NCBI RefSeq assembly: GCF_000003815.2
Contig: NC_049985.1
Coordinates: 8,642,251-8,706,250, forward strand
DNA: 64,000 bases
Direction of reading: 5' to 3'
DNA from: Branchiostoma floridae
Taxonomy: Eukaryota > Chordata > Leptocardii > Amphioxiformes > Branchiostomatidae
The position numbers were made by a program, and so were the translations under genes. Positions 1 to 64,000 of this stretch are shown one piece after another. The notes below the pieces were generated by a model. It saw nothing but the letters and a program-made list of their open reading frames with translations. It was not told the origin of the DNA and searched no databases. Position 1 is the first letter of the stretch; the number at the start of each line of letters is the position of its first letter.

Positions 1-1319
1 ACTTCAACATTTATAGTTTCCAATATCAACAAGTGGGGCGCAGTACTTCAACATGTATTTATTGTATTGTATTGTATTGTACACATGTATATAATGGTCC
101 ATATTTAGCAAACTCTGGTTGGTGTTCAATATCACCAATGACTACTTACAACTGAGTAGTTGATATTAAGCAGGGGTTCTGAAGGATCCTTGATTGAGAA
201 TATTCTCTTCCACAGTTCTTTAAGAGGTAAAGTTTTACAAAGTGTTACGTGTTCTTTCTAAGGTGATAACACCAGGGCCTGTCGAGGGTTTGATCTCTGA
301 ACTTAAGTGCCTTTATCATTTGATACAACGGTTGGTCATACTATTATCTTATAGAAAGAACCATAGCCCACTGCACGTCTTTTAGAACGTTTGTTTGGAT
401 GGACATTTGCAGGACACATCTCACAATGATGCAACAGGACTCATCTTGTGAGAGTGAAAGAAAGCTGTACATTTTGGCTATGTGGGACAAATTCTGTAGA
501 CTGTAGTATAAAGTTCAGTGGCAGAAAAGTAGATCAGTATTAGTTGCTGACGTCCGTAAAGTCTGATTACAAAGGAGGGCTTTCATCAAGTCATTGCCAT
601 TACCACTACGTGTACTTGATACCTAAACAGTTGGGGAGAACTTGACATTATTAATCATATACAAATGTAGAGTTACAGGTTTTAGGGAATAAAATATTTA
701 TAATTTACAAGAGGTGTCTTTGAGTTGTTTTCCTGTGTGTTAATGTGTATCTCTACAGGTGTCTGTGTATGCATTTGTGTGACACGTGTGTGCATGTGTG
801 ATTGTGTTTCTGTGGAGTACACAATGTATGTGTTTGTGTGCATGTGCATGAATATGTCTGCGTGCGTTGCTTAACATACTGTCTCCTCTTGTTGGTACGT
901 CTAATATAGTAAATTTACAACAGTTTACTGTTAGCAAAAGAAGGAGTTAAGGTTATAGACAATTTTGTATACATTCCTTTGATTAACATGTAACTGCCTT
1001 TATTCATTCACATTAGTACCAGTCAATACTGAACATTTTAATGTTAAAATATGTTGCTTGCACTGAATGAAGACCCAACTCTCCCAGAAAGATCAAACAG
1101 TTACCTGAACAATATTTTTCAAAAGCGCTTACCCACGCTTGAATAACCAACGAAAGGCATTTGCTTGCAGACCTGCAGATAGCCAATAAGTGGGCTTCAT
1201 GCAAATCTATCTCCTGCCATGGGGCGCAACCACCGCCAAATACCCGTAGACTGTACCGCTTTTTCCACCAACCCACCTAATTTCAACTTTGACCCGGAAC
1301 GTCACCCCTACCACTGAAA
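1..1319. other. Upstream intergenic DNA, no gene seen
   Basis: No exon could be supported here. The stretch holds a short ATTGT pentamer array (about 57-81) and a GT-rich, low-complexity run (about 728-870) whose antisense reading gives a spurious His/Thr-rich ORF. The last about 100 bases before the MRPL10 start should contain its 5' UTR and promoter, but no TATA box is evident, which is usual for housekeeping genes. Confidence 0.6.
57..81. repeat. ATTGT pentanucleotide microsatellite
   Basis: About four to five consecutive copies of TATTG/ATTGT are directly visible. No function is implied. Confidence 0.85.
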
Positions 1320-4300
1320 ATGGCGACACTGACCAGAATTTCGTCCGCTGCAACTGCAGTGCGTGTTGGTAAGGGTATATTGAACTGTTGTTCATGTTAA
1401 ATGTAGTTAGATGTTGCGTGATATATTCTATTCATGGCATATGTTCCATGTTACTGGTTATCGTTGTTTTCCACGCGACAAGGTCGACTCGAGTGAGGGG
1501 GGTGGGGGGCAAAGCGGGTTTAGCTTGGTAGGCCAGACTCCTGAGTCCTGGTCATGGCAGATAGGACATTCCTCTTTTCAGGAAAAAACAACTCTAGAAA
1601 GTGAAAATGGATGTTTGAAGCAGTCACCACGATAACCGATATCGTGACAAAAGAGATTGACAAGTATTATCCAGCTTCAATCTCCTTGAATTTTTCTCTA
1701 CCAAACGTGCTCAGACTCAGAGGGATCTGTTATAATTCCTCACAGAATGTTACAAAACAGATCTCCAATAACTTCCAATTCCCTTCCCACACATTTTGAA
1801 CATGCTTAAAACATACTTAAAGTATGTGACAGTATAATTTCAACTGGGTAACGACATATATTAGTGAACAACTGAACATATGCGCACTAGGCACTAATTA
1901 AGTAATTTATTCCTATTCTGTGTACTTTTGTTAGGGAGATGAGTCTTTTGAGTTAACGTTATATCTCAATCAAAACTTTCTCAAGCATTCCTAATGTGGG
2001 GGTTACAGTGAATCCTATGTACATGTAGCATATTGATTTTGTACATCCCCTACCGAAATCTCAATCTTACGTGGCCATTAATGATGTCTTTCAGTGTGCC
2101 CCACTCTGGACCACATGGTGACACAGGTGCGGTACAGAAAGACCATCAACACCCGCTCCAAGAAGCACATTTCAGTGATAAAGGCAAAGTTGTTATCTGT
2201 CACCAAATGGAAAGCACCACAAGACACCAGAATGACAATGGCAGAGAGGTGTGGGCTAAGAGAGGAAAGGCTGCAAGAGACAGTTGTACAGGTGAAGCCT
2301 TTATTCTTTCTATGACTATCATTGTACTCTAGTACTACTTCCAGGAAATAGGCTTTTCATTGACATCATATTGATCATGATTTGAATCCTGGGGCGACCA
2401 CACAGGTTGATGGATAATTGGATCAAGCAAACATGTTTTACAGACACAGACTGTAACCCAACATGGCACAGATGATGTCAAAGTTTAGTTAAAGCCTATG
2501 AGGCTTTGTGATGCAAAAATAACTTTTGTCTCTCTTCATACATAAAGAGCAGTTACAGAGAACATGATGTCTTGAGTTTTGATGTGAAATTTGTATACCA
2601 GAGAATAGGCAGAGATGTAGCCCTTTATGATGTTTAATTTCGGAATAGATAGCTTAATTTGATACTCAGGGAGAAACAGCTGATGTTTTTGCAAGTGCTA
2701 AAAGGGAACAGTCTTGAATATAGGATCCTTAAATTTCAGGCTTGCAATATCATCAACGCTGATGGATAGAATTTGCCAAGAGATGATTGTAGAAACAAAT
2801 AGTGTTAAACATGTCTTAGTCACAAGGAAATGTGGACAGCTTTGGCATCTGGATATATCCACATGATTTACAAAACACTGGGGATCCCAGTTCTACTCAT
2901 GCCCAGACATCACATTTCACTGCTTCTTTCTTTTACAGGAAAACCCGCTGAGAGACTTGATGGCAAAAGAGGCACGCAATGTGTTGGAGACGAGCGGCAT
3001 GGTTGCTGTTCTTCATATCAGTGACTTCAGTGGTCCTGACAGAAGGGTTTTCTGTGCAAAACTGAAAGAGAGTGATATCACAGTACGTTTCTGGTCTAAT
3101 AGTGTCGCAGGTAAGGCTTTATAGTGATGGTGGACTTACTAAGATATTAATTAAACAGATCTTTATTCAATTCTTTTCTTCTATTTCTGGCATGTAGATA
3201 GCTTACATGATGGCAAATAAAACTACAATGTAGATGCTAACTATGAAAATCAGAACCTAAGTTGTAGGATTGATGAGAACATTTCATAAATCCACTGTCA
3301 ACCATGATAGAACCATCAAACACATGACGAACATGTACACATGGAAAGAGAGGAAGATCACTAGATATCAAGTTAAAGTCTCCCGGGCACATAGAGTGGA
3401 GTATAAGAATGGTATGGAGTCAAATATAAAAATGGTATGCACAACATGTTCTATACACCTTTCTCACGCGGCGGCCATGATAGATCGAAGACGAGGTCAA
3501 TGAGGCAAACAGACAAAACTTATTTCTAAAATCAGGTCCCATTTATTTTTCCCCCAAACCACACAAAATTTCATGATATAAGATAGAATAATAAATATTA
3601 TAACTTGTGTTATGCACTCAAAATGTAGCAATTTAGAGTATTGTATACTGGTCCCTTATTCCCTTAAGAGATGCAAAATAAAAACATAATAATGCAAATA
3701 TTCGACGGACTTCACTTATTGGTCGCTTTCCTAATTGACAGGCTATCATTAGTTGAACTGCTAATTATGATGGACAGCCTTTTGTTTGCCTCATTGAACT
3801 CGTTTTAGATCTATCATGGCCGCCGCGTGAGAAAGGTGTATAGCCAGCCTGAATTTTTTTTCCATCTTATGGACTTTGAATGGAAATCCTGTCAAGGGTG
3901 CAACGATCCAAAGAGGTCCAGGGGCATGCTCCCCAGGAAAATCTTGAAATCTAGACCCTCTGAAATGCTATGTCCTTTATTTTGAGGGACAAATTTTGCT
4001 GGTAGACTCCGCTTGGTTCAATTGATATAATGCTGATTTTTGTCAGTCAGAGACGGAATGGGCAACATTTTTGTCCGTCCCCAGCTGCAAAATTTCGGAA
4101 GGACGGACGCTGGCTAGAACCCTGGGTATGCACCACCTGTGACTAATAATTTCTCTTTTTTTCAGGCCTTGCTGTGCAAGACACTCCATATAGTACCTTG
4201 ACTACCTTGATGGTGGGGATGAACATGTATGCACACAGCCCCGATCCTCAAGTTGCACCGCTTTTAAAGGTCTTAAAGGTCACACCACAAGTTAGCTTAC

Positions 4301-4789
4301 TAGGTAAGACAGTCATGATGTGTGCGTCTTTTTTTCAAGCAATGTCTCATTCAAAATGTTTACAGCACCTTGGCTTGTTAAACAACATGTATATCAATGT
4401 ATATTTAAGGTTTGTAGTTTCAGCTGCAGCTGGGGAGGTAAAAGTTTGTAGAAGAGAGGTTTGGGGCTCTGTCTTCTACTACTATGCCCTAAACACAGTG
4501 GAACACACTGCTATTTTGACTTAAAAAGTATGCCTGTTTGATTACTAGTATACATATAGCTGGTTAAATTATTTTTATTTATTTTGTATCCTGTTCAGGA
4601 GGACTTGTTGACGGCCTGTTGATGTCCAAGGCAGACATGGAACACTATGCACAGTTACCATCCATGGAACAATGCTACGGAGAAGTGGTGTCAGTCCTGT
4701 CTGCTGGAGTAGGCCAGACCAGTCAGCTGTTACAGAACCCACTACAACAGCTGTCCAGGAATCTCCAGCAGATCTCCAGCTCAGCGTAG
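1320..4789 (+). CDS. MRPL10: Mitochondrial ribosomal protein L10 (uL10m), 5 exons
   Basis: This encodes the mitochondrial large-subunit protein uL10m, which forms the base of the L7/L12 stalk and helps recruit translation factors in the matrix. Exons are 1320-1368, 2095-2291, 2939-3110, 4166-4303 and 4599-4789; all introns are GT-AG and the frame is kept throughout, giving 248 aa (human protein about 261). The N-terminus MATLTRISSAATAVRV is Ser/Thr/Arg-rich with no acidic residue, as expected for a mitochondrial presequence. The L10 core is recognisable from exon 3: ENPLRDLMAKEARNVLETS, then MVAVLHISDFS (matching the family's P/K-M-I-A-V-x-Q/H stretch) and VRFWSNSVAG. Exon 5 has the family's GGLVDG...L block, followed by QLLQNPLQQLSRNL, like the C-terminal tail of vertebrate MRPL10. 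The start is the first ATG in a short 5' leader. Intron 3 (3111-4165) carries a MITE. Identity rests on recalled family resemblance, not a search. Confidence 0.88.
3454..3840. mobile_element. MITE with about 60-bp inverted repeats, TA target site
   Basis: In MRPL10 intron 3 the left end TACACCTTTCTCACGCGGCG is matched in inverse by the right end, and the match continues for about 60 bp through GGCCATGATAGATC and CAATGAGGCAAAC with a few mismatches. Both ends are flanked by TA (3452-3453 and 3841-3842). The 387-bp interior has no ORF. A TA target and long terminal repeats fit a non-autonomous mariner/Tc1-type element; the superfamily is inferred only from the target site. Confidence 0.8.
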
Positions 4790-5477
4790 CATATAGTGCT
4801 CATAGGCATAGCTGAACACACTTAGCATAGAATTGTTGCTCATTAAACCCAATAGCATAAAAGGAAAAGGAGAAGGGTATTGGTTCATGTATGGTCTTAC
4901 CACATCAGGACAGAGAAAATCAGGAAAAGGTACACTATGCCAAGACAACTGATGAATGTAATATAACATTTCAACATAGGCTGAAGTCTGTAAAATGATT
5001 GCTCACTGATTTGTACAATGTAGGACATTTACTACATTTAGAAATGATACATAATTGTTACAATATTTGTATCTGTAACTTTCTGTGTCAAAGTTGAAAC
5101 ACTGTGATTTTCATATCAAATAACAGATATATGGCTTTGAAGATATTAATGAATTAAGGAAGCTGGGAATGAATTGTTCTTCAGGTAGACATGCATAATG
5201 TATGTCCTGTCAAGACAACTCCCGGTTTAAGAGTAAATATGATTTTCTCTGTCTATGGAGTCTTTTGTTTTTGGTGTGTCTTTGTTATGTTGGTGTGTAT
5301 CACATTATGTGAATATACTGTCAGCAGAGTGGCAGGTAGTGAGTGGGAATATGACCACTCAACTTAGACTTGCCAAAGTGGCAAGAAGTGGAGTTCAGAG
5401 GTGAAAGAACTAGTTGTCAATGCATTTTTAAGAATCTAATGATGCATAACTACCATGACTACAACAGTTGTTCAATG
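4790..5477. other. MRPL10 3' flank
   Basis: This holds the 3' UTR and downstream spacer of MRPL10. It is AT-rich, with no coding exon. I could not pick one convincing AATAAA close to the stop codon. Confidence 0.5.
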
Positions 5478-6880
5478 TTTTAAAGTCTTACATGTAACAC
5501 ATACATGTGTCTAGCATTTCCTTATTCTCTTCGCCAAGAAGAGTATGAGATTGCTTGACTTGGGTCTGTATGTAGGTCAACAGCATATAACTCGAGAAAT
5601 TGTGGATGGAACTTTGTGATTTTTGGTAGGTGTGTAGCAGTTGTCGAAAGGAATGCCAAGTTTGAAAACGGTTTACCTGGCGTTCTCCTACGGTACTGCA
5701 GCGAGCTTGGTATGTTTTTTGCGGTTTGTTTTTGGCAGCATAAGTCAAAATCTAGCTGGGCGATTTTCACGAAACTTGGCAGGTGTGTAGCGGTTTTGGA
5801 GAGGAAGGTCAAGTGCGAAAATGGTTTACCTGGCTCTTACCTATGGTGCTGTAGCGGGATTTGTATGTAAGTGCGTTTGTCTGTAAGCAAGATAACTCGA
5901 GAACCCTTGAATGGATCCTGATTATATTTGTTAGGTGGATTGGGGTTAGAAAAACGAAGGTCAAGTTCGATAATGGGCACCCTAGTGGCTGCCTAAGGTA
6001 CTGCAGCAAAACTTTTAATTTTGGCACTTCGTGTTCTGGACATGCTGTGGTCATGATTTTTGAGTGGTAGATAGCCCTTGAAACAGAGAGTAAGTGCTGT
6101 GAGTTTGGACCCCCTAGCTGCTTTTTGGGAACTGCAGGCACCGATTTCCGTTCAAACTTTGGACGAGGATAACTTGAGAACGTGTAAACAGATCATCAGG
6201 ATTTTCGGTATGTAGATAGAATGAGTGATGACTTATACAATGTAATACTAATTATGCAAATCAGTAGCTTATTTGCATAATTAATGAGGAAAGTTCATAA
6301 ATCCATGCCAACAGCATATAACTCAAGAAGCTGTGTATGGATTTTCATGATATTTAGTATTTAAGTAGCGGCTGCGGAAAGGAAGGTTGTGTTCGAAAAT
6401 AGTTGACATAGCATTTTCCGTTAGGACGGTAGCGGGCCGAGTGTGTGCGTCCTTTTGTTTGTGGAATGCATAACTCGAGAAGCCTTGAAAAAATCCTGAT
6501 GATATTTGGTAGGTGGGTAGGGGTCAGGAAAACGAAGATAAATTATGATAGTGGGCTCCCTAGCGGCTTCCTAAGGTACTGCAGCAAAACTTATTAACAG
6601 AAATAAACTGTGCTCTATATATCTCATTTTGACCTATATCTATGGACACAGCTGTTATACAGATGGTTTGCTGGAGGACGCCCTTACACTGGGGACAAAG
6701 TCTAAATTGACAAGCATGAAATTCTGATTGACCAGGAATGCTACCAGGTCATCTGTCAGGTCACAGTCTGGTTTTGGTAATGTTTGTGTGTTTGTGAGGA
6801 ACAATAAGACCTTAAAGTCTTAAATAAAGGCATGATTATTTGGCGAAGAGATGGGTTTGTTGAACTCTAGTTGATTCTAT
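5478..6880. repeat. Diverged array of the 'actcgagaa / tactgcag' repeat superfamily
   Basis: Several imperfect units follow each other, each with the order AACTCGAGAA, then a GATATTTGGTAGGTG-like block, GGTCAAGTTCGA-like, a 'ccctagcggc' block and GGTACTGCAGC. Examples of the first block are near 5589, 5889, 6321 and 6475; of the TACTGCAGC block near 5693, 5999 and 6580. A segment near 6000-6140 has the same block order as the subterminal units of the 26163-31151 element (TACTGCAGC, GTTCTGGACATGCT, CATGATTTTT, GTGGTAGA). The 3' end resembles the repeat tail TTGGCGAAG...GAACTCTA seen again near 45400 and 58880. The ORFs across it are repeat translations, not genes. Confidence 0.65.
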
Positions 6881-7866
6881 TATCGAAGCCCTGACTTGCA
6901 TCATTGCTGTCTAATGATGGTCACCTTTACTTAATAACTCCCAAATGCTGCAAGACGTCTGTGTCATCTCATTCAGTCAATTTGAACAATGTCGAGTATT
7001 TTGCCAGCAACCTCTGGAGTCTATAGAGACTCTACATTGTATCCATAGTTGGTGTCACACGTCCTAATCTCCGAAAAACATCAGCATTTCTCTTACAAAT
7101 CGCAAGGTGGCGTGGCAAAACAAAACTTAGTGACCTCTAACCCCGTCTCCAGGATACCTGTCTGCACTGACTCAGCTGACCTCGGCATACTCACAGATAC
7201 GTTATACGTTACCAAACTTTATCGATTCATGGAGTCTACCAAGCTTAATTGACCTGCTTTGACAATGTAAAGTCATCTTTATGATACAGAGGGTGAACTA
7301 CGGGAAAAGCTCTGCGCATATGTATGCCGACGTGCGAGAAAGGACGCGCGCCGAGATCGATAGTGAACTGGAGAAGAGTAGAGTGTTCGCAAGGTAGGGC
7401 AGGTAAATTATGTCATGACTCGCGACTCTCGGAGGTCGTGTTCTGCCTCTGAGAGTCGTCAACATCCGCTTTAAATGCATACTACTTTACCATCCAAAGG
7501 AATATTGTACATCGGTATTAACTTACTTATTTTTGAGATACACGGACTTGGCTTCATTCTGCGTCCCATGCTTAGCCAAGTAGCGTCATCTCTAACGTTA
7601 AATCTAAAGGTAACAACATATAACTGTGCAATCAACACTTCTGTAAACTAAACTCTGAGTAAGTGTGGAAGTGAACTGACTCACTTCATTTAATTTTCTC
7701 AACTTCCTCCCAAAAATTGGATGACTGAACACACAATGGACATTGCGTATTATTATTATGATTGCAACAGTTCCACCTGACCCAAAGTTATTTCATATTT
7801 CAGCTCACATGTAAGTAATACCAGGAAGTATTCCAGCTGCTGTGATCAGTAACAGACAGCACAGCC
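6881..7866 (+). promoter_or_regulatory. Upstream region and probable 5' UTR of the CH-ankyrin gene
   Basis: There is no coding exon. A GC-richer stretch near 7290-7393 ends in GCAAG followed by GTAGGG, a usable donor. A TTTCATATTTCAG acceptor ends near 7802, 65 bp before the start codon, so a non-coding first exon spliced to the ATG exon is plausible. A short hairpin (CTCTCGGAGG...CCTCTGAGAG, about 7426-7456) lies in the putative intron. The exon call is inference; only the splice-like strings are seen. Confidence 0.35.
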
Positions 7867-10800
7867 ATGTCTCTGCGAACCAGAATCAACGGTTTCACGG
7901 CCTGGGTGAACCTGCGCCTGGTGTCCTACAGTCTGTCCATCAGTAATGTACTCAGCGAGCTGCTGACGGGAAGTCATCTGAAGATGTTGGTGCAAAGTAA
8001 GTTTCTATCAAGTTATTATGTTACAATAGGGCTAACCGTAACAGCTTTGCTTTCAAATTGGCTTTCACTGTGCAAAATTCACATTTCATATAACGTTATA
8101 CCTGTAATCATAAACTTTATATACATAGCTATAGATCAGCAACGAGGAACTTTAATATGGTAACGTTAATTGAGTTAAATTGTTGCCTCTATGAAAAAGC
8201 AGGTATTGTTGTTAGTTGGTTTGTTTGTTGTGGTGTGTGCGTTTACAGGTGTGATCGAATATTGTAGAGTGACATGATGCAACAGGTTGAAGAGGTGTAT
8301 TGGGATATTTGGAAAATGTGTGTTAAAGTTGAAACATTTGATATTAATTTTCAATTCTTGAACAAGGTTGACAAGGTTATTTTGTCTGTTGTTAAAGGTT
8401 TTACAGGAATGCAGATGAAGAAACTACAGAGCATGGATGGGTGAGACTGCCTCCTTATTTAGAGTTTTTCATGAAAGTAAACTTCCAAGTTTCTGTCTGA
8501 AGGCAAATTGCAAGTATATTAACATGTAGCAATATAGGAAACATACATGTCACAAAGACAGTGATTGGCATTGTAATAAGACACTAATTCAAAAAGCTAT
8601 AAATGTTGGCTATATATCTAGACAAGGTTGCTTTGACTTCTTACTGGAAGATAAAAAGCCCCATTCTTTCTATAGTTTGTGCCTCTGTGATTTTGAAATG
8701 AGGGTATATTAACTCCCTCTCTCTCTCCTGGGCTCTAGGGGTGAGCACTAATTCTGAATCTTTTTTTAAAAATTTAATTTAAATGCAAGGATTACAAACA
8801 CAGATGTGGGCAAGTATCACTGCTGCAATTTGCACACTGAATATCAAAAATCTCATACCTCCATGAAATACACTGTTCATTTCTATATGCATGCCTACAC
8901 CTGCTCTTGGTTTAAGATTTGTGAAGTTTTGAAGTCACAGAGAGCTGTTTCCTGTTATGTTTTGAACATGTTTATTTCAACATGATTTTCTGTTGTTTGC
9001 AGTCTGACAGAGACCCAGAAACTGACACGAGTGGAGTGGGCTGTGACTGCACTGAAAAAGAGGTAGGTAATAATGTACACACGTAGAGTAATGTTATGAA
9101 GTGTAAAAAAACCCATACATTGTAGTTTAGCCTATATGACACTAAGGCAGTACAATATATTTGGTCTTTTACTGGACTGTCTTTAGCAGATGGCATATGA
9201 CTGTTAGATCAACCGAATTAAATCAAAGTCTAAGATGTAGCTCAGAGTAGACTTTGTTGATGGTGTTAAGTTGTACATTAAACTTTTATTTGCAGTCAGG
9301 TCATAGAAGAAGAAGCAAGGGTAGACTGCCGGCTGGTGACGATGCGCAGTGCTGATCATGTGAGTTAACCCTGTGGCAATGTCTTTGTTACATATCTATC
9401 ATCCTGTCAGCCGAGCATGTTTAATATTATAACACTAGTTCACCTTTTCCCACTGGGGAACCTAGATTCGTTGTTTTAAAAAGCTAGGTATTCAGAGATT
9501 TCAGGTGAATGAAATGTCAACATTTTCAAGATATTGCAACGAGAAACTACCTTCCATCGACTTAACAATCCCCAAATTCCCTATTCTTATATACAACGGA
9601 TATAGGTTACCCTACGGATAAAGGTGAACTAATGTTACATGGTGTATTACTCAATGCACAAGCAAGGGCCCAGGCAAACTGACCTGTGATCCTCTTTCTG
9701 AAGCATTTTTCCCAAAGGAAGTTACCAGCCAATCAAATCGACTCTTGACTATAAAAAGTGATGTGATTGGCTTCTACATTCTCCACTACAGCTGGCATGT
9801 GCTGGTGGAGTCTGCTAATGCCCCCATATGGATTGTAGACCAGGGCTGACTTGCTTGTATATTGCATGGTACAAGATACAGGACTGGTAGACAGAGTGTT
9901 CAACTTTGTCAAATCATGGCCTTGTTTTCCAGGACGACGTATTAGAGAACATAAAATTACTTGAATTTTTTTTTTTCATTATCATTCAGTCTATGTACAA
10001 TAAAAGTTGCTTTCTTCATAAAAATCAGTGTCACAGAATTTTTGTTTTAAACTTTCCCACCCAGGTCTTTGATTTGCTGTGGCACCTGATAGCGTATGAC
10101 ATCTGGTTTACATGGGAGAGGGCCGATTATCTGCTGCAGGAAGATCTGGAAGTGTTAACTCAGGTTCCATACAAGGTAATGTTACTGTGTTGGAACATCT
10201 CTTGTTAGATGTAGTGCTCCTACATTGCTGTCTGTAGCTAAGATATGATTCAGTCTACATTTCATGTTCGAATATGTGGGGACATGTCAGCAGGGTGCCA
10301 TACTGCTTGCAGTTATATTTTTTTCTATCAGTGGGTGCAACCAAAGACAGAAAAGGTCCGGCCATTTTACCACCCTGTCTCACTGGACCGTGCATTCCAC
10401 TGTTTGGACTATACGGCTCTGTCCACGAACCCAAAAGTATTGGTCATTGCATCATCATTGACAGACATAGCTATCATGTGTTGTACATGAAAATTGTTCC
10501 AATTTTTGCTAAAGTGATTGAATGTAATGTACGGTTTTGAAAAGTCCTGTTTTTATTGTCTAGGGCTTTAGTAAAGGCATTTATTCACAACTTTATCTTG
10601 CTTGTTTCAGTGGACCCCTGAGCCACCACCTCCAAAGAAAAAGCCTAAAAGAAAAGTGAAAACGGACCTCCTTGCTGGATTTGGTGCCAAAGCAAGTGTA
10701 GCAGATGGGCCAGAGGAAATGGTTTGAATAACCTGTTCTGTTTAGCAATAAGTCATGAAGAAAATTCCTGTCCTTGGTACTGAATTTAACATAAAGGGAT

Positions 10801-13800
10801 GGACAACATTCCTGTCCTTGGTACTGATTTAAAAACTTAAGGGATAACAAACATTCCTGTCCTTGGTACTGATTATTAGCATTAAGGAATAACCAACATT
10901 CTGGTCCTTGGTACTGCTTTTAGAACTTAAGAAGGGATAACCAACATTCCTGTCCTTGGTACTGAACACTGACACTAAGGGCTAACCAACATTCCTGTCC
11001 TTGGTACTGAATATCAACACCAAGGGATGAAAAAACATTCCTGCCCATGGTATTGAATTTCAACACTAAGGAATGAACGGCATTAATGTCCTTGGTACTA
11101 AATATTTACACTCAACATTCCTGTCCTTGGCACTGATCCTAAAAGTTAAGGGATAACCAACATTCCTGTCCTTGGTACTGATTACTATCACCAAGGGATA
11201 GCTAATATTCCTGTTCTTGGTATTGATTACTAACACTAAGGGATAACCTGCATCCCTGTCCTTGGTACTGAATATTATCACTAAGAGATGACTTACATCC
11301 CAGCGATAGAATTGATGCCACCTGTAAATGTACATGTTATTAATGATGATTGCTCAAGATCCATCCATCTTGCAGTCTGAACCATTTCACTTTTGTGACT
11401 GTTAACTGGAAATATAAGCATGAGTCTTGGTAAACAACCAAGAAGTCAAACTAAGCAACCAGATCAAAATGTAGAATTGTTTTTTCTTTAACTCTAATTG
11501 TTTTGTTCATTTCAGGGTGATGACCAGTCTCAACATGACAGGTGAAAAAGATTCTATTTGTATTGTTGATGACATGACATTCTTCATGTGTTGTCTTTTG
11601 ATGGTGTTTTAAAAGGGTTTGCCGAACCCAGTGGGCTAAGCACAGGCCTATTTCTGACAGCTTATTGGTCTTGCTGGCTTTTCAAGTTATGTGCCCCCCT
11701 TTTGAGGGAAGTAATTGAAACTATTTGTTAGGATTTCCTGGCATGTGCTAATGAATTGGTCACTGGCAGACAACACCTCAAGCAGTAGGTCAGTACTGCA
11801 AAGATAGTGGCAACCTCAAGAAAGTACAGTAAATAGACTACTCTTACTTAAGCACCTTACCTACATGCCACGTGTATCATCTACATGAAATTGTTTGAAG
11901 TTAAGTGGAGTGATGTAGAATGGCAATGTGTTTACCCATGTCACTGTATGGAACAGGTATCCAGGGACAGATGTTGCCTTGTCCTACAAGAAGAATCTAC
12001 CTCGTGGTGGCTGGATGTCCTATCCTGACCCTGATGACTGCATCTTGGATATGGTCTGCACTCAGTTAGCACGGGTGAGGGAGGGGAGCAAGTTAACTGT
12101 GGTGAGTATGCAACTGAGCACCTTGTAGTCAGTCTTCTTTTGATGTACAAACAGTTGTACCTTCACCTTCCATTCACCTTTTTACTCCCCAACCCAAGTT
12201 ATGTATCCATTTTTACACATGGATTAAGGAATTTATGTAAAGTGTAATTTCCAATGGGACAACATTTTAAGCCAGGAATACCATGAATGGAACCTGTGAA
12301 CTCTCGATTTTGTCTCCACTGGCCCATCCACTCGGCCATTTGATATCACTTGCAGTAGCTCAAAGACGGATACGAGAAAGACAAGTTACATGCATGTTCA
12401 ACAGTTGGTTGTAAGGCTTCTAAATCATCCTTACCTTATGACCACTACAGGAGAGCCTAGATGACATTGCAGACAGCAGAGTTCTCTGTGCACTCATCAA
12501 CTCTTTTGTCCCTGGAACATTTACAACAGAAGTGCTGTTAAATGACAGGTACTGTAATTCATGCTCCTGGACCCTGCTTTAAGTGTGGTTATCTTTTCTA
12601 AAGAAGTAATTATCAGATACATGTATGTGGAGGCTCCCTGGTATTTCAAGTTTCCCCGTTTTCTCCTGCCAGATTTCTCCTGCTTGTTTATGTGCAGTAT
12701 GAGTGTTGGGTATTGCAAGAATTATTTACAGGCTATGTTGGGAAATGAGTTTCATGGGTATGTGTGTAGTTTCATAGTTTATTCATAGTTTATTAAAAAA
12801 AACAGTCAGCATCGCAGTCAGTAAAAAAACAAACTGAATATCACTAATTTTACAGCTTGTTACATGGTGAATACAGAATATATGTATAAACATTAATAAA
12901 CAATTACAATACATAATGCAGAAACACCTAAAACAAAGTTGTACGTAATGCCTTACAGAGAACACTGAAGTAAGGACAGGAACGTCCTACACGCTAAGTA
13001 ACACTAAGAGGATTCGTTATACAGGCGGATGTCCTGGTGTAGAAATGACCTTCTCAGTCTCTGTGTCCGGGCAGCTGGCACAGTAAGTGCAGTGCCGTTT
13101 CTAAGAGTCCTCCCAGTGGCCGTAGTCCTGGCTGGCGGCACCAGGACATGGAGGGGGTGACCCTTGTCCAGCATGTCCCTCAGTAGCTTCACTGCCGCAA
13201 CCTCTCAGAATAGAACAGAATACATTTTGTACATTTAAGTGATTGACATTGATGGAACTGTTCTCCCTAGATTTACATGTAACTCCTGACATGATCTGTT
13301 TTAGATGGACGTTGAACCTTGCACTACAAACCATCGGAGCCATGACGTACTGCTCGGTGCCGATGACATCTCAGGACCTGGTGGAGGCGGATCCCAAGGC
13401 CCTGTCAGCTTTCATGTGCTTCTTCTTCATGAGCTGTTTCAAGTTCCGTCAGAGTCGGGCTGTGAAGGCGAGAGTGTACGAGTTACATCTTCTCATGCAG
13501 GAGGTAAAGATATACATCATCTCGGAGTGACAGTCAATGTTTTAAGTCTATCGTGATACTGGTATATGTAGATTTTATTCATTTATTGATATTTTACCTA
13601 GTACACATACAGTATTGCCCCTAAGGGGGTTTCAAAGAGCCCTGTGATGAACACAAATCAACGTAAGATATACATCAAATAGAAATTCCTCGAGCAACTG
13701 GATATGACTTTTGATCCAGTTGCTGGAGTAACAATATTGCTATTTGGGCATATCTTATTACCTGGATGTCTAGCCTTTATCAACGTAATGTAAGATGTAA

Positions 13801-16800
13801 TAACAGACTAACAGAAGACCAAATAAGAGAAACAAATATAATGAAGCATGTAGAGCAGCGTAATAACTTGAAGTTGTTTCTCCCAGGTTGGAGCTGAGCT
13901 GGACACCTTGCCTGATGTGGCAGGTAATATGGCTGAGCTACGGTACAAAAAGGAGCTCAAGTCACAGCATGATTCATACAGGTCAGCAATGTTTTACAGA
14001 GACGTACTTTCATTGTCTTCTAAAGAATCTAATGCAGCACCAATTTGATATTTTGAGTATCAAAGCATACTATTAGTTTATCATGCATTATGCAGATAAA
14101 TCCTTAAGCTCCCCAAGGCTAATTGAACTTTACTTGTGTGTATGTTGTCAAAAATAGATCCTCATATTTGTTTGTTTTATGTCTAGTAAATAACTTTACT
14201 TAACTTCCAAATGTCACAAGTATGAAATTCCTATAATTCACCACTAATAATTGTATTTTCTCATTTATTGTGCAAATAAGGTCTTGACTTGAATGATTGA
14301 TACTTAGACCTTTAAACTCTAATACTCTAGACCCTAAGTCCTGTACCTGTGTTTGTAGGGAGGAGTTAGAGGAGTTACAGCAGAACTATGACATTAAGTA
14401 CTGTGAGGAGTGGGTGGAACATGTGGCAGACGTGCAGCTACAAACACACAAACAGGTGGGTGGAAATCCAGTGTTTATCTATAGTCTTCATCATGGACTC
14501 AGGACATGGCAGAACAAACATTTCACACAATAAACTAGATATCAGAAAAGATTTTGTTTGTAGCTGAATTCCATTTTTGCTATCAATCAAACTATTAGCA
14601 TGAATAGTACAGTTTTTTGACTAGTATTACCATTGTGATACATTTTGGTTGTGCTACGGCTTGTCTATGCACATTGACAATATTGCAAATACCATGCAGA
14701 TCAGTTTTGGACACAACAGTGCACTTAAGAGAAATGCCTTCAACATTATTCTCAGCTCTAAGTTAATATTTCATGAAGAACGTCTACGACACTGTTTGGA
14801 TCATAATATTGACCCCCAGCAGGAGTTGTCATGAAGTATTGAAATCGAAAAATCTTCTCTGATATTTTCCTGACAGGTTGCGTCCAAAATGAAGGAGAGA
14901 TTTGAGGTGTTGACGGTACCAAGAAGCATCACGATCAACGAGATGTGCATCACACTTCTCATCAACTTGAGTCTCTCGCAGGGAGCAGGATTTTATCGCA
15001 TGGACAACAAAGAAATTGTCACTGCTGATCGCAAGCTGGTTAGTTACATTTTGTATATTCCATTGACAACAGACAGAAAGATATTTTTAGTTTCAGTTTT
15101 AAGCCATCTAAGCATGACACCGTGACATCCTGTACCTCACAGAGACTTCCCAATCAACTGGCCCATTTACAAAATGTTGCAAACAATTGGAAATAATGGT
15201 GAACAAATGGTAGAATGCTGCTGTTACCATTTTTGAGAACTATGGAAGTTGGTTTCTCCTGTCGATTGGACAGCTGATGAGGAGGCAAACAGGCTATTTG
15301 CCTGTTTGCCTGACCTGCACATGACTTTTTATGGTGAAGGAGGGGTGTGCAATTCCTTCTCCACCCTCTCGACTACTGGAGCACTAAGTCTCACAGGGGC
15401 AACTGTATGCAACGTGTGAGGCGGCTCCAGTAGATGCAGCTTTGTTGTCCGGAGTATCCGTCTCCTAGGAGGACTTCTGACCAAGGATGTAAGGGGTTCC
15501 TCCTACCCCCGACTCGTGTGCCATGGCGGGTGCCGCTCATGCCCGAACATGCCCCTAAGGCCTGTCTCGGCCACATAGCCCCACCAAGCCACACAAGGCC
15601 ACTAGATACTCATTTACACCTGAGTTAAGTGAGGAAAGTCGTGTAAAGTGCCTTTCCCAAGGGCACAAGATCGGTGACACAGCAGCTGGATTCGAACCCG
15701 CAACCTATCGGTCTCGAGCCGCAAATGCCGCCACTGCGCCACGCAGTCCCACATGAAGTAACATACCGGTATTCCACATGCTGAATAAGTTTAACAGAAT
15801 TGGGGAAACATTTAGAAAGTTAAAATGGCATTCACGCTAATTAAGTATCATATCTATCAGACAAATATAATGTAATTACAAAGAATTTATGGCATTTATG
15901 TAGATAATGACAATGGCAACAATTATAGTAACTTGCAATTGACATGGACTCTGATGTTGTTATTTTCACCACTGTCAGAACTAATAAGTGCTGTTACTCT
16001 GTTCAGTTGCTGTATTTCGTGCAAGTGACACATTTTGTTGGGACCACAAATAGGTTCTCTTCAACCATAAGACTGGTCAGTATGTGGATGACCTGGTGAA
16101 GAAGTCCGGTGGTATTACTGTGAGAAGTCGACTTGGACTGCAGGATGAACAGCCTCAGGAGATCAACCCAGCACTCTATCCACAGTATCAGATCTTTGTG
16201 GAAAGTCCTTCAAGAAACAAGCTGCTAAAAACTGGAAGTGTCTTCATGTATCAGGCAAGTAACTTTACTTTCTTCAAGGGACCAATCCCATACATATAGC
16301 TGCCCTTCCCTTCTACCTGTTAAGATGTTGGAATTCGAAATAAAAACATACAAGTGCAAACGTTTGATGGACGTTTAGCAACTCTCTCATTGTTAGAACA
16401 GTAAATTGAGATGCTATTATTGGCTGAACTGCTTATTGTGATGGACAGGATTGATCTTTACTAATAATTGGTCCAGAATGTTGGATTTGTTTCAGGACTT
16501 GCAAAAGAAATCTATCATGGTTTTAGTTTATCATCTTTGACACATAATTTTAATTGGCCAGCTTGGGAATAGGGCGATTTGTTCCTTAACCTGTTCAACG
16601 TGGCTACTTAGAAGGTAAAGGTTTAGGTGTTAGGCCATGTTGACATGGGTGTCAAGCCAAATTTGTCTGAATAGCCATGGGCTGAGTTGGTAAAGGGCTG
16701 AAGTGTCTGCAAGCTTAGGCCGACTTTAGACAGACAACACTTTCATAGTCGTGCGACTGTTGTTGTCGACAACGTTGCCGGCGACAATATTTTTAGGCTG

Positions 16801-19800
16801 TCTAAAGAGGATCAAAATAGTCGTGCGAGGGTTTTTATGGAATCATCGTGTGACCACCTCGGACCCAGTCGCGCGACCCTTCAGCGGGGGGTCCGCGACT
16901 ATTCCTCACATGTCTAAAGAAAAATCGTCGCCGGAGACGGGACTGGATCATATGCTAATAAGCCTGCAGCATGTTTTTTTTTATTTGAAAGGGCATTTTT
17001 CTCCGTAAATATACATGTACATGCAGTCATCAGACACTGCCTGTTCCAGCGCAATGTCCCGCCACCAGTGGCTACATCCTTTATGATACTAGTAGTAATC
17101 TGTAATACCACTGGCGGCCACGAACGCCGGGTTTAATTCCAGATTTTCCCGTCTCTGTGTCATTCTTTGTTGGGGACGATGTTTGTTTGCAAGCAAACAA
17201 TAGTAATCTGCTGCATGACGAAAATGAAGAATTCTCCCGCCATTTTTAATTTGCAAGCAAGAGGTCACTGTGGGTCACGCACGCATGGACCGCAGTGGAA
17301 TCCTTCACCGCGGGTGTCCCGCAATACTCTGAACGCATGTCTAAAGACAACCGTTGCCCACAACGAATAGTCAATAACAGTCGCACGACTATATATATTA
17401 AGTGTTGTCTGTTTGAAGTGGGCCTTACTTACTCATCACCTACATCATCAACAAAGAGAGATACCATAATGTAATTAGTAATTACGATAATAATAAAAGT
17501 GTATAGTAATAAAGTTGCCTTTTGTCCACGCAGGTGTTTCCCTGCAGCACGTTACAGTGGCAGCGCATGATGATGAGAGCAGGGAAGGAAGGCGATGATG
17601 AGATGATGAACAAACTGGTGTCCTTCTTCCGCGTGTCACATCCCTCCTTCATCAACTCACAGGAGGCAAACACTGGCAATAGTGTCTTACATGTGGCATC
17701 TCGGGCAGGGCATTTTGTAAGTAATCAGTGAAACATACATTTTATCATAATATGTTGTGTTCATTCTGATACGTAACAAAATGCACCGAGAACAACTAAG
17801 TGTCTAATATACCAAGCCAACAATACTTCCATCATAAGCCCCACTGAGGGAGATGTAGTTGTTTGGTACCGCATCATTCTGACTGCAGCAGTGACACCTA
17901 GCTGCTGTGACTGCAGCATAAGACCAGCCAGAATTGTCCTACGGAAGGTGACAGACAGTCACTAAAATGTCAGCTAGGTACACACCTTTGTTATCCATAC
18001 AAGTAGCATGCAGATGATCTGTTCACACCTTTAGAATAACCAGGCACCTTACATCCTTTATTTCTACTTCAAGAACATTGTGCAGTACTTACTAAAGAAC
18101 GGAGCCAATGTAAACCTGCGTAACGCGAGTGGCGGCACCCCGCTGTTCTCCGCTGCTGAGGGCTTACACCGGCGCGTGGCCCAGCTCCTACTGGAGTGGG
18201 GCGCTGATGTCAACGCTAAGAACTTCAGGTGTATGACAGCACTGGAGGGGCTGCGGAGTGACGACTTAAAAGACAACTTGACTGCTGTCACTGCCTACCT
18301 CAGCAGGTACTACCTGGTCTACTCTACGTACCCCACAGTCCATACAGGATTGTTTTCTTCTGTCTTTTCCATTCAGAAGATGCACAGCAAGATTCCTTCA
18401 TATGCAGAAATTCAATTTCAACATTTTCTGTTTTCTAGATTGAATCTTTGGAAATGATTTTGAAAGATGATTTCAATTTCGAGTCACTTTGCAACATTTT
18501 TAGTGTTAAGATTTTTGGCAAATCTACGTCTTGGTGGAATGCACTGTATGATGCATCTGACATTCAGAGTAATGTTACAAATTTTGACAAACCAACCGAA
18601 AACATAACTGCGTCTGAAAAGTATGATTATTTTTGAAAATTTGGTGACAGCATCGCAATTGGAGATAGATTAGGATAGTACATGTAATAGTATATATACA
18701 ATTCATTACTTAACTGGTCTTTATAGGCAGAACAGGTATCACACTTGTGTGTATCACACTTGTATTCTAACTTGTGCATCCATGCCTACAGTATTAGACC
18801 AAAGATCATGGAGGGTGACATGCAGACACTGAAGAGAGTTATCCACGACCATGTGACAGGAGCGCATCAATTTGCTGACCTCAGCAGTCGCTGTATCAGC
18901 GGCAGCACCCTACTGCATACAGCTGCCTACTTTGGAGCTACATCTATTGTCAAAGAGCTGCTGAAGGAAAGGGTAGATGTGAACTTGTCGGACTACAAGG
19001 GAGCGACTCCTCTACATCGTGCCAGGGACACAGCTACCATCCAGGTTCATACGTCTTCTTGATGTTACCATCTGTCCTTGGTGCTGAATATTAAAGTGTT
19101 TTAGATATTGTTCTTTCTGATGCATAATTTGTTGAAGTCTTCATTTTGTTTTTCCTTGTGCAATACAGACAAGTTTAAGGTACAAAGCTATTTCAGTTTA
19201 GATAAACCCAATATAGTTAATACTGTCTTTCATTCAAGCTCTAACCATTTAGACTTTAACATGAACACCTTCATGAATACAGGTATTGTTGTTGGTGTGT
19301 CTGTTGGCTGTCTGTGTTACTGATGTTTTATCGGTGAAACTTTAACCCTTTATTTCATCATGATGCAGTTGTTGCTGGACAGTGGTGCTGCCATCAATGC
19401 TCGTGATAATGAGGGCAACACTCCTCTGCACATCCTCAGCTATGGTGAGAAGGGGCAACCCTCGCAGCTGGAATGTTTACAAGCCTTGGTAAGGGCAGTT
19501 TAAGTTTACTTGAGGTAACATGAAAATAAATATGCAGAAATGAGCATCAGTACTGCAAAAGAAGTTTCTTGTTGGTAATTCTTATCAAGTAAAACAAAGG
19601 CTGCACTTTGTATAGCCTCCATATGCATGCTAGTCAGAACTTACTGTTTTTTTTATTCCTATTAGAAGTAAGATTTACAAATGTAAGAGCCTTCCCTTAA
19701 ATATCTGTTTTGTTTCCAGTCAATTGCCATTTACTACCAGAGCATCCTCCGTGTTTGCTAGATTTTAAGATAAGAGTTGTCATTTCTAAAAAAAGGCCCT

Positions 19801-22800
19801 CTCAACTAGTACCTTCACTTGTGTTATTGTCCTAGCAACCACCTTACCAGACTTTAGTCTTCTGAATTTCAACATGTTCCAACATCAATATATTACAGTC
19901 CTACATGCTTATGCAGTCATCTCAATGATTATACATTACCTCCTACATGCATTATCTGCAGTTCAACAACAAATGACTAGATGTTTCTTTCCTTTTCCAC
20001 AGCTGGATTCCGGTGCTCACATTACTTTGTGCAACAATAAAGGCCTTCTGGCTGCACACTGCTGTGCCATGCAGGGTCGCACAGACGCAATCAAGCTGCT
20101 TGTTGACAGAGACGGGGATGAAGCCATGAGGGCTATCATAGACGGAGAAGAAGGGACAAAGCTACCCAGCTTGGCTTACCTTGCTGTGGTTAATGGCTTC
20201 CTGGCCTGTGCTTCATGGTAAGTCTTTGTTGCCATCAGATTATCTATAACTGTTATATCTTTGAGTTACCTCCTGCATGAGAGTATTGTGCTTAGTACAC
20301 GGGCCATTTTACTGTGAAAACACTAATCATACAAACTGAAAGGACATGACACAGAACAGATAGTTAAGAATGATTTCAACTTCCAATGTTTCATTAGTGT
20401 TCAACTGTTCCTGAAGCAACTGAAAACTGTAATGATCTTTCAAGGCTAAAATAATCTTAATTGGTGCATACTGCCGTACACAGATTTAATGGACAGGCAA
20501 AGCTGCTTAACAGAGGCAAAGGACTTTGAAGCTATTAATGCAACAGGCAAAATGAAAATTGCATGCCAGTAAAACATTTTAGCCTGTTATGAATATTATG
20601 ACTATCCTCCCTGCCAGGCTTGTGCGAGAAAACTTTTTGCTGAAGCCAGGTGAGGCAGACCAGCTGCTGCAGATCGTGCTGCTGAAGTCAGCAGACATGG
20701 AGGATGCAGCGCTGTTTGTGCAGTTCTTACTGGATAACCAGGCTGATGTGGGCGCCAGGTTCGCTCAGGTTTGTGGGCAACATTTCTCACTTACAACTTT
20801 GTAAATATTCAACAAGACTTTTCATACTAAAAGTATTGTAATTTCCTGAAATGCGCATCTGCCTTGTGTATGCTGCCCTACATACATGTATGCATCTGTG
20901 TAAGTCATTACTTCAGTCCCTACACCTCTTACAAAAGGGACTAAAGATATGACAGTTGAATGTGTATTTTGACATTACAACTTACAGTTGTACATCAAGT
21001 TGAATTATTTCAAAGAATTGGGTACTTGGAAAACTCATTGTCACACATGAACATGGTACAATCTAAAAGTCTCATTTAGAGCACTAAGAATCACCATTTT
21101 CTGTATTATTGTAACAGAGGAGTTCAGCTATTGCTCCCTTGATACTATCAGTACACAAAGCAATTGTTGTATTGTTACAGTGTTTGTTTGTTTGTTACCT
21201 GATTCTGAGCATTGTTTATCATGAAGAAAAGCAACAGAAATATGTACTACATATGCCAATGTAAGACCTGAAGAAAGTTCTTGTATTCACCACAGGGGAA
21301 CACTCCACTCCACCTGGCAGCTACTTCTGTGACAGCTGTGGAATCCCTCCAGCTGCTGTTATCATACGGAGCTGAAGTTGATGCAACAAACGACTTGCAG
21401 GAAACTCCACTATTCACTGCTGTCCGGGCTAACAACCACTACGCAGCCAGCTTACTTATCAACCATGGTAAGAACAGTTGTTGCCTCCCTGTGGAAGAAA
21501 GAAAAAGGGTGCTGCAAGAAGATTATCACACTGATTATACATGTACTGGGGAGAGATTGATTGATATCATCAATGGATAATGTAAAAGGATCTTAAGGGT
21601 GGTTTACGTGTCATTTGGTACCAAGGATAGTAAGGGTAGTATAGCTGGCATTGAGTACCAAGAACAGTAAGGGTAGTGTAGTTTGAATTCAGCACCAAGG
21701 ACGGTAAGCATGGTTTATCTTCCATTCAGCACCAAGGACAGTCAGGGTGTTGTTGTATCACAATGACACACTGCAAACCACCTTTCGTTATTTATCATGG
21801 CTGACTCACATGCTGATTCTGACATATTGTGTCACAATATGCTGGGGCAGATTTTTGCTGGTGATATTGTGAACAGGAGAGAATTTGAGACTTCTTGAGT
21901 AATCCATTGTTCCTGATTCTCCAGGTGTCAATGTGAGATGTGTGAACCTGGTTGGACTGACAGCATTTGATCAGATCAGGGACTTTGATGAGTGGCTGGA
22001 ATGCAGTTTCTTCAGTGATGAGATAAAAGCCAGGATGAAAGGTGATATTTCTGTCTCTACAAAACAGTTTGTGGATGTAGTTTTTGAGACACTGAGTGTG
22101 TCTGTGTGTATGTGTGTGTGTGTGTGTGTGTGTGCTTGCATGTGTCCATTTCTCATGTGTGGTAACGGGGATGTGTGCATGTGGTTGTAGTATTCAAACA
22201 CCTTAAAGTTTTTCTTCCCTTTTCCTCATTTACCCAAAAGTTATATCATACCTTCAAAGTATCTTCTGTCAGAAGAGACTTTAGAGCTATGATACGGCTG
22301 GATATCAGGCTACAACACTTGATCCATTAACAAGGAAATGTTAATTTGCCATAGTGTTGGTTACTTTGTCATTGTTAGTGTTTGACAAGAATTGCGCTTA
22401 CATATTACCCATTGTTTTTTTTGTTGTCATACCAGCCTTTAGCCTTAAGCATGCCAGAGACCTTGTCCGTGCCATCACCAAGAAAGTGAAAACTGCTGCG
22501 CCCCTATCGTCTGCTCGGCTCCCAGTCTTGAACACCAGCGTTCACTGGGAGCGGTCCCGAGTGGAGGCTGCCACACCATCATCATCCCATCGTATTCAGA
22601 CGGCCCCGCCCCAGAGCAGACCGCCCGGGACAGGGCGATCCATCAGCACACAGGTGTTCCAGAGAAGGGTAAGTCTTTTACATATGCAAATGTATTTCTC
22701 TGTATGCTCTGCAGTTTCAGTACACATTAATATGCCGTGCTATCATCACAGTGAAAGTTTATCCACAGTAGGATGTAGGTGTGTGTGTGGCATGTCTTGA

Positions 22801-23148
22801 ACTAATTTGAATGTATGCACATCTGTGAAGTATCTTTGTTTGACATGTGTCTAGGGGTATGTTTGTGTGTCTCCGTATTTGTGTGTGTGCATGTTTTGGG
22901 GACTGTTTAATTGAATCTTATCTGTTTGACTTTGTGAATATCATAAACTTATCAAATTAAGTCTCCGTTGCTACTTCATTTATTATATTATTCACATGGT
23001 TGGAAAGTTAACTATACTTTAAGCACCGTTGAAGTATTTTAACTACCAGTAACAACATGATGTGATCTTGTTGTGACAGGCTATATCAGCGATGAGCTAC
23101 ACCGCATCATCCGGACATCCACAGACAGCTTCCTCATCTAGTCTGTAG
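7867..23148 (+). CDS. Tandem calponin-homology plus ankyrin-repeat protein, 24 exons
   Basis: Exons: 7867-7996, 8398-8440, 9003-9062, 9296-9359, 10065-10175, 10611-10721, 11516-11541, 11957-12101, 12451-12548, 13305-13503, 13887-13981, 14359-14455, 14877-15038, 16054-16254, 17534-17716, 18074-18306, 18792-19044, 19369-19488, 20003-20217, 20618-20768, 21296-21467, 21925-22041, 22436-22668, 23080-23148. They join in one frame to 1,095 aa. CH1 is about residues 8-125 (FTAWVNLRL, VEWAVTALKKS, VFDLLWHLIAYDIWFTWE). A basic, NLS-like string PKKKPKRKV is at 143-151. CH2 is about 180-325 (SRVLCALINSFVPG, DLVEADPKALSAFMCFFF). A Glu/Gln-rich, probably helical linker follows, then a globular region to about 555. 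Ankyrin repeats lie near 561-625 (NSVLHVASRAGH, GANVNLRN), 690-830 and 900-970 (GNTPLHLAATS); the tail is Ser/Pro/Thr-rich. CH domains suggest actin or microtubule binding and ankyrin repeats protein binding, so a cytoskeletal adaptor is inferred. Odd points: intron 14 has a GC donor, and the donors of introns 6 and 17 are weak. I do not recognise a named orthologue. Confidence 0.85.
9431..9637. mobile_element. Foldback MITE, AGTTCACCTTT termini
   Basis: In intron 4 of the CH-ankyrin gene the left end AACACTAGTTCACCTTTTCC reappears inverted at the right end (AAAGGTGAACTAATGTT), and similarity continues inward (GGGAACCTAGATTCGTTGT against GGTAACCTATATCCGTTGT). It is about 207 bp and has no ORF. 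It looks like a non-autonomous DNA element; the superfamily is not determinable from what is visible. Confidence 0.7.
10765..11300. repeat. Minisatellite, about 12 copies of an ATTCCTGTCCTTGGTACTGA unit
   Basis: Intron 6 holds about twelve imperfect copies of a conserved core (ATTCCTGTCCTTGGTACTGA), separated by a more variable A/T-rich half containing CTAAGGGATAACCAAC-like text. The period is about 40-58 bp. Variants such as CTGCCCATGG and TTCTTGGTATTG mark point divergence. Related copies occur in introns 17 and 21 of the same gene. Confidence 0.9.
12785..13205 (-). mobile_element. 5'-truncated LINE, 3' end with ORF2 tail
   Basis: Read on the minus strand, an open frame ends at 13004 with a C-terminus like that of CR1/L2/RTE-type reverse transcriptase ORFs: LLPP-like LVPPARTTATG, LRNGTALTVPAARTQRLRR, then SFLHQDIRLYN. 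A roughly 200-bp 3' UTR-like stretch follows, ending in a T-rich/AATAAA-like tail near 12785-12800. 5' truncation is typical of non-LTR retrotransposition. It sits in intron 9 of the CH-ankyrin gene. The clade is not resolved. Confidence 0.65.
13555..13760. repeat. Probable dispersed repeat with hairpin
   Basis: Intron 10 contains a stretch with a 9-bp inverted pair (CAACTGGAT...ATCCAGTTG, about 13696-13733). It starts with a TTTATTCATTTATTGATATTTTACC run that resembles retroposon 3' ends in this kind of genome. Only one copy is visible here, so the repeat call is by style rather than proof. Confidence 0.3.
15380..15750 (-). mobile_element. tRNA-headed SINE, antisense
   Basis: On the minus strand, starting near 15750, there is an A-box-like TGGCGCAGTGGCGGC and, about 45 bp on, a B-box GGTTCGAATCC. 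These are RNA polymerase III internal promoter elements. The body contains CTTGGGAAAGGCACTTTACA. It lies in intron 13 of the CH-ankyrin gene. The body far outruns a tRNA and the head is not a clean cloverleaf, so it is a SINE and not a tRNA gene. Confidence 0.65.
16325..16545. mobile_element. Diverged copy of the 3.45-kb MITE family (right half)
   Basis: The text AAATAAAAACATA...TGCAAA, TTGGCTGAACTGCT(T)ATTGTGATGGACAG and AAATCTATCATGG keeps the order seen in the right half of the MITE at 3454-3840 (AAATAAAAACATAATAATGC, GTTGAACTGCTAATTATGAT, GATCTATCATGGCC). The inverted termini are worn away. It sits in intron 14. Confidence 0.5.
16718..17424. mobile_element. PIF/Harbinger-like non-autonomous element
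   Basis: The ends GGCCGACTTTAGACAGACAA and, inverted, GGCCCACTTCAAACAGACAA match at all but a few positions; further in, TAGTCGTGCGACTGTT is shared too. Both sides are flanked by TTA (16715-16717 and 17425-17427). A 3-bp TWA duplication and GGCC-type termini are hallmarks of PIF/Harbinger elements. The 707-bp interior has several Gly/Arg-type repeats of GTCGTGCGA and no convincing transposase. It is located in intron 14, next to the intron's 3' half. Confidence 0.75.
19066..19096 (+). repeat. Single unit of the TGTCCTTGGTGCTGAATA minisatellite
   Basis: One copy of the intron-6 minisatellite core, in the same orientation, lies just after the exon 17 donor (CATCTGTCCTTGGTGCTGAA). Confidence 0.6.
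21590..21755 (-). repeat. Inverted short array of the same minisatellite, about 4 units
   Basis: Intron 21 has four spaced copies of the motif GTACCAAGGA(T/C)AGTAAGGGT or CAGCACCAAGGACAGT. These are the reverse complement of the intron-6 core TGTCCTTGGTACTG. Period is about 40-50 bp. Confidence 0.7.
22096..22140. repeat. (GT)n microsatellite
   Basis: A run of GT dinucleotides interrupted by TCTG and TATG follows exon 22. It makes spurious ORFs on both strands. Confidence 0.9.
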
Positions 23149-23752
23149 CAGTTTCATCAGGGAGCACCTTCTGCCACACCTGCATCTCTAACGTCTTTGT
23201 TTGAAGAGATGCCCGCCCTTCTAGAATTTGAGCGACGTGATGGAACAAAATATGTGACAGTTTTGTTTGTCCGTCAGTCAGTAAGGACTGCCTTGTCAGC
23301 CATCATATGTTGTGTTGGTTGGGTCACATGTCGTCAGTTGGCTATTCAGTAATTTATTCTGGTGCAGAACTGCCGGTTACAGTGTGGACAGGAAATTATT
23401 ATAGTAGTGTTTGGTGGAGGGTTGGCTGCAAGTTCCTTCTTACTTGCCTTTTCTACCAGGTGGCAGTTTTGCGTACCTCATATATAGGTAGTGGCACCTT
23501 CTCAGACTGTGTGTCACCAATGTGATATCTGTGTCTATATACATGTAGTTGGTATAATGGCCTTTTGGCGTAACATATCAGCACCTGGCAAAGATGTGTT
23601 TTATGGTGTATTTACTGCTTTTATGTACATATTTATGCTAAATCTGATACTATCAACAGGGTATATTATACATAATTGAAGCCAGCAGTATTATACTTTT
23701 ATATCATGTTTGGTTGTCTATATTTTATATGCTATTCTTATTCTTTTAAGTG

Positions 23753-23758
23753 AATAAA
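23753..23758 (+). terminator. AATAAA polyadenylation signal, CH-ankyrin gene
   Basis: This AATAAA is 605 bp after the stop codon, followed by a TG-rich stretch (TGTCTGTGTC) about 20 bp on, as expected for a cleavage site. It is the first clear signal in that 3' flank. Confidence 0.5.
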
Positions 23759-24260
23759 CTGATATTTGTATAGCCAAATGTCTGTGTCTTACTCAGCTTT
23801 TAGAAATGTTACGAAAAGATTAACTCAACCATACATTGTGTCAAGTTACATGTGTGGTAATACTTTTTATATTTAATCATCTTTGTTTGTGTGTGAGCAT
23901 GTGTGTGTACATATGAATATATGAGTGAAAGAAGCTATCCTTACCAAGCATACCAGGGATGTCTTGTCTTTCTGTCTATGAAATTTTGCAACACTTGTCC
24001 CCCTTCATATGGTCTCACTGGGATTAGGCCCATTACTGACTACACAATGTCATGTTCATGTCAAAGGTCCGCCATTGATTTGAAGAATACTGCACGTCTC
24101 GTAACAAAATCTGGGGTACCTGTGTTCTTGTTGGATAAAAATACTGACATTTCATTTGCTAACAAAGATGAGCTTCAAGCAGAAAAATTGGAACATTTCT
24201 GTATTTCATTTAAAGGTGGCATTTGAATTCCAAATGATGCAAACTCTGACTTCATCTAAA

Positions 24261-24266
24261 TTTATT
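24261..24266 (-). terminator. Candidate AATAAA signal for NUDT6
   Basis: TTTATT on the plus strand reads AATAAA on the minus strand, 404 bp beyond the NUDT6 stop. No other evidence supports it, and an earlier variant signal is possible. Confidence 0.3.
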
Positions 24267-24669
24267 TCCTTATATGATGGAAAAGTTGAAGAAGACATTA
24301 CAAGAACTTGCTACAACCTGACCAACTACACATCTACAAAGATCATCAATACAAACCCCATGGTGTCCTGACATATAATTCTATACCTGAGTTTTAACTG
24401 TTGCAACATGTGTCCCATTTCCTCTCATAAGGCCTATATAGGAAATAAAATGTGTTTCTGGCTTAACTACAGACCATAGCAAAAACTTCAATGTTCAAAT
24501 GTTAGTCTGGAGGCCTGTATCATGTCAACTGCACACATACATGTATAGAAACACTACACATGAAAACCTGCTGGAACAAACTCATTGAAAAGTAGTAAGA
24601 AAATCTCTATTAATCCTTTTAAAAACTTTTACCGGAAACACATTATTTCACTTGGCCTTTGCACATGTT

Positions 24670-27600
24670 TCATAGGTCTGGGATTTGCCTGTGGTACAAC
24701 TTGTAGGTCATGTTCTTAAACACAGCTGGCAGTTCCTTCATGCTGATATCAACCTGGTCAAACCCTTCCCTGAAGCCGTGCAGCACCAGTCGAGCTACAT
24801 GTGTGGAGATGAGTGAGGTAGACTGGGTGGTGGCGAGTTCGTTAACGTCGGTCCACTTGCACCCGATGATCTCATCAGCGCAGTGGTCGATGACGTGACT
24901 TAAAGCTCGTAATCTGCACACAATGTAAAGGTCAGACTTCCCAAAGGCACCGGGATAGTTGTGTAGCTGCCGTATGGTCAGGATTGACTGGAATTCTGAC
25001 TTGATTCCAGTTTCTTCAAAGACTTCACGTACTGCAGTGTCTCCTGTCCAAAGGAACATACACATGTATAGTCAGCAGGATATTTCACCTGTCATACCAT
25101 TGATACTAACTAACTAATATTGTACAAGAAGCTTTAATGATAATAAATATGTTTTGGTTAGATTTTAAATTTGGAATTAAAGACACCAGCTGGAAAAAAC
25201 AACAACAACAACAACATGTACAGTACAACTTTGTACAAGGGACCTTAGAGGATTGACTAAGACTGAACAAATGCAAAAAAAGGCATAGGGTACTAGTAGT
25301 AATGCATGGAATAAGAAATGTGTTTGGGGGACCTTAACAAAACAATAGTCAAACCTCTATGGTTCAACACTTTGCTGAGCCCCTCTATGTACCAGCCCTT
25401 GTAAACATTGCCCACTGTGTGTCTCTTACAATAGATGAGTCTTACCGAAGTCTTCTCCTGGATCAGAGATTCCTCCAGGCAGCTTCCACATGTGGGATGT
25501 CTCCTTCAGTTTTAGGACAAAAAACAAGACTCTGTTCATATCATTCATGTTTCTTCCAGTATTACAGCAGCAATACAACACATCAGTTATTTTCAGACAT
25601 GAATACTTTTTGTGCTTAACCATGATTTCCCTTTAAATATCAGTTATTGAAAAATTAGTTGCATTTCCTATACAAAACAATTTTTACTTGGAAAAAGCAG
25701 ATTTAATATAGGTGTATCACTTCACATGACTGGAGAAAAGAATTGTCTGGCCAAAGAGTGAAATTATACAATTCCTCATCAGATTTCTCAAGATTTGAGT
25801 AAAAATTTTTCACATCTCACCCTGTTCCTGTCTTGAACAACAAGAACCTCTTTAGTATCCTCCCTGAGAACACAGCCTTTGAAGAAAAAACAGAAACAAA
25901 GTATCATCATATCATTGCATGACATGGGCATAGGAAAAAAAAAGGTTGCGATTCTGTTTACCTGACCGACCCTAGCAAAAAACTGCCAACTATGGCCTTT
26001 TTTGGGTCAATCTGAAAAATGAAAACATTGCAGAATTGTACATTGTATGCTCATTTCTGTTGTAATGGAAAAATACATTTTAACATTGTATATCTCAAGA
26101 ATGAACACTCCTTGGTTAAACTATACTTCAAGTATTTGTTGGATCATTTCTGCCAAAACTTATAGTGGGGCAGATAACTGAAAAAATCTTTCACTTTGTG
26201 ATACAAGCACCAAACTTGGTACAGATACTCATTAGACTTTACTGTTTTGAAAAAGTACGCGGGCCATTTGATTTGACTTTTGGCGCCCCCTAGCGGCGCG
26301 TTTTGGTACTGCAGCAGACCTTCCGGGCTTTGTATCTCCTGTTCTAAACATGCTACAGTCATGATTTTTCTGTGGTAGAAAGCTGGTAGGGTAAGGAAGA
26401 AGTGACGTAAGTTTGGTTTCCTTAGCGGCTTGCGTTGGAACTACAGAGGCATTTTTTTGCCGCTGCCGAATTGCCCTAGGGGCGCTTTTTGGTACTGCAG
26501 CAGACCTTCCGGACTTTGTATCTCCTGTTCTAGACATGCTACAGTCATAATTTTTATGTGGTAGAAAGCTGTTGTAGTAAGGATGAAGTGACGTAAGTTT
26601 TGTCTCCCTAGCAGCTTGCGTTGGAACTGCAGGGGCGTTTTTTTTGCCGCTGCCGAATTTGAAGCGGAACAACTCCGAATGTTTAAAATGTCTAAAAGTA
26701 TGGGACAGCTAAATGTTCAACTACAATTGTGATACAAGCACCAAACTTAGTACAGATACTCATTAGACTTTACTGTTTTGAAAAAGAACGCGGGCCACTT
26801 TATTTGACTTTTGGCGCCCCCTAGCGGCGCCTTTTGGTACTGCAGCAGACCTTCCGGGCTTAGTATCTCCTGTTCTAAACATGCTACAGTCATGATTTTT
26901 CTGTGGTAGAAAGCTGGTAGGGTAAGGAAGAAGTGACGTAAGTTTGGTTTCCCTAGCTGCTTGCGTTGGAACTACAGCAGCGTTTTTTTTTTGCCGCTGC
27001 CGAATTGCCCTAGGGGCGCTTTTTGGTACTGCAGTAGACTTTTCGGGCTTTGTATCTCCTGTTTGAAACAAGCTACAGTCATGATTTTTATGTGGTATAA
27101 AGCTGTTAGCGTAAGGACGAAGTGATGTAAGTTTGGTTTCCCTAGCAGCTTGCGTTGGAACTGCAGCGGCGTTTTTTGCCGCTGCAAATTGCTCCTAAGG
27201 GCGCTTTTTGGTACTGCAGAAGACCTTCCGGGCTTTGTATCTCCTGTTCGAAACATGCTACAGTCATGACTTTTATGTGGTGGAAAGCTGTTGGTACAAG
27301 GAAGAAGTGACGTAAGTTTGGTCTCCCTAGGAACTTGCGTTGGAACTGCAGGGGCGTTTTTGCCGCTGCCGAATTCGAAGCGGAACAACTTCGGACGTTT
27401 AAAATGTCTAAAAGTGGGTTTTTGACTATGGGAAAGCTAAATGGTCACCTCTCAACCTTCTAAGGAGCTTTTTTAAATACTTTTGTGAGCAACAGATGGT
27501 GAGAATTATAGACAAACTAGGACATATTGTGACGAAATATTTTATTTACACAACTAGAATGTTCCACATTTTTTTGACATTGATAGTCATTGCCATCCTT

Positions 27601-30600
27601 ATCAAACTGAACAGTGAAGAGTCCATAATGAATAATTAAAACACCATCAGTCCTCGGTCGTCATATTCGTTCACTACTATGAATGCCAACCTATATTTAG
27701 TAATTTTGTTAAGTATACTTGCCACCTAAAAAAAACGAGGATCCAGCCTTCTGTAGATTAATTTGAAGGAGTGAGTATGGGAGCACTGGTATAGTGAATA
27801 GGATGGCACTCACGTGAGGTTTCCAGTCTGTGCAGCATCTTTCAACACGAAGCAACTTTCATCATGGAGAACTGAACAGAACAGCATTATCTATGCCTGA
27901 GAGTATGCAATCGTTATAGCAAATCTGTGAAACATGACTTTTTGCTTGTTTTGTTAGCTATGGCGTGTTCCCTGCGTTCCGTTGTGTTGAGTGTGTAAAA
28001 CTTAAGTATAAAAATAGAACAAATTCAATACAGCTGTAAGACCTGCTGTAAGACCTGCCAAATAACATTCTTGGCTGTTCAGTTTATAGTACATGTATAT
28101 CGTGGCCGCGACGACTGTTGGAGGGCTTATTTTACTTACACTTACAGTGACTCTTTTACATAGTCCTAACAACATCTTACTTGCACCAATGAGGTTAAAT
28201 CTCACATTTGCAGCTACACAGTCCAGTGCAAGGAAGACCGAATTTGTAGCATTTGCATCTTCCATAGCATTCCAGCTTGCATCCACACTTGGTCAGCTGT
28301 TGGCAACTCTCTGCAATAGGTGGAAGTGTTGTCCAGAAGACCTTCCATGTGTCTTCACTCTTCGCCCATCCCCAGTCAGCGGGACTCTGTGTTTCTGGTT
28401 GGCGGAGTGTTGACTGACTCCATATGCAGCCCGCCTGATAAACAGCGCGTTTTGCGTGCTGACGGAGTGCTTCCTTCGTTGGAGGAATGGCTTCATATGG
28501 TCTCTGCTTGCGGGCAAACAGGTCCAATCTGGCATCATTGACGCTTGCAACACTACTGGATCTGTCGTACATTGTCACGACGAATTTCTCTAGGACTGGC
28601 AGATCATCATCATCTACTGCTACTGGATACTGGCTGAGCTTTGCAAAGACATCAGAAGCCTCAGCACACACGTTCCAAGTTTGCCACGCAGACTTCTTCC
28701 CTTTGCCGCGGAAGCCTGACACAACATCGCAACCAGTGCACGTGAAGGCATGGAAGAAGAGTATTCCTTTGCTTTTCTCCATTCCTATGGAGAAGTACAG
28801 GTCATGTATAGGAAACCATCTCAGGTTGTATCCTTGGCCAAAGGCCACCCACAACTGCAGCAGACCAAACTGTTGAAGGAGAGGCAGAACACTGAGTGCT
28901 ATGACGAGGATATCTGTGTCACTGGCTTTCATCTGAAAATGCCAGTGGGTAGACATCCTGCTGCTTCTGGCTCTGCTCTCTTTGTTCGACATTTCTCAGG
29001 TAGGCTCTCTCTCTGTTGCACAGGGATGTCAAGCATGCAGGATGATACTTGAGCTCCTGTGCTACGACGTCTCCACCACTCAGTATTTTCAGAAGTCTTC
29101 CATCCTTTAGAGTTGTAGCACAGTCATTGACTCTTTTGTTAAGCTTCATGGTCATGGCATGTCTCAGTTCTAATGCAGGTTCTTCTTGTTCACAAAGAAA
29201 GCACTCAGATTCCAGACCGTCACGGCTGGTTCTTCGTAGTTTGGTTTGTCCTTCTTCTGACTGAGAAGTTTGAAGCCAATGTCTTCTCTTTCTTGCCCTC
29301 TCCAGTTTGGTGTTGTTGAATAGATAACGGCAGCTTTGGTGGTACTGTGCCTTGTTTCTCCTCAGTGTTTCTTCTATTCCACCGCCTTCATCCAGTCTGG
29401 TTGGGTCGAGAACAATGGGCATCTCATGGAGGGCATGGAACAGGGGGGCGTTGGTTGCAATCATTGTGTAGCCATCCTGTTCGGGTGAGTAACGTATGGG
29501 TGGGGATTTCAGATCCTCATTACCCTTCTCCTCTTGGCAAATACAACATTTGCTCCAGTTAGTTTTCCACTTTGATGATCCGGGAACTGATCTTGCCATC
29601 TTGTTGGGTAATGAGTGAATTAAAGCAGTAATGCCGAGCGATTCTCCTTTTACTACCTTTAGTATGATTATACACATTCAGATGAGATACAAGTAGGTTC
29701 AGACAAATTCTACATTTAGCCCTATAGTTCATTCAGTGCCATTCAAGTAAACACTGAACTCCATGCTAAGTTTCACGGCAGTGTGATGTCACCAGTAAGC
29801 CATGGCTGTGCCTTGACGTCAGGCTGCCTCCATGATCCGCCATTGTGTCGGTGGNNNNNNNNNNNNNNNNNNNNNNNNNNNNNNNNNNNNNNNNNNNNNN
29901 NNNNNNNNNNNNNNNNNNNNNNNNNNNNNNNNNNNNNNNNNNNNNNNNNNNNNNNNNNNNNNNNNNNNNNNNNNNNNNNNNNNNNNNNNNNNNNNNNNNN
30001 NNNNNNNNNNNNNNNNNNNNNNNNNNNNNNNNNNNNNNNNNNNNNNNNNNNNNNNNNNNNNNNNNNNNNNNNNNNNNNNNNNNNNNNNNNNNNNNNNNNN
30101 NNNNNNNNNNNNNNNNNNNNNNNNNNNNNNNNNNNNNNGACTGCTTACTTCCGCAATCCATAACTTGTAGCCCTCATGCAGCAGTATACATTTTAAAATG
30201 TAATCCACAAAAGACTCGCACAGGCATATTATTGGAATGAGTGGTTTAATAGGACGCAGTGGAGAAGTGTCGAAACCCTTTGTGTGCTACCCTCACCTCG
30301 TCTATTTGAAACAGCCCATGACCTCAACGCAAGCGGCTAGGGAAACCAAACTCACGTCACTTCTTCCTTACCCCAATAGCTTTCTACCACATAAAAATCA
30401 TGACTGTAGCATGTTTAAAACAGGAGATACAAAGCCCGGAAGGTCTGCTGCAGTACCAAAAAGCGCCCCTAGGGGGCGCCAAAAGTCAAATCAAGTGGCC
30501 CGCGTACTTTTTCAAAAGAGTAGTATCACATGAGTATTTGTACTAAGTTTGGCGCTTGTATCACAATTAGAGTTGAACATTTAGCTTTCCCATAGTCAAG

Positions 30601-32429
30601 AACCTACTTTTGGACATTTCAAACGTCCGGAGTTGTTCCGCTTCACATTCGTCAGCGGCAAAAAAACCGTTGCTGCAGTTCCAACGCAAGCTGCTAGGGA
30701 GACCAAACTTACATCACTTCGTCCTTACTCCAACAGCTTTCTACCACATAAAAATCATGACTGTAGCATGTCTAGAACAGGAGATACAAAGTCCGGAAGG
30801 TCTGCTGCAGTACCAAAAAGCGCCCCTAGGGCAATTCGGCAGCGGCAAAAAAACGCCGCTGTAGTTCCAACACAAGCCGCTAGGGAAACTAAACTTACGT
30901 CACTTGTTCCTTACCCTACCAGCTTTCTACCACATAAAAATCATGACTGTAGCATGTTTAGAACAGGAGATACAAAGCCCGGAAGGTCTGCTGCAGTACC
31001 AAAACGCGCCGCTAGGGGGCGCCGAAAGTCAAATCAAGTGGCCCGCGTACTTTTTCAAAACAGTAAAGTCCAATGAGTATCTGTACCAAGTTTGGTGCTT
31101 GTATCACAAAGTGAAAGATTCCTCCAAAATTTGATGTTATCTGCCCCACTATTAAGACATGTTATGAGATTGATGTTAAAAACAAAAAAAGGTAGTACAT
31201 CTATTGCAGTAAGTTTCCTACCTGCAACACCAATTTGATGCGATGCAAAGTGTGGTATTTTACAGTGATCACTGGGCAGCCAGGTGGTGAGCATGGAGTA
31301 GTCTTTATCTGCATGGTGAAACCGGAAGCCCTGGCTGGCGGCAACCGGTACAAACCGGCTCTGTAAGATGGGCACCTTGAGCCAGACTGCCTTCTTACCT
31401 TCCATCTTCCATTGCTTCAGAGATTCTGTAATGTAGAAGTCATGAAGTTATAAGGTAACATTTGCAACCAAATTTACAGCATATTTTACCCCCTCCCCAA
31501 TGCTAAATGGACTTGCAAGCAATTTGGTCCTCCCATCTCTAGTGTGAAAGCTACCCCATACCAAAGTTAAGGTCATTTATAATGATTTAGCATTCACATA
31601 ACTCCAGGAATCCAAGATATACATTTTGGGGTAAAAATAGCCCAAATCCCCAAAATAGATGATTTTAAAGTAAATATCTAAAAAAATCAACAATCATGCC
31701 AAATTTTTGGTCCCAAAATGTATGTGAACCTTGCAGCCTGACACTAATAACTAATCTATACTATAGTACTTACTTCTGAGCATCCCTGCAAAGGCATCCA
31801 GCTCTCTCAGGCTGGTGTGGAAATATGTCCCATGCAGCCCACAGTCAGGACTGCCCAGATCAATGGTCACACCTCTCCATCTAATAAAAATAACAAAGCA
31901 AACACATACATAACGACTTTACTTGTGCCCTGATAATTCATGATCACAGTTAATAACCCCATGTGATATCCCAGCCTTATGTTTGAAAAACAAGTCAGGC
32001 TAATCTAGGCAGGGTGGGCTGCATTTCTAAATGCAAATTTAGAAATTTTTAGAGGACAAACAGCCATTTATTGCTTTGGGGCCTAGAAAGGGTATCCTGC
32101 TGGGGTAGCCCACCCTACCTAGCCTAGCCCACCTTTTCCAGAAACCCTATTTGTATGGAATTGACGTTAACGTTAATTCTTCTGTCATCAGAAACACTCA
32201 ACTCTCAAACATACACAAGAAACTAAACTAGTTAGGCAATATTCCCGATATGACGTTAATGTAACATTGTGTGTTTTGATGAGGAAGACTGCTGTGAAGT
32301 GGTAACGTTACAAACTTACTTGTCGACTGTGCCCTTCAACAGTTCTTGTTGTGAGCGGCAGCTTGTATGGAACCTCCATCTATATGGCAGCAGTGCAGGC
32401 CTTGTGATCAACTTCTGTAATGCCTGCAT
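24670..32429 (-). CDS. NUDT6: Nudix hydrolase 6, 6 exons
   Basis: Exons in transcript order: 32429-32320, 31880-31774, 31425-31222, 25876-25821, 25503-25446 and 25043-24670. The frame is kept across all five GT-AG introns, giving 302 aa (human NUDT6 about 316). The N-terminus MQALQKLITRPALLPYRWR is basic with no acidic residue, so a mitochondrial presequence is likely. The NUDT6-specific N-domain follows (AVWLKVPILQSRFVP, FRFHHADKDYSML, HFASHQIGVAG). Then comes the Nudix fold with strand VLVVQDRN, MWKLPGG, and the Nudix box G170-x5-E176-x7-REVFEETGI (184-192) with all metal-binding Glu residues present. The C-terminus has GAFGKSDLYIVCRL, a typical NUDT6 stretch, and ELPAVFKNMTYKLYH. Nudix enzymes hydrolyse nucleoside-diphosphate-linked compounds; the physiological substrate of NUDT6 is not settled. 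Intron 3 (25877-31221) is swollen by a 5-kb inverted-repeat element. The gene is tail-to-tail with the CH-ankyrin gene. Confidence 0.92.
25196..25216. repeat. (CAA)n microsatellite
   Basis: About six CAA/ACA triplets after an A-run, inside the last NUDT6 intron. Confidence 0.8.
26163..27420. repeat. Left terminal/subterminal repeat array of the element
   Basis: Two larger modules (about 26200-26710 and 26725-27410) each begin with GATACAAGCACCAAACTT and end with GCGGAACAACT(C/T)CG plus ATGTCTAAAAGT. Inside, a unit of about 180-200 bp recurs. Its order is TTTTTGGTACTGCAGCAGAC, GGGCTTTGTATCTCCTGTTC, ACATGCTACAGTCATGA, GTGGTAGAAAGCTG, GTGACGTAAGTTTGGT, CTTGCGTTGGAACTGCAG and GCCGCTGCCGAA. Intact TGACGTAA occurs at 26403, 26589, 26934 and 27308. 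Confidence 0.85.
28195..29599 (-). pseudogene. Element-encoded zinc/PIN-like/CXC-like protein, frame broken
   Basis: ORF A (29599-28919, 226 aa from MARSVPGSSKWKTNW) has a first Cys pair (CCICQEE), the motif YHQSCRYLFNNTKLERARKR, a second Cys pair (CFLCEQ), then RVNDCA and KYHPACLTSLCNRER. ORF B (28992-28195, 265 aa) overlaps it in another frame. It carries DTDILVIALS, LWVAFGQGYNLRW, FFHAFTCTGCDVVSGF, GKGKKSAWQTW, and a C-terminal Cys cluster (CGCKLECYGRCKC, GLPCTGLCSCKC) like the tesmin/TSO1 CXC pattern. I recall this protein type as a multicopy, unnamed family in cnidarian, fish and invertebrate genomes, with several hundred residues between the two parts. Here those residues are missing and the frame shifts at about 28919-28992, so this copy is an internally deleted pseudogene. 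The DxD and GCD...GKGKK spacing recalls FEN1/XPG nucleases (inference). There is no sign that host selection keeps it. Confidence 0.65.
29855..30138. other. Assembly gap (284 N)
   Basis: A run of N. It falls upstream of ORF A inside the inverted-repeat element, where near-identical arrays would be hard to assemble. ORFs drawn through it are meaningless. Confidence 0.99.
30300..31151. repeat. Right terminal/subterminal repeat array (inverted)
   Basis: The same units as at 26163-27420 in reverse complement. One full module (about 31110-30600) and one partial module (about 30585-30310) are visible, shorter than on the left. Unit pieces include CATGACTGTAGCATGT, GGAGATACAAAG(C/T)CCGGAAGG and GGGCGCC(A/G)AAAGTCAAATCA. 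One intact TGACGTAA lies at 30895-30902 on the minus strand. Confidence 0.85.
31978..32147. mobile_element. Foldback MITE in NUDT6 intron 1
   Basis: GGCTAATCTAGGCAGGGTGG near 31998 pairs with CCACCCTACCTAGCCTAGCC near 32109-32128, and flanking GTTTGAAAAAC pairs loosely with the outer right end. It is about 150-170 bp with an A/T-rich centre and no ORF. It fits a small foldback element. Confidence 0.55.
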
Positions 32430-34400
32430 CTATAAGGGACAACAACAGATGATTTAACACTGAGTTTGTACATTTAACATAACGTTACAGAGTCCAAACA
32501 CAAACTTGTCTCTTGTCCTGTGACCCATCAAGTGACCCAATTTACTGATGGGGCTTTGAGCCACTACAGGAAAGGTTACGCTTCGGATACTCAATCTTTG
32601 ATTTTATTTGGCACAATGCCGGAATAGTGAACGACGGATCACAGCTCTTGGGAAGAAATTGTGAGTATTTACCCTAGCTTGTTGGGGGAACACTTCTACA
32701 TGATACATGTACCTCTGTGTGTCTTGGATGCCGGCTTACATAAATGACCTTTGGCCTCAAGCCGAACTGTCGATAGAAAGCGACCTCTTTCAATCCTTTG
32801 AAGTACTGCAGTCCTATTACAACGCTGCTGCAATAATATCGTTCGTCGCTAGATGTCATCATGGTCATGTTGGCTCACGACTGCCACACAGGTAAAACCT
32901 GACGCGCAGTATTCCGCCTATGTGAAGGATTACATGGTTTTAAAAGGAGAGGCATCGACGCTTCAAAATCCGAAGTAGGGACCACAAGGAAGGTAAGATA
33001 ATTTTTGTCAAACGTTAACGTTATGTTGAAGTTCAGGGTAACGTTGCAAGTTATAGATAAAACGTAAAAATGAACGAAGATTTCCAGCCTCGGTCTCTTC
33101 TAATGCCCCATTTTATTTGAGGCTCAGCAACTTTGGGTTTGTCCATCTCTTCTAAAGGTTTATTAAGGAAACGCCCATTTTTGCAGTGGGAATGAAATAT
33201 ACTGTTTTAGTATTTGATTGGCCTTTCTAGTCACGAAATACGTTTTCTACACAATTTCCAAAGTATATGCTTTGCAGAAATAGCAAAATGTCCTTATTTT
33301 CTCATTAATTTTCTAATTTAATTTCATATACTGGCGAGTTTTCCACATTTGGAAAACAGTAGCCGTACTGAAGTCCTAGTAACGTTGTATTTTTCGATCT
33401 ACTTCACACAAAAAATGTCAAAACATATCTTCCACTGTCCAACGGCCGTGTATGGTTCCACCTGCATTGCCGTTGCTATTTTAGTCACGTTACAGTTCAG
33501 CGATAACAATGGTGAGTTATTGACCAATGCCGAGGCCATACACTTCAGGAGACCTGCTGATCTTTATCGATGTGATCTCTAATGGACACCTGCGAAAATA
33601 GAAGCAACAGACAATAGAGAAAGGAATCGACTGTGCAAGTCACGACACACGAGTGTTTCGTGCCATGAATTTTGACACGGTGCGGGAAATATCCTTTATT
33701 TGTTGTTGCATTGCATGTCCCATTAACGAAGTGTCATATATTCGACTGCTTATATGTATGTTATTTTCGGCAAACTCACAAACCAGAAGCCCCTTGGTGC
33801 AGCAAGGCTCCCGTTCTTGTTCCAAAGTAATCAGACAGGGGTGCCTGGTCTCCAGGGGCTGCTTGGTACACGAAGACACTTCCTGTTACTTCGAAGTACT
33901 TCGAAGACTTCCTGTAACGTTATTTGTATTATATTATACAGGAAGTAAGAACGGTAGAAAGTTATCATTATTCAACGATAGTCCACCGTGTTAGACTCTG
34001 ATGCTGTACATATTGAATTTTAGCTGTATTGACTTGACATTTTGAGTTAATTGTAATTGTGCAACAAATTTGTACTGACATCCCTAAAAGATGAGTCTGG
34101 GGCCTACAAGAAAGAGACATCACCTCAGGAAAGGCTTGTCTGTCCCAGTGGCCATTGCCGCACCCAAGGGTAACACGCGTATTGAGCACACGCCTCTCTC
34201 GATTCTTAATTGTATTGATTGGGTGACAGGAAAGTCAATATCACTGTCGTTGCTCTAATGCGAAACAGCGGCGTTGCGTGCAGTACTGCAATATTTTACA
34301 ACCCACATCAGTGACGATAATTCTGTTTGAAACCCTTTCTTCGACCCGTGGTGTGCACAACACACAAGTTGAGGATGGAGTTACCAATGGAAGGCCCTTA
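32430..34400. other. NUDT6 upstream flank, no gene supported
   Basis: This contains the NUDT6 5' UTR and promoter (minus strand) and spacer. Short open frames such as 32707-32895 and 33349-33582 (+) have no recognisable product. TAACGTTA-type words recur (32160-32320, 33015-33060). A palindrome with ETS-type words is listed separately. Confidence 0.4.
33878..33946. promoter_or_regulatory. Three ACTTCCTGT (ETS-type) words around a perfect 18-bp palindrome
   Basis: ACTTCCTGT occurs at 33878-33886 and 33907-33915, and inverted (ACAGGAAGT) at 33938-33946. Between the first two lies CTTCGAAGTACTTCGAAG (33889-33906), which is its own reverse complement. ETS factors bind GGAA cores in such contexts. 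Function as an enhancer is inference; it lies about 1.5 kb upstream of NUDT6. Confidence 0.4.
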
Positions 34401-34410
34401 GAGGACACAA

Positions 34411-34635
34411 CTCTCCAAGCAGAGTCTAGAGGTTAGGCTTCGGCTGTTTTTTTTACCGTTTTTAGTCGTTTTTACCGGGCTTTCTATTTTGTAATGTATG
34501 TTGTATTGTCAAAACCTAACCTCGAGGTTAGGCCGGACACAGCAAGATACAATACAAAATAGAAAGCCCGACAAAAACGACTAAAAAAAGTAAAGAAAAA
34601 ACAAAACAGCCGGAGCCTAACTTCTGCTTGGAGAG
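34411..34635. mobile_element. Foldback MITE, CTCTCCAAGCAGA termini
   Basis: CTCTCCAAGCAGA at the left end is perfectly inverted at the right (TCTGCTTGGAGAG). The arms stay similar for about 100 bp (GTTAGGCTTCGGCTGTTTT against GTTAGGCTCCGGCTGTTTT; CGGGCTTTCTATTTTGTA). The centre is the palindrome CCTAACCTCGAGGTTAGG. It is 225 bp and has no ORF. Confidence 0.8.
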
Positions 34636-34735
34636 TATAGGGCGCTGACCTTTTTGAATGTAAGTTTAATGTGTTTGTGTCCTGTACATCATATATGTAC
34701 TATAGGCCATGTGGAATAACAAACGATCATGGGAT

Positions 34736-34825
34736 TGGGATTTACCTATAGCGGTAAATGGCATGTATGGCTGGTCATGTTTGCCAAAAAGCATACCTGG
34801 TATTTACCGCTATCGGTAAATCCCA
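34736..34825. mobile_element. 90-bp foldback element
   Basis: TGGGATTTACCTATAGCGGT at the left and its near-perfect inverse at the right (one mismatch in about 24) bracket a 40-bp centre. It would form a strong hairpin and is too small to code for anything. Confidence 0.65.
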
Positions 34826-37800
34826 CTTTTCGTGCAGTGCACGACAATAGGTTAACAGTGAGCGACATTAGTCAATGAGCCAGATAGACTTCACGTATAA
34901 TTTATTTAGAGGCTTGCAGCTACTAGTATTAGGCAAAATTTAACCCCCTTGATTTCACCAAGAGTATTCGAAACATATACTGATCAGATTTCTTGCTTGA
35001 AATTTAGTGAAAGAAAACCTCCAAATCATATATTATTGGTAAACACAAATACCTGTTATTATAACCCCATATGAACGTGCAAGTTTCTGTGCCCTCTTTA
35101 GCGATGTAAAGCTGTACCGGTGTTCTAGTTGAACAGCATCACCAAAGAAACTGCTGATGGATTGCTATGTAATTCGGAATGTAGATACATGTAGTTTTGA
35201 TCTATCAAAGAAATGATGAATCCTCCCGGCTTTCTCTAATACTGCAGGAGGATTTTCCTTTTTGCATCTCGTTACATCTATTTTTGAAACCTTTAACATT
35301 CCATAATCTATCAATCTATAACCGTCGTGTGTCCAGTCATCTCGTACAAATGTTATGTATCATCACTACACGAAATCTGATCATGAAGCACACGTTCAGC
35401 TTTCGTGAAGCTTCCTTTCATGAATAAACTCGACCTTTGCGCATGTTTTAATGCGTGCTTAACGAATGGATTTCGTGGCAACGCGTGTTAATGTCATTGA
35501 ACCCACATTTCACCTATTACAAATATATAGCGTTTTCAGCATGGTTAATGTGATAACACCACCGGCCATGGAGTCATTTGGTTTTACATTACGACCACAG
35601 ATTGCGGGGCGCGCACCCCGGGTCAATACAATTTCAAAGATTTACGGTAATTTTCACCCCTAAGTGAAAACCTTTTAACGTAAATCCACTGACGTCCCCA
35701 CTTACTTATCTGACATTGATTACTTAGTGGCCGTCTTTCCACGCTTAGTAGCTGTCCTTCCGCGCATCTTCAACTATTCGTCCAAGAAAGGCCGCGTGAA
35801 AGGTACTGAACTAAAATGCGAACTAGTCACACTCAGGACCATCTATCCGCAAAGAAATCTAAGTTCTTTTATCTGAATCTGCCCTGCCTTACTCCATGGG
35901 TAATTAATTTGACAGCCGGTATATGTACCACATTTGGAACTCGGAAAGGGAAGACTGCCATCTCTGTTGTCCTCACCCTTGCACAGACCTGTCACCCCCT
36001 ACTCTGGCCTTTCCCTCCTACTCAACAGGGGCGCTTATCAAACACATCCCGGTGCGCAATTTCTAATCTGGGAGCATCAATCTCCGGGTTTCCACGTCGT
36101 GCTCCCAATCACAATGAGCTTTACCCCTGGTGCACATCCCTTCTCAGCTCAGCTCGGTTGCCGCTAAGAGGTTTTTTTCCCCTCTCAGAAGGACGCTTGG
36201 TTTCTTCTTCCATTTTTGATCACCTCCTTCGTGCATACTTGCTGTTCTGGACAGTTATACATTATCGTATTGGTCGGCAAACCGCAGTTCTGGCACCGGC
36301 AATCGCCTGCATTCACGGCTGCGGCATGACGTGAGTATTGCATAGTATTAGCCTTCGGTGGGCAAAAAATTACAGTGATGTATATTTAGCGTATACGTAG
36401 TATTTTATGGTTTGGATGTATTTGTGGTCTGAGCAGAACTTACCTATTGCTGGCAGAAAGGCTGGATTATGATGTCCCTCTACAGCCGTGTAAGTTGACG
36501 CGCTCAAAGCAAACCAAATAGCAGTTCCGTTTTCTTATACGCGCATTGGAATTCCGCCCGCGAGTAACGTAGCGGCTGGTATCAATGACGGGATTTGAGA
36601 TGCCATTTCTTCCATTGTGGTTTGTCAGGTCCCAGAAACATCCGGATGGCGCTGAAACTATCGCCTGGGGATCACCGGGCTTGTGCTACCTCAGCACGGA
36701 TCCACTGGTCATATATCATACAGGCTTGTATGGCTCATGCTGTCAGTTAACTGTACTTCAAGGCCAAAAGTCTGTCAGTGTTGGTTTTGAGTCTTACATG
36801 TTACTTCCGACTAACATGTTACTTTTCGGGTACAAAAACTTGTAAGGGACATTGATGTCGACTGTTTTTGCTTGGATAAGTCTTTGTAACTTCTTGCATG
36901 ATACTTATCAACAGTCTGTAGATCACATCCTGTATAATGGGTCTGTCTGTCTGTTGTTTCAAATCCGATCACCACCTGCTCTAGCTACTTCGAGTGGCTA
37001 TAAACTAACTTTGATTTAGTAGGATAAACCAGCCTAGTAGAAAGCACCGGCCCGAAACATAACATAATATAACATAACATACAGCATCTCATACGCTTTA
37101 TCGGCGGTTAAAAGCTACGTTTATCACAAAAGATAAGGAATATTTCGGGTGGCGTGAATATTGGGATTTAAGTCAACTTTATGGTACTTAATGGCTACTG
37201 CGTACGCTTTAGTAATGCAAAAGGAGTGTAAATGTAATGTTCAAGCATCATAACTTATTTTATCCTCTTTCCAATGACCAAGTCAAATATGTTGCAAATA
37301 TCCTTCTTCAGGAAGCTATTGTAACATTTCATCATTGATTATGCAAATCAAGTTCTGATTAGCATACCAATGCATGGATCCTCACCATACTGATCACAAC
37401 CATGAAGATTAGTCCATCCTTTCTTGACTTGATTCAGTTTAAAAGTCTGAAAATGAAACGCCACCTACAGTTAAGAAATGGGTCCAAACTTATGCCACTT
37501 CTGCTCTTTATGCTCTTATTTGCCTGTTTTGTAAGTCTTCCTGTAGACAAGGTAACGAAATCAGTGGGTGGGACGTCAGATGGCACCGATTTGGCATATC
37601 CAGCGTCTTTGCAGAGACAGGTGAAGGTTTATGATAACAGCACATGTAAAATTCAGATCACGCATTTCCAATTCAAGTAAAGGCATTAGTCGAATGGAGT
37701 TCCCACACATATGTTTGATAAAACACTCAGCCAAAGCCAATTTTTGCGATGGTACGAATATTGGATTCCGTGCGCAACATCAAAACAAACGTGTGTGGAA

Positions 37801-38478
37801 TATATCGCATCTGTTGCAGTGCAATATAACCGCATACTTAAACATGACAAGAGAGAGAGAGAACAAGCTCCATGGACAAAAGATGGAAAAGGAATAATGA
37901 TATGCATCTATGTTTTCTTCATACGCACACTTTCAACAAGGACGGAGTTTTCGCCACGCTCTCTCTGAGACCTATAGCTACAATTGACAGATAGCTCAAC
38001 GAATTGTTACAGAAAAATGAATGTTTTTAACTGTTACGCTTCGCAATTTGGTATCCTTTCAGTCACACTTTTACATTTTCATATGGTATACCCAGTATGA
38101 AATCGAAGGCTACACATCACTTTTAGGTCGCAATGAGATCGTCTAGTGGGCAGGAGGCCTTGGTCAGGTCAAAACCACTGCACTGAGCATCTCATCTTTA
38201 AGCATACCTGAAAGCATGCGTTTAGTTTTTTTTCATGTATCCTTATTATCCTTACGTATGCTATACGAATTATTTACGAGCAGTTCAAGGTAAAATTTCG
38301 TATAATATGATAGACAACAAATCAGAGCCCGACAGTCCAATGAATGCCTTTAAAGGCCTAGGACTGCTAAACGAATTTATATCTCAACAATGTATTAATT
38401 TTTTATCTGAATTTGTTGAAAAGGTAACGTTCACTACACAATGAGGAATAAAGGAAGTTACAGCGCAGAGACAGAGAT
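34826..38478. other. Intergenic, no supported gene
   Basis: The longest open frame (35816-36334, 172 codons) has no recognisable domain and no codon pattern I trust. One possible signal-anchor exon (37402-37622) is described separately. A short ATAAC-type run is at about 37060-37085. Confidence 0.4.
37402..37622 (+). other. Possible first exon with membrane or signal segment (weak)
   Basis: An open frame has a hydrophobic core (LMPLLLFMLLFACFVSLP) after a basic MKRHLQLRNGSK, followed by Ser/Thr/Gly-rich text and a possible donor CAG/GTGAAG at about 37620. That layout fits a signal peptide or type II membrane anchor. No downstream exon could be joined, so it may be chance. Confidence 0.15.
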
Positions 38479-38775
38479 GCCCCTGTAGCTCAACTGGTAG
38501 CAGCCTCACAGTTGGGATCCTCGGTCCCATTGGTTGGTAACAAGGAGACCCAGGTTCAATTCATGGGTAAGGCATCTCGTTTGGGGTTGACGCTGCACCC
38601 GTCGTTCGGAAGGATCGTAAAAAGCGGGTCTCACCACGTTCAATGAGATGCCTCAACCACGTTAAACGGGAGGGCTAGCAACCACTCCCTGTAAAATACA
38701 CCCTGCTATAGAAGCAGCAAGGAATTTGGTGACTTATGTGCCACTAGGCGCTTCAAGGTGATCGACAAGAGCAGA
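38479..38775 (+). mobile_element. tRNA-headed SINE (family A)
   Basis: The head has TGTAGCTCAACTGGTAGC (A box) and GGTTCAATTC (B box). The body has GGCATCTCGTTTGGGGTTGA, CACCCGTCGTTCGGAAGG, AGGGCTAGCAACCACTCCCT and GTGCCACTAGGCGCTTCAAG. The same body recurs inverted at 46270-46525 and partly at 42980-43170. An insertion between the boxes rules out a functional tRNA. Confidence 0.7.
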
Positions 38776-40934
38776 GCAAAGGCGATGTATTCTCGCCATG
38801 ACGTGTGCAGACTAGGATAAGACGATAACAACGTGCAGAGAATGAGATGAACCGTAAGTTTGATGGCGTGATGTGGCGCTATCATCACGCCTGTGGTTAC
38901 ATCGGAGGCCGAGATATCTATAATTCCAGGAAGCAGCATCGATTAGAAATTGCTTTTCTCCTCGTAATCTCTCTTGATAGGAAATATGGATAGATGATGA
39001 GAAATTTGAGACGTTCTTGCGGTGGTACTCCCTGAAGATTTGAAGGTTAACGTTATACAGCACGCACGTTAGTTCAAAGAGATAGCTCATATCATATCCT
39101 AGACATGCCCACTGTGCCCATGCTTTCATCTGCGGTACCGGTCACGAAACATTTATCAGAAGCACGCAGGCTGCAGAATACTGCTTAGGTTTTTCCATGT
39201 ATTTCCAATGGATCAATTTGCAAAACACACAGCTATCTCTTTGACTAAGAAAGATGACACCATTAGGTCCAGCACTCAGAACCACACATTAATAGCCTTT
39301 CTCTTTTAGTGGCTCTTAATCATCAGAAATCGAAATAACCATATTTCCAATGATTGTTTGGTTGGAACATAGGAGAAGTTATGACCTGACAGAACGCCTT
39401 TCTTCCTCGTGGGTGTAATTGGCGTCATCCTTTAACTGGGATTCTAGTCGTCAAAAGAAATCACTCCCCTGTAATCTCCCAATATGGCAAAATGGCAAAG
39501 CGGTTTAGAGGAGTTAGTGCTTTTGAATTCTGCCTGAGGCTTCTTTATTTACTCAGAGAGAGATTTGTATCCACAGCATCGAATCCCTTAAAGTGCAGGA
39601 TGGCTTGAAACAGCGTACGTAATAACTTCTTGGAATCCCCAACATTTCATGCCAAATAAAGCCGCCATCGCAACAATAACTTCCTCTGGATGTTCAATGA
39701 CGTGGAAACGACATCAAATACACTCTCTCCTATAGTTCTCCCAATAATCCCACGCACGTCGCCAAACATTTTTGATCGGACTAATCACACTTAATACCCA
39801 AACAGTTGTAATGTTGTGAAAAATGACTTAAATTTACAGCAAGAATTGACAATCCATAATGGGGGTAAATGGGGAACCAGCTGATCACTTTCAGGAAGGG
39901 TGACTATGTATTATTTATATATGTGGTGCTTCGTTTACAATAACAACATTGTTGTAGCCGTGTTAAAACTTCCATGGCCATCAAAGACTGATTGATGTCT
40001 TTAAAACGTAAGGTGCACGACCGGGTTCTTGTATTTTGGATTCCTTTTTTGCTTCATTAAAATAGTCCAGATCGAAGTAATTAAGTTAAGAAATCGTGCT
40101 CAGCTTCCTTTACTTTGCATACATATTCAATTGCATACATATTCAATGGTGATATATCTGGTGCAAGATATTCCAGTTGTACCAAATGTGATATTGTTTT
40201 ACCGTATGTGTAGTCCTCTCTTCTTGAATACAGATTTTCTTCCTGTGAACGTCATGTGTAGGTGTGATGTGCGTTACAGGGTAATAATGCACGACACAGG
40301 GGCCTGCACAGCGAACGTGGATCGAATGTACATCTCACCAAGAATCCTCGGTTTTATTACAAATTATCTCTCCTGTTTTTAGAAGTCTTAACACCGCACT
40401 GGTAGGACGTCCATTTGTTCCGGTCCTCTGCGCACCTGCGCTTCCACTTAAAGCCACCTGATAGATCAATGTCTTGACGAGCTCCTCGTTCATCGGCCTG
40501 AAGCAAGGTCATGAAGAATTCCACTTTAAAGTTGCTGATAAGTGTAGGTGGTGTGAACCTTTTAAAACTGGAATCAGGTGATAAGAGTGAAAACCCCGCA
40601 TTAGGTAACCTATCAGTGCGGAAATGGAAACAAATAGGAACCGACGTGGAAATGTACCTTTAGGCGTTTGGAAAAATGATTTATAGGTTCATTACTTGAC
40701 AAACAAAGTAAACTTCCTAAAAACTGAAACTTGTTTTGTTGTCAGTATGCTGTACATTGTTGCAATAGAAGTTGCCTTTAAATTTACCCATCGAAAGCTA
40801 CTTAACCATCTGCTTGCTTCAAGCAAAGAATATACGAGAGACAAGAACAACCTCCAAATGCAACAAGATCAACACCCACGTTGATATAGAGTACTGTTAA
40901 TTAAGACACTGCTTGCATGATTGATCGTGATCGT
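38776..40934. other. Intergenic, no supported gene
   Basis: No exon or known repeat is recognised, apart from a small duplication of GCATACATATTCAATTG-like text at about 40113-40147. Confidence 0.4.
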
Positions 40935-41300
40935 ACATTGTTAGTGGCATCGAGTAACTTAACGGTAAGATGTTTGGCTCAAAGCCCAGAATTTCTGGGT
41001 TTGAATCCCAGGATATCCTTCGAAGATGAGCCCTTCGGAAAGGTTTCCTCACTGTAGTCAGGTGCAGATGACTAGCTAGGTTCGAATAAGGACGCCCCTC
41101 GTGTAGGACGTTAAATGGATAGCCCGTGTTTTAGGAGAGCGACACCTCGAGCACGTTCAAGAGTCCACCATAACTATCAAAATGAGCAGGTGAGGGGATC
41201 AAAAAGTTAAATCTGCCCGGATATGCAGCTTGTACTCTTCAGGAGAAACCTGGTGTATTGCGCCAATGGGCGGATACCGGATGTGCAATACAAATAAACA
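40935..41300 (+). mobile_element. tRNA-headed SINE (family B)
   Basis: The head has TAACTTAACGGTAAGATG (A-box-like) and GGGTTTGAATCCCAGG (B box). The body has CTTCGGAAAGG, GTGTAGGACGTTAAATGG and CACCTCGAGCACGTTCAAGA. It ends near an ACAAATAAACA run. It differs from the family at 38479. Confidence 0.6.
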
Positions 41301-42979
41301 TTTTTTCGATATATTCTCTCTCTCTGATGGTGAAATCAAATATTTACTACTCTTTGGTACTTCCCTTTGCAACTATTCCACAAACTGTTTGATTATGTCT
41401 TCAACTCAAAACTTCATTGTGCAAACTGGCCGTTTCTAACCATGTTTTTTTCCGTGTCCTATATTTCCGGGTGTGTGGGGGGGGGGGGGTCCAGGACTTG
41501 CGCTTCCATCAGTCAATACACTAGTGTACCATTTGCACAGACTTACTGCATCTTGTCAATCATATGTTATTCTTATTTTCTTTTAAATAGCGGCACCGAT
41601 ATATGTTGTCTTAACTTGAGTGGGCTGCTACTTGTCTGTTATTTTGCCTTTATGTGTTTGTTCAATAAAAAAAAAGTCAATTCTGCCGACTGCAATAATG
41701 AAAAAAATCTACGATAAGATACGATGAAACGCAACAATCGTTATTTGGAGAGAAAAGCTAGAGAGCCAAATCATGGACTTCTGTTTAACTGATGCACACT
41801 CAACTAACTGATGCACTAATTCAAGCAGATGACTCCATGTTGAGGTATCATGGTATTATCATTGTCATTCTTATTAGGTTTATTAAAGTTTACATGTGTG
41901 TGATTTGTATGTGTGAGTGCAGCTCCACGTTGTCTCTAGCCCTAGCACATAAAATTATCTGTATCTGTATCTATATAGCCAGTATAGCCGCCCTTCGGCG
42001 CAACACACCAGCTAAATCATGACAACTAGGAAGTTACCTGCATGGGTATGACTAATGAGGACCTTAAGCTGCATGTTACGTGTATCTATATTGAAATGAG
42101 CAATTCCTCTTAAGTTTTATAGTGTAGAAAGATTTCTTTCTGTTGTGGAAATCCTGATGTAGGAGTGATGTTTTGTAGATCACTCGCAGGGTATTCTAAC
42201 ACTGCATAACATTGAAATCCGGAGAACGAGTTGGAATGTTGGAATGGGACGTAGTGACTGAAAGTACAAAAAATCCATTGCCTTGGTGGATGAGGCCGGA
42301 CACATCTCAGCCATTTGTCAGTGGGCTCTGCATTCATACACATGGCATCAGCCTGACGTATGTTTCCTAATGTCGATACACATTTGTAGAATGTACTGCA
42401 ATATTTATCAGGGTCTGTTATGTGCAGAGGAGCGGTACCGGTTATCTGTATATTAATCCTACCATTGTGATGGCCGTTTAGCCAACATCATCATCAGTAT
42501 TCAGGTCTACAAAACAGTCTGTCTCCATATTCTAACGCGTCGAAGTGAGCTAATAAGGCAAGCTATTGGAAGATTTGTTACAGTGCGCATTCCAACCCAT
42601 TAAGGTGCCATTGAAGGTTCCGGAAATGGATGCGTCTGAAACAACTACCTTCTGGAGCTTCCCGATGATTGCTTCTGCTGTCGGACTGATTGCAATCCTC
42701 CGTTCCAAGTCCCGGATCATGCGCACCATACAGGCGGGCTGATGAATGCCTGCAGCTGGAGCTCATGCATTTGTAGTTTGTGAGAGACGGAATAGAGATA
42801 GCGCCAGTGTTAATTTCCTTACCGTAATGATACAATCTATAAGGAATTTCAATCCACTCGCACTGAGGAGTACCGGCAACTGTGGGCGTGCGGATCCGGT
42901 CGGCAGGTTACCATGTCGCTCTTCACCTGTCAGTGCCTAGTGCTTTCTGTTTCTGTAGTAAGGTATATTTCTATAGCAG
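41301..42979. other. Intergenic, no supported gene
   Basis: A G homopolymer (about 41476-41489) and AT-rich spacer. Short open frames have no recognisable product. Confidence 0.4.
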
Positions 42980-43170
42980 GAATTGCGAGCCCTTCCCCTC
43001 CTATGGCCTAGAACACTCAACCTCCATTTTACGTCCCTTCCAAAACACGAGTGCAGCCCCAACCGAGAAGCCCTTCCCGGGATTGAACCAGGGTCTCCCA
43101 GTTACTACCTGGAACTAATCGGGACCAGGATATCAAATACATATGATGCTGCTACCAATTGAGCTTCAGT
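42980..43170 (-). mobile_element. SINE family A, antisense, partial
   Basis: Read on the minus strand from about 43170: AAGCTCAATTGGTAGCAGC (A box), ACCCTGGTTCAATCCCGGGA (B box) and TTCTCGGTTGGGGCTGCACT, as in the copies at 38479 and 46525. Confidence 0.65.
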
Positions 43171-43179
43171 CTCAAGCAA

Positions 43180-43995
43180 TCCACCCTCTGAGAAGATATG
43201 AGGAATACTAGAAAGGCCGACATTTGCTTGAGAGCAAATACAGCATATTTCAGCCATCTCCTTCCCCAAGCAACAATGGACTATTCCAAAATCACCCATG
43301 TGCAAAAATGGAACTCTTCTGCTTAAGATGACTAAGCATCCTAAGCTACTAATTACACGTATGAGCAAAAATGAATCGTACAACCCCCTTCCCTGCAAGA
43401 ATGGACTCAAGTGCACCCAATGTAGAAGGGTAAGATAGACCAGTCCAAAAACACTTCCGCTAAGAAATGGAATTTTGAATCATCAGCCGTCCAAAACTGA
43501 ATTTGAAAGAAATCCCCCCCCCTTTGCAAGAATGGACTCTACCTGTTATACCCCTGTGCAAAGTGGAGCGATCCAAAAATACATCCGCTAAAATAGGACT
43601 TTGACATAATCACCAAAGTCCAGAAATACATGGCCTTTTCTATAATAAGCAACCCAGTCCAAAACTGAATTTTTTTAATAGTCCCCTGTGCATGAATGGA
43701 CTCATCCATATTACATCAGACTTGCTGATTGGCTGCCGAATCCTCAGGTACAGTCTTCAGGTGGGGTCAAGTTCCATTCAACAAATGGAATTCGGAATCA
43801 TCACCCATGTCCAAAAATGAATTTTTTTAAATCCCCCCTATGTGCAAAAATGGACTGTCCCAGCAGTAGCCTTATGTCAAGTGGATCAGTGTAAAAACAC
43901 TTCCGCTAAAAAAGCAATGGCATTATCACCAAAGTCTTAAAGTAAATTTTAAAAAACACCCCCCTGACCAACAATGGACTCTTCCAGCAAAATAA
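43180..43995. repeat. Diverged tandem repeat, period about 125-165 bp
   Basis: The word TGCAA(G/A)AATGGACTC recurs near 43397, 43525, 43690, 43842 and 43968. Between copies the order CCAGTCCAAAAACACTTCCG, CTAA(G/A)AAATGGAAT, ATCATCACC and GTCCAAAA(C/A)TGAATTT is kept, with C-runs before each unit. About five degenerate units. Confidence 0.7.
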
Positions 43996-44059
43996 CCTTG
44001 CTCATTGGCTAATAATTAATTAGATTTACCTTGTCCCCCCAACCACCTGGAGGAACATG

Positions 44060-44570
44060 GACTAGGTAGGTATGTAGATGATTGGATCTACCAGAAACAC
44101 CTGTGGCTTCCAGAATGACCTAGAGGTCGTTGACCTCGGCACTTCCACCTCACAAATCCAAAATTCTCCCACAAAAACCTCCATAATGAGCCATTTTGAA
44201 GTGATTTGTACCAAATATTATGCATGGATCCTTTGAGTAAGTACCTAGGGCACCTCTGTGCTAAATTTCAGGTCATTTGGATGTAATACCATGGTACAGG
44301 GGGCCTAAATATAAAGTTGTGGTCCAAAAATTGCAATAAAACCTCAATAAAATCATTTTAGAAGCAGATATGAATAAAATGAAAAAAACACCTAAGGGTA
44401 TTGGCCCACTCTACCCTTGTGCCAAATTTCAAGTCATTCAGTCCAGGAACGACGGAGTTGATTCGATTTGAAGATTTGACAGGAGAAAGAAAGAAAGAAA
44501 GAAGAAAGAAAGAAACATTACGAATACAATATATTTCACCATACCTATGGTATGGCTGAAATATAATTAC
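44060..44570 (+). mobile_element. Retroposon-like repeat with GAAA tail
   Basis: A stretch containing CACCTCTGTGCTAAATTTCA and, again, CCTTGTGCCAAATTTCAAGT ends in a (GAAA)n tract (44484-44514). A hairpin TTTCACCATACC...GGTATGGCTGAAA (about 44533-44562) follows. The internally duplicated sentence and simple-sequence tail suggest a non-LTR retroposon 3' end; orientation is inferred from the tail. Confidence 0.45.
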
Positions 44571-45059
44571 TCAGGACACGCTGCTTAACATTCATTTAAG
44601 TTCCAAGTCACGTACCTTCTAGTGTAAAAAAGGCCCTTTTATGTCAACAGTCCAATCCATGAAACTTAAATCATTTGGCATGTCGACTGTGAAGCCTTTG
44701 AAGCATTTTTGAAGCGTTTGTCTCAACAGGGCAGCTATAGAAAGAATATATGACGTCTGAGGATCATTAAACTTATGTTGTCTGCTCGGTGAGGGGCGTC
44801 CTAATTGGGGACTATTCAAGGTAGATTAACTTTCACTTTCATTCGTCAAGCTGTAAGAGTTCCCTATTTGTCTTGCCAGTCATGCAGCACATTAGACCTG
44901 CACGTTTGGCAGTAACAATCTCATCATCACGGATCCTCAGCCAGCCACAGAGCTATATTTCACCATATTCTAGCTCGGAAATAGCATGTTGTTGCGCATT
45001 GACGCAGCTTACTCACCTTCGCTGAGAAGGATATATTTGGGAGTGCGTGTATTCTGTCT
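44571..45059. other. Intergenic, nothing recognised
   Basis: No exon, RNA gene or repeat could be supported. Confidence 0.35.
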
Positions 45060-45430
45060 GTCTGTACACAATATAGAAAAGCTCCAGATATTTTTTTAAC
45101 TTTACGATATTTGGCATTATATGTGGTTGGCGAAAGGAAGGAACATTTTGATCATAGGCCACTTTCTACAGTACTGCGGTGGAACGTCCGGTTCTGACGT
45201 CTCGTGTTCTGGACAAGGTATGGCAATGAATTTTGCTTTGTAGGTAGTTATTATGGCTGCAATATCTTCCTGAAGAAGTATAAAAAAACAATAATATGTA
45301 ATATGGAAATATAGGAGATAATGCATTTATATGAATTATGCTAATAAGAGGCTTCTTTCCAAAATTTGCATTATAATGATACAGAAATATTTGGCAAAGG
45401 TATCAGGTCGTTGAACTCTATTTAATCCTA
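45060..45430 (+). repeat. Diverged copy of the 'tactgcag / ggcgaagg' repeat superfamily
   Basis: GATATTTGGCATTATATGTG, CAGTACTGCGGTGGAAC and CTCGTGTTCTGGACA occur in the block order of the array at 5478-6880. The end TTGGCAAAGGTATCAGGTCG with GAACTCTA matches the repeat tails near 6840 and 58875. Confidence 0.55.
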
Positions 45431-46269
45431 ATTTTGTATCTTTGCTATTAAATAGAGATAAAGGTTGCTATGGTTTCAGCTATTTTCGATTTTGAACAGG
45501 AACAGTAGATCTAGATTTTATTTGATTATAGACAACGTTGATTTTCGAGTAAACATATTTGTTCAAGCTATTTGTACTGTATTACCAGCAGTGCAATTCA
45601 GCTAACTATGCGTATCTTAAGACGGGCAAAAATTGATTGGTTGCGTATGTCAAACGGTAATTTCAAATATGAAATATTGATTTAACCGATGGACAAGAAT
45701 TGGACCATTAACTTCCGTGCAGAGTCAAAGAACATACTTGATTCCTGAATAGTCGCATCATATACAATTAGCATGAAAGTAATAAGAAAGATGCTGTCAT
45801 AAAAATATGCTGTTGGGCAGCCTAGAAAATCATAAACTGTATAGATTAACAACATGACATTTGTACCTATGGCCATCTTGGCAGTACGTTGATACGATAC
45901 ATGCAAATATCGTTTTTTTCGCCCCTGTTTGTCAGTCCGAGTTTGGAGGCGCTTACAAATCAGCTACAATTAACATTCATAGGCCTTTGATTTGAAATTG
46001 GCTTGGTATGGGTATGCAAAAATTTAAAACATGTATACCTGGATATGTAACGTTCAATTGTACATGTATGTACATGGCAGGTAAGCTTTAATTTCAAATT
46101 TGTACGAATTCATCCAACAAAACATTCATCTATTCATTCCTCAGGTAACATATAACAAAGCCCAGAAGACAAATTACGTACAATTCATTCGAGTCAATTT
46201 ACACACTACACCTTTTGAATTACTAACACGGCGTTTTGATATAGTCGCTGTTCGTTGGCTCGTTCATTT
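45431..46269. other. Intergenic, nothing recognised
   Basis: AT-rich spacer without a supported gene. Confidence 0.35.
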
Positions 46270-46525
46270 AGCCTAGTGGCACACAGGGCAGCAGGTTCCC
46301 TTGTTGTTTCTGTGGCAGGGTATTTTACCAGGTGGGGTTGCCAGCCCTTCCCCTGGCTGTGATTGAGGTACTCCTCAAATACGTGACCCACAATTGACGT
46401 CCCTTCCGAAATACGGGTGCAGCCCCAACCAACATGCCCTACCCAGTTTTCAACGCGGACTCTCGTTTACTAAACAATTTGAACCAGTTGCTCATCTATG
46501 AGGCAACTACCAGTTGAGCAAAAGG
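46270..46525 (-). mobile_element. SINE family A, antisense
   Basis: Minus-strand text: TGCTCAACTGGTAGTTGCC (A box), GGTTCAAATTG (B-box remnant), GGTTGGGGCTGCACCCGTAT, AAGGGCTGGCAACCCCACCT and GTGTGCCACTAGGC. It is colinear with the copy at 38479-38775. Confidence 0.7.
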
Positions 46526-47738
46526 AACATGACTATAGTTGTTCTAGTGCATTGCTAATGCCTGAAGCATCTAAGACGACAAAGTCTCCATATGTGTGGT
46601 AAAGACTTGAAAGTCGAGTGCCGTACTAAAGAGAACCTCCTCGTTCGCCCTCATCAACTTTCCGGTCCTGCGCGGAGAAAGGTCAGTCAATATACAATTT
46701 TGCTGTTACAATTTTGTTTGCAAAATCACCGCATATGCAGTATATACTTATTGACATTTTGCGTAAGCTCATTTCGTACGTTGCCTCTGTATCTATATAT
46801 AATGGAATGCTTATTCGCATAGTCAGACTCAGCATGTACCAGCTACATGTTATGCCATTCGATGGGGTGTCAGTTTCTGCGTATTTTGGAGTGGCTACTT
46901 GAATTAAAGGAGCATTGCCAGAGTAAAAAGAAAGTTGATTAATTAATTTTAATACAAAATTGCACGTTTGTACTGTCGCTTTTGGTTTAGCAGGCCTTAG
47001 AATGCACTTGAAGACATGGTGACGCCACCGAAAATGTTCATATTCTCCCCGTCCAAAGTAGGGTCCTAATGCGACTCAGAGAATACATTGTGATTGACCC
47101 TAACTCCATTCAGGAGGAAATTTGGACGCCAGCACAAACATGAATGGGAGCTTTGGTTCCACTGCAATCTTTTAACACGGCAATTCTAATCCCGCTTATG
47201 GGGTAGTTTTGATATTAGTCTGGGCATGCATGTTGCGGTGTGATAGCGGTGGGTCATCGGCCATGGCCGCGTGAGGCTTCCACCGCCGGATAGAAAGGAA
47301 CCACTCAGACAACACGGCGCGTCTTAAGATAGCATCATGGGCTAAAGTGTCGTCCTCTCCTGAAGCTTGAGTCCTCCATACTGGCAGAATGACAATATGC
47401 GGGACCTACGTTAAGAGGGAAAGTCTCTAAAAGTAAATGACGCTCCCTGCACATCTGTTGAATGTTGAGATTGTTGAAATAGAGGAATTGGTAAATGAAC
47501 ACCCATAGACTATACCGATGCCAGCTGCTTGTGAAACCAATGTTGTTGGCTTATTTTGCAAATAAACACAATCAGCTAAGATACGATAATGATAATACAG
47601 CAATCCAAGTGAGACCAGATGTAAACGTCGGCCACATAACGAACTAATATTCAATGATCATATTAAGTGTGGCTACATATTACATAAGGAGAAAATAAGG
47701 TCACATAGTGTGGTTGATGTAATTGAATTGAAGACATA
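46526..47738. other. Intergenic, no supported gene
   Basis: Short open frames only. A GC-rich patch near 47225-47310 resembles a repeat fragment (TGGGTCATCGGCCATGGCCG) but has no second copy here. Confidence 0.35.
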
Positions 47739-48316
47739 CGAGGGGCGTGCAATTAGTAATGGTCCTGACCCATTTCCCATAGCAGGAGATTAATGAAACT
47801 TGGCACAGTTATTAGTCTTTCTCTTCATAGGAATCACCCAGAGTTATGCATTTCTCCCATCGTTTGATGCAGCTCTGGACACCGATTTTGTAGGACACCC
47901 CAGGTTGGTCCTCCAACTGATGCCTCATCAATGGCACAAGAGGGACGACCAGGTCTGGGAGCTGTTTCCACAGACTTCCAGCCACGTTTGAATTCAGGAT
48001 GCCAGCGTTTTACAAGGTCATATGATGGGGCATCATCACCATAAGTTTCATTTATTTCATCAAAAGTCTTCTTTGGTGTGCGTCCTTTCAAATACAAAAA
48101 CCGGATCACTGCGCGACACTCAACTGGTTCCATTTCACACCTGGTCCATTTCGCACCTGACTAAGTTCAAACACCAGTAAATCAGAAACCACAATTAGTT
48201 CAGAGCTGTCTTTTGCAACATAACCCATAGAGATATGAATTATTACACATACAAAATTTCATTTAGATCAGACAACTGAAAATGGGTCAGAACCATTACT
48301 TATTGCACGCCCCTCG
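47739..48316 (-). mobile_element. Internally deleted mariner element
   Basis: The ends CGAGGGGCGTGCAATTAGTA and, inverted, CGAGGGGCGTGCAATAAGTA continue for about 35 bp and are flanked by TA on both sides (47737-47738 and 48317-48318), the mariner target site. The element is 578 bp, where autonomous mariners are about 1.3 kb. Confidence 0.88.
47834..48133 (-). pseudogene. Truncated mariner transposase (HTH part joined to C-terminus)
   Basis: The N-terminal mariner helix-turn-helix is clear: ECRAVIRFLYLKGRTPKKTF, YGDDAPSYDLVKRWHPEFKR and SVETAPRPGRPSCAIDEAS. At about 47917-47925 the frame jumps into the C-terminal end, where another frame reads CIKRWEKCITLG. The catalytic DD(D/E) core between them is gone, so no active enzyme can be made. 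Mariner transposases normally cut and paste the element by its terminal repeats. Confidence 0.85.
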
Positions 48317-51300
48317 TATATAATGGCTGAAGCATCATTAACACGAAATCAAGTATCATAATACAATGTAACACAAGATGAGAGTAAACAAAATTTGTCA
48401 GGTGATGAAACGATAAGGTCATACGTAGAAATATTACCCACAGTTTAAGTAATAAACCTAAAACCAGAGAAAATTAATCTGATATGATATCTACCATGCA
48501 ACGCACGCAAGTGCGTGGGAAAAGAACTTAAGCATGCACTTATCTCAAAGGTTGGAATAATCATTCATCACACGTGTTAATTTCAGCAAGCTTTCGAAAC
48601 TTATGATTCATAAATAGTTTGGACAGCACCTTGGATATTTTTTCTAATTGATATTGGTTTTCATGCACAGTGAAAACGGAATATTGTACTGTTTTCCGAG
48701 CATCCCTGCATGAGAAAGGGAAGAAAAAACAGACGCATCCACTGTTCGCATTTCATGATAAAGACGGTATCTAATGTAGCCCGTACAGCAATTTCCGCTA
48801 CAGGGCTGCTATATGTGAAAAGAAGCAGTAAATATTCCGCACGGTCCGTTGAGCAGCCGTCACACCAGTGGTCATGTTGATTTATAGCGAATAGGATGGT
48901 GTGTCTCCAGCGCATGCCATGTGAGCGGGCCTGTCGTTAACGATACATTCCATAAGGTTACCATCATGGCAGGGTAGCAGCACTTCTGTACTTACTTAGA
49001 CGTGAACAGAATTTTAAGGTCATCATTATCTTTAAACCGCTGGGAATCAAAATGATAGTACTTGAGGTGACATAGCAGTCAGTGCGGGGGGCGTTGTCTT
49101 GTGGGGAGCGGTTTCATTCAGGCTTTGCATAGACTTCTCTTTCTAGCCCTTTATTGCCCCAGCTTTGAGAGATGTTAATTCATATTCCTTATTAATCAAA
49201 ACAAACCTCTGTTTGTAAAACCTATCTGTTCCTACATTTTCAGTATCAGTATCAGAAGCGAGAAGAAGTCGAACCCACTTAGTAGAACAAGATTGTTGTG
49301 TTGGGTGACGTTGTAAATATTTCATGTATCTGTCAACTATTATTCTGTTGCGACCTGTACTTAACCCAGTGGGTACATATGTACAATAGGTCTTCATTCA
49401 TTCAGTCATTAATAAACAAAATGGGTGGCGATCTGAGTGTCCATATAAGTGGTACAATATATACAAATATATATACCTACAACAGGAACAGATAGTGAGA
49501 GGGTTTGTCTTCTTCTGTCTACGTATACGTCATTCTGTTACCAGGGTTTCAATGGTTTGCGTGGAGAGGCTCTATTCAAAAAGCGACCAGATATTGCACT
49601 CTGAGACCGACTGTCGGTAAGAAATATGCACCCGTGGAACGTCAAAACGTTTCACATCTTCTTCTTGAAATACATCGGTTTGAGTTTAACGCACCGCGCA
49701 CCTATTGAATCGAATCAAATGAAGAAACCCCCATTCAGAAGGTAAGAACATGACTGGTTGCCATCATTGGTGATTTTCTCCGTCCTTTGACAACTTGAGA
49801 GAGCTCAATGATTCAGAACTCGCTATAGAATCATCCAGCTCTATATGAAATGACATGTAACGTTTTTATTTCGTTCTGGACCTGATGAAAGATTTTTTAC
49901 GGGACAATACCTAAAAGGCTTTATCATGAAGTTCCTTTCGAAGGGTTGAATGTCATACCTGTGACGTTTGATGTAGAAACTCTCGCGAGAACTAAAATTT
50001 ACATTAAGCGCCACAAATTGGCTTCTGTTACTTTATGATCAATTTGTATGAAATTTAAAACAAATGAAAGCTTATTTCACTCTATATGCATAGTAACAAG
50101 ACAAACTCCTACATCTGATCGTGAACTGGTTGGAAGTATATGTAAGTGATCAATGGCTGTGAAGAATTGTGGCATTTTCGCGGCAATTATGAAAGTTAGG
50201 GCCTTATTTGCATAATTGGTATCTACTTGAATGTGTTCCACCCGAGTATCTTTCATATGTTACAAGTACTTATTAGAAACACTACAAAACTAAAATTTCC
50301 TCTGGTGCCACGTAACGTTAGTTTATCTGGTATTTTACATTATATCATGCCCCGTACTACGACCAAGGAACGGCCTCATAATCTAAATGGGCAACCGACT
50401 GGCTAGGATTCAAGATGAAGATGACATATAATTCTCGTTCATTCATCGGTATTTGACGTTAGTAACTACATTGTACTGTTCTGCCGACCAATTAACCAGG
50501 TCAGGGATATTGTAGAGGAAAAGGTCTGAGATTCCTACTCAGAAACTCATGTGGGAGTGCAGAGCAAAGATCTTTTGAAGAGCGGAGATGAAGGTCAACT
50601 TTTGATAAAGTGCCTCGTCGTAGAGTTCCTTGTATTTGGTATTCATAGTACACGTGCGGGGTGTGGGCCTCCGAAAGGTTGAAACCTGCAATTTCGGCAA
50701 ATTGCGCGAGGGAACACGCCGCCCCCAGGAAACAATTGCCCGTGCAGGCCTGGATCTAATAACATACAAGATAGCGGCGAACTTTCCAGAAGGTCAGCCA
50801 GCTAATCGCGTAAGTTGCAGGGTTTGCTGTTTCTGGCATGGGTGAGTTGGTATGCAGGGTGTGCGGATGACATTGAGCAGTCTTCGGACACTCGCCCAAC
50901 TGGAAGCCCATAGCCGATTGCGGCCAGGCTCAATGGTTCACTGTTAATGACAAATGAGGAAATGGACCTGGAGAGAATGTCGTAGCTGGTCACGGTGTGA
51001 ACAGCAGAGGTCAATGTTGGCACTACCAATATTCATCACATGTCTGTGATGATGAATCGACACAATCCAGTCGTCCAATTTTCTCAGACGAAAATCAATT
51101 CACAGTCTAGGCTGATAAATAGGACTGTAACAAGTTCTACTGTTGCACAGAGCAATCAGATCTGTTTAAGTCTGAATTTCCCCGTGCTGAAATTACTGTC
51201 AGTGTGGTGAAATCTGTGTAATTGCGTTCACCAAACCATTACATGTATCTGTAGCTATTTTAGTGATTTCTCGCCCTGATGGGGTGAATGTCACCTCCCC

Positions 51301-52453
51301 GATCTAAGCTGTGGCTTTGTTACGGGCTGGTTGTTTTCGATTCGGTTGAATTTTACATCGCTGATTTTTTTAATCATGAAATCCACAAGGCCGAGATGTC
51401 ACACGCTTTCGTTGAGTCGCTGCGACTTATACAAAATGTTTTGTGGGTTTAGCCCTCCTGCAAGAGAGATTTGATCTATCAGTGGCAGCAAGATGGAGTT
51501 CAAACCTCCAAACATTTTACTCTGGCCAGCATTCCATTGCCTTCTCCTCAACTGCATATTCCTTCCACTTCACTTCTCCAGTAGCCACGGTTAGAATAGA
51601 ACTATGCTTTTCAATTGATCCGTGACACTGAGTTGTTGCTTATGATACTAGTTGACTTACAAAACCCCTTATCATTGATACACATCTGTGGAGCGCCCCC
51701 GGGATAACCATGAAATAGACTTTCTTATTTACATGGATGAGCTGGGCGGGAAAACAGGGTAGACGTCGTGACTAGGCATACTTTTATTCTGACTAATTGC
51801 CTATCTTTTATGTACACATTGGCTGTCGTAGTACATCATCAATCAGTGATTGTAAATACTGCAGAATGATGTGCCTGAAAAGATGGCAATTTGAGCTACA
51901 ATTTGCACCATTTGAATATAGGGACATTGACCGTCATTGAAATTTTAAGAGAAAGTTTCAGGAATCTTCTCAGCGATGCTTTTTCCTCATGGAAATTCCC
52001 GGTGCTTTGGAGCTCATTTGGTTCTTAAATTGCATCCTTGTTGATGTAGTTTGCCGGATGCCTTAAATATGCTCGCTGCACGCTACGATTTTAGTTGGTG
52101 TAGAATCCTGGGGCACTTCTCAGCACCACTCGTGGATGAGTTATGTCCGTGCAGTTCTGGCTGTAAATTAGGTAGTAGTTTATCCTGTGGCGCGTTCTCT
52201 ACGATGTAACCACCCGGGGCCCTATTAGCGGCAGCAGCAGAAGGTAAGATCTTCAGGAACATCTATCCCTATCTAGGGCGTTAGCAGACCTCGATCGACC
52301 TGGCTCCACAATTTTAAATGTTTGTATCCATGATCGTGTAGCATATGCCACAGGGCCTCATGCACTCAGAAATCAATGGAGGGAGGGTCTTATGCATGCA
52401 TTTTGTTACCCATTTTAGGTGTGGAACCAAGCGGACGTTAGCGGATGTTCAGC
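48317..52453. other. Intergenic flank of the LDLa gene
   Basis: No coding exon is supported. A possible non-coding first exon of the next gene ends at 52243 (CAGCAGAAG before GTAAGA), with a matching acceptor CATTTTAG ending at 52418, 35 bp before the ATG exon. A segment at about 49990-50260 resembles the AT-rich tail (CTTATTTGCATAATTGGT) of dispersed repeats seen again near 57460. Confidence 0.4.
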
Positions 52454-55400
52454 ATGGAACGAAAGACTGAAGCCATGGCGATTCGACGGGCGGTCTCCGT
52501 TCACATTCTTCTCTTCGCCTGGAGCTTACTTTTACTAGGTATGTACCACGTCCATAGTTTCCAGAAAAAGATTAACTCTAAGCAATAAGAAGATGCTGTG
52601 TTTGTGTCGTTAGCGTTAAGATGGTTTTCTGTATTGCTGAAATGATTGGTTCGAGACACTGAAAAAAATCACAAGACGTTATTGTGAATGAAACATGCCT
52701 ATATTTCATCATTAGCTAGACCCCTTAGAGTTAAGCCCAATTACTTTATGCAAATATTGACCATTGCCTTTCTTGGTGGTCCATCCCCAGTCATTTAAGG
52801 ACGGGCCGAGAGCAAATTCAATGTTTCCGTCTTTTTCATAACCTCGATTGGAGCATGTCACAGAGATCAGCCGCATCCAATATCACAACATCAATTGGTT
52901 CTCCTAACAACAGTCATATTAAATGGTGTCTAACGGCACGTTTCTATTGATTGTAAGCTAAAGGTCAACACCTAGCTGTAGCCCATCGTGGATGTCTCCA
53001 GGGGTGGAGCGATGTTTGGCATCAGACTGGAATCTGTAGGCTGGGCTGATGACCCAGTTAATTTCATTTCATTTCATTTTTTATTTGATAACGATTTAAC
53101 ACAGCTACAACGAAATCTGATTATGATCAGTTCATTGAATAAAACTTTTGATAAAAGAATAGCGTTGATTCATCAAATTTACAATATTGCAATATATCAC
53201 CAATTCGGGGATCTTGACTAAGCATAACAAAAGGGAATCCGGTCCTCAGAAACATGTTTAATCATTCTCGGGGGTACCATGTTTCTGACTTCAGAATATT
53301 GAATGGTTTTGGCATGTACTGCAGTCCAGTCTGGTTCCAGGCCGCAGCTGCAGTGCATATGTAAACACATGTGTTTTGATAAACCCTAATAAACCCTCAG
53401 AATCACTTCACTTAACTTTGGTAGTCCAGTCTCAGAAGACCATCTGTTCTGGCTTCTAACGTGGCTTACGTTTTTTAAGAGTCAATTTCTAGATTTGGAT
53501 GCTCTGTTCATATGGTGCTGTGTTCTTGGTGTGTCTTTGGTGCTTCAGTCTTCCGTTGCCTTCGTTTCTCCTCTGCAAATCCCTTCCTTCTTATAGTGCA
53601 TGTATTATCTACTTTACTCATATAAGCTTTACGTGTCCTATCAAAATTCTGTTGGGAAATAATGTCTGTTTCCGGAGCCTTTTGAAATTGCCATGAAAAC
53701 GTAATGAGACAATGTTCATCTTAGAACGACCGGAAGCAAAGGGTTTGGTATATTCATCAATGATGGTGTAAAAAGGGCAATCCTGACCTTTTAGATCCAG
53801 TCAACAAGTTTTTTTTGTCCCACATCGTTCTACAGACTTTAATGTAGCTTTCAATGCCAGTTATTGACGACATGTACTTTTATTCTTAATGGCTTGGTGT
53901 TACTTTTACGATAGAAATGTCATTTCAAACCTTCAAAAGCTCTAAAATGAAAAAAAGGGTTGCATCAATACAAATCAATATTCTCTCTCTCTCTCAAAAC
54001 AATATACCCATGTGAAAAAAGTATTTGTGTATCAAATACTTCATATGGTCTAACAGACTACTGCGTTGACTATTTTTACTCAAAAAAGTTGTGACCAGCC
54101 CCTTCAGCTCTGTCCTGCCACAAAATGTAATCCAACACCACCAGCGCTGCACCTCCCGGACCCATGGTGGCAGCCGTCTGGTCCAGGTCGTTCATTGGCA
54201 TCATTTGTTTGGAACGGAAGAAGATGAAGGAAACAAAGAAATGGACTCCCAAAACATCCTATCCTGTAGATAACCATAAAAATGAAGCCCACAAAACTTG
54301 AGGAGTCATTTGTATTCCATGCGAGTTTTGACAAAGCATCAAAGTTACCTTTTAATTAGCCTCCTGCTCTCGCACTAATTAGCAGTGCCATGTGTGTAGA
54401 CAAGATGTCACTGGGGAGAGCCGTCCGCCTCCAATGATTCCGCCTGCTGAGGACTCCCCCGGTAACGCCACCGCTATCATACCCTCTGGATTATAATGGG
54501 TAATGGGTAAAACGTAGCACTGTAAATTATGGAAGCAATTAAAACTACGTTGTTACAAACACGATAACGACCTGATGGGAAGCCACCATAAGCTGGGAAG
54601 AAAGCTCGCCATCAATCACGTTGTCGTTACTGACAACAGGATAGGAACATGAAACGCGTCTTAACTTATGTATGCACACATCTGGGCGGCAAATAGAAGA
54701 TTGTGTTAAGCAAAGTTTTCAAAGTACATTGCATTTATGTATCTATTGTTTATTTCTCGGTGGAATTTTTTGTTGTTTACCTCTTTTTTGGAATTTGTCA
54801 GAAACGGGATGAGAGAAGTGTCATATCTACTGGCTCTTACCCGGCATGGTATACACGCAGGTTAAGTTAGAAAACAACAACAAAAAAACAATTACTCGTA
54901 TAATGAACCCCTGAAAATATACGCTTTAGTGACTTTTACTTTCTTTCGACAAAATACGGCATCCCTGTCACCGTATGTATGAGTTCGCTCCGGACGATGC
55001 TTCAAAACAATTTCAGGCCAAGTTCTTGATATACCAGCTTTATAGTATTTTATTGCGCGAAGAAAGCACTGTGCTCAATCAAGCACTCTGTAATGGTTCT
55101 CAAGTAGGATAACCAAAATCCTCTCAAGTAGACTTGTAATCATAGCAAACTTGGTTGCAAAACAGTGGTTGGACTATCTTGTGTTTTTTCCTATTAGTTG
55201 AAATGCGATCCCGATCGGATCATTAGCTTTTATGTCGTATCTCCACCGTCTCCTGATTTGTTTCTCCACACGACTGAGTCCACACATCCCGGACATGAGA
55301 GAACCCTGAAAGGAAGGTCACGCCGCTGCTGTAAGAATGATGGCGCCTCTCCAATCCTTCTCCATGAACCTGTGATGAGATTGCTTTTTTATCAGGAGAG

Positions 55401-58400
55401 CTGGCGAGACTCGACTGAATCAGAAATTCATGGAAGTTTGATTCCTGCTTGCGATGCATTCGGCCAGACATACTTTAAAGATACATGATACCCAAGTGGA
55501 TATAATGCAAGGATTCGAACATAATTTCTACTTTACTGGGGCGCTTTAGGGTATAGAGAAAGATTCGTTTGTGTAGACAGTTTTCGTCCGTATATGTACA
55601 TAATTTCTCATTAGTTTTCTTCTATTTCCACAATTATACTCACGTAGTCTCGCCGCTGATTTGCAGTTTCAAGAAGAACCATGTTCTCTAATGCTGGGCA
55701 CGCGATCTCCCTCGGCGTTAGAGTACCTGGCCCACCGTAAAATCGCTAATCAGCTCGTCCCAAATGAAAAGAAACGCCGGTCGCACCTTCAAGATCTGCA
55801 AAGGAGGACAATAGTTACGGCCTAGCCGTGCCCACAGTCAGATGTGATGAAAAGGTCCTAGTAGATTAAGAGAATGTTTTAATCAGTACAGAATGTTTTA
55901 ATCCTTTCAAACATCCTTATACAAATGGACAATCATGGAAGCTCTAACACATGGGTTAGTAGGTTTTCATACCATTTTCGTTTCCTGGCCCTCTCGTGGC
56001 AACAATGTCCACGATAAATATGTATCGGGTAACGGTCTCCCTGATTGTACACAAGCGAAAACTTAGGGACACTGGCAGTGATACTCCTTTTCACAATGTC
56101 TATAATTATATTAAAGTATGCAAACAAGATCCGTCTACCACTTCCAATAAGAAAGTACGAAATAAGTCTGAATGTGATACTTAAGGTACGTCTCAATAGG
56201 CAATATTGTGGGGCTCCTTGGGTTTGAGCGAGAAAGAGAGGCAAAGGTCGGTAGGTTTTCGCGGGAGACACAGAATTTTATTTCCTAAATCTTACTTTGG
56301 CAATGCGGGTTAACACGAGTATGAAGAAGTTAAGTACACTTGCACGAATGTGAGGGGCACCAATAGGGGGAACCTATCCTGAAGAACTCACAAAGACATG
56401 CAACATTCATACACTAAGGCACGCATTTGATTTCCGCAACCAAATTCCAAGAATTTTCGATTCGCTTGTGCTATGAAGATGGATGATGGTGCAAAGTAAA
56501 GCCCTGTGTCGCTGGGTTCCGTTTGGACACACATCAAACTGGCTGCGGGTAGAATACGAAATAAGTTAGGTGGTGGTCTGGCTCACTCCTAGGCTCACTG
56601 TTCGTACCATGGCTAAAGTATGTGTCATAATCAATTTATGTCAAAATATCCACTATTCTCACGGTGCATTCAGCCTGTACTTCAGCCAGCAAAGATGGGA
56701 TTTCGCCTCGAAACTAAAAAAGAAATACTAACGTTAGACACTGGTTGTATCTCATGCTTGATTTGATAGAATCGAGTCCCGGATACGGCAAGTTATTCCG
56801 CAACAAATTGGGGAATATTTCCGCAGAAATAGCTATGATAACACTTCCACGCATGAGACATGCGCAGCCTGAAATATTTAGTAGTGGGAAATAGCTGATC
56901 ATGTTATAAATAGTCGTGAGTGTGGGATGAATTTGTGTCTCTTAGATAGAAAAATGTTATTACCCGATATTTCGACGTTTCAGCGACTACAAGAAACAAC
57001 GACTGTTGCTCTGCTTTTTAAGGCTTCATATTGTAAACATTTAGAGGTTATATGGTCATTTTTTGCATTATAACTTCGCTATATTCTATGTATCCTTGCT
57101 ATGAAATATTACAAAATATGTTCGGCCATGACGTATTGAACGTACAGTACAATTCCATTGTTCAGAGAAAAGATTGAGCTAAGGTGGGGTTCAGGGAATT
57201 TGTTATTGAACAGACCTCTTATGCACGAACCCTCCCCTGTTACATAAATATCATACAGCCCCTAAAGATCACTGCTTTCATTTTTCTTTACATGGAAATA
57301 GTTCTAATTTGCATAATCAGTGAGCCTAATGAACCAAAGGTGCCAATGATAAAGCTATTCAAACATATAACATCCATGATTAATAAGAAAAGAAACATTA
57401 GTTTTACCATATCATAGATTCAATATATGTTGCATATGTGATAAAGGTTAGTAGGACCCTAATTTGCATAATTGATGCAAAAATTATTCTTAAGTAAATA
57501 ATGATTGGAATTTCATACTTATGATATGGAAATTAGCTAAAGATGAACATCACAATGCAAGTATCTTGCAAATGTGAGACACATTTTGATAAGATTTAGA
57601 AAAAAATAGCTCTAGATATTTCACGGAATTATGTTGTCTCCGGTTCATTATAGATCTAAGTGGCCAGGAAGGCTAAACAAGTCAACTGAACCGAACAATA
57701 GATTCTTCATTTTTATTCTTTGATACTTTCTTCTTTGACATTTCAATTGACCTTATTATACATTAAATGGTATTAGTATACGTTTCCCATATTTTCGTCC
57801 AAACCTATCTACTTATTTTGCTGCTGCTTTATACCATTTACAGTATGGTTAAAAACTATTTTTTTTATAACGGCCGAAAATTGATGCGCCCACGGGTGTC
57901 ATCCTATTGGCATCTAATCAATTCAACATGGCCTTACAGTTAGAACTTGCACTAATTATATTGGCTATGGCTTGTGAGTCAATTTATCAAACAATGTACT
58001 TTCCTGTCTTTTAGCATGTGTTGTGGGGAATTGCAGAATACAGCCTGCGTGTCTAAATAAAGTAGATTTCCTCGAAGAAGACACAGGGGAAATCATAGAA
58101 TGTTTCCGATCTGTCTTTGACAAACACAATTTCTTGAGGTATTAACGGAATTAGATTAGACCAGCGTATCTTCCAATGTCTGTAAAGCATGGTTAGAATA
58201 TTGTTGAAGCTAAGTTTAGCTAGATGGAGAGAAGATAGAAGTATATGAAAGTTTAAACAGAAAAACAGAAATTGTGCATAACGTTAGCCATGTACTACTT
58301 TGAAAGAACCTTTGATTTCCTAAGACGTTATCAACATAAAATTGGTGCAGGATAACAGGATTATTATTTACAGCCAATATCACAGCTGGTGTTTGGGTTA

Positions 58401-61400
58401 CCGTCTGTTGCCTTTTTTTCTGGATAATACTGACTTGTTACATTCCACAATGCAGCTAGGTATCGCTGCTACTAATACATCAAATATTGTTATACTTGTA
58501 TATACATGCCTGTGGGCGAGTGAGTGATATACATGCATTATTCACGTATATAACACAGATGCAACAATTACATCACCATCGGAAACTTGGACAATTTTGT
58601 CCTGTCATTTTTATTCTCTATACACAATTAGATACTTCACATGTATGTAGGCCCCACACATTAAACCACGATATCTACATAATTGATTCGGAAATGCCAC
58701 ATAGATGCTTCTTTGCTCAGATAAGACCCTCATACTTTGAACAACCTCTGTTACTTAGGTGCATGGTAAACAGATATGATTATGCAAAATGAGGGCCTTA
58801 TATTTGTACAATAAACGAGAAAAATTAATTTTTATAATACGTCACTCGAAAAGGGTAACTGTACATTATTGGCGAAGGTATGAGGTCGTGGAACTCTAAT
58901 TCTAATTTGATATTCTTACGTTGACACTGCCATGTCTTAAACATGATAACAATCTTGTTTTCTCTAATTGTCTGCTGGTATCGTTGACGCTGATTATGGA
59001 AATCAACAATCAAACGTTTTAAGCTTCAAGACAAATTTCGCTGAACATCAATCAGATAGATTTAATCGTTTCTACGGGGAATAATATACAAAAATTACTT
59101 ACGTTGTGACAAAAATAAACTATCAAACAAAGCAGAAAGCGGAAAAGACTCAGCTGCTCAGATCAATGCCACAAATATTAACATTGCCACCATTGTGATT
59201 GACATTTTTTGCTGTTCTATACATAGCTCTAACCAAGGAGGTTTTTTGAAGCCTCCTTGCAGCTTGCTCTAACTAAGATCAAGGAAACTGCAACCATTAC
59301 AAGAAAATGTATTTAAAAAGTGCCTTACCCTACGTGGTTAAGGTGCTGAATAAAGCACAGTGCCCAATACACAGTGCAGTATCAACCGTCTATTGTAATG
59401 TAAATGTAGATATAAAGTAGATCTCTAGGTTAATGTTAAACACTACCATTTAATTACACCGATTTTATTGCTCGATATGAATGATATAGAAGGAACGATT
59501 CCAAGTTAGTGCTCCACTGTATATATGTATATCAAGAAACAAACAACAGTTTGGGACAGTGTTGGATTCAGGCATCCAGTTGGTTCCATACAATGCTATT
59601 GTTTGTCTGTACACGAAGATCATCATCGTCATAAAAAAATCACCACACATAACTTAATGCACTGAAATTCTAGCTTACTAAATCGATCGCGATGTTTACT
59701 TTCTCAGTTATTTAACCGTTATTTAGGGGAAACTTAGCGGTGGCATCTTTCAGAGATATGGCTTCCCGGCGTATTTACAAAAAGATAGCTATTTTTGTCA
59801 AGGGGATCCGCATGACAGTCTATAACAGTAACCCCACTGTGCTCCTTATCTCACGTTGGTAAGATTCACGACTATTCCCCGCACTCTAAGCCCCAACTCC
59901 TGCCTCCGGCTATCTCTGCAATGCAGCGAGCGCGTCCCAAAGTCTGTGTCTTTAAGAAACATAAATAGTAGACTCCACCGTAGATGGCAATCTCCTGAGA
60001 AGTATAGGCACAAAGAACTAACAACTGTTATCTCGGGACAAAATGCCTTCTGTATGGGGTATCTGGTCGGTTAGGCAGATCTATCTCTGCAATGCAGCGA
60101 GCGCGTCCCAAAGTTTGTGTCTTTAAGAAACATAAATAGTAGACTCCACCGTAGATGGCAATCTCCTGAGAAGTATAGGCACAAAGAACTAACAACTGTT
60201 ATCTCGGGACAAAATGCCTTCTGTATGGGGTATCTGGTCGGTTAGGCAGACAGACGGATTTATGTCGTCCATTGCGGTACTTTTGGTATGATACTTGCGC
60301 ATCATGGGGATGTCAATGTTTGAAAGTAAGATTAGCCATACGTTTAATCTTCCAACCGCCACATGATAGTCTTTTTGTCGATATATATGAGAGCTGGTAT
60401 GGCTAAGCGGTCATACCTCACAGCCGATATTGCTTGACCGGTGCTATTCTCGATATGATTTGAAGAACTAGCACTGATGAACACACTTCTTCAGCTTCAG
60501 TCCTGGTTGGAGTTTGGGTTAACATTGAAATATTTTCTTGTTCGAATCCGTTCGTTCTGAAGCCTGTCGACAAGACTGTGATATTATACAGTAACATAAT
60601 GTAAATGTATTTAAGTTCGCGGGGATTTAAATTCGCGGTAGCGGGAAAATGGAATTTTCGCGGTGGTTTTAATTTCGCGGTAGCACCATGCACTGTAGTA
60701 TCTTAATGCCATGGAAAAATGTTCGCGGTGGTTTTAAATTCGCGGTGAAATGGCCAACGCGAAAACCGCGAACATAAATCCACCGCGAACATTTCTGCAT
60801 TTACAGTATTAGTATGTGGTTATTGTTCGGGAAGACAAAGGTCACGTCACTGGGGTATTATAGCGAAATGAATTCTCGTGACTTGAACATGCTATGTTCA
60901 TGATTTTCGAGCAGTAGATGAACATGAACAGAGAACAAGTTTGAACCCCTAACGGCTTTGTGAAACTTTTCGGACAATAAACTCGGAAAATAAAGTATTT
61001 AGTTAATGGCACACAGACATTTGAAAGTAACCGACCAATTCCTGTCTGTATTGTTCCCCAGGTGCTGATGGCCAGTGCCCACCGGGTCAGTTTTCCTGTG
61101 AAGATGCCGACAACACCTGTCTGGACCAGCACCTCTGGTGTGACAACGTAACGGACTGCGACAATGGATATGACGAGAATGAAGTTGACTGTAGTAAGTT
61201 CCTTTTTCCTTTGTTCATTGAACATCATATTCTAAAATGTTTGTCTTTTCCTTTGTCATTATACATTCTTGTTTTTACTGCATAAATGTTATAGATATAG
61301 TAACGCTATATCTGATCTATTTGTATAGAATCCTGGTTTAATTGGTTGGACTACAACTAAAAAGTTAAACAATTCCAAACCCGACCTCCATATGGGTTGT

Positions 61401-63810
61401 TTGTAGTTCAGCAACATTGGGACAAAACTTTATGCTCATCACGTACAATGCATTAAGTCAATAAAGCTACCATTAACTTTGTAAAGGGTAAAAGTAAACC
61501 GTAGATACATGTGAGACACAGCTGGAAGATTCACAGCTGCCATGTAATGTCTTACACTTACAGTATCATTATCAATATGTTATTTGGACCCACGCAGGGG
61601 CCATAACCGTGACGGGCTCGAGTGAAAAACAGCTTGTCTTCGGGCGAAATTGCACACGGGAACGGCTCAGAGTAGGAAGATCTTGAGCACAGTACATTAC
61701 GAAACCGTGTCAGATGTTAATGGCTAACAGGAGACAAATTCTACTACATTATGTACTTTTCATTACAACTGATGATGCAATCTCATCAATCTTAGATTAA
61801 TAGTAAAACTTCGCATGGTAGGAAGAGCAGATAAGGAAAAGCACATTGAAATATTATACAATTTCAACTGGCACAAAGGGGAAACGCAGCCGAGTACATG
61901 ACGGGGCTACAACATTTCACATTCATCGTGCAAATTGACATTGACTGATGCGTTTGCAAAGCGTTTCTTCGCGCAGATCGTCTCCGAAATTCCTTGGAGG
62001 AAGTAAAATCATTCTAGACACAATTCTTCTTATATCGCTTAATGTACGAGCGCAGTATCTGTCATCAAGTCGTCAGTGGGGAAATACAAATTCACTGAAG
62101 TAGTACGTCTTTAGCACTATCACCTTCCTACAGGGAGGTCTGTGGTGATAATGAATAATATCAAAACGTGTGGGTCTGGAAAGCATGTTCTATTTTAGAG
62201 ACCGAGATAAACGGCATTATGGCAATTACTTGAATTTGACTACATTTGTTCACCATTCAAAGTCATGTAACATCCAGTCAACAGTTCACTCACAACGTTT
62301 GCTCACCAGGAAGCAATATCGCCATGACAACATTTCTACTGGTACCGAGTGGAGAGAGACACTTCAGTTTTTGTATTTGACAGATGGTTCCCACATCGAG
62401 AAGATTAATATCAGCTGTCACGTATATACATATATATATCACCTCCGTGAAAACCGTTCCCTGTCGACATCTTTTATCAGTTACAATGTCAGAAGAGTCT
62501 CAGGTAACGACGTTTGATTAACGATCTGCTAAGTGGAACTTAATGAATGTCTGCGGGCGGGCATCGATCGTCTGCAAGGGCCCTTGTGTGTTTCGTTCCT
62601 TTTGGCTAGGCTGTGCATGCATGTTCATTTCCATCAAGACCTGATCTCCAAGCAGATGCTACCATGGCATAAGATAGTACCAAACTGGCCAAGTAGGAGT
62701 GTGGTCAGACAATAGGTGTACATTTTTCCCCGGCAGCCAAACACACTCCTAGGCCGGCTTCACTCCCGGCCTCTGGCAGCTTTTAATATATCTTATGCTT
62801 CCGTAGGATCTGCTTAGAGATTAATCAAGGCCTACGTTTCTGGCAAGCTATAAAATCTTAAGCAACGTCACAGACACAATCCTGACTTGATGAGTAAAGA
62901 GGTTAACGGTGATAAGTACATAGTGGGTGATATGTAAAAGGCGAAGTCCCCAAAGAAATAAGCAAAAAAATTGTTATAAGAACTGTTTACAATTTAGGGG
63001 TCTTCACCTTTGGCACATTACCCACAGTGCCTTTTGCTGCGCATACGCTCTTAGAATCGTGAACCTCTAATATGAAGAGGAGTCGGACCTATAAATCTAA
63101 ATGTGTATGTTTGTACGGGACAGCAAAGTCATGTTCAAATCACAAAAGCACGTTCAAGTTCAAATTAGATTTGTGAGTTTTCTTTCTTCCTTTTTTTCAA
63201 TCACAAATGTTAAAAAAAGTTTAAACGTTGTTGCAACACAACAGAAGAAAGGCTCACTGTAAATGTTCGGTCGAGCACGTCGAGCTTCTTCAGATAGACC
63301 TACATCGGTGAAACGGAGCGATCACTAAAAGCTCGTTTCTTGGAACATAGACGCCCCAGTTCAACGCCATCAGTTCATCGCCTATCTAAACATAAATCAC
63401 AAATATTATCTACTTGTTAGTTACCAAGTAAAAAGAAACTGTAGCAGTAGACCTGACATTCGTAGTTTGTGCCATGTTAAACTCATGTACATGGATTTGT
63501 CCAGCTCCAAACCACATCTTCCGGAACGCCTGAGGACAGATCGGGCGTCCATTGGTTTTGTTAACCATTTACACGTTAGGCCCATTCTTTGCCATCTTGG
63601 TTAAAAGGAATATCCAATGTATGACATGTAGATAGAGTGTGTTTATGGACAGTTTGCATTCTTTGCACAGTGTCCTATGATTAATGAATGTGACATTCTG
63701 TTTGCATGAATCAGGTGACAACACGGGTGGAGGAGACATCTTTGACGAAGAGAGTTTTTATTACACCTGGTCAGCTGGTGACGACCTGTCGTACTACCCG
63801 GACTGGTGTG
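52454..63810 (+). CDS. LDL-receptor class A protein, first three coding exons (partial)
   Basis: Exons 52454-52538, 61062-61193 and 63715-63810 join in frame with every intron in phase 1, giving 104 residues; the gene runs off the window. Exon 1 encodes a signal peptide (AVSVHILLFAWSLLLLG after basic residues); a second in-frame Met at residue 8 could also start it. Exon 2 is one complete LDLa module with six Cys (34, 41, 48, 55, 61, 72) and the calcium cage CDNVTDCDNGYDENEVDC. Exon 3 is acidic and aromatic (FDEESFYYTW, DLSYYPDWC). LDLa modules bind ligands or calcium outside the cell. A single N-terminal LDLa followed by a short acidic linker is the layout of relaxin-family receptors (RXFP1/2, leucine-rich-repeat GPCRs), and SDNTGG recalls their GDNNGW linker. 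That identity is a guess; many LDLa proteins exist. Introns are 8.5 and 2.5 kb. Confidence 0.7.
57030..57660 (+). repeat. AT-rich dispersed repeat segment
   Basis: ACTTCGCTATATTCTATG, CTATGAAATATTACAAAAT and CTAATTTGCATAATTGATGC have the style of the AT-rich halves of the 'actcgagaa' repeats (compare ATTTGCATAATTAATGAGG near 6268 and ATTTGCATAATTGG near 50208). Boundaries are unclear. Confidence 0.35.
58690..58910 (+). repeat. Tail copy of the 'ggcgaagg...gaactcta' repeat
   Basis: GATTATGCAAAATGAGGGCC followed by TTGGCGAAGGTATGAGGTCG and GGAACTCTAA matches the tail at 45355-45430 closely. Confidence 0.5.
59911..60252. repeat. Two-copy direct tandem duplication, 171-bp unit
   Basis: The segment starting TATCTCTGCAATGCAGCGAG at 59911 is repeated from 60082 at exactly 171-bp spacing. 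I find one difference (AGTCTGTGTC against AGTTTGTGTC). The second copy ends at about 60252, in GGTTAGGCAGA. There is no gene in it. Confidence 0.9.
60597..60808. mobile_element. 'Ttcgcggtgg' foldback MITE
   Basis: Ends read TAATGTAAATG and, inverted, TACTGTAAATG. Inside, TTCGCGGTGGTTTTAA recurs twice directly and as its inverse (ACCGCGAAC twice near 60765-60790). CpG-rich GCGG/CCGC words against an A/T background are distinctive. I recall such 'ttcgcggt' repeats from other marine invertebrates. No ORF. Confidence 0.65.
60840..60985 (+). repeat. Fragment of the 'catgctacagtcatgattttt' repeat superfamily
   Basis: TTCTCGTGACTTGAACATGC, TGTTCATGATTTTCGAGCAG and TTTGAACCCCTAACGGC follow the block order of the arrays at 5478-6880 and 26163-27420, strongly diverged. 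Confidence 0.5.
61194..63714. other. Intron 2 of the LDLa gene
   Basis: 2.5 kb without a supported exon. It carries a Penelope-like fragment (63301-63420). An open frame at 62170-62517 has no recognisable domain. Confidence 0.5.
63301..63420 (+). mobile_element. Penelope-like element scrap (GIY-YIG endonuclease end)
   Basis: In one frame from 63301 the text reads YIGETERSLKARFLEHRRPS, then STPSVHRLSKHKSQ before a stop at 63418. YIGET(G/E)R(S/T)L...R..EHRRPSST is the second half of the GIY-YIG nuclease found at the C-terminus of Penelope retroelements. A stop lies two codons upstream and the first half is lost, so it is dead. Confidence 0.55.
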
Positions 63811-64000
63811 GTGAGGAATGCTGTATTTGCTACTAACTATAGTTTCCATTGCAGTAGAAACGGGAGAATATTTAGGATGCCTGTACAGAGATAATGGAAT
63901 ATAGTCTTCTTGTGCCGGTTAAGCACAGATGCGTAATTCTCAAAGCAAAGATTTGGAAGATACATCCTTGTTAGACTGTAGACAGTTTTATGGAATAATG

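Follow-up and report, generated by a model that had tools for sequence, protein, structure and literature searches.

The window analysed (a stretch of 64,000 nucleotides of the Branchiostoma floridae genome, C7:8642251-8706250) contains a transposon with inverted ends, the features of which are collected in Table 1. The 16-bp termini and the TTA outside both of them are present just as the first-pass annotation had described, and the subterminal arrays lie where it placed them. An inverted flank is also present, but the length of about 130 bp first given for it is too short, since the actual repeat extends over 516 nt at 95%. Extra inverted arms beyond these 516 nt are the product of direct repeats within the subterminal arrays; in the left array the number of repeats differs from copy to copy. 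What had been taken as one central minus-strand gene is on that strand, but comprises two open frames that are remnants of a single gene.

Table 1. Features of the transposon in the window (positions are those of the window).
Feature	Position	Strand	Basis
Left target-site duplication, TTA (3 bp)	26160..26162		sequence
Whole transposon, 4989 bp	26163..31151	gene on minus strand	terminal repeats and copy comparison
Left terminus, 16 bp, TAGTGGGGCAGATAAC	26163..26178	+	sequence
Left arm, 516-nt inverted repeat, 95% complementary to 30605-31120	26185..26700	+	
Left subterminal array, five repeats (spacings 186, 345, 189 and 185 bp)	26196..27363	+	
C-terminal gene remnant, 266 aa: XPG-like nuclease DTD and GCD/GKGKK parts, CXC cysteines	28198..28995	-	
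N-terminal gene remnant, 252 aa, Cys-rich, zinc-finger-like by eye	28922..29677	-	
Internal deletion junction	28931..28932		alignment to L019
N run within the element, 284 bases	29855..30138		
Right subterminal array, three repeats	30325..31109	-	
Right arm of the 516-nt inverted repeat	30605..31120	-	
Right terminus, inverted TAGTGGGGCAGATAAC	31136..31151	-	
Right target-site duplication, TTA	31152..31154		

The left 161 bp of the element were used to search the 513.4-Mb assembly (431 contigs); 40 of 73 candidates were scored, and the resulting counts are lower bounds. At least 17 two-ended copies were found, i.e. 16 of the 17 regions examined together with the window copy. The exception, L025 on C231, has a right end only, in a region that starts in N. 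The left ends are 98-100% identical to that of the window copy and the right ends 96.9-100% identical over 160 bp (131 bp in L014). This recurrence bears out the earlier proposal of a mobile element with inverted ends. L015 carries tandem right ends (386-545 and 1614-1773) with near-identical outer flanks, separated by 100 bases of N and arising from either a local duplication or an assembly artefact.

With the terminus set as TAGTGGGGCAGATAAC, comparison of the three outer bases gave a matching 3-bp duplication in 14 of the 17 copies. Eleven different triplets are duplicated, namely TTA (three copies), TAC (two) and AAA, CAT, ATA, ATT, AAC, ATG, CAA, GAG and CCA (one each). The outer triplets are mismatched in L011, L019 and L024, the last two of which also have altered terminal bases. 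Some 0.3 matches (17/64) would be expected by chance, which is therefore excluded as the source of the same ends in 17 copies. The duplication is 3 bp, without sequence specificity, and TTA is merely one triplet among the eleven, so that the TTA or TTAA target previously suggested is not upheld.

The flanks of the insertions were joined and compared with the genome, 40 of 1838 candidates being scored, and the matches listed are all to the L014 and L016 joins. The L014 join matched two places at full length and 98% identity, in repeated sequence. The L016 join matched 39 places at 90-100%; each of these matches runs from the start of the join through the junction and on for 80 bases or more, and 28 are of the same length as the query. 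These are paralogous copies of the repeats hit by insertion, not alleles. They provide single-triplet empty sites for two insertions. A 2-bp TA duplication is ruled out by the matching outer triplets and the agreeing empty sites.

The interiors of the copies are of several kinds. Gene sequence of at least 368 nt is present in six of the 17: against a 4628-nt probe, L019 and L024 cover all 4628 nt, L009 4236, the window copy 1527, L021 1051 and L023 368. In L022, 46 nt of the gene adjoin a 2461-base N gap. Gene sequence is missing from the other ten (L010, L011, L012, L013, L014, L015, L016, L017, L018 and L020), and all of these except L010 and L014 have a common other interior, at least 90% covered by L016. 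Part of this interior (L016:2823-3700) is an abundant repeat, and a 1301-nt interior probe found whole-length matches of 99-100% at eight places, one of them on the contig of L025 (1891 first-look candidates). The eight copies thus probably spread after the entry of the repeat, mobilised in trans. Inside the transposon, on the minus strand, L014 and L023 each contain an open frame (683 and 439 aa, respectively) that by eye resembles a non-LTR reverse transcriptase.

When the genome was searched with the protein of the gene (32 of 67 candidates scored), six loci matched at 86% or more and all have these ends, while the next match is at 47% or lower, in each case among the matches listed. The concern that the ends would be found mostly around unrelated interiors is thus partly realised, in that ten of 17 copies lack gene sequence, but the gene itself is always within these ends among the matches listed. 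The gene-less copies are accordingly read as ordinary non-autonomous derivatives.

The fuller element is ~7.6-8.8 kb long, with the 16-bp termini, long imperfect inverted ends, subterminal arrays and one minus-strand gene. Its protein of ~1,535 aa comprises a Cys-rich N-terminus, a DDE-like core, an XPG-type nuclease and a CXC tail, in agreement with the zinc-, PIN- and CXC-like parts recognised at the outset. The core (L019 aa 318-1075) is predicted to adopt an RNase-H/DDE transposase fold; the modelled structure has the RNase-H order, with a long helical insertion ahead of the last acidic residue. The putative catalytic triad D499/D673/E895 is identical in six proteins; a decayed fragment (L041) lacks D673, which counts slightly against the DDE assignment. 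On structure comparison DDE transposases rank at the top, that of the P element being nearest among solved structures, and Foldseek gave no significant match to the core model. The PIN-like part is predicted to be a nuclease of the XPG/FEN1 family. It has the collinear motifs FD...SxK..ER and GCD...GxG, and its model is a FEN-type PIN fold with conserved acidic residues, as in the XPG/FEN1/EXO1 nucleases.

Sequence profiles add one lead. Four of eight members of the core family match Pfam DUF6589 (PF20231), the best at 2.3e-10, although L019 reaches only 0.019 (14.1 bits against a cut-off of 27). This similarity suggests that the Pfam unknown may be the core of such transposases. The full-length protein had no match in Pfam, nor the two window frames in Pfam or NCBIfam; phmmer and a core profile found none in the PDB, and one query of a wider collection of genome contigs returned no relatives.

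Comparison with L019 accounts for the state of the window copy. The two are 98-99% identical across their aligned parts, but the window copy retains only nt 1-743 and 3845-4628 of the gene. The 3101 bp that are absent (nt 744-3844, ~aa 249-1281) encode the predicted DDE core, including the whole putative catalytic triad, as well as the first part of the nuclease; by eye no clear microhomology is seen at the junction. With both ends kept and the DDE core and front half of the nuclease gone, the window copy could move only in trans. It had been described as having no DDE transposase and as the candidate for an uncatalogued type of transposon. Fuller copies with the same ends hold a predicted RNase-H/DDE core that was simply deleted here, so the element only appears to lack a transposase, and neither description is sustained.

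The window feature is most likely a non-autonomous member of the AcademX lineage, in the Academ superfamily of cut-and-paste DNA transposons, that has undergone an internal deletion. The X of AcademX, a known but little-studied group, denotes XPG. Elements of this lineage have duplications of 3 or 4 bp, and the lineages of the superfamily are tied to their helicase or nuclease, according to PMC10045372; PMC9587614 lists Academ among the superfamilies with a DDD/E transposase. The combination of a DDE transposase, an XPG nuclease and a 3-bp duplication therefore fits AcademX, to which the family most likely belongs by the traits described for that lineage. The literature searched showed no description of this transposon family. 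The AcademH lineage of the same superfamily has duplications of 9 or 10 bp and encodes a helicase (PMC10045372). The 3-bp duplication does not agree with AcademH, and the nuclease here is of XPG type. Pfam showed no helicase family in full-length L019 or in the aligned family members.

Other superfamilies are distinguished largely by their target sites. P elements and hAT elements have 8-bp duplications and do not agree with the element on that point, although the best structural matches of the core are to P-element and hAT (Hermes) transposases, which share the predicted RNase-H core with long helical insertion at 6-8% identity and without significance in Foldseek. PIF/Harbinger elements duplicate TWA, excluded by the 11 different triplets, and Kolobok elements TTAA, excluded by a duplication that is 3 bp and nonspecific. 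EnSpm/CACTA elements begin 5'-CACTA, while this element starts 5'-TAGTG and ends CACTA, i.e. in the reverse orientation. The nuclease resembles the EXO1, FEN1 and XPG (Rad2) 5'-nucleases in fold and collinear motifs, with 10-18% identity among the 50 matches listed; here it is fused to a transposase, and its activity is predicted.

The likeness to AcademX is one of described traits. P-element transposase is the solved structure closest to the core, and the literature searched contains no mention of DUF6589. These points would be accommodated by a DDE and XPG transposon of an unnamed superfamily, resembling AcademX in duplication and nuclease without being homologous to it. We consider this unlikely, since two separate AcademX traits fit, the 3- to 4-bp duplication and the encoded nuclease.

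Mobilisation by the PIN/XPG-like protein itself, in a transposon without a DDE enzyme, as the first-pass annotation allowed, would agree with the window copy as it stands, and the predicted fold of the core finds no support from Foldseek taken by itself. Yet the same gene includes the DDE-like core in fuller copies that share these ends and, in the case of L019, are nearly identical to the window copy, and this explanation is very improbable. The long inverted arms could also have come from a chance inverted duplication that trapped a host gene, but the 17 two-ended copies (14 of them flanked by a 3-bp duplication) and the two insertions for which an empty site is seen leave this with a negligible likelihood.

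Relatives of the gene occur elsewhere in the genome. One on C13 (L057) lies between the arms of a 595-bp, 94% inverted repeat starting GTACCACCTGAGGGGG (L057:2011-2604 and 8647-9241), and is another family of the same kind; no clear target duplication could be fixed at these inverted-repeat ends. A relative on C8 and its 99.4% identical copy on C4 both have open frames of 1516 aa, and on the 5' side of the former there is an exact 509-bp direct repeat (L056:6174-6682 and 6783-7291). Distant relatives of the core are found in open frames of 1787-2762 aa (C6:26078478, C7:10622041, C9:930352 and C3:1294796); being longer than this protein, they are perhaps fused to further domains.

We infer the following activities and reaction steps. 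The DDE core would bind the ends, excise the element and join it to the target with cuts staggered by 3 bp. Branched or flapped DNA that arises in excision or gap repair could be a substrate of the fused XPG/FEN1-type nuclease. The Cys-rich N-terminus and the CXC tail may bind DNA. A bolder version, which we put forward tentatively and think rather doubtful, is that transposition cannot proceed without the nuclease. One set of strands would then be cut by the DDE core and the flap or second strand removed by the XPG domain, so that the 3-bp duplication would reflect the geometry of both nucleases acting together, unrelated to each other but joined in a single polypeptide. DUF6589 would be the DDE core of this type of transposon wherever that domain is found.

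The apparent lack of a transposase is thus explained, and with it the surprise of a transposase-less transposon is gone. Interest now lies in the DDE-XPG-CXC protein and in the DUF6589 lead, which offers a possible identity for a Pfam unknown. The analysis gives the full anatomy of what is most likely an Academ-type family in amphioxus and, if the nuclease joins in cutting, this would be a tractable transposase bearing its own structure-specific nuclease.
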